33,078 nt of DNA from Actinomycetota bacterium (GTDB taxonomy: Bacteria; Actinomycetota; Aquicultoria; Aquicultorales; JAMCWL01). The stretch lies in the NCBI GenBank assembly GCA_023481285.1, contig JAMCWL010000039.1:1-33078 (forward strand). The letters run 5' to 3'. Below the pieces are notes generated by a model. That model was not told the origin of the DNA, did not search any database, and saw nothing but the letters and a program-made list of their open reading frames with translations. The position numbers were made by a program, and so were the translations under genes. Below are positions 1 to 33,078 of this stretch, one piece after another (within the stretch, counting starts at the first letter, position 1; each line of letters starts with the position of its first letter).

Positions 1-18
1 ACGACGCTCTTCCGATCT
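1..18 (+). other. Illumina adapter remnant at contig end
   Basis: The first 18 bases, ACGACGCTCTTCCGATCT, are identical to the 3' end of the standard Illumina TruSeq read-1 adapter. They interrupt the prfB reading frame a few codons before its expected stop. This is sequencing contamination, not genome sequence, and marks position 1 as a true contig end. Confidence 0.95.
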
Positions 19-1104
19 GCAATTACGAAGTCCTCGATATCGCCATTCAGAACTGTCTGGACGCTTCCCGTCTCTTCGCTTGTTCTATGATCCTTTACCA
101 TCTGATATGGGTGTAGAACATACGAGCGTATCTGGCTCCCCCACGCGATCTCTCTTTTCTCGCCTCGAAGATCGGCCATTTCGCGCTCCCGCTCCTCGCG
201 AACCCGCTCGAAAAGACGGCTCCTGAGAATCTTCATCGCCGTCTCGCGGTTCTTAAGCTGGCTACGCTCGCTCTGACACTGAGCCATGAGGCCGGTAGGA
301 AGGTGAGTGATGCGAACCGCCGAGTCGGTCACGTTGACGTGCTGGCCCCCGGGGCCCGTCGCGCGATATGTTTCAACTCTTAGATCCTTCGGGTCTATCG
401 TGACTTCGACCTCTTCCTCAACCACGGGAATTACGTCTACGGACGCGAAAGAGGTATGACGCCGGCCCTGAAAGTCGAATGGCGATATCCTGACGAGGCG
501 GTGAACGCCCTTTTCCGCCTGGAGAAAGCCGTAAGCGTAACGTCCATGAACGATAAAGGTGGCGCTTTTGATGCCCGCTTCCTCTCCGGGGGTGACGTCG
601 TTCAACTCGACCGAGAACCTGTGATCCTCAGCCCAGCGAACGTACATACGCGTGAGCATCTCGGCCCAATCCTGGCTTTCCATCCCCCCGGCTCCAGGAT
701 GGATCGAGATGATTGCGTCTTCCTCATCAAAATCGCCGGTAAACCAGCTTCTTAGTTCGAGGTCGTCGACGTCTCGAGATAGACGCTTAAGCGCCTCTCC
801 GACCTCCCGGCTGTGCTCTTCATCGCCCTCGGCAACTGCGAGCTCATTTAAGACCCCCAGATCCTCCAGGCGTTCTCTGAGTGAACCCCAGAAAGCTACG
901 TCGTCCTTGAGGCCAGACAGCGCCGTCATTTTTTTCTGGGCGCTTGCAGGGTCGTCCCAAAAATTGGGTTTTGCCGCTTCTTCTTCCAGAAGGGCGGCTC
1001 TGCTTCGTTTGCCCTCTATGTCAAAGGTACTCCTTAATCTTCTCTAAGCGCTCGCTTAAGTTCTTTATCTCATCCGAGTAATCGATTAGCAATTTTGCCT
1101 CCAT
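19..1104 (-). CDS. prfB: Peptide chain release factor 2 (programmed frameshift; 3' end missing)
   Basis: RF2 releases the finished peptide at UGA and UAA stop codons. Translating the minus strand from ATG at 1104 gives MEAKLLIDYSDEIKNLSERL and so on, then an in-frame TGA at 1023-1021. A +1 shift there joins it to a frame that runs to the contig end. That frame carries the RF2 stop-recognition tripeptide SPF (in VRISPFDFQG) and the catalytic GGQ loop (ATGPGGQHVNVTDSAVRITH). The protein ends in VQTVLNGDIEDFVIA, so only about ten C-terminal residues are lost to the adapter junction. No clear Shine-Dalgarno site precedes the ATG. The gene follows secA by about 200 bp, the usual secA-prfB order, and may be read from the secA transcript through the intervening repeat island. 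Identity is certain; only the start is open. Confidence 0.96.
1020..1035 (-). promoter_or_regulatory. RF2 autoregulatory +1 frameshift site
   Basis: On the minus strand the site reads AAGGAGTACCTTTGAC. It has an internal Shine-Dalgarno-like AAGGAG, three bases, then the slippery CTT codon followed by TGA C. This is the classical bacterial prfB layout (E. coli has AGGGGGTATCTTTGAC). Low RF2 lets the ribosome pause at UGA and slip +1, so RF2 level controls its own synthesis. Confidence 0.95.
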
Positions 1105-1110
1105 TGTAAT

Positions 1111-1295
1111 AAAGCTATCAGCTATCAGTCGTCAGCTATCAGCTAAAGGCTTTGTCATCCTGAGGAAAGCCGAAGGCCGACCGAAGGATCTCAGCTCGTC
1201 CGAGCGATTTGTTGTGGCACTGAGATTCTTCGGACCCTAAAGGTCCTCAGAATGACATCTAAAAAGCTGACAGCTGAGAGCTGAGAGCTAAAGGC
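1111..1295. repeat. Palindromic repeat plus degenerate GCTATCA-word island
   Basis: This fills the gap between secA and prfB. The core holds two nested inverted repeats: TGTCATCCTGAGG (1153-1165) against CCTCAGAATGACA (1245-1257), 12 of 13 matching, and CCGAAGGATCTCAG (1181-1194) against CTGAGATTCTTCGG (1220-1233), 13 of 14. The core is flanked on both sides by degenerate tandem words of the type AGCTATCAGCT and AGCTGAGAGCT, each side ending in AGCTAAAGGC. No open frame of note is present. It could fold as a roughly 105-nt hairpin and affect readthrough from secA into prfB. Confidence 0.75.
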
Positions 1296-1304
1296 CATTG
1301 GCCG

Positions 1305-3932
1305 TTATTGTGCTCCACAGCATTTCTTGTACTTCTTTCCACTACCGCAAGGGCAGGGATCATTGCGCCCGATCTTATCGCTCTTCGCTTCACGCCGTGG
1401 CTCGCCGCCAGCATTCGTCACAACGGGCTGGGGCACCGCCTCAACCGGTTCCTGATGGACCTGGACATGGAAGATATAGCGGACGACGTCCTCTTTGATC
1501 TTGCCGATGAGCGCCTGGAACATCTCATAGCTCTCGGCCTTATACTCGACCAGGGGATCACGCTGTCCCATGCTGCGCATCCAGATACCTTCTTTAAGGA
1601 TGTCCATTTCGCGCAGGTGGTCTCGCCAGCGCTCGTCGATTGCCTGGAGCATGACCATTTTCTCGAGCTCTCTTAGGAGCTCTTCACCGAATCCTTCTTC
1701 ACGGCGCGCGTAAATCTCTCGCGCAATCTCATACAGCCGCTCGGTTATCTCTTCCGGCGACAGGTCCTCAAAATCGGCCGCCTTGACGGAGATGGGAATG
1801 TAGATCGGTAAATCGTCGGCAAGGCCCTGGAGATCCCACTCCTCTTCATACTGAGCCGCCGTGTGCTTGGCAACGAGACCCTCCAGAACCTCGTCGGTCA
1901 TCTCCTCAATCTGGTCTTTGAGGTTTTCGCCGGTTAGTACTCTCGCCCGCTCTTTATAGATGACCTCGCGCTGCGTGTTCATCACATCGTCATACTCAAG
2001 AACGTTCTTACGGATACTGAAGTTCTGCGCCTCCACTTGCCTCTGGGCCGTCTCGATCGTCTTTGTGATGAGCGAGTGCTCGATGGGTTCCTCCTCCGGA
2101 AAGCTCAATCGCTCCATTATCGCCTTGACCCGGTCACCGCCGAAGAGGCGCATGAGGTCATCCTCGGTCGAGAGGTAGAAGCGAGAGGAGCCCGGGTCGC
2201 CCTGGCGCCCCGAACGGCCCCTCAACTGGTTGTCTATGCGCCTGGCTTCATGACGTTCGGTGCCGATGACGTGAAGACCGCCCGCCTCGATGACCTCGCG
2301 CTGCGCACCGACGGCTGGCGGACTCCCACCGAGGATGATGTCGACGCCTCGACCCGCCATGTTCGTCGCGATGGTCACGGCCTCTTTCCGCCCCGCTTGC
2401 GCGATGATCTCCGCCTCGCGCTCGTGGTGCTTGGCGTTCAACACCTGGTGCGCGATGCCCCGGCGGCTTAGCAGCTTCGAAAGATGTTCGTTCTTTTCAA
2501 TCGAGACCGTTCCGACCAGAACCGGCTGGCCGCGCCCGTTGCAGTCGATGATATCTTCGATGACCGCGTTATACTTGGCCTCCTCCGTCTGGTAGATGAG
2601 ATCTGGGAGATCCGCCCTTATCATCGGCTTGTTCGTCGGTATGACGACGGTTTCCAGCTTGTATATCTCGCGGAACTCGTCGGCTTCGGTCGCCGCCGTA
2701 CCGGTCATGCCGGCCAACTTCTCATACATGCGGAAGTAGTTTTGGAGGGTGATGGTGGCGAGCGTCTGGTTCTCCTCGCGAATCTTCACCCCCTCCTTCG
2801 CCTCAATCGCCTGGTGAAGGCCCTCCGAGTAACGCCGGCCGAACATGAGGCGACCGGTGAACTCGTCGACGATGATGATCTCACCGTCCTTAATGACGTA
2901 GTCGCGGTCTTTGCGATAGAGGGAGTGCGCGACCATGGCCTGCTTGGAAATGTTCCTGATGTGATCGCGCTTGATGAGCTCGTCAAAGGAGAGCTCTTCC
3001 CGGCGCTCCTCCTCATACTCTCCACCAAAGAGATCTTCCACGCGATACCCAAAGGCGCGAGCTATTTTCTCCTGCCCGCGGGCGGTCTCTTTAACGTGCC
3101 GCTCCTTCTCGTAGACGATGTAATCGAACTTCTCTTCAAACTCGGCGTCGTCCTCCTTGTCTTCGGGCGTTATCGGCTCGCGCGGCTGGATTTTCAAGCG
3201 CATCGATGCAACCGCCTGGTTAACTTTGACGTATAAGGCGCTGGCCGACCAGGGGGCGCCCGAAATGATGAGAGGCGTTCGCGCCTCGTCAATGAGGATG
3301 GAGTCGACCTCGTCGACAATGGCGTAGTGGAAGTCGCGCTGCACGCGCTCCTCCAGATGGATGACCATGTTGTCCCGGAGGTAGTCGAAGCCGAACTCGT
3401 TGTTCGTCCCGTAAGTCACGTCCGAGTTGTAGGCCGCCCGGCGCTCCTGCGTCTCCGAATCGTTCTGGATAACGCCGACAGAGAGGCCGAGGAAGCGGTA
3501 GATCTGGCCCATCCATTCCGCGTCACGCCTGGCCAGGTAGTCGTTGACGGTGACGACGTGGACCCCCCGGCCGGTAAGCGCATTAAGGTAGACGGGGAGG
3601 GTCGCCACTAGCGTTTTTCCTTCACCGGTTCTCATCTCGGCTATCTTGCCTTCGTGAAGGACGACGCCGCCCATAATCTGGACGTCGAAGTGGCGCATGC
3701 CTAGAGTGCGCTTTGATGCCTCCCGGACGACGGCAAAGGCCTCCGGAAGCAAGCCGTCAAGCGACTCGCCCTCAGCAAGACGTGCCTTGAACTCGCTCGT
3801 CTTGGCCCGTAGCTCCTCGTCCGAGAGCTTTTCAATCTCCGGTTCAAGAGCATTTGCCGCCACGACGCGCTCTTCAAGTATCTTTAACTTACGTCCCTCG
3901 CCGAGACGAAGGACGCGTTCGAGTAAACCCAT
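1305..3932 (-). CDS. secA: Protein translocase subunit SecA
   Basis: SecA is the ATPase motor that pushes unfolded proteins through the SecYEG channel at the cytoplasmic membrane. The 875-residue product has the full family layout. The Walker A motif is TGEGKT near residue 105, the DEAD-like motif is [15 protein letters not shown], helicase motifs include TNMAGRG and [11 protein letters not shown], and a C-terminal zinc-binding tail ends in [16 protein letters not shown] chose the ATG at 3932 because [15 protein letters not shown] is the normal actinobacterial SecA N-terminus and a G-rich stretch (GGGGTGG) lies upstream. The frame stays open to an ATG at 3968, which would add 12 atypical residues. 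The gene sits directly upstream of prfB. Its length and motifs show no damage. Confidence 0.97.
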
Positions 3933-4051
3933 TTGGCGCTGCCACCCCATCGAAAAACTTCGGCCCATTTTAACATGTTTGTGCGGGGCTTCACAGCAAC
4001 GGCCCTCACCCTAAGCACTCGGCTTCTTAAGTTGAAGCAAGCACGAGTGAG

Positions 4052-4062
4052 ATTATATTATA
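4052..4062 (-). promoter_or_regulatory. Possible secA promoter (-10 element)
   Basis: The minus strand reads TATAATATAAT, two overlapping consensus -10 hexamers in an AT-rich patch, about 120 bp upstream of the secA start. No convincing -35 box lies at the right spacing, so this is a weak call. The rest of the gap between secA and the DUF5317 gene (about 3933-4168) holds nothing else recognisable. Confidence 0.35.
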
Positions 4063-4168
4063 GCTGAGATAATATATTGCGAGCTGAGTCAGGTATATTC
4101 CTGATTGACCAGCGCGTCTGAAATAAGAGAAAAGGCGAGATGAGATGCGGCAGTCGTTGTCATTATCC

Positions 4169-4702
4169 TCAGGCCAACTCCTCGGCCTTCCCGTCTCCCG
4201 CCATCGAGCCTTGGATGAAGAGGAAGAGGCCGAGCGCGACCACGACGTCGCCCGGGCTGAGCACCGTGGGCTGAGGGTAGGGCGGGGGCAGCGCGACCCA
4301 GTCACCCAAAAAGCCCAGCAGAGTCCTGGACGTCGCGGGGACGTGGAGGCCGTTTACCGCCTTTAGCTCGTTCTCCCTTAACTGCACTTGAGCGTCGTAG
4401 AAAGGCATCCCTTGATTGAGAGCGATGACCGTAAAGTTCATGACGATGCCGGCTAGAACGAGGGCGACATAGCGCTTTTTAACATTGGCGATAAGGGATA
4501 TGGCGATCAGCACAAAGCTCACCAGGTAGATGATGAAGAGAAGCTTGTAATCGACCCTGTCCACCAGGTAACGCAGTGATGCTTGGATCAAAAAGGCGAT
4601 GGGAATCAACCACCAGAACGGAAAGTGAAGAGCGGCCAGACGAGATAGCTTACCCCTCCTTAGCCAGCCCACAACCAAAGCAAGAACGGCTGCCAGCGCC
4701 AT
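4169..4702 (-). CDS. DUF5317 family membrane protein
   Basis: This 177-residue polytopic membrane protein resembles the DUF5317 family, known mainly from actinobacteria and clostridia and of unknown function. Hydrophobic segments lie at the N-terminus (ALAAVLALVVGWL), near residues 28-44, 54-72 and 78-95, and at the C-terminus (VVVALGLFLFIQG). The family-typical signature is seen in ALNQGMPF followed by LGDWVALPPPYPQPTVLSPGDV. The ATG at 4702 follows a GGGGGCG stretch, and a three-codon ATGGGGGCGTAA precedes and nearly abuts it. It lies 52 bp downstream of the HD-domain gene and is probably its operon partner. Family assignment comes from recall of the motif; the role is unknown. Confidence 0.8.
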   Translation of the reverse strand: MALAAVLALVVGWLRRGKLSRLAALHFPFWWLIPIAFLIQASLRYLVDRVDYKLLFIIYLVSFVLIAISLIANVKKRYVALVLAGIVMNFTVIALNQGMPFYDAQVQLRENELKAVNGLHVPATSRTLLGFLGDWVALPPPYPQPTVLSPGDVVVALGLFLFIQGSMAGDGKAEELA

Positions 4703-4754
4703 TACGCCCCCATATGAAGCGGTTTCCTGAGGAAAGGATAGAGTAGGGTCCAGC

Positions 4755-5936
4755 CTAGGTCAAGCGCCAATTACGATCCAGAATGCCCCGCTTGCTCAGG
4801 AAAGACCAGAGGGCCCTGACCACCTTTGGATCGTAAAGAATGCTCTGGTCGCGCTTTATTTTTGCGAGAGCTTGTGCCTCGTTCAAACGCCTTTCAATGG
4901 TCATATCATTGGTGAGATCGTCAAAACGGCTGGCGACCGAGATGATGCACGCCCCGAAAGTCATTCCATTGGTGGCATAAGATGCGTGGTGCATTCTCAC
5001 CATCTCCGACGCGTCCCTCACGAACTCCACCTTTTCGATGATTTCGGCGCCTATGGCGGCGTGGTCTACGCCCGACTTTTCAGCTTCTTCATCGACGGCG
5101 ATCATGCCGATATCATGGAGCAGCGCCGCGTAACCGACCAGCTCGAGGTCCTTTCCGTGCAGTCCCATCTCCCTCGCTATGCCGGTGGCGATCTCGGCGA
5201 CGCGCTCCGCGTGCCCCCGCCTGTCGGGATTTTGGGCCTCGATGGTGTTTGCAAGGGCCTTGATGGTATTCGTGTAGACTTTGCGGATGTCCATGTAGAG
5301 CTTGAACGAGTGCCTGGTAACTACAAGAGGCAGAAAGAAGAAGAGAGCGCTCCACGCTCCCATCGTTCCGTAGAGGAGCGCCAGGAGAATGCCGAGGGAT
5401 GAGAAGGTCAGGTAAAGGGGGAAGAGAAACTTACCGGAAGAGGCGAGCGCGGACAAAGAGGGAACCCGGCGCCTCAGCTTCGACAGCTCGTCCATAAGGA
5501 TCTCAAAAGCAAAATAGGTGGTGGACATCGCAAAAAGGGCCGGAAATCCACCGATGGGATCTATCTTGCCAATCTCGCCCCTGAACAGGTAAAAGACAGC
5601 GGTAGCCGCCGTGGCCGTAACCGATTTACTCGTCACCACGAAACCGATGCCGCCGCTGTTACGCCACGATCTCTTGATTAGCGCAGCGATTAGCGTCCCA
5701 CCCGTGACGACGAGCAGCGTTTTCGGCAACGGCAAGAGGGCGATACTGGCGACCACAACCGCACCGTCAACTGAAACCGATCCTCCCTGGGGGAGTTGGA
5801 CATCCATCAATCCGGCGATGACCGCGCATGCCACAAAGAAAATGGCGGCCAGGCCCAGCTTATCCATCCACACAAAGGGCAAGAATACGACCAGGATAAT
5901 GAGGCCCAGGATGACGACGATTGCCTTTATGAGCAC
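4755..5936 (-). CDS. Membrane-anchored HD-domain protein, degenerate HD-GYP paralogue
   Basis: The N-terminal two thirds is a multi-pass membrane region. The C-terminal third is an HD phosphohydrolase domain that keeps GHAERVAEIA, LLHDIG, a downstream DHAAIGAEII and VRMHHAS, all likely metal ligands. Compared with the neighbouring paralogue it lacks the HHExxDGxGYP loop: the region reads MHHASYATNGMTFGACIIS, with the GYP and the following GLxGxxIP segment deleted. HD-GYP proteins usually hydrolyse cyclic di-GMP, and the GYP loop helps bind it, so this copy may have another substrate or a regulatory role. An ATG at 6014 would overlap the upstream gene by 71 bp. I prefer GTG at 5936, just after the upstream stop (5944), which suggests translational coupling. 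It is probably a tandem duplicate. Confidence 0.85.
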   Translation of the reverse strand: MLIKAIVVILGLIILVVFLPFVWMDKLGLAAIFFVACAVIAGLMDVQLPQGGSVSVDGAVVVASIALLPLPKTLLVVTGGTLIAALIKRSWRNSGGIGFVVTSKSVTATAATAVFYLFRGEIGKIDPIGGFPALFAMSTTYFAFEILMDELSKLRRRVPSLSALASSGKFLFPLYLTFSSLGILLALLYGTMGAWSALFFFLPLVVTRHSFKLYMDIRKVYTNTIKALANTIEAQNPDRRGHAERVAEIATGIAREMGLHGKDLELVGYAALLHDIGMIAVDEEAEKSGVDHAAIGAEIIEKVEFVRDASEMVRMHHASYATNGMTFGACIISVASRFDDLTNDMTIERRLNEAQALAKIKRDQSILYDPKVVRALWSFLSKRGILDRNWRLT

Positions 5937-5943
5937 CAGCTCA

Positions 5944-7245
5944 CTAAGTTTTCTCCGTAACAACCTCTTCGGCCCCTTTCCGGGATTCAAGCTCCTGGTA
6001 GTAGTCCGTCGCATCGAGAAAGGCCTGCACTGTCGCGGAGTCGAACTGAGAACCGCTGCACCGGATTAGTTCATGATAAGCATCCTCGACGCTCATCGCG
6101 TTCCGGTATGGACGGGCGCTCGTCATCGCGTCAAAGCTGTCGGCGACGGTAAGAATTCTGGCCATAAGGGGGATTTCCTCTCCCTTCAAACCGAAGGCAT
6201 AACCGTTTCCGTCGACGTGCTCGTGGTGATAGAGAACGGCCGAGAGGGGCTCTCGGAGGAAATCGACCTCGTGTATTATTTGCGCTCCAATCTTTGGGTG
6301 TTCCTGTATAAGCTGATACTCGTCGCTTGAAAGCTTGCCCGGCTTGCTCAGGATCTTGCGCGAAACGCCGATTTTCCCGACGTCGTGGAGGAGGGCGGCA
6401 TACCGGATCATCTCGATCATCGCCTCGGAAAACTTCATATAACGAGCTATTTTTTCCGCGTACTCCGCAACTCGCTCCGAGTGCCCGCGCGTATACGGGT
6501 CTTTAGCTTCAAGCGCCTGGACCAAGGAGCGAACGGTCTCAAGGTAGGCGTTCTTCAATTTCATATAGACCTGGAAGGTCTGGCGGGCGATGAGAAGAGG
6601 GATGATGAGAAGGGAGATTCCCACAGCGCCTGTACCCGAATATAGGTAAGCGAGTACGACTCCGATAACCGTAAGAGCAAGATGGTTAGGTACCATCCAC
6701 TCGTACTGGTAGGCCCAAATGCTAAGTGGAGAACTATCTTCAGCAATACCAACATAGATTGAAACGAAAAATGTATTGGCCAGGAAAAATGTTGCAGCCG
6801 CCAGAAAAATCGGCAAAAGGGCAAATGGATAAGATAGGTGTGATGGATTACCGTAGGTTCCGCCTGCCAAAAGGTAGACGATTCCGGCAAGGCCCATTGA
6901 GATGGCCAACTGTCCGGCGTTAAAGCCCATTGTGAGAGCCGGCAGCCGCAATCTCAGATCGTCCCAGTTAAAAACGGATACCGCCTCGATAAGCGCTGCC
7001 GCGGCCGGGCCGAAAAGAAGTAAAGCGGAGAAGGTTACCAGAAAACTAACGGACATTGCAGCGCTCTTTTGAAGATTGATTTTCAGCGACTCGGAGACGA
7101 TGGAAAGGAAAGCAAACAAAAGTACTTCCGGCCAGTCCCTAGCGATGGCTTGACCCCATCGCATTAGGAGAAACGCCAGAAAGAATAGACCGCCAAGGGC
7201 GACGGCTAACCGGTAATTCTGAAAGCCAGGCGACGCTCTTCCCAT
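5944..7245 (-). CDS. Membrane-anchored HD-GYP domain protein (putative c-di-GMP phosphodiesterase)
   Basis: The 433-residue protein has about eight hydrophobic segments up to residue 222, then an HD-GYP domain. Visible motifs are GHSERVAEYA (254-263), LLHDVGKIG (285-293, the HD pair), EHPKIGAQII (315-324), YHHEHVDGNGYAFG (339-352) and VADSFDAMTSARPY. The GYP tripeptide is GYA, a small deviation; all expected metal ligands are present. Family members cleave cyclic di-GMP to pGpG or GMP at the inner face of the membrane. It is first of a likely three-gene operon with the degenerate paralogue and DUF5317, under a TATAAT promoter just upstream. The membrane domain may sense an unknown signal. Activity is inferred. 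Confidence 0.9.
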   Translation of the reverse strand: MGRASPGFQNYRLAVALGGLFFLAFLLMRWGQAIARDWPEVLLFAFLSIVSESLKINLQKSAAMSVSFLVTFSALLLFGPAAAALIEAVSVFNWDDLRLRLPALTMGFNAGQLAISMGLAGIVYLLAGGTYGNPSHLSYPFALLPIFLAAATFFLANTFFVSIYVGIAEDSSPLSIWAYQYEWMVPNHLALTVIGVVLAYLYSGTGAVGISLLIIPLLIARQTFQVYMKLKNAYLETVRSLVQALEAKDPYTRGHSERVAEYAEKIARYMKFSEAMIEMIRYAALLHDVGKIGVSRKILSKPGKLSSDEYQLIQEHPKIGAQIIHEVDFLREPLSAVLYHHEHVDGNGYAFGLKGEEIPLMARILTVADSFDAMTSARPYRNAMSVEDAYHELIRCSGSQFDSATVQAFLDATDYYQELESRKGAEEVVTEKT

Positions 7246-7261
7246 CCGTCTTTCACTAGTG

Positions 7262-7284
7262 ATTATAGCCCTAAACCAAGGGCT
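7262..7284 (-). promoter_or_regulatory. Promoter -10 with overlapping palindromic operator for the HD-GYP operon
   Basis: A perfect TATAAT (minus strand, 7267-7262) lies 17 bp upstream of the HD-GYP start, implying a very short leader. The palindrome AGCCCT-N6-AGGGCT (7267-7284) fills the region where the -10/-35 spacer would be. The -35 hexamer is poor, as expected of a promoter needing an activator or blocked by a repressor binding the palindrome. The binding protein is unknown. Confidence 0.5.
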
Positions 7285-7332
7285 TGCTCTTTATGTAATT
7301 GAAATTATCGGAAGATAGCCCAGAAAAATTAA

Positions 7333-7548
7333 TGGACCGACATCATTTTTAGCAAATCTTACCTGCCGGTTGTGCCCGCGCCGCCAGCGAGAATGAGGCT
7401 GGCGAGAGTGGCCAAAGCCAAAAAAATCCTAGCCTTCATTTGAAAGGAGACCCCCCAGAGGGTTTTTCCTTCTCCGCTTAATCGGAAAGGAGAGGCCGCT
7501 CCGCTTTGGTATGGCTTTACTTACGACTGTTTGCTTGATGTCGGTCCA
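7333..7548. repeat. Segment bounded by 13-bp perfect inverted repeats (possible MITE or hairpin RNA)
   Basis: TGGACCGACATCA at 7333-7345 (as written TGGACCGACATCA on plus) is repeated in perfect inversion at 7536-7548. The 190-bp interior contains a 7-bp hairpin, CGCCAGC/GCTGGCG, several short G-rich and C-rich stems, and a 26-codon open frame with a signal-peptide-like sequence on the minus strand. This accounts for most of the 310-bp gap between the HD-GYP gene and the next gene. Terminal inverted repeats suggest a non-autonomous mobile element, but no target duplication is clear. A long-range RNA stem is equally possible. Confidence 0.6.
7359..7439 (-). CDS. Possible 26-residue hydrophobic peptide
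   Basis: A short frame from ATG at 7439 encodes a peptide beginning MKARIFLALATLASLILAGG and ending GAGTTGR. This is a positively charged start, a hydrophobic core and a small-residue end, as in a signal peptide or single-span micropeptide. There is no well-placed Shine-Dalgarno site; a GGGGGG run lies about 15 bases upstream. It sits wholly inside the 13-bp inverted-repeat segment, so it may belong to that element. It may equally be chance in GC-rich sequence. Confidence 0.3.
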   Translation of the reverse strand: MKARIFLALATLASLILAGGAGTTGR

Positions 7549-7555
7549 AACTTAA

Positions 7556-8221
7556 TTATATCGTTTTCAAGAAGCTGAAGCGACGGTTTATCGCATCGAG
7601 GGTCGCCCGGACAATCGAGTCCTTATCATTCTGCCGAACCAGGGCAGAGCCGGCGAGACTGCTCTCACCGGATGAACCAACAAGGGTTATGCAGGCCACA
7701 GCCACTTTCTCTTTACCCAGATCAGCTACGGTCACATCCTCCAGCGCAAAGCAGAAAGAGGACGGGATAAATTGGGAGACGGCATCGAGCGTCGCTTGCG
7801 CCACCAGACGCAGCCTCTCCGTCTGTGACGAGGCCCCCTGGGCGACACCCTCGTAAAGCATATCGCCCATCCCCAAAGTAACCGCCGCCTTGGCCCTGAC
7901 CCCGGTCACCTCCATGTTGACGCTGGCGATCTGGAGTCGTGGCTTCGAGCCGTTCCCGTCGACCTCCTCAGGCCTTTCTTGCTGGCTAACCTGGGCTACG
8001 CTTACTTTGCGGTGGTTGACGGGTATGCCAAAGCGGGCCATAAGAGTGGTCTCCACGTCTCTCACCAGTTGCTTCGCGCCCTTCCCAGGCGCAGCGACGA
8101 TGTGGATCTCCTCGATGCTGTTGTCGGGAGCTACGACGATCCGAGCCGCCTGTACATCATCAAGTTGACAGAGAGCATCCTCGATCTCCGCTATATTAAA
8201 AGCTTCCGATATGATATCCAT
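7556..8221 (-). CDS. Hypothetical protein with internal duplication
   Basis: I do not recognise a named family. The 221-residue soluble protein starts with a short alpha/beta region (MDIISEAFNIAEIEDALCQL), then a charged linker (about residues 76-93). Two similar units follow. Each has alternating beta strands, a small glycine-rich turn and a helix ending in ATLDA: unit 1 about 95-148 (KAAVTLGMGDMLYEGVAQG then ATLDAVSQF), unit 2 about 153-216 (VAVACITLVGSSGESSLAGS then ATLDAINRRF). The pattern loosely recalls the LeuA dimerisation fold, but that is only an impression. The ATG at 8221 follows AAGGGATAAG, a good ribosome binding site. It lies between the hpf repeat element and the inverted-repeat segment, so it is probably transcribed on its own. 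Confidence 0.8.
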   Translation of the reverse strand: MDIISEAFNIAEIEDALCQLDDVQAARIVVAPDNSIEEIHIVAAPGKGAKQLVRDVETTLMARFGIPVNHRKVSVAQVSQQERPEEVDGNGSKPRLQIASVNMEVTGVRAKAAVTLGMGDMLYEGVAQGASSQTERLRLVAQATLDAVSQFIPSSFCFALEDVTVADLGKEKVAVACITLVGSSGESSLAGSALVRQNDKDSIVRATLDAINRRFSFLKTI

Positions 8222-8313
8222 CTTATCCCTTGTGACTATGTACCATCACTCTAATTCTAACCGCTTTTAAAGCTATCGTCAGCTATTTTCTTGCTTTTCA
8301 ACAAATTATTTTA

Positions 8314-8490
8314 GGGCTTGTCGTAAATAGGCCTTTAGTGACCACGCCGAATTTTGAGACTGGTTTGGCCGTGAGGATTGAGCAAAACCGCAGGCGTAGC
8401 AGAGCTACGTTGAGGATTTTGCGATTGAGGAACGGTCAAAACAGGCCAAAAGGCGGATGCGAGCACAAAGGATTTATTGACGACAAGCCC
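8314..8490. mobile_element. MITE-like palindromic element
   Basis: The ends are GGGCTTGTCGT (8314-8324) and its exact inverse ACGACAAGCCC (8480-8490), extended by AAATA versus CAATA. A TTA triplet flanks each end and may be a target duplication. The interior continues the palindrome: GGCCGT against ACGGTC, GCAAAACC against GGATTTTGC, and a central CGTAGC-AGA-GCTACG hairpin. The whole 177 bp could fold into one long imperfect hairpin. There is no coding capacity. It lies 6 bp beyond the hpf stop and may double as its terminator. Confidence 0.75.
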
Positions 8491-8496
8491 TTAGTC

Positions 8497-9063
8497 CTAG
8501 CCCTTACCGAAAATAGGCTCAATTAGGCCATAATTCTTGTCCCTACGCCTGTAGACTACATTTAGCTCGTCCGTTTCCGAGTTAGTGAAGACGAAAAAGT
8601 CATGGCCCAGAAGCTCCATCTGGAGAGCCGCCTCTTCCGTAGTCATCGGTTTCAGGGATACCCGCTTGGTCTTAACCACCTTCGGGCCGATTTCACCGGT
8701 TTCGGAAATCGTTTCGCCGGAATGCTGTAGGGCGAGCTCCGCCAGCCCACTCGCCTGTTTATGCGACCCGTAAAGTTTGCCTTTATACTTCTTGATCTGC
8801 CGTTGAATCTTGTCGACCACGCCGTCTATCGAAGCGTACATATTGTCGGTCGAGGCCTTCCCCCTGATAAGCGGTCCTTTCGTGTGGAGCGTCACCTCAG
8901 CGGTCTGCGGATTTGGGACGCTCGGGTTTTTGTCGACAATAAGTTCGATCTCTACCTTGGTAATCTTCTCCAGGTACTTCGTCAGTCTTGAGACCTTGTC
9001 CTCCGCGTAACGCCTTAACGCGTCGGTCACTTCTATATGGCGCCCCTTTATGATGACTTCCAT
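8497..9063 (-). CDS. hpf: Ribosome hibernation promoting factor, long form (HPF/RaiA)
   Basis: HPF binds the 30S decoding region and, in its long form, pairs 70S ribosomes into inactive 100S dimers during starvation. The 188-residue protein has the N-terminal S30AE domain (MEVIIKGRHIEVTDALRRYA, then KPSVPNPQTAEVTLHTKGP-like core). A variable linker follows (about residues 105-130), then the C-terminal dimerisation domain starting VVKTKRVSLKPMTTEEAALQ and ending in FTNSETDELNVVYRRRDKNYG. Length matches the long-HPF family. A strong GAGGAGGAG ribosome site lies 8 bases before the ATG. It is flanked by cspA upstream and a palindromic element directly downstream, and lies a few genes from secA and prfB, a common Gram-positive order. 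Confidence 0.96.
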   Translation of the reverse strand: MEVIIKGRHIEVTDALRRYAEDKVSRLTKYLEKITKVEIELIVDKNPSVPNPQTAEVTLHTKGPLIRGKASTDNMYASIDGVVDKIQRQIKKYKGKLYGSHKQASGLAELALQHSGETISETGEIGPKVVKTKRVSLKPMTTEEAALQMELLGHDFFVFTNSETDELNVVYRRRDKNYGLIEPIFGKG

Positions 9064-9174
9064 TCAATCAACTCCTCCTCGCGGATCTTTCCGGTATCCC
9101 TTTCCGCTTCCGCCTGCCTTCTAGAGATTAAATACCCTCATCCCCACAACTTTGCATTTCAGCATTTCAATAAA

Positions 9175-9210
9175 TAAGAAAACCCCATGTATGATCTTTC
9201 CACATGGGGT
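9175..9210 (-). terminator. Rho-independent terminator of cspA
   Basis: A perfect 9-bp stem, ACCCCATGT (9182-9190) with ACATGGGGT (9202-9210), has an 11-base loop. Read on the minus strand it is followed by TTTTCTTATTT. It begins 26 bases after the cspA stop codon. Confidence 0.85.
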
Positions 9211-9235
9211 ATTTTCACCACCAAATCGCCCGTCT

Positions 9236-9436
9236 CTAAACGGCTTTCTTTACGTTTGCAGCCTGTGGACCGCGCTCTCCTTGGACGATCTCGAATTCGA
9301 CTTTTTGGCCCTCCTCCAACGTTCTGAACCCGTCCATGTCGATGGCGCTGAAATGAACAAAAACATCATCCCCATCTTCGCGCTCGATGAATCCGTAGCC
9401 TTTCTCCGCGCTGAACCATTTGACAGTACCCAACAC
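9236..9436 (-). CDS. Cold-shock protein (CspA family)
   Basis: This small single-stranded nucleic-acid binding protein acts as an RNA chaperone. Starting at GTG 9436 it is 66 residues, [20 protein letters not shown] onward, with RNP1 (KGYGFI) and RNP2 (DVFVHFSAI) both intact and the usual family length. The frame stays open 18 codons upstream, but that extension is not homologous to Csp proteins. GGGAGG lies 10 bases before the GTG, a slightly long spacing, so the next codon (TTG) could also serve. It ends at its own terminator and lies upstream of hpf on the same strand. The specific paralogue cannot be named. Confidence 0.95.
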
Positions 9437-9567
9437 TTGATGCTTACCTCCCGTTTCCCAAGCCCTAGAACTTCGTTGAAAGGTTAGCATATAGAGCAGG
9501 AGGTTGGCAATATAGAGAATGTCTCGACTTAACCCCGTCCTCGTTTATACATGTTAAAATCTAGATA

Positions 9568-9833
9568 GGTTCCACCCAGGTCTGTGGTTGCGCCGTCGCC
9601 AACGTTATGGAAACGTCGGAGGGCGGATCCGTTTCCGAAAGCGAAGGCTAGTCCAGGCTAGGCGCGGGCGAAAGGATCCACGTAAGGCGGTCCAGAACCG
9701 CTGAGCATGGCGCGTCTTAGGAGTAAGTCCTGCCGTTATCAAAAGCGAGAGAGGTAGCAGTCGTGCAAAAGGCACTGGCGAGGCCTCCAGCAGGCGAGTG
9801 TGGGGTCAAAGACCAGGTCAGCTGGGTGGAATC
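9568..9833 (+). ncRNA. Candidate large structured RNA (possibly raiA-motif-like)
   Basis: The ends pair as a 12-bp stem: GGTTCCACCCAG (9568-9579) with CTGGGTGGAATC (9822-9833). Inside are further hairpins: ACGTT-ATGGA-AACGT (9602-9616), GCGGT-CCAGA-ACCGC, AGGA-GTAAG-TCCT, GTGC-AAAAG-GCAC, and a longer helix GGCGCG (9661-9666) with CGCGTC (9711-9716). Two pairs are G-U only if the plus strand is transcribed, and loops are purine-rich on that strand, so I place it on plus, antisense-oriented to its neighbours. A weak promoter (TCGACT-N16-TATACA, 9524-9551) lies just upstream. It is not tmRNA, SRP RNA or RNase P by signature sequences. The comF / hpf (raiA) neighbourhood is where raiA-motif RNAs are often found, but orientation and sequence identity are unproven. 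It accounts for most of the 424-bp gap between cspA and comF. Confidence 0.55.
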
Positions 9834-9860
9834 AAAAAGATCGAGGGGTCAACCAAAAAG

Positions 9861-10586
9861 TCAATCAATAACGGTTCTGGCGACCGTCGCGACCATCACC
9901 TCCACGGCGCCCGCCCGCTTGAGCGCCCGGGCGCATTCGCTGACCGTGCTTCCGGTCGTGTAGACATCGTCAATGAGAAGAACCCTACCGCGAACCGGCC
10001 GGACCGCCTCGAAAGCGTTCCGGACATTTCTACGACGCTCGTCAAAGGAGAGCTCACTCTGGGGTTTAAACGCGCGATTTCGAAGGAGAAGGGGAAGCGC
10101 CTTCCTTCCGAGGAGACTTCCAATGTCCGACGCGAGCAGCTCCGCCTGGTTGTAGCCACGCTTCGCTTCCTTTCCCCGCGTCATGGGAACAAACGTAAGG
10201 ACATCGGCGCTCATCAGTCTCTCATCAATACCTGATGTGACAAGCTCCGCCATCTGCCTGGAGAGTCGCTTGCCATTGCAGTATTTTAAGATGTGGATCG
10301 CCTCTTTAAGCGAGCCGTCATATCTCCCGGCCGCTTCTGCCGTGACGAACTTAAAACCTCTTCCTCGGCACTCCCGACATTCCGGTACCGCCAGCGCCGT
10401 CGGTTTGCCACAGCGCGCACACTTCGGGCCCGTAATCAGTGGAAAGGAGTTCAGACAGTCGGCGCAAATCGGCTTCCGGCTAAGGCGCCCGCAGACAAAG
10501 CATATTTCCGGAAATACGAAGGAGGCTAGGGCGTCGACCATAGCGCCGAGGCGCTCCCTGACCGCTTTGAGTTTTACCTTTTCCAT
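9861..10586 (-). CDS. comF: ComF family protein (amidophosphoribosyltransferase-like)
   Basis: ComFC-type proteins are linked to DNA uptake in competent bacteria and are widespread beyond them. An N-terminal double zinc ribbon is visible: CFVCGRLSRKPICADC, then CARCGKP and CRECRGRG. It is followed by a phosphoribosyltransferase fold with the PRPP-binding loop VLLIDDVYTTGSTVSE near the C-terminus, and the family motif RGYNQAELLA. I start at ATG 10586 (MEKVKLKAVR); the frame extends eight codons to a GTG at 10610 with no better ribosome site. The product is 241 residues, normal for ComFC. It precedes the structured RNA, cspA and hpf, matching the comF - hpf - secA order of many Gram-positives. 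No comEA, comEC or pilus genes are in the window. Confidence 0.93.
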   Translation of the reverse strand: MEKVKLKAVRERLGAMVDALASFVFPEICFVCGRLSRKPICADCLNSFPLITGPKCARCGKPTALAVPECRECRGRGFKFVTAEAAGRYDGSLKEAIHILKYCNGKRLSRQMAELVTSGIDERLMSADVLTFVPMTRGKEAKRGYNQAELLASDIGSLLGRKALPLLLRNRAFKPQSELSFDERRRNVRNAFEAVRPVRGRVLLIDDVYTTGSTVSECARALKRAGAVEVMVATVARTVID

Positions 10587-10627
10587 AAAGACGATTCTAA
10601 CCCAAAGCACCCATGCGCAAAAGCACT

Positions 10628-11012
10628 TTAGCTATCAGTTATCAGCTATCAGCTAAAAGCCTCACATGCGATTCCGGTTTCTTGGTTTCTTGGTTGCTGG
10701 TTTCTTGGTTTCCTGGCAACCCCATCTTGAGGGCACCAACTGGGCCATCCAGCGGAAGATAAATCTTTATTACATCGCTACAGCAGTCGGATCCTTGCGT
10801 GCACTTAAAGTTTGGTGCATCACTCAACTATCTACCATGGTACCAAGGTACTACGGTACCAAGGTGCCAGAGGCGCCTCCAATAAGCATACGGAGATTCC
10901 AAGAAACCAAGAAACTAGGAGACTAAGAAACCAGCAGAGCGACGAGGTGAAGATAACCGATGGGGCTCTAAAAAGCTGGAAGCTAGTGGCTGGTAGCTAG
11001 AAGCTAAAGGCA
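10628..11012. repeat. Word-repeat island with 17-bp inverted repeat
   Basis: The 468-bp gap between comF and the AEC permease gene holds no credible gene. It starts with GCTATCA words (10630-10656), then tandem GGTTTCTTGGTTTCTTGG (10676-10693). The unit GTTTCTTGGTTTCTTGG recurs in perfect inversion at 10899-10915. Between them is a direct repeat of GGTACCAAGGT (10840s and 10855s). A third word type, built on AGCTGGAAGCTAGTGG, closes the island near 10973-11008. It could form a large hairpin or cruciform. Confidence 0.7.
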
Positions 11013-11054
11013 CCTGTGCTGACCGAGCAGAGATGTAAAGCGTGAAGCACCTAC

Positions 11055-11972
11055 TTACATTATCCTTGCCGCGTACTGCCAGATCGGCACGGTGAGCAAA
11101 GCGAGGAGCGTCGTCCCGATGATCGCCGCAGGCAAAAACTCGACGTCCAGCCCGTATTTCATCCCGATGATGAGAGAGAACATCATGGCCGGCATCGACG
11201 CCTCGAGGATGGCGATGCCGCCGTCGACCGGGGGGAAGCCGAGAGCGCGCACCCCGACAAGTGCGATAAGCGGGGCGAAGATAAGCTTCACCAGGGCCGC
11301 AATCGTGAGGGGCTTTCTCTGTTCGAAGATGTGACTTAATTCGATGGAAAGGCCGATGGAAAGCATGATCAGAGGTATGGTCGCGTCAGCCATAAAACCT
11401 ATAGCTTTGGTCACAAAGAACGGCAGCGAGAAGCCGCGGAGCAGGAAAGCGGCGGCCAGGCCGACGAGCGGTGGGAACGTAAAGAGCTCCCGCGAGATAT
11501 TCAACTCCTCCTTACCGTCTCCATAGCGATGGGCGATGATGATGCCGACCGTGAAAACAAAGAGGACGCTGCCGAAAATATCGAAAAAGACGGCCCGCAC
11601 CAGGTTCCCCTGCCCGAATAAGTTAATAGTGAGGGGATAGCCCAGATAGCCTGTGTTACCGACGGCTGAGACCAAAAGGAGAGCCCCAAATGTCGTACGG
11701 TCAAGCTTCAACAGCCGGCCAAGGATGAAGGCGGCACCAACCGAGATGAGCATGACGATGATGGCCAGAAGCGGAATCTTCAGAAGCGAAGAGTCAAGCT
11801 TCGACTGGGTGACCGCACGGAAAATCAGCGCCGGCATCGCCAGGTAGATGATGATGTCGTTTATCACCTGGCGGTTTTCTACCGAGAGAAGGCCGGTCCT
11901 CTTAGCAAGGTAACCGAGTGCGATGAGGAAGACGACCGCGAGTATCGATGAGACGAGATTGCCAACCGCCAT
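11055..11972 (-). CDS. AEC (auxin efflux carrier) family permease
   Basis: AEC proteins are about ten-span membrane carriers of the bile/arsenite/riboflavin transporter superfamily, usually exporting small organic anions. The 305 residues form two hydrophobic halves joined by a short hydrophilic loop near residues 150-160 (HRYGDGKEEL). Family features include an early MPALIFRAV and the NTGYLGYP motif in the fourth helix. The ATG at 11972 follows AAAGGAG. The gene starts 15 bp after the mtnA stop, so it is the third gene of an aldolase - mtnA - permease unit. The context suggests it moves a metabolite of that salvage route, but the substrate cannot be read from sequence. Confidence 0.88.
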   Translation of the reverse strand: MAVGNLVSSILAVVFLIALGYLAKRTGLLSVENRQVINDIIIYLAMPALIFRAVTQSKLDSSLLKIPLLAIIVMLISVGAAFILGRLLKLDRTTFGALLLVSAVGNTGYLGYPLTINLFGQGNLVRAVFFDIFGSVLFVFTVGIIIAHRYGDGKEELNISRELFTFPPLVGLAAAFLLRGFSLPFFVTKAIGFMADATIPLIMLSIGLSIELSHIFEQRKPLTIAALVKLIFAPLIALVGVRALGFPPVDGGIAILEASMPAMMFSLIIGMKYGLDVEFLPAAIIGTTLLALLTVPIWQYAARIM

Positions 11973-11987
11973 CTACAGAGAGCTCCT

Positions 11988-13043
11988 TTAAGTTTTCGAC
12001 CTGGCTTTGCCAAGAATCCCCGAAAGCGTTTCCTCATAAGGAGGATAGACGACCCCACGATCGGTGATGATGCCGGTCACGTATCTCGCGGGCGTGACGT
12101 CGAAGGCCGGGTTGGCGACCGAAATCCCCTCCGGGGCGATGCGTCGCCCACGGATTTCACATACCTCACCCGGCAAACGCTCCTCGATTGGGATATCTTG
12201 GCCACCCTCTATCGAAAGGTCTACCGTGGAGACCGGTGCGGCGACATAGAAGGGAATGTCGTTTTCTTTGGCGAGGACGGCCACCGAGTAAGTGCCGATT
12301 TTGTTGGCAACATCTCCGTTAGGGGCGATGCGGTCGGCTCCGACGACCACCTTTTGAACAAGACCTCTGCTCATAAAGAAGCCCGCCATATTGTCGCAGA
12401 TGAGCGTCATGGGGATTCCCTCCCTGGTGAGCTCCCAGGCGGTCAAGCGTGCGCCCTGAAGCAACGGCCTCGTTTCGTCAACATAGACGTGTATGCGCTT
12501 CCCCCCTGCATGGGCCGCTCGGATGAGTGCGAGGGCGGTCCCGTAAGAGACGGTAGCGAGCGCTCCGGCATTGCAGTGCGTGAGGACGGAATCACCGTCG
12601 GCGATCAACTTAGCCCCATGGCGACCTATCGCCTGGCTCATCTCCCTTTCCTCGTCTGCAATAGCAAGCGCCTCATCTTTAAGGACACTTTTCAAGCGGG
12701 CGACCGAGAGGTGGCTCCCAGCGCGCGCCACCTCTGTCATCCGCTTCAAAGCCCAAAAGAGGTTTACCGCAGTCGGCCTCGTCGAACTTAAGATTTCGGC
12801 GGCTTCATCAATCTCTCTAACGAGCTCGTTTGTATTTGACGCCCTGGACTTCACCGCGACCAGCGCGACCCCGAAAGCCGCCGCGACTCCTATCGCCGGC
12901 GCGCCCCGGATCTTCATCGTCTTGATGGCGTCGGCGACCTCGTGATGATTACAGCAATCGATAGCCACCTCTTCAAGCGGAAGCCTTGTCTGATCTATCA
13001 GGCGTACCTTGTTATTACTTGTCCAGTAGATAGTTTTGATCAT
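11988..13043 (-). CDS. mtnA: S-methyl-5-thioribose-1-phosphate isomerase
   Basis: MtnA converts 5-methylthioribose 1-phosphate to 5-methylthioribulose 1-phosphate, and related enzymes act on 5-deoxyribose 1-phosphate. The 351-residue protein shows the N-terminal substrate-binding stretch KIRGAPAIGVAAAFG, the catalytic cysteine in LTHCNAGALATVSYGTAL, and the catalytic aspartate in VVGADRIAPNGDVANKIGTY. Length and motifs are canonical for MtnA rather than the eIF2B subunits. GGAAAG lies just before the ATG. It begins 19 bp after the LsrF-type aldolase stop and is followed 15 bp later by an AEC permease. None of mtnK, mtnB, mtnC or mtnD is present, so the usual methionine salvage pathway is not encoded here. 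An aldol-cleavage route is more likely. Confidence 0.95.
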   Translation of the reverse strand: MIKTIYWTSNNKVRLIDQTRLPLEEVAIDCCNHHEVADAIKTMKIRGAPAIGVAAAFGVALVAVKSRASNTNELVREIDEAAEILSSTRPTAVNLFWALKRMTEVARAGSHLSVARLKSVLKDEALAIADEEREMSQAIGRHGAKLIADGDSVLTHCNAGALATVSYGTALALIRAAHAGGKRIHVYVDETRPLLQGARLTAWELTREGIPMTLICDNMAGFFMSRGLVQKVVVGADRIAPNGDVANKIGTYSVAVLAKENDIPFYVAAPVSTVDLSIEGGQDIPIEERLPGEVCEIRGRRIAPEGISVANPAFDVTPARYVTGIITDRGVVYPPYEETLSGILGKARSKT

Positions 13044-13062
13044 GCCACTTTCCGGAGAGTGA

Positions 13063-13872
13063 TTACTTTTTCGCGGCTTCTTTCAGATCGACAAATAAAT
13101 CATGAGCCTCATCGGGCTTAACGTTATTATGGACGATTTCTCGAACCGCACGGATCATGGGTACCGGGAAGTCCGACTGCCAGATATTCCGCCCCATGTC
13201 GACTCCGGCGGCTCCCCGCGAGATCGCATCGTATGCCAATTGGAGGGCGTCCAATTCGCTTTCCAGCTTCGGTCCTCCGGCGATCACCACCGGCACGGGA
13301 CAGCCTTCCACTACTTTCTCAAAACCCTCGCAATAGTAAGTCTTAACTATGTGGGCTCCGATTTCAGCCGCGATTCGGCAAGCCAGAGCTAAATAGCGGG
13401 CATCGCGCTTTTCAAGTTCTTTACCAACGGCTGTCACCGCTAGAACGGGGATGCCGAAAGTTTCACCCTCGTTTACTAGGTCAGCCAAACTAAGCAGCGT
13501 TTGGTGTTCATGCTCCGATCCGATGAAAACCGACAGCGCCACGGCGGCCACGTTAAGCCTAATGGCCTCTTCAAATGAGGTGGTAATGCCCTCATCCGCC
13601 AGATTTGGACCTACTATGCTCGTACCGCCGGAAACGCGAAGAACGATTGGGACATCGGCACCTGCATCGACCGACGTTCTCAAAGCCCCGCGGGTCAGCA
13701 TAAGCGAATCCGCGTAAGGGAGAAGCGGTCTGATCGTCGCCTCCAGGTTCTCCAAGCGGCTGGTCGGTCCGAGAAAATAACCGTGGTCGACGGCGAGCAT
13801 GACCGTACGTCCAGTTTGGGGTTTTAGAATTCGGCTTAACCGGTTCTTCATTCCCCAGTCCATGAAGCCCAT
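13063..13872 (-). CDS. LsrF/DhnA-type class I aldolase
   Basis: This DeoC/FbaB-superfamily enzyme acts through a lysine Schiff base. The 269-residue form closely resembles E. coli LsrF (3-hydroxy-5-phosphonooxypentane-2,4-dione thiolase), with MDWGMKNRLSRIL, TVMLAVDHGYFLGP (Asp29), the lysine in IVKTYYCEGFEKVVEGCPVP (Lys177), VVIAGGPK and GVDMGRNIWQ. The start at ATG 13872 has GGGAGG six bases ahead; an open frame reaching 13926 is not needed. No other lsr genes are near. Its partner is mtnA, 19 bp downstream, and a zinc dehydrogenase lies upstream. I infer that it cleaves methylthioribulose 1-phosphate or deoxyribulose 1-phosphate into DHAP and an aldehyde. Fructose-bisphosphate aldolase or LsrF-like thiolase activity remain alternatives. 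Confidence 0.88.
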   Translation of the reverse strand: MGFMDWGMKNRLSRILKPQTGRTVMLAVDHGYFLGPTSRLENLEATIRPLLPYADSLMLTRGALRTSVDAGADVPIVLRVSGGTSIVGPNLADEGITTSFEEAIRLNVAAVALSVFIGSEHEHQTLLSLADLVNEGETFGIPVLAVTAVGKELEKRDARYLALACRIAAEIGAHIVKTYYCEGFEKVVEGCPVPVVIAGGPKLESELDALQLAYDAISRGAAGVDMGRNIWQSDFPVPMIRAVREIVHNNVKPDEAHDLFVDLKEAAKK

Positions 13873-14014
13873 AATGACCTCCCGAGTCGGTCCGCAAGCG
13901 GCTTGATCCCGCTTCTGTGCTCTCAATTCCCCGAAAGAGTGCGCCTTTTAATTCTTCGAGCGCGCTTTCCAAGCTCTATTCAGACGTTACTATAGCAAAA
14001 AGACCTTCTATGCG

Positions 14015-15043
14015 CTAAGCCTGAGGCTGAATGATCACCTTGATTGATTCTTTGCCCTCGGCTGCCAAAGCGAAACCCACTCCGGCATCGGCCAGTCCGA
14101 AGCGGTGAGTGACCATTTCACCGACTCGCACTCGATGAGCCCGTATAAGTTCAAGGGCCGTGACGTGGTCGGCTCGTCCGCCCGCATAGGATGACAACAG
14201 GGTTATTTCACGTCTCCAAAAAAGCTCATTTACCGACCTCGGGATGGTAACCGGTTCGTTGGTGGCTGCGAAGAACAACACCGTTCCTCCTCGCTCCACA
14301 CACTCCAAAGCCTGAGCAACGGCTGAAGAGACCCCGGAGCAGATTATTACCAGATCAGCCAAACGACCCTCGTTTATCCTGAGCAATCGATCTCCGACAT
14401 CCTCGGTGGCGTTAAAGGCAAAAGAAGCGCCCAAGCGCATCGCGGCTTCAAGCTTATAGCTAATGACATCGACGGCGATGACTTGACCGGCGCCAAGAGC
14501 GGCGGCCAGTTGCACATGGAGCAAGCCCGACATACCACTGCCGATGACCAGGACGGTTTGACCTGGCTTCAACCCCGCCAACCTTTGGCCGCGGAAAACA
14601 CAAGCTAGCGGCTCGATAAATGTGGCCTCTTCAAACGAGACGTCATCCGGTAGGCGGTATATCCCCCTATCGACGTTAATGGAAGGCAAGCGCACGTACT
14701 CCGAAAAGCCGCCCGGATCCAAATTGGTTTTGCGAAGGGTTTCACAGACCGTTTCGTGCCCACTCAGGCAGTAGTGACAGCCGTTGCATGGCACATGATG
14801 AGCGGCGGCGATCCTATCTCCTTCTTTGTACCCGGTCACACCTTCACCGACCGCCGCCACAGTACCGGCAATTTCGTGACCCAAGACCAGCGGCGCCTTA
14901 TCGATCCGATACCACTCCATGATGTCAGAACCACAGATGCCGCTGGTTTCGACCTTCATCAGCAACTCACCCGGACCGATTTTAGGAACCGCCACCTCTT
15001 CGAGTCGAACATCATGGTTGTTGTAGTACATGGCTACGCGCAA
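14015..15043 (-). CDS. Zinc-dependent alcohol dehydrogenase (MDR family)
   Basis: This medium-chain dehydrogenase/reductase resembles sorbitol and threonine dehydrogenases. It has catalytic zinc ligands in GICGSD and GHEIAG, four structural-zinc cysteines in VPCNGCHYCLSGHETVC, and a Rossmann nucleotide motif VIGSGMSGLLHVQLAAALGA. The best start is TTG 15043 (MRVAMYYNNHDVRLEEV), five bases after GGGAGG; an ATG 51 bp upstream has no such site, and an ATG 12 bp downstream is also possible. The gene is isolated from the DUF2769 gene by a terminator and lies 142 bp upstream of the aldolase-mtnA unit. In that setting it could reduce the aldehyde released by the aldolase, for example methylthioacetaldehyde or lactaldehyde. 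The substrate is an inference. Confidence 0.9.
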   Translation of the reverse strand: MRVAMYYNNHDVRLEEVAVPKIGPGELLMKVETSGICGSDIMEWYRIDKAPLVLGHEIAGTVAAVGEGVTGYKEGDRIAAAHHVPCNGCHYCLSGHETVCETLRKTNLDPGGFSEYVRLPSINVDRGIYRLPDDVSFEEATFIEPLACVFRGQRLAGLKPGQTVLVIGSGMSGLLHVQLAAALGAGQVIAVDVISYKLEAAMRLGASFAFNATEDVGDRLLRINEGRLADLVIICSGVSSAVAQALECVERGGTVLFFAATNEPVTIPRSVNELFWRREITLLSSYAGGRADHVTALELIRAHRVRVGEMVTHRFGLADAGVGFALAAEGKESIKVIIQPQA

Positions 15044-15125
15044 GGTATCCTCCCAAGCGTATGGATATTGCAGAATACGACAGCATCTTCCCACGCTTTC
15101 CGGCAGTTTACAAGATGCTCACAAT

Positions 15126-15155
15126 GCCAAAAGGGCGGTTTTCCGCCCTTTTGGC
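15126..15155 (-). terminator. Bidirectional-type intrinsic terminator
   Basis: A perfect 13-bp stem, GCCAAAAGGGCGG (15126-15138) with CCGCCCTTTTGGC (15143-15155), has a four-base loop. The A-tract and T-tract lie within the stem, as in terminators working both ways. It follows the DUF2769 stop by about 30 bp and separates that unit from the dehydrogenase gene. Confidence 0.85.
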
Positions 15156-15186
15156 TCATCGTCTTTTATCGTTGTAAAGTTTTTAC

Positions 15187-15492
15187 TTAGCCGATAACGT
15201 CGGCGCTGCCCTTAGTGCAGTAATATTGTTGACCAAGGTTGTTTTCCATCCAGACCGCGCACTGCGGGCACTGACAGGGCGCGCTCGCGTTGAAGTCCGG
15301 GCAGGCCGTCTTGCCGACGGCCGTCGCACAGTACATACCGGGTATGGCGCTCGGCTGCGGCAGGTTGCCGGCCTGAATCATCGGCCCGGCGCTCTGCATC
15401 ATCGGCTTGACGCATTGGCTCGCCATCTGCACCGGACAGCCCGGGCAATTGCATTTTTGCACGTTTGACATAGAGTATTCTACAGCGGGCAT
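15187..15492 (-). CDS. Cys-rich DUF2769 family protein
   Basis: This 101-residue protein has two cysteine clusters. The first is CNCPGCPVQMASQCV near residues 14-28. The second is CPDFNASAPCQCPQCAVWMENN with a following YYCTKG near the C-terminus. A lone cysteine sits between (GMYCATAVGKTACPD). The spacing suggests metal binding, perhaps zinc or an iron-sulfur cluster. The pattern matches DUF2769, known mostly from methanogens and other anaerobes and of unknown function. ATG 15492 has GGAGGGG immediately upstream; an upstream in-frame ATG at 15531 is rejected. It follows ahcY by 64 bp and is probably in its operon. The family match is from memory of the cysteine pattern. Confidence 0.82.
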   Translation of the reverse strand: MPAVEYSMSNVQKCNCPGCPVQMASQCVKPMMQSAGPMIQAGNLPQPSAIPGMYCATAVGKTACPDFNASAPCQCPQCAVWMENNLGQQYYCTKGSADVIG

Positions 15493-15556
15493 CTTTTCCC
15501 CTCCTTTAAAGTCATCGGGGATATTTAACACAAAACATGAGTTATTTAACGCCTTT

Positions 15557-17648
<2,092 letters not shown>

Positions 17649-17700
17649 AGAAAACTTCCTTTATAATCCACAGCTTGGCCAAGGCTTAATTTTACTATAG

Positions 17701-17936
17701 CCATCTAGAAACTAGAACTAGAGACCACAACTAGAGACCAGAAACTAGGAGTTCTTCATTGAGTGGATTTGCCATAAGCCCATAAAGGGTCAGAAAACGA
17801 GCGAAGCAGACGGGAAGCTACGACTATGGGGCTTGAGAGACCGGCCTCTTTTCAACACCAGTTAGATCGGCTTCTCTAGTTTCTAGAGGCCGAAGGCCCG
17901 TTCTAGTTTCGAGTTTCTAGTTCCGAGTTTCTACTC
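17701..17936. repeat. Nested palindromic repeat island
   Basis: This fills the gap between the nucleoside phosphorylase promoter region and the stop of the SpoIID-amidase gene. Outer arms are degenerate words of the CTAGAAACTAGA type (17703-17750) and, inverted, TCTAGTTTCTAG (17874-17935). The core has AAGCCCATA (about 17777) pairing with TATGGGGCTT (about 17825), around a purine-rich middle. No gene is seen. It may end transcription of the amidase gene at its stop codon. Confidence 0.65.
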
Positions 17937-17938
17937 TC

Positions 17939-20830
17939 TTATCTTGCGGCGTAATACGCGTTGATCCCGTTGACTATCCCCTGGGCCTCGAGCTGGCGAC
18001 CGGCATCGCTCATGAGAAGGAGCGCATCGCCCGAGTTTGTGAGGTAGCCGCCCTCGGAGATGACCCCCGGCATGTAAGTGTGGGTCGGCTGGTAGAGGTC
18101 GCCCCTGGGAACGGCGCCCAGGTTGGCAAAGCCGGTCGTTCCTGAAGTACCGGCGGTAAGTTTCGAGGCGAGAAGTTGTCCCTCGGAAGATTGTGGGCCG
18201 TAAAGAGCCATTACCCCGTTGGGACCCGGATAGTCGGAGGCGTTGTGGTGAACGCTCACGTAGATATCGGCGTTTGCATTGTTGGCGACGTTCACCCTCG
18301 CCATAAGCTCGTCATAGTCGTCGTAGTAGCCGTTGCCGTTTAGATCGGTAAAACTTGCGTTGACGTCGGTATCGGTCGTCCTCGTCGTTACGACCTGGTA
18401 CCCCTGGGCCAGCAGGAGATCGCGAACCCTCAACATGACGTCCAGATTGACGCTCTTTTCGATCAGGCTGTTGCCGATGGCGCCGGGATCGGTCCCCCCG
18501 TGACCGGCGTCGAGGGCCACGAGCCTGCTTATCCTGTAGAAGAAACCACCACCGTTGGAGGGCGTGTAATTGGGTTCCGGTGCGTTCTTTACTAGAATCG
18601 TCCGGGAGTTGTCCCAGTAGCCCGGCGCCGATATCCACGCGGGATAGGCAAGAATACCGGAGGACCCCATCTTGAAGAGATAGAGACCCGATGTAGAAGC
18701 CCCGTAGTTGTAGAAGGCGGCTATGTCACCCTTGCCATCGCCATCGTAATCTCCGGCGACGAGCCTGGTCCTCGAAAGGTCCCAATACGGGGTGGAGAAG
18801 ATGACGCCCGGATGGTTAAGTTGCGTTCCGTTCCAGGTAAACTGCCAGATCCGCATCGCCGTCTTACCGTAGTCATAGAAGGAGACGATCTCATCCCTGC
18901 CGTCGCCATTCAAGTCGACCGGAACAGGTTTGGCGTACGCCTCGTTCCAGGAATTGCTGGACCAGACGGGCTTCGCCGTGAAGTTCGGGTGCACGTTGAA
19001 GAGCCAGGCGACGGTCGTAAGGTTGCCGTAGTCGTAGAAGGCGACGACCTGGTCTTTGCCCGAACCATCGACATCGGCGACGAGCGGCGTCATCTTGGAG
19101 GAATCCCAGTACGGGCTGTACCAGAGGGGATAGGGCATGAAAGAGGAACCGTTGTAGGCGAAGAGGAAGACGCCGGTGTTCGTCCCACCGTAGTTATAGA
19201 AGGCAAGCACCTCGTCGCGACCATCGTTGTTGAAGTCGCCGGTCAACAGAGTGCTCGTCCGGTTGAGATCAAAGTTGCCGCTGCCGCTCTTCCACCACAG
19301 GGTCGGGGCGAAAGCCGTTCCGGTCGACTTGAACAGCCAGACACCGGTAGTCGCCCCGCCGTAATCGTAGAGAGCCATAACGTCCTCTTTGCCGTCGCCG
19401 TCGAAGTCGCCGTAGAGGAACCTGGACCGCCCGGGATCAAAGCCCCCGGAAGCGGATATCCACATCATCCAGGGGACGAAAGTCGAGCCGTTGGAGAGAA
19501 AAGCCCAGCCAGAAGTAGTCGAACCACCGTAGTTGTAGAAACCAACCACATCGGACCTGCCGTCGCCGTTAACATCGCCTCTTTTGGCCTTCCCGCTCGG
19601 CGGGGGTAGGTTGAGCAGCGGGGTATACTCTCCGTTGCTTGCCGGCGAGCTTATCGATGTGAACCAAGAGCTCTTGATGTTGGTCGAGCCCAGACGCGAG
19701 CGGAAATCCGTTCCGGTCATCGTTGCGACCCCACCGTCGTTCTTGATAATCTTCATCATCTTTGCACGGGGGGAAACCCCAGTTTCGCCGACCTGAATCT
19801 CGCGGATGCCGGAGACGTCAAGGGCGGACTCCAGCGCCGTACGGGAGATGGAGTAGGTCCAACCGGGATTGTCGTAGGGAGAGTCGCTATACGGATCGTC
19901 CACGCCTCTCAGATATGCCAAGGCAGTGCCTCCCCAGACATTCTCAACGTTTTCGGTCTTACCGCCGCTCGACGAGAAGTAATAGGTGGCTATCGGCGAC
20001 CCGTTGTACGTTGCCACGATGCTGAAGGTGCCGGTGACCGCGTTAACCCAGTTGACACCCCACGTAGGCTCAGCCTCTTTCTCATAGCCGTTGTAAACCT
20101 GGCTCCTGGTGTCGGCGTAAATATCGAAGTCGCCGGAGGAGTTTATCTTGGGATAAGCGTAGGTCCGCGCCGCGACGGCCTGCGCCTTGAGAGCCTCCAT
20201 CGGCCAACTGGACGGCATCTCCGCGATCCCCCTGAGGTATATCTCGAAATCGATCTGGTTGATGACCTGAAGGGTGGAGCCGTTTGCTTTTGCCCTTATC
20301 GACCCCCGGTAGCGCTTCCCGCCGAAGCTGAAGAGAGAGGACATGTAGGTTCCGAAATCGGCCGGGTTCGTTGGATCGAAGCGGATCGGTCCGAGATACG
20401 CACCTGCGTCGATCGTCCTGCCCCCGGTCAGCCAGGTTATCGCATAGCGACCGTCCCCACGCCGGACCAGCGTAAAAGAGTCACCGGCGTTCGCCCATAT
20501 CGTGGCCCCGCTCGCCTCGTCGACGACCTTGTAAGCGTTCTGGCTCGAGACGCCCGTAGATGATTGGCCGTCAGCCAGTAGAACGCGGATGTTCTTGCCG
20601 CCGGTCGCCGTGGAGCTCAAAGAGATGCCGGTGTAGTAATGCTTGAGAATGGCTTCGTAGCCCCATCCCCGGTTGGCAAATCCCCTGGCGCCATATTGGC
20701 TCATCCCGATGGCGTGCCCGTAACCCTTACCGCTGAAGACGAAGGGGTCCTCGGCTTGAACGCTTGAAACCGGGACTAGAGCCATAACCAGGAGAAGAGC
20801 TAGCAGGATATAAAAAGCGCGTTTCTTCAA
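17939..20830 (-). CDS. Secreted SpoIID / FG-GAP propeller / amidase fusion protein
   Basis: This 963-residue cell-wall hydrolase has a signal peptide (1-26, ending SSVQA). A SpoIID/LytB domain (about 28-390) has GYGHAIGMSQYGARG at its N-terminus, as in actinobacteria, and the glycan-cleaving glutamate in GIAEMPSSWPMEALKAQAVA (Glu204). Six FG-GAP/VCBS-like repeats with calcium-loop motifs follow, DVNGDGRSD at 419 and similar near 475, 532, 586, 639 and 694, forming a probable propeller. Last is an amidase_3 domain (about 768-962) with zinc ligands His777, Glu791 and His861 and catalytic Glu926. A calcium-loop-like insert, DLNGNGYYDDYD, sits within the amidase. SpoIID cuts glycan strands stripped of stem peptides by an amidase; here both are fused. 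The start is TTG, eight bases after GGGGGT. The LCP gene is upstream, 287 bp away. Confidence 0.93.
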   Translation of the reverse strand: MKKRAFYILLALLLVMALVPVSSVQAEDPFVFSGKGYGHAIGMSQYGARGFANRGWGYEAILKHYYTGISLSSTATGGKNIRVLLADGQSSTGVSSQNAYKVVDEASGATIWANAGDSFTLVRRGDGRYAITWLTGGRTIDAGAYLGPIRFDPTNPADFGTYMSSLFSFGGKRYRGSIRAKANGSTLQVINQIDFEIYLRGIAEMPSSWPMEALKAQAVAARTYAYPKINSSGDFDIYADTRSQVYNGYEKEAEPTWGVNWVNAVTGTFSIVATYNGSPIATYYFSSSGGKTENVENVWGGTALAYLRGVDDPYSDSPYDNPGWTYSISRTALESALDVSGIREIQVGETGVSPRAKMMKIIKNDGGVATMTGTDFRSRLGSTNIKSSWFTSISSPASNGEYTPLLNLPPPSGKAKRGDVNGDGRSDVVGFYNYGGSTTSGWAFLSNGSTFVPWMMWISASGGFDPGRSRFLYGDFDGDGKEDVMALYDYGGATTGVWLFKSTGTAFAPTLWWKSGSGNFDLNRTSTLLTGDFNNDGRDEVLAFYNYGGTNTGVFLFAYNGSSFMPYPLWYSPYWDSSKMTPLVADVDGSGKDQVVAFYDYGNLTTVAWLFNVHPNFTAKPVWSSNSWNEAYAKPVPVDLNGDGRDEIVSFYDYGKTAMRIWQFTWNGTQLNHPGVIFSTPYWDLSRTRLVAGDYDGDGKGDIAAFYNYGASTSGLYLFKMGSSGILAYPAWISAPGYWDNSRTILVKNAPEPNYTPSNGGGFFYRISRLVALDAGHGGTDPGAIGNSLIEKSVNLDVMLRVRDLLLAQGYQVVTTRTTDTDVNASFTDLNGNGYYDDYDELMARVNVANNANADIYVSVHHNASDYPGPNGVMALYGPQSSEGQLLASKLTAGTSGTTGFANLGAVPRGDLYQPTHTYMPGVISEGGYLTNSGDALLLMSDAGRQLEAQGIVNGINAYYAAR

Positions 20831-20922
20831 TTGGCAATACCCCCAAGAGCCTTGTCTGATTCTTTGCTTCGTCCAAGGTGCTAACGTTGCTTCGACTGTT
20901 CATTCATCTCATGGGCGGTCGG

Positions 20923-21048
20923 GTTCTCTTACGCTTTTACTATTGAGAACTCCATCACATAGAGTTTAACAGCTCGCCATCCACCTTGCAAACCGCCGAC
21001 CTGGTGTAGGCTAAAGCGCTGTTCGGGAGGGCAGCACTACGTTCTCAA
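20923..21048 (-). promoter_or_regulatory. Candidate structured leader of the SpoIID-amidase gene
   Basis: The 287-bp gap holds nested pairing: TTGAGAAC (20943-20950) with GTTCTCAA (21041-21048), AACAGC (20968-20973) with GCTGTT (21018-21023), and CACC with GGTG inside. A third copy, GTTCTC (20923-20928), can instead pair with GAGAAC (20945-20950), making two mutually exclusive hairpins, a switch-like arrangement. I could not match it to a known riboswitch class; the c-di-AMP class often precedes wall hydrolases, but its signature is not evident. Confidence 0.35.
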
Positions 21049-21117
21049 GACGTTATGGCGATCTCTTAAGAAGCAATTCTATCTAAGGGTAAAGTTAAGA
21101 TTTATAGATCTTTCCTT

Positions 21118-22383
21118 CTAACTCCTGCTTGAGGTGGGTGATGTGCCGCGGCCGTTCTTTTCCACGAAATCCCGGCCGACGACGATGATGATCGAGGATC
21201 CATTTATCCTGTCCGAGACGATATCGCCGAGTCCCAGGGCATCGTGGACTTTCTTGGCTTTCGCATAGCTCTCTGGCGTGGCCAGTATTTGCGTCCTTTC
21301 GTAGCTGAAGTTGTCGGCGTTGCTGATCTCTCCAACCGTGAAACCCTTGAGCTTGAGAGCGTCGGCCATTTTTAGGCCCTGGCCCTGAACACCGCTTCCG
21401 TTCTGGATATCGACTACGATGTTGGCGTTGGCGACTTCTTCCTTGGTCGTCTCGAAGGTCTGGTCGTTCTTCAACCTTCCAAGCAACCAATCCATCTTGT
21501 CGTATTGCGGAACAACGTAGCTCACCCCGCCCATCATCTGGGAGTCGCCCGGTAAAGTGGCCATGCGCACGTTCTCGCGCGGTATAGAGCGCAGCAACTG
21601 GCCGTACGCGAGCATCTCTCTGAGGCCCAACCCGGAGTCCGTCCGGACATTATCAGTGACGATCTCAGCCAGTTGGGGGAGCTTGGCCAGAGACGAGGGC
21701 TTGACGGCCTTCTCAAAGACGGCCCGCAGGAATTGCTGCTGGCGCTCGACGCGGCCGAAGTCGTCATCGACATGGCGCACCCTGACAAACTTGAGCGCCT
21801 CGTCCCCGTTGAGGTGCTGCATTCCACGGGGAATATCCAGGTCGATTTCGGGGTCCTTAAGACGCGACCGCCCGTTAGGGGGCCGAATATCTATATCGAT
21901 GCCGCCTAGACTGTCGACAAGACGCTTGAACCCTTGAAAATCCACTTCGATAAAGTGATTCATTTCCAGGCCGGTAAATTGCTGGACGGTTTCGATGGTA
22001 AGTTCCGCTCCACCAAGCGAATATGCGGCATTTATCTTATCAGTACCGTTGCCGGGGATTTCGACGCGCATATCCCTGGGTATCGAAATAAGGGAGGCCA
22101 CTTTCTTCCGCGGATTTAGTCGGAGGATCATCAGGGTGTCGCTTCTCCCCTTGTCTTTGCCGCGCGAATCGCTGCCGACTACAAGAAACGTGACTGGCTT
22201 TTCGGGCTCGGGACCGGGAAGAGCCAGCTCTTTGCTCCGTGCCCCACCATGGAGCTTGCCCTCGATTGCTTTGCCATATAGGTAACCGGTCAAACCAACG
22301 CCGACCATCAGCGTCAGGAAAAAAACGACCGTCCAACGTGACAGGGGCTTTTTCTTTTTTTTGACTCTGTGTTTTCCAACCAT
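21118..22383 (-). CDS. LytR-CpsA-Psr family glycopolymer ligase with LytR_C domain
   Basis: LCP proteins transfer lipid-linked glycopolymers to peptidoglycan outside the membrane. The 421-residue protein has a very basic cytoplasmic tail (GKHRVKKKKKPLSRW) and one membrane span (about 19-40). The LCP domain (about 65-260) has VVGSDSRGKDKGRSDTLMIL, SIPRDMRVEIPGNGTDKINA, LGGIDIDI, and RVRHVDDDFGRVERQQQFL with the conserved arginines and aspartates. A C-terminal LytR_C domain (about 315-405) begins NIVVDIQNGSGVQGQGLKMA. It sits between an initiating sugar transferase and a wall hydrolase, fitting attachment of the glycan made by the neighbouring genes. The ribosome site is weak. Two direct repeats lie just upstream of the start. 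Confidence 0.94.
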   Translation of the reverse strand: MVGKHRVKKKKKPLSRWTVVFFLTLMVGVGLTGYLYGKAIEGKLHGGARSKELALPGPEPEKPVTFLVVGSDSRGKDKGRSDTLMILRLNPRKKVASLISIPRDMRVEIPGNGTDKINAAYSLGGAELTIETVQQFTGLEMNHFIEVDFQGFKRLVDSLGGIDIDIRPPNGRSRLKDPEIDLDIPRGMQHLNGDEALKFVRVRHVDDDFGRVERQQQFLRAVFEKAVKPSSLAKLPQLAEIVTDNVRTDSGLGLREMLAYGQLLRSIPRENVRMATLPGDSQMMGGVSYVVPQYDKMDWLLGRLKNDQTFETTKEEVANANIVVDIQNGSGVQGQGLKMADALKLKGFTVGEISNADNFSYERTQILATPESYAKAKKVHDALGLGDIVSDRINGSSIIIVVGRDFVEKNGRGTSPTSSRS

Positions 22384-22405
22384 TAGACTTACCCGGCATT
22401 CGAAG

Positions 22406-22434
22406 TTACCACAACGGCTAGATTACCACAACCG
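22406..22434 (-). promoter_or_regulatory. Paired direct repeats upstream of the LCP gene
   Basis: TTACCACAAC occurs twice in the same orientation, beginning at 22407 and 22424, 17 bp apart and 24-50 bp upstream of the LCP start. The copies extend to near-identical TTACCACAACGG and TTACCACAACCGG. The spacing is not a multiple of the helical turn. They could bind a regulator or be a chance duplication. Confidence 0.3.
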
Positions 22435-22464
22435 GTGATCCGCCAACAATTACCCTAAAAGCAC

Positions 22465-22488
22465 AAAAAAGATACTTGGGACTAGTAT
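22465..22488 (-). terminator. Weak terminator-like hairpin at the sugar transferase stop
   Basis: On the minus strand ATACT and AGTAT (22488-22472) form a 5-bp stem around a 7-base loop, followed by CTTTTTT. The stem overlaps the stop codon of the sugar transferase gene and is AT-rich, so its strength is doubtful. Confidence 0.35.
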
Positions 22489-23471
22489 GCGCCCCGTCCG
22501 ATCAAGACCTTCCAGACAGTGCGAAGAAGTATCTGAAGATCGAAGAGAAAAGACTGGTTGGAGATGTATTCGGCGTCCATCCGCATCAGCTCATCGAAGC
22601 TGATATCCGTGCGCCCGTTTATCTGAGCCCATCCAGTCAATCCGGGTTTAACTTCGAGGCGCCTTCGCTGCTCTTCGGTGCAATGTTCGATCTCTGAAGG
22701 GATTAACGGTCGCGGGCCGATTATACTCATGTCACCCAGCATGATGTTTATAAGCTGGGGCAATTCGTCGAGACTACTGAGGCGCAAGAATCTGCCGAAT
22801 GGAAAGACCCGCGGATCTTCCCGAAGCTTCACAAAAGGTTCTGTTCTATTTTGGTACTCTGGGAGGCTGGTCAGAATCCGCTCGGCATCGGTTCGCATCG
22901 TTCGGAACTTGATTACCTTGAATATCCGTCCATGTTGCCCAATACGGGTTTGGTGAAAGAAAATCGGTCCCGGAGACGCAAGCTTAATCCCAATTCCTAT
23001 CGTCAACATTATCGGCGCAAGAAGAAGCAAGCCTATGGAGGCAATCGTGATATCGGCAATCCGTTTCACGATCGGATAGAGCCCGGTCTTGTTGACCTCG
23101 GCAACGGCACCTTCCACGTAGTGAGCTCGTTGCTCGCCGATGGCCGCGCCGAACATGAGAAGCGCAAGGATGGTAAGAAAGCCTAACAGCTTGATGCTCA
23201 TGCTGAAGGGCAGCGTGGCCTTGAGCGGGAGATAGTAGTATATGAGCCGGAAGAGGCTATAACCAAGCAGGCTGAAAAGCCAACCGTCGACTCTGGCCCT
23301 CCAGCCAGCCCAGTATCCGCAGAGGAGAACGGTAATATAATGGGCGCTTATCAAAAGAATAACCGCTAAGGGATTTCTAGGATCCAGAACCTGGTAGATA
23401 AGAGCAAAAGAGCTAAAAAGCAGGAAGGCGATAACACCTGATTCGACAACAGCCCGAACCTTTGCGAGCAT
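22482..23471 (-). CDS. Polyprenyl-phosphate sugar-1-phosphate transferase (initiating glycosyltransferase)
   Basis: This enzyme starts surface-glycan synthesis by moving a sugar 1-phosphate from a nucleotide sugar to undecaprenyl phosphate. About four to five N-terminal membrane spans (residues 1-110) precede the bacterial sugar transferase domain. Motifs are KRIADITIASIGLLLLAPIM, a span followed by SPGPIFFHQTRIGQHGRIF, KVIKFRTMRTDAE, LRLSSLDELPQLINIMLGDM, SIIGPRPLIPSE and KPGLTGWAQINGRT. ATG 23471 has AAGGAG six bases before it; the frame is open 34 codons further up but without family similarity. The product is 330 residues. It is the last gene before the LCP ligase and probably provides the first sugar of the glycan that the TagA-like enzyme extends. 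Confidence 0.93.
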   Translation of the reverse strand: MLAKVRAVVESGVIAFLLFSSFALIYQVLDPRNPLAVILLISAHYITVLLCGYWAGWRARVDGWLFSLLGYSLFRLIYYYLPLKATLPFSMSIKLLGFLTILALLMFGAAIGEQRAHYVEGAVAEVNKTGLYPIVKRIADITIASIGLLLLAPIMLTIGIGIKLASPGPIFFHQTRIGQHGRIFKVIKFRTMRTDAERILTSLPEYQNRTEPFVKLREDPRVFPFGRFLRLSSLDELPQLINIMLGDMSIIGPRPLIPSEIEHCTEEQRRRLEVKPGLTGWAQINGRTDISFDELMRMDAEYISNQSFLFDLQILLRTVWKVLIGRGAY

Positions 23472-23613
23472 AACACTCCTTCTGCAATGTAAAACTAAAA
23501 AACAGTTTAGCGGTCGTGCGTAAATAATCAAGGTCAACCGGTTAAGGAACAAACAAGGCAAGAGTAGAATCAACTGGACGAAGAGGCGGCCGCACTATCT
23601 CCAGGCCGCACTA

Positions 23614-24636
23614 TCACAAGATCTCTACAAAGCGACCGTCTTCCCTTAGCGAGCGCTGGGCCGCTTCGAGAACCCGAACTACACGGAGCCCGCTCTCCCC
23701 GTCGGTGCGCGGCGCCGCTCCATCATTGATGCGTTCGATAAAATGGGTGCATTGATTTCGAAGGGGCTCGGAAAGCTGAATGTTGGGTATCCAGATATCG
23801 CCGTAGCGGTAGGCGAGCTGAAAGCTTCCAAAGTCCTCAAATTCTCTCTCGATCTCCGGATCGTAATCGACGCCCCTGTCAAGCACGCGGATTTTTTCAA
23901 GGCCTTCAAGGTCGTCAAAGACGGCCATTTTCTTGTCCCCGATGACCGTGACGCGGCGGATCTTCTCGGGATCAAGCCAGGAGATGTGGATCGAGGCGAT
24001 CACGTCGTTTTCAAACTCGAGAAGCATGAAAACGACGTCTTCAATGCCTCGAAGGACGTAGCTCTTACCTTTGGCGGAGACCCTCACGGGGCTATCTCCA
24101 AGCAGGTAATGAACGATCGACAGATCGTGCGGCGCCAGGTCCCACATCACGTTGACGTCGGTCCGGATTCGCCCGAGATTGGTCCTTATAAGATAGAGAT
24201 ATTGGATGCGGCCGAGCTCCCCGTCGTCGATAAGCTTTTTCAGGCGGTTCGTAGCCGGGTGATATTCGAGGATGTGCCCGACCATAAGGACATGCCCACG
24301 GTCTGCCGCCAAGCTAGTGAGTTCTTCCGCTTCCACGCTTGAGTTGGCGAGCGGCTTCTCGACAAGAACGTGCTTGCCAGCCAGGAGCGTCGCTTTTGCC
24401 AGCTCGTAGTGGGTCGAGGCGGGGGTCGCAATGATTACCGCGTCTACCAGTGGATCGGCGATGAGTTCGGCTGCGCTGGTCGTGGCGTTGACCGTCGGCA
24501 TGAGCCTTACGGCCCTCTTCACGTTATCGCCGTCCGGGTCGCTTACCGCGTACATTTGGACGTCGTCCAGGTGCTCGAAGTTTCTTATATAATTACGGCC
24601 CCAGATGCCGCAACCGATCAGGCCGATCCTAATCAT
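23614..24636 (-). CDS. Gfo/Idh/MocA oxidoreductase, WbpB/WlbA-like
   Basis: This NAD(P)-dependent sugar oxidoreductase has an N-terminal Rossmann fold (IGLIGCGIWGRNYIRNFEHL) and the family motif VEKPLANSS with its catalytic lysine. The C-terminal substrate domain includes WDLAPHDLSIVHYLLG. WbpB/WlbA enzymes oxidise C3 of UDP-N-acetylglucosaminuronate before transamination. That role is suggested by the DegT aminotransferase and left-handed beta-helix acyltransferase genes close by on the same strand. Length (340 residues) is normal. GGGAG precedes the ATG. The family has many substrates, so the specific reaction is inferred from context. Confidence 0.88.
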   Translation of the reverse strand: MIRIGLIGCGIWGRNYIRNFEHLDDVQMYAVSDPDGDNVKRAVRLMPTVNATTSAAELIADPLVDAVIIATPASTHYELAKATLLAGKHVLVEKPLANSSVEAEELTSLAADRGHVLMVGHILEYHPATNRLKKLIDDGELGRIQYLYLIRTNLGRIRTDVNVMWDLAPHDLSIVHYLLGDSPVRVSAKGKSYVLRGIEDVVFMLLEFENDVIASIHISWLDPEKIRRVTVIGDKKMAVFDDLEGLEKIRVLDRGVDYDPEIEREFEDFGSFQLAYRYGDIWIPNIQLSEPLRNQCTHFIERINDGAAPRTDGESGLRVVRVLEAAQRSLREDGRFVEIL

Positions 24637-24682
24637 TCATGCGCTCCCGCAAGTTGTAATTAGCTAGGCTAGTGGCCAGTAG

Positions 24683-25423
24683 CTACTTGGTTGCTTTATC
24701 ACTTCTCAGCTTAATTCTCTCCCATAAAACAAGCAAGACGAAATGGGGCAGGGTGCAGGCCATCCGCCGTAATCTACGAGGTTGCGTTATAAGCCTGTAG
24801 AACCATTCCAGATTACTTCGCCTGAAAAACTCGGGAGCCCTCTTAATTTGACCGGAAAGGACGTCAAAACTGCCCCCAACGCCCATTATCACCCGGGAGC
24901 CCAGCGCCTCTTTGTGGCGGTGTATAAACGTTTCTTGAGAAACCGTGCCCATGCCGACAAGAAGAATGTCAGGATCCCTCATGGCTATCTCTGCGACCAG
25001 GCTCTCCTCCTCCTCGTTAAAGTAGCCGTGGTGGGTCCCCACTACCTTAAGCTCCGGGTAGCGGCGTGCCGCCTCAGACGCCGCATTGTCGGCGACCCCC
25101 GGCTTGGAGCCCACGAAGTAGACCGAGTACCCCTCGAGGGAAGCAAGCTTTAGGAGCTCGTACATGAAATCGATCCCCGGTAGCTTCTTTACCCCCAGAG
25201 CCCAGGCGACCCCGGCCGTCTCAGGCAGATAAGCATCCGCTCCCATTAGAGCTTGTTGCAGGTCGGAGCTTCGCCGAGCAAAGATTATCATCTCGGGGTT
25301 CAACGTTATGATGTGGTGCATATCGCCAGAGGCGAGGAACTCCCTGGCGATATCGAGAGCCCCCTTCAAGTCAACGAGATCGACTGGAAAGCCTAAAAGA
25401 GTAGCTTTGTTTCTCAAATGCAT
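24683..25423 (-). CDS. WecG/TagA family glycosyltransferase (GT26)
   Basis: GT26 enzymes add an N-acetylmannosamine-type sugar to the undecaprenyl-linked first sugar at the inner face of the membrane. The 246-residue protein shows HHIITLNPEMIIFARR, YSVYFVGSKPGVADNAA, DILLVGMGTVSQETFIHRH and IMGVGGSFDVLSGQIKRAPEF, then a basic C-terminal tail of the kind TagA uses for membrane binding (LITQPRRLRRM). The catalytic aspartate region, normally PDG, reads LPETAGVAWA, so the expected Asp appears to be Glu. The start could be TTG 25429 or ATG 25423; both follow AAGG. It lies between the oxidoreductase and aminotransferase of the sugar cluster. Confidence 0.9.
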   Translation of the reverse strand: MHLRNKATLLGFPVDLVDLKGALDIAREFLASGDMHHIITLNPEMIIFARRSSDLQQALMGADAYLPETAGVAWALGVKKLPGIDFMYELLKLASLEGYSVYFVGSKPGVADNAASEAARRYPELKVVGTHHGYFNEEEESLVAEIAMRDPDILLVGMGTVSQETFIHRHKEALGSRVIMGVGGSFDVLSGQIKRAPEFFRRSNLEWFYRLITQPRRLRRMACTLPHFVLLVLWERIKLRSDKATK

Positions 25424-25477
25424 CACCAAATTTACCTTGGTTTTTGTCGATCGCGCCGACCGGCGACCGCCTCCATA

Positions 25478-26587
25478 TTAACTAATGCTTTCGAGAACAG
25501 AGGAGATTGTCTCCACAACTTCGTCCACCTGGGCGTCGGTTAGTTCTGGATAGAGTGGTAGCGAAAAGACCTCTTTGGAAGCTTTTTCAGCTTCGGGCAG
25601 TGACCCCTTGGCATAGCCTAGCTCTCTGTAAACCTCTTGCAAGTGGAGTGGGAGTGGATAATAGATGCCGCAAGCTATACCGGCGTCCGCCAAGCCCTCA
25701 ACAATCGCATCCCGGTGAGCGCTTCGAGCGGTATAGAGATGGAAGACATGGGAGTCGGCTTCACCGGCCTCTGGCACCGCTATACCGAATTGCCCTAAGG
25801 GTTTCGAGTACCTTGCCGCCCTGCTACGCCGGGCCTCGTTCCAATCATCGAGATGCCTCAGCTTTATCGAAAGAACCACAGCCTGGATGGCATCGAGGCG
25901 ACTGTTGTAGCCGAGAGCGCTGTGGTAGTAGCGCTTTGGGCTGCCGTGATCGCGCAAAAGCTTTATTCGGGAGGCAAGCTTGGCGTCGCTCGTCGTCACG
26001 ATTCCGCCATCGCCCATCCCGCCGAGGTTCTTCGTGGGGTAGAAAGAGAAGGCGGCGGCGATCCCCAGGCTTCCAATCCTCTTGCCCTTATACCTGGCGC
26101 CGATCGCCTGGCAAGCATCCTCGATGACCGCTACTCCCCTGCCGGCGGCAAGAGCATCTATCTCATCAATCTCCGCGGCTCTCCCAAAAAGGTGGACGGG
26201 GATGATCGCTTTCGTCCTGTCCGTCATCACCTCGCGGACCGCTTCGGGATCAATATTGAAGCTCGACGGCTGGATATCCACGAACACCGGGGTTGCGCCG
26301 ACCCTGGAGATCGACTCGGCCGTCGCAAAAAAGGTGAAAGGAGTGGTTATGACCTCATCGCCCGGACCTACCCCGAGCGCATCTAGGATCAAGATAAGCG
26401 CGTCCGTCCCGGAGGCGACGGCGACGGCGTAATCCGTCTCGCAATACTCGGCGATCTCATTCTCCAACGCCTCGACTTTCGGCCCCAAGACATAGCCGCC
26501 GCTCGCCAGAACTTCGAGAACCGCCGACTCGACCTCATCTTTTATGCTCTCATACTGCGCTTTTAAATCCAAGAAAGGGATGGTCAT
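25478..26587 (-). CDS. DegT/DnrJ/EryC1 sugar aminotransferase, WbpE-like
   Basis: This PLP-dependent enzyme transaminates keto-sugars bound to nucleotides. The 369 residues show IPFLDLKAQYESIKDEV at the N-terminus, ASGTDALILILDALGVGPGDEV, IPVHLFGRAAEID, VIEDACQAIGARYKGKRIG and the PLP lysine in SFYPTKNLGGMGDGG (Lys186). These match the WbpE and similar 3-aminotransferases well. With the WbpB-like oxidoreductase upstream of the TagA gene and the acyltransferase next to it, it could make UDP-3-amino-GlcNAc uronate or a related amino sugar. AAAGGGATGGTC spans the start, so its ribosome site is moderate. Substrate is inferred from neighbours. Confidence 0.92.
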   Translation of the reverse strand: MTIPFLDLKAQYESIKDEVESAVLEVLASGGYVLGPKVEALENEIAEYCETDYAVAVASGTDALILILDALGVGPGDEVITTPFTFFATAESISRVGATPVFVDIQPSSFNIDPEAVREVMTDRTKAIIPVHLFGRAAEIDEIDALAAGRGVAVIEDACQAIGARYKGKRIGSLGIAAAFSFYPTKNLGGMGDGGIVTTSDAKLASRIKLLRDHGSPKRYYHSALGYNSRLDAIQAVVLSIKLRHLDDWNEARRSRAARYSKPLGQFGIAVPEAGEADSHVFHLYTARSAHRDAIVEGLADAGIACGIYYPLPLHLQEVYRELGYAKGSLPEAEKASKEVFSLPLYPELTDAQVDEVVETISSVLESIS

Positions 26588-26702
26588 CTTTGAACTCCAC
26601 TGCCGGACAATTAAACTACTCCATCAAATCGCTGGATATTACTCATCTATGGACCGGAACCTTCGCTTCACGGAGTAGAAACCCAGCGCAGTCTCCTAAA
26701 GG

Positions 26703-26746
26703 GCTTCTTGCTTCTTGCTTCTTGCGAATCGCTAATTGCTAATTGC
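26703..26746. repeat. Degenerate tandem words CTTCTTG and CTAATTG
   Basis: CTTGCTT-type units repeat three times (CTTCTTGCTTCTTGCTTCTTG), then CGCTAATTGCTAATTGCTT. It lies between the aminotransferase and acyltransferase genes and touches the stop of the latter. The remainder of the 160-bp gap shows no feature. Confidence 0.6.
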
Positions 26747-26747
26747 T

Positions 26748-27488
26748 TTACTGATTTTCGAGCAACTCCTCTTCCGGTACGTCTTTGAAATACTTCGCTG
26801 GTATACCCTTGACGACGACCTTTGGCGGGACGTCCCGCGTCACGACCGAGCCCGCGGCCACAAAGGCGTCTTCGCCCACGGTGACGCCGGGCAGGAGAAT
26901 GGAGTTGCCTCCAACTCGGGCGCCCTTTCTAACGTGCGCCCCCCTCATGTTGTACTGCTTTTCAGTCCGTCCCATGTAATTATCGTTCGTCGTAACCACG
27001 CATGGCGCGATAAAGACATCCTCCTCAAGCACAGAGTAAGCGGTCAAGTAGGCGTTCGATTGAATCTTCGTCCGAGAACCGATTCTAACATCGTTTTCCA
27101 CGCAGACGCCCCGGCCGACGACCACCCGCTCGCCGATTTCACAGCGCTCACGGACGCTCGCCAGGTCCGCAATCGTCGAGTCTTTCCCGACCACGGTGCC
27201 GGCATAGATCACCGAACCGGCGCCGACATTGCAACCTTCCCCTATCAAGAGCCGTGAGAGCGGCTCCGCATAAGAGACTGACGAGCCCTTTGGAGGCCTC
27301 GGCTGGCGTCCCAGGACCGCTCCGGGAGCAATCGTTGTTCCAAATCCGACGCGGGTGCCAGCGTGGACGACCGCATTATGCCCGAGCTCAACGTTGTCGC
27401 CTATCACCGCGCCTTCCTCCACGACAACGTTCTGGCCGATTACGACGTCCCTTCCAAGTATGGCTTTTTTGCTAATGGAACTCCCCAT
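26748..27488 (-). CDS. Left-handed beta-helix acyltransferase (hexapeptide repeats)
   Basis: The 246 residues are almost wholly hexapeptide repeats: ILGRDVVIGQNVVVEEGAVI, then VVHAGTRVGF, then VGAGSVIYAGTVVGKDS and later VRKGARVGGNSILLPGVTVG with AAGSVVTRDV. It ends in the usual KGIPAKYFK motif. A loop after the third coil (ARPPKG-like, GRQPRPPKGSS) breaks the helix. Such trimeric enzymes move acetyl groups from acetyl-CoA to amino sugars. WbpD, its likely analogue, is shorter, near 190 residues, so another acyl acceptor is possible. ATG 27488 follows GAGG at seven bases; a TTG two codons upstream is the alternative. Confidence 0.88.
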   Translation of the reverse strand: MGSSISKKAILGRDVVIGQNVVVEEGAVIGDNVELGHNAVVHAGTRVGFGTTIAPGAVLGRQPRPPKGSSVSYAEPLSRLLIGEGCNVGAGSVIYAGTVVGKDSTIADLASVRERCEIGERVVVGRGVCVENDVRIGSRTKIQSNAYLTAYSVLEEDVFIAPCVVTTNDNYMGRTEKQYNMRGAHVRKGARVGGNSILLPGVTVGEDAFVAAGSVVTRDVPPKVVVKGIPAKYFKDVPEEELLENQ

Positions 27489-27540
27489 CCACAATCCTCA
27501 GAAAAGATGCTGGGCAGGCTTGCCTGGTTACCCTGGAACC

Positions 27541-27990
27541 CTATTTTACGATAAAGGTAAGCTCTCCTTCGGCGGCGATTTCCCCATCCACCGTCGCTCT
27601 GGCAGTCCCCTTCCCTACCGGTCCGCGCTTTTTGGTGATCTCGATCTCAAGAACGAGCGTATCGCCCGGAACAACTTGGCGCCTGAAGCGCAAAGAGTCG
27701 ATGCCACCAAATAGAACGATCTTGCCCTTGTTCTCCTCAAGACAGAGCTCGGCCACCGCCCCCGTCTGGGCAAGCGCCTCGAGGATGAGAACGCCAGGCA
27801 TGATGGGGTTTCCGGGGAAGTGTCCCCTCAAGTAGTATTCGTCGTCCCGCACCACTTTGATGCCGACGCTCCTCTTCCCAGGAATAAGCTCGACTATACG
27901 ATCAACAAGCAAAAAGGGGGGACGGTGAGGGATGATCTTCATGATCTCCTCAGCGCCAAGAATCGCGCGCAATTCTTCGACCTTGTCCAT
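27541..27990 (-). CDS. fabZ: 3-hydroxyacyl-[acyl-carrier-protein] dehydratase FabZ
   Basis: FabZ dehydrates beta-hydroxyacyl-ACP in type II fatty-acid synthesis. The 149-residue hot-dog-fold protein has [17 protein letters not shown], the catalytic histidine in [14 protein letters not shown] (His57) and glutamate in LEALAQTGA (Glu71), and ends [20 protein letters not shown] lies six bases before ATG 27990; a GTG two codons earlier is less likely. It is the first minus-strand gene of the glycan cluster and diverges from the DUF3048 gene. A housekeeping lipid gene beside hexapeptide acyltransferases recalls lpxC-fabZ-lpxA clusters, but no lpx gene is seen. Confidence 0.95.
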
Positions 27991-28157
27991 GAACACCTCT
28001 TAAATGAGGCCACCTGACAAACGGCGACCCAGACCGCGAAAGAAAGCGTCATTACCAGGAGATACGGTCGGGTAAGAGCCGAGCGCCATGCTCTTCAAAC
28101 GAGTTTATCTTTTTTTACCCCTCCGGACAACCCAATGAAGGCACTTCGGCGAGCGAG

Positions 28158-28186
28158 TTGACTAATACTGCAGCCACACGTATGCT
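28158..28186 (+). promoter_or_regulatory. Sigma70-type promoter giving a probable leaderless transcript
   Basis: TTGACT (28158-28163), a 17-bp spacer and TATGCT (28181-28186) match the housekeeping consensus at 5 of 6 and 4 of 6. Transcription should begin near 28193, one or two bases before the ATG at 28195 of the DUF3048 gene, which has no Shine-Dalgarno site. The rest of the 204-bp divergent gap shows nothing else distinct. Confidence 0.75.
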
Positions 28187-28194
28187 ACTTTCCA

Positions 28195-29262
28195 ATGTCA
28201 CTGGAGAGACTAAAGCTCACGAAGAAGCAGATTGTTGTAGTTACATCGATACTCGTTGTCATCCTGCTGGTCGCCATCTTCCTGGTCTCCTTAAGATCGG
28301 CAAGGGTCAAGAAGAGCCAGCCGGTGGCTAAAAAGCCCATCCGCCTGGTAGCTGAAACGCCCAAGGCACCAGAAGCGTATGACCGTCTTAGCGGCCTTCC
28401 CACGACGACCGAGATGGCCGCAAGAAGGCCGATCGCGGTGATGATTGAGAATTACTATCCTGACTCCCGCCCGCAATCGGGCCTTGATAAAGCAAGCATA
28501 ATCTTCGAAACCGTGGCCGAAGGTGGAATCACCCGCTTCCTAGCCGTTTATGAAACCGGCGACGCCGAAGTCGTCGGCCCTATACGGAGCAATCGCGAAT
28601 ACTACGTGAGCTGGGCCAAAAGCCTTGGCGCTGTTTATGTTCACATTGGGGGTTCCCCGGGCGGCTACGATGCCATCTACTCCCTGGGGGTCGACAACAT
28701 CGATGCAATTGGCTGGAGCACCGGTTTCTGGCGTTCAAGGGAGCGCTACGCGCCCCACAATCTCTACAGCACCACAAAAAACCTTAGAGAACAGGCTGCG
28801 GCGAAAGGTTACCGGACGGCGGCGACCATGCCAGGGTACGGCTTTAAGGATGACATCCCGCCGTCCGCTCGCCCCGCCGCTCAAAGCGCCACCGTCGACT
28901 TCTCCGACCCGGCATACCTCGTGAAGTACGTTTACCAGAGAGATTCAAACTCATACCTGCGCTACCTGGGCGGAAAACCACATGTCGACGCGGTAACCGG
29001 TAAGCAACTAGTCGTTAAGAATATCGCCGTCATGTACACGCGCATTTGGCCGTTGTACGACGAGGAAAAGCGAATGGGCGTCGAGACGACCGGTGGGGGC
29101 GATGCCGTCATCGTCCAGGATGGAACCATCATAGCCGGGACCTGGAAGCGGCCGTCAGCAAACGAACCGGTGCGCTTTTACGACAAAAGCGGCCAGGAGA
29201 TCAAATTCAACCGTGGCCAAACCTGGATCGAGGCGACCGACAAGCCAATCAAGGCTGAATAA
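28195..29262 (+). CDS. DUF3048 domain (YerB-like) membrane-anchored protein
   Basis: This 355-residue protein has an N-terminal membrane anchor (IVVVTSILVVILLVAIFLVS, about 13-32) and an extracytoplasmic part that matches DUF3048. Blocks include RPIAVMIENYYPDSRPQSGL, IIFETVAEGGITRFLAVYE, VGPIRSNREYYVSWAKSLGA and the C-terminal GGGDAVIVQDGTIIAGTWKR with a YxxFxxGQTWIEA-like end. YerB is a B. subtilis lipoprotein of unknown function; here the anchor has no lipobox cysteine. It is the only supported plus-strand protein gene, diverges from fabZ and converges on a small membrane protein gene 18 bp away. Its promoter predicts leaderless translation. Its role is unknown; a cell-envelope function is likely from localisation. 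Confidence 0.9.
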   Translation: MSLERLKLTKKQIVVVTSILVVILLVAIFLVSLRSARVKKSQPVAKKPIRLVAETPKAPEAYDRLSGLPTTTEMAARRPIAVMIENYYPDSRPQSGLDKASIIFETVAEGGITRFLAVYETGDAEVVGPIRSNREYYVSWAKSLGAVYVHIGGSPGGYDAIYSLGVDNIDAIGWSTGFWRSRERYAPHNLYSTTKNLREQAAAKGYRTAATMPGYGFKDDIPPSARPAAQSATVDFSDPAYLVKYVYQRDSNSYLRYLGGKPHVDAVTGKQLVVKNIAVMYTRIWPLYDEEKRMGVETTGGGDAVIVQDGTIIAGTWKRPSANEPVRFYDKSGQEIKFNRGQTWIEATDKPIKAE

Positions 29263-29280
29263 GTCGGTCACCAAAAGATC

Positions 29281-29802
29281 TCAATCAATCCTTCGAGCGT
29301 CTTCGTCACGTCTTTTCGCCACTTCTACCTGCGTTTCACTTTCAGCGCTGAATATCTTGATGAGATCGGGGCCGAGGGTGGCGACCACCGCGAAGTAGAT
29401 CACAGCCCCCATGGGAAGAAAAGTAAGGAGGGTAATGATCGGTATGGCAACCGCACCCATGCCAAAGGGGTTTCGAAGTAGGACGGCCAGAGCTCCATAA
29501 TTGAGCGAAGCCGCCCACCGTCCCCAGGTATAGACGGCGGCGACGGAGAGTACCCCGCAAGCCATCTTGAAGGGAATCATCTCGTCCAAATCAGTTCTCA
29601 AGCTAAGGAGGAAGGATAACCCGGCGGTGAAGAGCAAGGGGAGGAGAATCCCCACGACCGAGCCGGGTAGATCGCTTGCAAACCGTAGATCAGCCCGCTT
29701 GAGCTGGAACGACGATAACAGAAGCACGAGCAAGACAGCGGTGCTGTATAGAAAAGCTATCCTGAACAGCCAGATCCGCCACGGAGAAGCTTTCATGATC
29801 AT
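29281..29802 (-). CDS. Small four-span membrane protein of unknown function
   Basis: No family was recognised. From ATG 29802 the protein has 173 residues with about four hydrophobic segments: IWLFRIAFLYSTAVLLVLLL, SVVGILLPLLFTAGLSFLLS, a central MACGVLSVAAVYTWG, and AIPIITLLTFLPMGAVIYFA. A charged cytoplasmic tail (ESETQVEVAKRRDEDARRID) follows. The frame is open 19 codons further to a TTG, but that extension looks non-natural; ATG 29796 is also possible. It starts 66 bp after the murA stop and is probably expressed with it. Confidence 0.7.
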   Translation of the reverse strand: MIMKASPWRIWLFRIAFLYSTAVLLVLLLSSFQLKRADLRFASDLPGSVVGILLPLLFTAGLSFLLSLRTDLDEMIPFKMACGVLSVAAVYTWGRWAASLNYGALAVLLRNPFGMGAVAIPIITLLTFLPMGAVIYFAVVATLGPDLIKIFSAESETQVEVAKRRDEDARRID

Positions 29803-29868
29803 ATTATGTGCATTTTTTCCACCCGAATGCCAGGAAATGAAGAGATGGAAGAAGGCCAACGGAAAAAT

Positions 29869-31155
29869 TTATAGGCTATCTAGGGCTTCAACCTTATTGA
29901 TATCGGGAAGACGTCCGATGTCCGCCCCGATCGCTCTTAACTTCCCCACTAAATCCTCGTAACCGCGGTCGATATGGTGGATGCCGGAAACTTCAGTCAC
30001 CCCATCCGAGACGAGCCCCGCGAGAACCAAGCCGGCGCCACCCCGAAGATCGGGCGCTTTGACCGGGACTCCAGATATCGCCTTCACCCCTCTAATGACG
30101 ACATGATGGCCGTCTATTCTAACGTCGCAGCCCATCCTGACAAATTCATCAGCCACGATGAAGCGGTTCTCAAAGATATTCTCGGTTATGACCGAGGTGC
30201 CTTCGGCCAGCGAGAGGAGCGCCATTATCTGAGCTTGCATATCCGTTGGGAACCCGGGATAGGGAAGCGTCGCTATATCCACCGGAAGTATCGGTCTGCG
30301 ACCGACCGCCCTTATCCCGTCCGGGGTGGCCTGGATCTTTACCCCGGCGTCGCTTAATTTCGCGACTACGACCTCAAGATGATCGAGGCAAGCGCCCTCG
30401 ACGGTCACGTCGCCCGATGTGATCGCCGCCGCCGTGAGAAGCGTCCCCGCTTCGATCCGGTCGGGAATGACCTCGTGCGTGACGCCGGAGAGCCTGTCGA
30501 CGCCTTCGACCTGAATCGTGGAGGTACCTATGCCCTCGATCTTAGCGCCCATCTCGACAAGCATTGTGGCAAGGTCGACGATCTCCGGCTCGCGGGCTGC
30601 ATTTTCGATTGCCGTCGCGCCCCGGGCAAGCACGGCCGCCATGAGAACATTCTCAGTCGCACCCACGCTGGGAAAATCAAGCTTCACCGGCCCCCCAACC
30701 AGACGGCGTGCTTTGGCGTCGATAAAGCCCCTGTCAACTTCTATGTCGGCTCCCAACGCTTCCAGCCCCCTGATATGGAGATCGATCTTGCGCGAGCCGA
30801 TATTGCAGCCACCCGGCATGGCGACCCTGGCCCTGCCGGCCCGGGCAAGCAGCGGGCCGAGGACGATGATCGAAGCCCTCATCTGGCTGACGAGCTCATA
30901 GGGGGCTTCATAGCCCGAGTACGAAGAGGGGTCAATGACGGCCTGATCACGATAGTCGAGATCGACCAGGCCGCCCAGGCGATTCAGAACGGAGGCCATC
31001 GTATAAACGTCCTTTATTTTCGGAACGTTCGTCAAGATAATCGGACCATCCGCCAGAAGAGAAGCGGCCATGAGCTTCAGCGCCGCGTTTTTGGCGCCGG
31101 CAACCCGAACAGTACCGACAAGCTTTCGGCCACCTCTTATGAGAAACTTCTCCAT
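29869..31155 (-). CDS. murA: UDP-N-acetylglucosamine 1-carboxyvinyltransferase
   Basis: MurA makes the first committed step of peptidoglycan synthesis, adding enolpyruvate from PEP to UDP-GlcNAc in the cytoplasm. The 428-residue protein has the PEP-binding lysine in VAGAKNAALKLMAASLL (Lys22), the active-site cysteine in VAMPGGCNIGSRKIDLHI (Cys117), DFPSVGATENVLMAAVLA, and the GFPTDMQAQ motif. A cysteine rather than aspartate at 117 implies fosfomycin sensitivity. GAGGAAATCT precedes the ATG. It follows the ATP synthase genes, an order common in Gram-positives, but a 369-bp repeat-bearing gap separates them. Confidence 0.96.
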   Translation of the reverse strand: MEKFLIRGGRKLVGTVRVAGAKNAALKLMAASLLADGPIILTNVPKIKDVYTMASVLNRLGGLVDLDYRDQAVIDPSSYSGYEAPYELVSQMRASIIVLGPLLARAGRARVAMPGGCNIGSRKIDLHIRGLEALGADIEVDRGFIDAKARRLVGGPVKLDFPSVGATENVLMAAVLARGATAIENAAREPEIVDLATMLVEMGAKIEGIGTSTIQVEGVDRLSGVTHEVIPDRIEAGTLLTAAAITSGDVTVEGACLDHLEVVVAKLSDAGVKIQATPDGIRAVGRRPILPVDIATLPYPGFPTDMQAQIMALLSLAEGTSVITENIFENRFIVADEFVRMGCDVRIDGHHVVIRGVKAISGVPVKAPDLRGGAGLVLAGLVSDGVTEVSGIHHIDRGYEDLVGKLRAIGADIGRLPDINKVEALDSL

Positions 31156-31473
31156 AGATTTCCTCGTGGACTACTTCGGGCTCGCATGGGTTAGTTGCTG
31201 ACCGACCGATTCTAAGAACAATGGCGCCAACGCTCCAGCCGATCTTTGAACATGATATCCGAGCGTAGGCGAGGTCAAACCGATTTTACGCACTTTTCAG
31301 GCAGGCCTCTCCATCTCCAACCGAGACTTGCCCCAACGAGGATAGTTTAGAAAAGAACGCCAGTCAAGACAGCGTAAAAAGAGACCTTGAGCCCCTTTTT
31401 GCAGAGCAACAGAGCAAAGGCAGATGCTCGATGCTGATACTGGCTGGGACTTTAAATGGACAGCGCCCACCGG

Positions 31474-31570
31474 TGTAGGGGCGGTTCGCGAACCGCCCGT
31501 CACAGACACGCCGCCGGCGTGCCCCTACATGGCGGCGGTCGGAGGTCGGCGGTCGGCGGTCGTTTCTACT
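31474..31570. repeat. Cloverleaf palindromic repeat and GGTCGGC tandem words
   Basis: TGTAGGGGC (31474-31482) pairs with GCCCCTACA (31521-31529). Within lie GGCGGTTCGCGAACCGCC (31480-31497, a perfect palindrome) and ACGCC-GCC-GGCGT (31508-31520), giving a three-way cruciform. Next to it run degenerate GGTCGGC words (31531-31561). The right arm contains the atpC stop codon, and the words encode its last residues. The remainder of the 369-bp gap after atpC (31156-31473) shows no gene or clear signal. It could act as the terminator of the atp operon. Confidence 0.75.
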
Positions 31571-31977
31571 CCCCGCGCCGCTCGCAATCTGGCCAAAGCC
31601 CAACGAAGAGCCTTTTCGGCTTCGTAAAAGTCCTCTCTCTTGCCTCGAGATTCTTCTATCCTCGTTTCCGCGCGCTCCTTCGCCTCGCTTGCCTGAGCAA
31701 CGTCTATTCTGGAGGCCAGCTCGGCTGAGTCGGCAAGGACGGTTACCCTGTCTTCGCGCACCTCCAGATAGCCGCCGTGCACCGCAATGTACTCCCAGCG
31801 ATTCTGGGAAGACTTGACCCTCAGAATGCCGATATCGAGGGTTGTGACGAGCGGTGTGTGAAGCGGCAAAAAGCCGATTTCGCCATCGGCGGCCGGCGCG
31901 ACCACCATGCTGACCTCGCCGCTGTAGACGACCTCCTCGGGGCTGACTATTTCACATAAAAGCTTGCGCTCAGACAT
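31525..31977 (-). CDS. atpC: ATP synthase epsilon subunit
   Basis: The epsilon subunit links the F1 rotor to the c-ring and restrains ATP hydrolysis. From ATG 31977 the protein has 150 residues: MSERKLLCEIVSPEEVVYSG, VAPAADGEIGFLPLHTPLVT, AVHGGYLEVREDRVTVLADS in the beta domain, and a helical C-terminus AEKALRWALARLRAARG. The last dozen residues (VETTADRRPPTAAM) are encoded by repeat DNA and are unlike normal epsilon tails. ATG lies four bases after the atpD stop. GGGAG lies inside the end of atpD. The frame stays open upstream into atpD but that is another gene's frame. Confidence 0.95.
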   Translation of the reverse strand: MSERKLLCEIVSPEEVVYSGEVSMVVAPAADGEIGFLPLHTPLVTTLDIGILRVKSSQNRWEYIAVHGGYLEVREDRVTVLADSAELASRIDVAQASEAKERAETRIEESRGKREDFYEAEKALRWALARLRAARGVETTADRRPPTAAM

Positions 31978-31981
31978 TTTA

Positions 31982-33078
<1,097 letters not shown>

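Follow-up and report, generated by a model that had tools for sequence, protein, structure and literature searches.

A raiA-motif (ModT) RNA gene oriented against comFC, cspA and hpf in an uncultured Actinomycetota bacterium

We analyzed a window of 33,078 nucleotides from an uncultured Actinomycetota bacterium (the whole stretch of DNA considered here; contig JAMCWL010000039.1 of assembly GCA_023481285.1). On its minus strand, Pfam searches identified the genes for comFC, a cspA-like cold-shock protein and the ribosome hibernation factor Hpf/RaiA, in agreement with a sequence-only reading that had placed these genes on the strand opposite to a large structured RNA (Table 1). For comFC, the domain Pribosyltran additionally scored just under the Pfam cut-off. 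Between hpf and secA, the minus strand (4755-8221) encodes two membrane HD-domain proteins and an unknown protein of 221 aa; one of the HD-domain proteins is HD-GYP-like, carrying HDVGK and HHEHVDGNGYA (Pfam HD_5, MASE9). The intergenic region at 10630-11030 contains repeats (TTTCTTGGTTTC..., AGCTATCAG..., GGTACCAAGGTAC...) that have 95 matches in the same genome and are an abundant dispersed repeat family.

Table 1. Coordinates of the RNA, its structural elements and its neighboring genes in the window
Feature	Position	Strand	Evidence or remark
hpf/raiA, ribosome hibernation factor	8497..9063	-	Pfam Ribosomal_S30AE and its C-terminal domain
cspA-like gene for a cold-shock protein (divergent from the RNA)	9236..9439	-	Pfam CSD
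Candidate extended -10 element, TGT-TAAAAT	9552..9560	+	5/6 to TATAAT; P1 starts ~7 nt further on
raiA-motif (ModT) RNA	9568..9833	+	cmscan RF03072
P1, 5′ strand	9568..9579	+	pairs with 9822-9833; helix 1: both-side changes at 14/15 pairs, 98% of cells paired
P2 arm, long inner hairpin	9592..9648	+	base pairs 9592-9599 / 9641-9648, one G.A mismatch
P3 stem-loop	9653..9675	+	loop gives one half of pk-1; base-pair swaps
pk-1, 5′ half (AGGCGCG)	9660..9666	+	pairs with 9711-9717 (CGCGTCT); 7 pairs
P5 hairpin	9686..9702	+	6/6 pairs covary
pk-2, one half (UG)	9708..9709	+	pairs with 9807-9808 (CA); covariation
P6 (9729-9733/9790-9794), enclosing P7 and P8	9729..9794	+	larger "variant 2" form
P1, 3′ strand	9822..9833	+	an A-run, and no T-run, comes next
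comFC, convergent with the RNA	9861..10610	-	~28 nt past the RNA 3′ end; Pfam DZR_2 (E 2.6e-9)

The region between cspA and comFC had been read as a possible new RNA in a setting suggestive of the raiA motif. A cmscan search against Rfam 15 matched RF03072 (raiA motif, also ModT) to positions 9571-9830 of the plus strand with 163.3 bits (E = 2.3e-41), 62 bits above the gathering score of 101.3 bits. The match covered all 209 model positions (1-209) and was the sole Rfam match across the whole 33-kb window; no minus-strand Rfam match was found at the RNA. The match on the plus strand only, together with the homologues described below, fixes the RNA on the plus strand, as had been proposed. The suggested setting was thus confirmed, and the full-length match refuted the notions of a possible new RNA and of a distinct class, a strong Rfam match having been named beforehand as the outcome that makes the RNA known rather than new. 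The genome carries a single raiA-motif RNA, that of the window. It is a new member of an already described family, not a new RNA class, and is ordinary for its family except in orientation.

A repeat search found a perfect 10-nt inverted repeat (9570-9579 / 9822-9831) with 242 nt between its arms, which G9569.U9832 and G9568-C9833 lengthen to a 12-bp stem. This closing stem had been read correctly from the sequence, as had the presence of at least five internal helices: P2, P3, P5, P6, P7 and P8 are present along with the pseudoknot pk-1, and P1 occurs with the conserved GUCUGUGGUU / ACCAGGUCAGC core. Folding energies were -107.8 kcal/mol for the plus strand (z = -2.56 against dinucleotide shuffles) and -92.0 kcal/mol for the minus strand (z = -2.49). 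The plus strand therefore does fold better than shuffled sequence; however, both strands do so to a similar degree, so that energy alone cannot choose between them, and strand choice by folding energy was rejected. The predicted minimum-energy fold is also not the true fold, because such a fold cannot hold pk-1.

We aligned 37 homologues and counted pairs for a structure following the Rfam model and the cryo-EM description (PMC11751092), pseudoknot included. Under the published fold, 96.2% of cells were paired, compared with 75.4% in shuffles and 33-46% in slid structures, the window being the reference for the structure, so that the percentage paired is biased towards it and double changes are less affected. 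Both-side changes occurred at 45 of the 58 pairs, and double-changed cells numbered 446 against 143 in shuffles. Helices P1, P2, P5, P6 and P8 all covary (4/5 pairs in P6 and 4/4 in P8), and P3 shows C-G/G-C swaps at 9654/9674 (24:13) and 9658/9668 (34:3). For pk-1, 99.6% of cells are paired, with both-side changes at 4 of 7 consecutive pairs, and pk-2 is U-A in 33 homologues, C-G in 3 distant ones and mismatched in 1. By this sequence comparison, the homologues support the published fold, including the seven-pair pk-1.

The structure of a raiA-motif RNA has already been solved. In the excerpts available of the cryo-EM descriptions (PMC11751092, PMC12286853), the C. acetobutylicum RNA resembles that of the window in a seven-pair pk-1 joining the P3 loop to the pk-loop, a two-pair pk-2 and a variant-2 P6-P8 domain. 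The same excerpts describe no P2 arm, whereas in the window P2 breaks into the discontinuous GNRA-like turn between P1 and P3. In the RF03072 model, which leaves out P3, the cryo-EM pk-1 appears as an ordinary nested stem between model positions 33-39 and 86-92. What Rfam called as an insertion of 57 nt (9593-9649) is the P2 arm, whose base covaries at 8/8 pairs in relatives and which, though long, folds on its own at -24.1 kcal/mol in the window. P2 is optional in the family, forming a hairpin in most relatives and missing from some (L005, L006, L050, L053, L062 and L064, where the sequence is GGUUGAAAGUC). We also observed raiA RNAs with a short P6 (variant 1) at L028 (1501-1678), L029 (1501-1692) and L032 (2006-2208); L028 and L029 belong to the window's class, so that both P6 variants occur within one class.

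Of 60 relatives, 32 carry the RNA, among them every one of the 11 genomes from the same order; in a sample of 297 genomes from across the phylum, 111 carry it. Among named genomes, the closest Hpf was 62% identical (MAG Yes46-11). Most loci have comFC and hpf adjoining the RNA, which is the known raiA-motif setting (PMC11706538), a common one although members of the family need not have it. We examined orientation at the 107 loci where comFC is no more than 1.5 kb from the RNA. In 98 of them comFC precedes the RNA, on its strand, and in 8 the two are divergent; only in the window does comFC lie 3′ and convergent. Likewise, hpf lies past the 3′ end of the RNA, in the same direction, at 88 of the 89 loci within 1.5 kb, the window being the exception. 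The gene cspA points away from the RNA also in the 11 same-order relatives, because comFC and the RNA are there jointly turned against the cspA-hpf block, and at one locus (L216) hpf, the unknown 221-aa gene and both HD-domain genes lie on the strand opposite to the RNA. The RNA is directed away from cspA in all members of the order that were sampled. We accordingly rejected the idea that the window alone is opposite to cspA and hpf; unique to it is that comFC did not turn along with the RNA. Orientation to the neighbors varies across bacteria (PMC11706538) as well as within this order, and the opposite orientation, contrary to what had been suggested, does not make the RNA a distinct class.

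Upstream of the RNA, the TGT-TAAAAT element stops about 7 nt short of P1, which would put the expected transcription start at the first P1 base. Of 82 non-redundant RNAs, 59 have a match of at least 5/6 to TATAAT upstream, whereas 13 have one on the antisense side; in the window the match is 5/6 upstream and at best 3/6 on the comFC (antisense) side. Consensus scans found no -35 at consensus spacing before the RNA, nor any intrinsic terminator-like site past it on the plus strand, and a generic sigma-70 scan found no promoter at the RNA. Of 104 analyzed RNAs, 39 have a T-run after P1; the window has an A-run instead. The -10 box just upstream, as in relatives, suggests that the RNA probably has its own promoter. 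With the -10 on the 5′ side of the RNA and only 3/6 on the other, the promoter element seemingly travelled with the RNA. On the minus strand of the comFC-RNA gap (9834-9863), TTGAC occurs twice, as does a T5 run. A putative orphan -35 in this gap, TTGACC, seen by eye, would have stood 17 nt from the -10 before the putative inversion. One or both TTGAC motifs may be a left-behind -35 of the RNA promoter.

The orientation in the window would most likely have arisen by a local inversion of the RNA along with its -10 element. Recombination within the P1 arms alone is disfavored because it would leave the -10 on the comFC side, whereas it sits at the 5′ end of the RNA. Starting from the usual order comFC-RNA-cspA-hpf, we infer that the simplest history has two separate events: comFC and the RNA inverted together in the sister family, and the RNA inverted by itself in the window. 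Of 20 loci that bear the RNA, about half have an HD-GYP relative (c-di-GMP phosphodiesterase type) close to it, and among named hpf loci HD-GYP goes with the RNA (6/10 against 6/46; Fisher p = 0.004, with phylogeny not controlled). This association is of interest because loss of the RNA raises c-di-GMP in C. difficile. A broader proposal, that the raiA-motif gene and its -10 form a unit inverted repeatedly beside comFC in this order and that the HD-GYP neighborhood reflects a conserved link between the RNA and c-di-GMP, strikes us as distinctly doubtful.

Other readings were weighed. A distinct new RNA class merely occupying the raiA setting might be suspected from neighbors that run opposite to the RNA and from the 57-nt insertion against the Rfam model. 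Yet the insertion is P2, which most relatives have; pk-1, pk-2, P1, P6 and the invariant core are common to the window RNA and its relatives; and the full-length RF03072 match stands 62 bits over the gathering score. Compared with the RF03072 family, the window RNA shares P1, P3, P5-P8, pk-1, pk-2 and all model positions, the comFC and hpf/raiA neighbors and a -10 element at the 5′ end, and differs in being convergent with comFC and divergent from cspA/hpf, in its long P2 arm and in the lack of a T-run after P1. The Rfam match rules out a new class, to which we leave next to no chance. Alternatively, the RNA may be a genuine raiA-motif RNA that lies on the same strand as comFC in the organism, its inverted orientation being an assembly error. 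The orientation is unique among 107 loci and comes from one draft assembly of 115 contigs, with no second genome of the family among the 60 relatives. Against this, the inverted-repeat arms are just 10-12 nt long, too short to mislead the usual assemblers, the -10 element seems to have moved along with the RNA, and the cspA-RNA junction is rearranged in the 11 same-order relatives too. We regard such an error as unlikely.

A further reading is that the RNA acts in cis on cspA, hpf or comFC, as a riboswitch or as a leader. Rfam types RF03072 as "Cis-reg; riboswitch", and in most of the phylum hpf is located downstream of the RNA and shares its strand. In the window, however, the RNA is not in the leader of a same-strand gene, since comFC, cspA and hpf are all on the other strand, and no plausible same-strand gene lies downstream until 28195; cspA points away in the 11 same-order relatives as well. 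In two clostridia, C. difficile and C. acetobutylicum, deletion of the RNA was complemented in trans (PMC11706538). A cis-acting role therefore appears very improbable, and a protein-bound or ribozyme-like RNA is likelier than a riboswitch at this locus. The raiA-motif RNA is very abundant in growing clostridia, forming a stable transcript in C. difficile, and its deletion slows the stationary-phase transition, impairs sporulation and raises c-di-GMP (PMC11706538). The intact core, the lack of any possible leader role for comFC, cspA or hpf and the long distance to the next plausible plus-strand gene fit an independent trans-acting RNA, not a cis riboswitch. The window RNA would thus be transcribed alone, from its own promoter, fold into a compact P1-P8 / pk-1 / pk-2 structure and, like its counterparts in Clostridioides difficile and C. 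acetobutylicum, influence growth transition in trans, a function transferred from Bacillota.

We put the probability that 9568-9833 is a raiA-motif (ModT) RNA gene of an uncultured Actinomycetota at about 0.95, a figure that covers the whole explanation, including the inferred transcription, fold, trans action and inversion. The finding is settled as a known, structurally solved RNA family. The turned copy amounts to a small natural experiment, in which fold, core sequence and promoter element were kept without a shared transcript with comFC, cspA or hpf. It favors an RNA that acts independently and in trans, and is a reason to reconsider the Rfam type label, which is at odds with recent data and with this locus.

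Follow-up and report, generated by a model that had tools for sequence, protein, structure and literature searches.

The window, i.e. the whole stretch of 33,078 nucleotides that was analysed, carries on its minus strand a tight operon in the order PNP, SahH, DUF2769, ADH, ALD, MtnA and AEC permease. PNP (16839-17648), the first gene of a conserved PNP-SahH-MtnA-AEC operon, encodes a purine nucleoside phosphorylase of the inosine/guanosine type (PRK08202), and SahH (15557-16831) an adenosylhomocysteinase (TIGR00936, 643 bits); a small cysteine-rich DUF2769 protein (15187-15531) is encoded between SahH and ADH, within the slot. ADH (14015-15031; ADH_N/ADH_zinc_N) is a zinc dehydrogenase of the threonine 3-dehydrogenase/ketose reductase/sorbitol dehydrogenase group, which starts at an ATG (an alternative TTG start is at 15043). 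ALD (13063-13872), an LsrF-like class I aldolase/thiolase of 269 amino acids (PRK08227), starts at an ATG after a GGAGG-like site, with a second in-frame start farther upstream, and is separated from MtnA by exactly 19 bp (13044-13062). MtnA (11988-13043), a 5-methylthioribose/5-deoxyribose-1-phosphate isomerase, carries the motifs THCN(155), GADRI(235) and NKIGT(247), matches TIGR00512 with 439 bits for a cut-off of 279, and, far under the cut-off for ribose-1,5-bisphosphate isomerase, scores as a true MTR-1-P isomerase. The AEC-family permease (11055-11972; Mem_trans) is the conserved 3' neighbour of mtnA in the taxonomic order and class. The sequence-only reading of this DNA had placed the last four genes here, with the 19-bp gap and an intact Lys177 in ALD, and all of this is confirmed; it was silent on the upstream part of the operon (DUF2769, SahH and PNP). 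Promoter and terminator scans of the locus were uninformative, and there are no lsr genes near ALD in the window.

Methylthioadenosine (MTA) and 5'-deoxyadenosine, toxic by-products of S-adenosylmethionine (SAM), arise in almost every cell, where they inhibit the very enzymes that produce them. Universal methionine salvage requires MtnB and MtnD, and the DHAP shunt requires the class II aldolase Ald2/DrdA. A search of the whole genome (92% complete) gave no match to PF03079 (MtnD) and none to PF00596, the fold of both MtnB and Ald2, which bears out the earlier claim that mtnB and mtnD are absent and extends it to Ald2. The genome encodes its own class II FBP aldolase and, elsewhere (on C3), an MTAP-like phosphorylase beside a deaminase.

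The PNP-SahH-[slot]-MtnA-AEC operon is conserved across the taxonomic order and class, and the content of the slot is exchanged. It holds a class II aldolase in four genomes (G035, G106, G245 and G256), and a class II gene also precedes mtnA in G192, G073, G267 and G127; it holds ADH-ALD in the window genome and ALD-ADH in G002, a genome of a different class in the same phylum, where SahH, ALD, ADH, MtnA and AEC follow one another overlapping or abutting. Because the gene order differs, the two ADH proteins are 51% identical and the AU test of window-G002 monophyly gives a marginal p=0.049, the pair was probably recruited into this slot independently in the two genomes. G245 and G256 have, in addition to the class II aldolase in the slot, an ALD-ADH pair elsewhere in the genome. 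The slot class II proteins score weakly against the haloarchaeal ribulose-1-phosphate aldolase. No TDH-like ADH was found around mtnA in the 20 loci examined, including all those with a class II aldolase, nor in 60 further, shorter mtnA loci. The PF00596 count by itself was not taken to prove replacement: the matches in G020, G061, G084, G117 and G170 are a 391-aa protein adjoining a trehalose-phosphate-synthase-like gene, outside the mtnA slot, and the order's perfect 5-versus-6 split is for that reason not decisive. In four sister genomes this place on the TreT-TPS side is taken by ALD, and the extra DNA there is a transposase gene. The LsrF-like genes of G109 and G187 were set aside, as their surroundings are sugar-catabolic and include a class II aldolase-SDR protein.

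ALD scores above the equivalog cut-off of the PRK08227/LsrF model (405 bits, cut-off 297), and below those of the ADH synthase model (212 bits, cut-off 299) and of the archaeal FBP aldolase model (140 bits, cut-off 430). Its Lys177 aligns with Lys203, the Schiff-base lysine of LsrF, and K177, D29, H30, Y179, D225 and R228 correspond to LsrF K203, D57, H58, Y205, D251 and R254. All the catalytic residues of LsrF (K203, D57, D251) and all those of its phosphate site (H58, G226, G227, G253, R254) are identical in ALD. At S114, which is invariant here, most LsrF proteins have Gln. The catalytic Tyr of related class I aldolases is missing, and the LsrF Asp D251, where true class I aldolases have Ala or Ser, is kept (18 of the 102 short ALDs carry Asn instead); cleavage by thiolysis, and not by an aldol reaction, must therefore be considered. 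Accordingly, thiolase action, which had been named as a result that would refute the proposed pathway, would not do so. Another refuting result named there, that ALD is a mere FBP aldolase, is not borne out, given the score below the FBPA cut-off and the genome's own class II FBP aldolase; a role as ADH synthase, an aromatic-precursor enzyme, was likewise rejected on the score and the missing Tyr. The best matches of the predicted ALD structure are LsrF (3gkf/4p2v). ALD is nevertheless a short form without the N-terminal domain-swap segment of LsrF, a segment present only in 11 LsrF-type sequences that form one clade (support 100) from which the window ALD is excluded. In the tree the true LsrF proteins nest inside the ALD family, which suggests that AI-2 processing may derive from it.

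In ADH, the Cys-His-Glu zinc site (C33, H52 and E53, E140 in an EPL motif), the structural 4-Cys zinc site (Cys 82/85/88/96) and the NAD-type Asp (D188) are conserved, and these features are invariant in 16 sequences. The best family model is L-threonine 3-dehydrogenase, yet the score is 183 bits for a cut-off of 458. Residue features, with Glu as third zinc ligand, place ADH in the TDH/polyol-type group of MDR dehydrogenases, and the protein resembles secondary-alcohol and ketose dehydrogenases. Since ADH is of this threonine/polyol type, and since no dehydrogenase of this kind accompanies a class II aldolase in the slot, the reduction of an aldehyde, the job first assigned to it, is not its most likely one.

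The conserved unit is the ALD-ADH pair, which is spread over numerous phyla of bacteria and archaea, ammonia-oxidizing archaea among them. The association goes beyond chance: of 109 loci drawn from many phyla, 86 have ADH on the same strand within 3.5 kb of ALD, in either order and with a median gap of 53 bp, and none has it on the opposite strand; about 14 short-ALD loci, mostly of Thermoplasmata and Bathyarchaeota, have no adjacent ADH. The pair mostly stands alone beside unrelated housekeeping genes, and in other phyla the neighbours give no further clue and show no PNP or SahH link. As for the pairing of lsrF-like genes with mtnA that the sequence-only reading had proposed to survey, it holds for co-occurrence in genomes and does not for physical linkage, which was seen only in the window genome and G002, the conserved partner of ALD being ADH. 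The suggested restriction to anaerobes fails, as ammonia-oxidizing archaea carry the pair. mtnA is present in 47 of 50 ALD-carrying genomes of many phyla (24/25 bacterial) versus 145 of 297 genomes in the phylum (for ALD and mtnA within the phylum, Fisher p=3e-6 without kinship correction); the archaeal co-occurrence says little, because most archaea have mtnA anyway. Any class II aldolase (PF00596) is found in only 12 of the 50 ALD-carrying genomes, and in 36 of them mtnA is present and PF00596 wholly absent, so that MtnA would otherwise be a dead end there. Among mtnA-carrying genomes the distributions of ALD and PF00596 are reciprocal (14/23 vs 108/122, p=0.003). In G003 and G210 (95% and 89% complete) the pair is present and mtnA was not detected. 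luxS is absent from all 50 tested ALD-carrying genomes, hence AI-2 is not made endogenously. Slot exchange, mtnA co-occurrence and the absence of MtnB, Ald2 and MtnD thus lend good support to the idea, already put forward for this locus, of a non-orthologous replacement downstream of MtnA by an unrelated Schiff-base enzyme.

We consider it likely that ADH and ALD together convert the MtnA product to DHAP and in this way stand in for the class II aldolase (DrdA/Ald2) of the DHAP shunt; the pair would probably fill the missing step of SAM by-product recycling. Substrates, products and order of reactions are deduced here from gene content, conservation, co-occurrence, slot exchange and active-site residues. 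MTA and 5'-deoxyadenosine would probably be deaminated and phosphorolysed by the operon PNP together with the deaminase and the MTAP-like phosphorylase encoded elsewhere, and MtnA would deliver 5-methylthioribulose-1-phosphate and/or 5-deoxyribulose-1-phosphate. For what follows we favour, with about even confidence, oxidation by ADH and then CoA-dependent thiolysis by ALD. The NAD-type ADH would oxidize the MtnA product at C4, turning the hydroxyl there into a ketone; from the 5-deoxy substrate this would yield precisely 3-hydroxy-2,4-pentanedione-5-phosphate, on which LsrF is known to act. ALD would then form a Schiff base via Lys177 and pass the two-carbon unit on to coenzyme A, so that the 5-deoxy sugar would end as DHAP plus acetyl-CoA and the methylthio sugar as DHAP plus methylthioacetyl-CoA. 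LsrF itself yields DHAP and acetyl-CoA (PMC7828210). This order is preferred because the LsrF substrate is C4-oxidized 5-deoxyribulose-1-phosphate and ADH is similar to threonine/polyol dehydrogenases, and it is supported by the full LsrF active site in ALD and by the presence of ADH with ALD but not beside class II aldolase loci. We found no direct precedent for the C4-oxidation step in the literature, and it is proposed on chemical grounds. Other points that weigh against our reading are the linkage to mtnA in two genomes only, the pair beside a slot class II aldolase in G245 and G256, the pair with no detected mtnA in G003 and G210, and the short ALDs that lack an adjacent ADH or carry Asn for D251.

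ALD, a member of the class I aldolase superfamily, has a Schiff-base lysine and an Asp as general base, which is what plain retro-aldol cleavage would need: DHAP would be released with acetaldehyde or methylthioacetaldehyde, which ADH would reduce to ethanol or methylthioethanol, as in the DHAP shunt. DrdA/Ald2 performs such a cleavage in the known pathway (PMC6079011; PMC10986504) and the same slot is held by class II aldolases, but no dedicated dehydrogenase of the ADH kind lies near the class II loci, and the E. coli cluster consists of mtnK-mtnA-ald2 alone (PMC10986504). These observations, together with the LsrF Asp and missing Tyr of ALD, the secondary-alcohol/ketose-dehydrogenase-like character of ADH and the presence of the pair in aerobic autotrophic archaea, make this cleavage unlikely. 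A housekeeping module acting on some other substrate, for which the place beside mtnA in two genomes would be incidental, would account for the many pairs that stand alone and for the pair in two genomes whose slot is already taken by a class II aldolase. Against it, the pair entered the SahH-MtnA slot twice, probably in separate events, mtnA accompanies it in 24 of 25 bacterial genomes and the distribution of PF00596 is reciprocal; we regard such a module as quite improbable.

The position of PNP and SahH at the head of the operon suggests a route for unmodified ribose, in which adenosine from SahH would be converted by PNP to ribose-1-phosphate, by MtnA or a relative to ribulose-1-phosphate, and by ALD/ADH to DHAP and glycolaldehyde or glycolyl-CoA. 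The weak match of the slot class II proteins to the haloarchaeal ribulose-1-phosphate aldolase points the same way, and haloarchaea are known to route ribose via sugar bisphosphates (PMC9700705). Such a route is nonetheless very improbable, as the MtnA score is that of a genuine MTR-1-P isomerase and falls far short of the cut-off for ribose-1,5-bisphosphate isomerase, and as the ALD-ADH loci of other phyla have no link to PNP or SahH. Finally, automated annotation, and a study of ammonia-oxidizing archaea with a quorum-sensing reading (PMC11442133), would take ALD for a genuine LsrF that degrades phosphorylated AI-2. The score above the equivalog cut-off and the identical active site agree with this, but the lack of LuxS in 50 of 50 genomes and of lsr genes nearby, the missing domain-swap segment that all 11 LsrF-type sequences have, and the position of ALD outside their clade leave it scarcely credible, although AI-2 imported from other organisms might still be degraded.

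The ALD-ADH pair is a concrete candidate for the missing salvage piece in the 36 of 50 genomes in which the MtnA product has no other outlet. If ADH and ALD indeed act on this product, a large protein family now annotated as LsrF would need a corrected annotation, the quorum-sensing reading of ammonia-oxidizing archaea (PMC11442133) would be questioned, and the enzyme that ends AI-2 signalling would gain a plausible metabolic origin. More tentatively, an oxidative, CoA-dependent DHAP shunt might be how numerous phyla of bacteria and archaea, with the ammonia oxidizers among the latter, chiefly dispose of the MtnA product; the AI-2-degrading LsrF would then have evolved from its salvage enzyme, and the archaeal 'lsrF' genes taken for quorum-sensing genes would be metabolic. 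We found no LsrF-type enzyme in MTA or 5dAdo salvage in the open-access literature, to which the search was confined.

The closest known system is the DHAP shunt for 5-deoxyribose disposal (MtnK or MtnP, MtnA, Ald2/DrdA), which shares MtnA, the operon slot in related genomes and the logic of converting a 5'-deoxynucleoside to a 1-phosphate, a ketose-1-phosphate and then DHAP. It differs by its class II metal aldolase, where the window has an LsrF-like class I enzyme and a dedicated TDH-like dehydrogenase, and by its MtnP or MtnN/MtnK, where the window has an inosine-type PNP in the operon; the product here would probably be CoA-linked. LsrF, the AI-2/P-HPD thiolase, shares with ALD 54% identity, the complete active site and the fold (Foldseek TM about 0.88), but ALD has neither the N-terminal domain swap nor an lsr/LuxS context, falls outside the LsrF clade and has a dehydrogenase as its partner. 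ADH synthase (MJ0400) and archaeal class I FBP aldolase have the superfamily, the Schiff-base lysine and the phosphate-binding residues in common with ALD, which is below both cut-offs and has the LsrF Asp without their Tyr. The proposed logic is paralleled by threonine dehydrogenase with 2-amino-3-ketobutyrate CoA ligase (as opposed to threonine aldolase), which oxidize a CH3-CH(OH)- group before thiolysis to acetyl-CoA, although ADH is far below the TDH cut-off (183/458 bits) and ALD is an unrelated TIM barrel. Lastly, the 5'-deoxyadenosine recycling proposed in M. jannaschii (MTIP, MtnA, then DKFP) likewise combines a deaminase, an inosine-type phosphorylase and MtnA with no mtnB/D, but its product is sent to aromatic amino acid precursors, whereas we propose cleavage to DHAP.

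The window, one contig (C44) of a 2.17-Mb genome that is 92% complete, quite probably encodes a putative DHAP-shunt-like outlet for MtnA, the 5-methylthioribose/5-deoxyribose-1-phosphate isomerase, in which an LsrF-family enzyme would work with its own dedicated dehydrogenase. Seven minus-strand genes separated by short gaps encode a purine nucleoside phosphorylase (PNP), of the inosine/guanosine type according to family models (16839–17648), adenosylhomocysteinase (SahH, 15557–16831), a small cysteine-rich DUF2769 protein (15187–15531), a zinc dehydrogenase (ADH, 14015–15031), an LsrF-like class I aldolase/thiolase (ALD, 13063–13872), MtnA (11988–13043; family model 439 bits, cut-off 279) and an AEC permease (11055–11972). 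The DUF2769 gene thus lies inside the salvage operon, between those of SahH and ADH. In a 963-amino-acid protein encoded elsewhere in the window (17939–20830, minus strand), a SpoIID domain and FG-GAP repeats are joined to an N-acetylmuramoyl-L-alanine amidase domain. The observation made in the sequence-only reading holds in view of gene positions, family scores, structure matches and gene content: the 19 bp between ALD and mtnA, the dehydrogenase upstream and the permease downstream are confirmed, and so is the absence of mtnB and mtnD, as the 92%-complete genome contains no protein of the PF00596 fold, hence neither MtnB nor the class II aldolase Ald2, and no acireductone dioxygenase. It does carry a single class II FBP aldolase, together with one more gene of the DeoC family.

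ALD scores 405 bits against the LsrF model (cut-off 297) and falls short of the cut-offs of the models for ADH synthase and for archaeal FBP aldolase. Its nearest solved structures are those of Escherichia coli LsrF, which is also the top match of the predicted model (pLDDT 84.5; TM about 0.88), followed by Methanocaldococcus jannaschii ADH synthase. The catalytic and phosphate-binding residues of LsrF (K203, D57, H58, Y205, D251, G226, G227, G253 and R254; PMC2728841) are all kept (K177, D29, H30, Y179, D225, G199, G200, G227 and R228), so that the Schiff-base lysine proposed earlier, Lys177, corresponds to LsrF K203. These residues are near-invariant across 102–103 short ALDs, the D251 position being Asp in 83 and Asn in 18. 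Other class I aldolases have Ala or Ser at D251, and their catalytic Tyr or Glu is not conserved in LsrF (PMC2728841); at these positions ALD agrees with LsrF and not with them. Ser114 of the window protein is invariant in 103/103 short ALDs and is Gln in 9 of 11 LsrF-type proteins.

Likeness to LsrF does not make ALD a quorum-sensing enzyme. In a tree of 118 sequences, LsrF-type proteins form one clade (support 100) nested within the short ALD family, and only they have the N-terminal domain-swap segment; this nesting, which hinges on a long-branched outgroup, suggests that LsrF descends from the ADH-linked family. The window ALD falls outside that clade, and none of the 50 ALD-carrying genomes tested, the window's own among them, has LuxS; a role as AI-2-processing LsrF was therefore rejected. 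In a 2024 study (PMC11442133), lsrF homologues of ammonia-oxidizing archaea were listed as genes of AI-2 quorum sensing. At L074, L116 and about 27 more loci from these archaea, 'lsrF' is a short ALD gene, mostly adjoining a TDH-like dehydrogenase, and the archaeal genomes tested carry mtnA in 9 of 10 cases and luxS in none. These data favour a metabolic role; processing of foreign AI-2 after uptake is conceivable. On plasmids, LsrF-type genes (L235, L283, L281, L236) have FGGY kinase/class II aldolase, SDR or DhaK–DhaL genes as neighbours instead of lsr genes, which indicates that the name LsrF is too broadly applied there.

By sequence and fold, ADH belongs to the threonine dehydrogenase/ketose reductase/sorbitol dehydrogenase/galactitol-1-phosphate dehydrogenase group; its third zinc ligand is the Glu of an EPL motif, and the Asp favouring NAD is present. 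Enzymes of this group oxidise secondary alcohols. ALD and ADH are conserved as a unit: among 109 ALD loci from the window's relatives and many phyla (Nitrososphaerota, Bathyarchaeota, Thermoplasmatota, Omnitrophota, Dadabacteria, Deltaproteobacteria, Chloroflexota, Zixibacteria, Acidobacteria and others), ADH is near ALD on the same strand in 86 and on the opposite strand in none; it lies upstream in 41 loci and downstream in the other 45 (median gap 53 bp). Such pairing with free order across distant phyla points to selection for joint function. The remaining neighbours in other genomes are unrelated housekeeping genes. ADH, rather than MtnA, is thus what the lsrF-like gene is conserved with; adjacency to mtnA is limited to one operon position in the window and in genome G002.

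This position is a slot between SahH and MtnA. The order PNP–SahH–slot–MtnA–AEC is conserved across the window's order and class; the class II aldolase that fills the slot in G035, G106, G245 and G256 is about 190 amino acids long, and some other genomes have an empty slot. A class II gene also precedes mtnA in G192, G073, G267 and G127. For the class II slot proteins the top-scoring models are those of the aldolase/FucA type, and the MtnB score falls below its cut-off, so that these proteins look like Ald2/DrdA-type enzymes. The window slot contains DUF2769–ADH–ALD; in G002, from another class, the order is SahH–ALD–ADH–MtnA–AEC, with genes overlapping or abutting. In the ALD tree the window protein clusters with those of G287, G160 and Dadabacteria and is not closely related to the G002 protein; forcing the two together, a constraint chosen after the first tree had been seen, costs 28.7 log-likelihood units and is marginally rejected (AU p 0.049). 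The pair was thus probably recruited twice separately into the same slot, in opposite order, and this is the strongest single argument linking it to MtnA. Two genomes of one class, G245 (L250) and G256 (L251), have both a slot class II aldolase and an ALD–ADH pair elsewhere (L006, L008), possibly a division of labour between methylthioadenosine (MTA) and 5'-deoxyadenosine.

Within the phylum, mtnA occurs in 145 of 297 genomes and in 23 of the 25 with an ADH-linked type of ALD gene (Fisher p 3e-6, kinship uncorrected), a set that leaves out the LsrF-type G218 and G282 and includes G109 and G187, whose genes proved on later inspection to be LsrF-type in sugar contexts; both carry mtnA, and excluding them gives 21/23. 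In other phyla, 47 of 50 ALD-carrying genomes have mtnA (24/25 for bacteria; the gene is common to most archaea anyway), only 12 have any PF00596 protein, and 36 have mtnA with neither MtnB nor class II aldolase. PF00596, a broad fold, is found in 14/23 mtnA-carrying phylum genomes with ALD versus 108/122 without (p 0.003). In five genomes of the window's order the match is a 391-amino-acid protein beside a trehalose-phosphate-synthase-like gene, not an mtnA-slot aldolase. This protein (L268, L271, L272, L274) has its PF00596 domain at the C-terminus, and its gene is convergent with the synthase-like gene. In four sister genomes ALD occupies that TreT–TPS flank, and on the two contigs that extend far enough ADH is there as well.

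The pair likely acts on the MtnA product. Compared with 5-deoxyribulose-1-phosphate, which MtnA produces, the LsrF substrate, 3-hydroxy-2,4-pentanedione-5-phosphate, has a ketone in place of the C4 hydroxyl. With CoA, LsrF converts this substrate to DHAP and acetyl-CoA (PMC7828210). ADH would first oxidise the MtnA product, and thiolysis by ALD would follow. The sequence-only reading had instead proposed retro-aldol cleavage, with ADH reducing the aldehyde. Slot exchange and co-occurrence support its central idea, replacement by an LsrF-family enzyme downstream of MtnA; the aldehyde-reducing role is less favoured. Among the mtnA loci examined, those with a class II aldolase have no ADH of this type, and the E. 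coli cluster is mtnK–mtnA–ald2 alone (PMC10986504); ADH therefore seems required for ALD chemistry rather than for aldehyde removal. The LsrF-type active site and the secondary-alcohol-oxidising type of ADH also speak against retro-aldol cleavage, which we consider less likely. Oxidation followed by thiolysis is preferred, at roughly even probability.

Upstream steps may be encoded elsewhere in the genome, where the deoxyadenosine/MTA/aminofutalosine deaminase group is represented by two amidohydrolases; one of them adjoins a 282-amino-acid MTAP-like phosphorylase (L258/L275, contig C3). Entry by deamination and phosphorolysis, as proposed for M. jannaschii, is plausible by analogy; the second deaminase may serve menaquinone synthesis instead. 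The open-access literature searched yielded no earlier description of such an ALD–ADH system. By definition, the window system falls outside the class II DHAP shunt.
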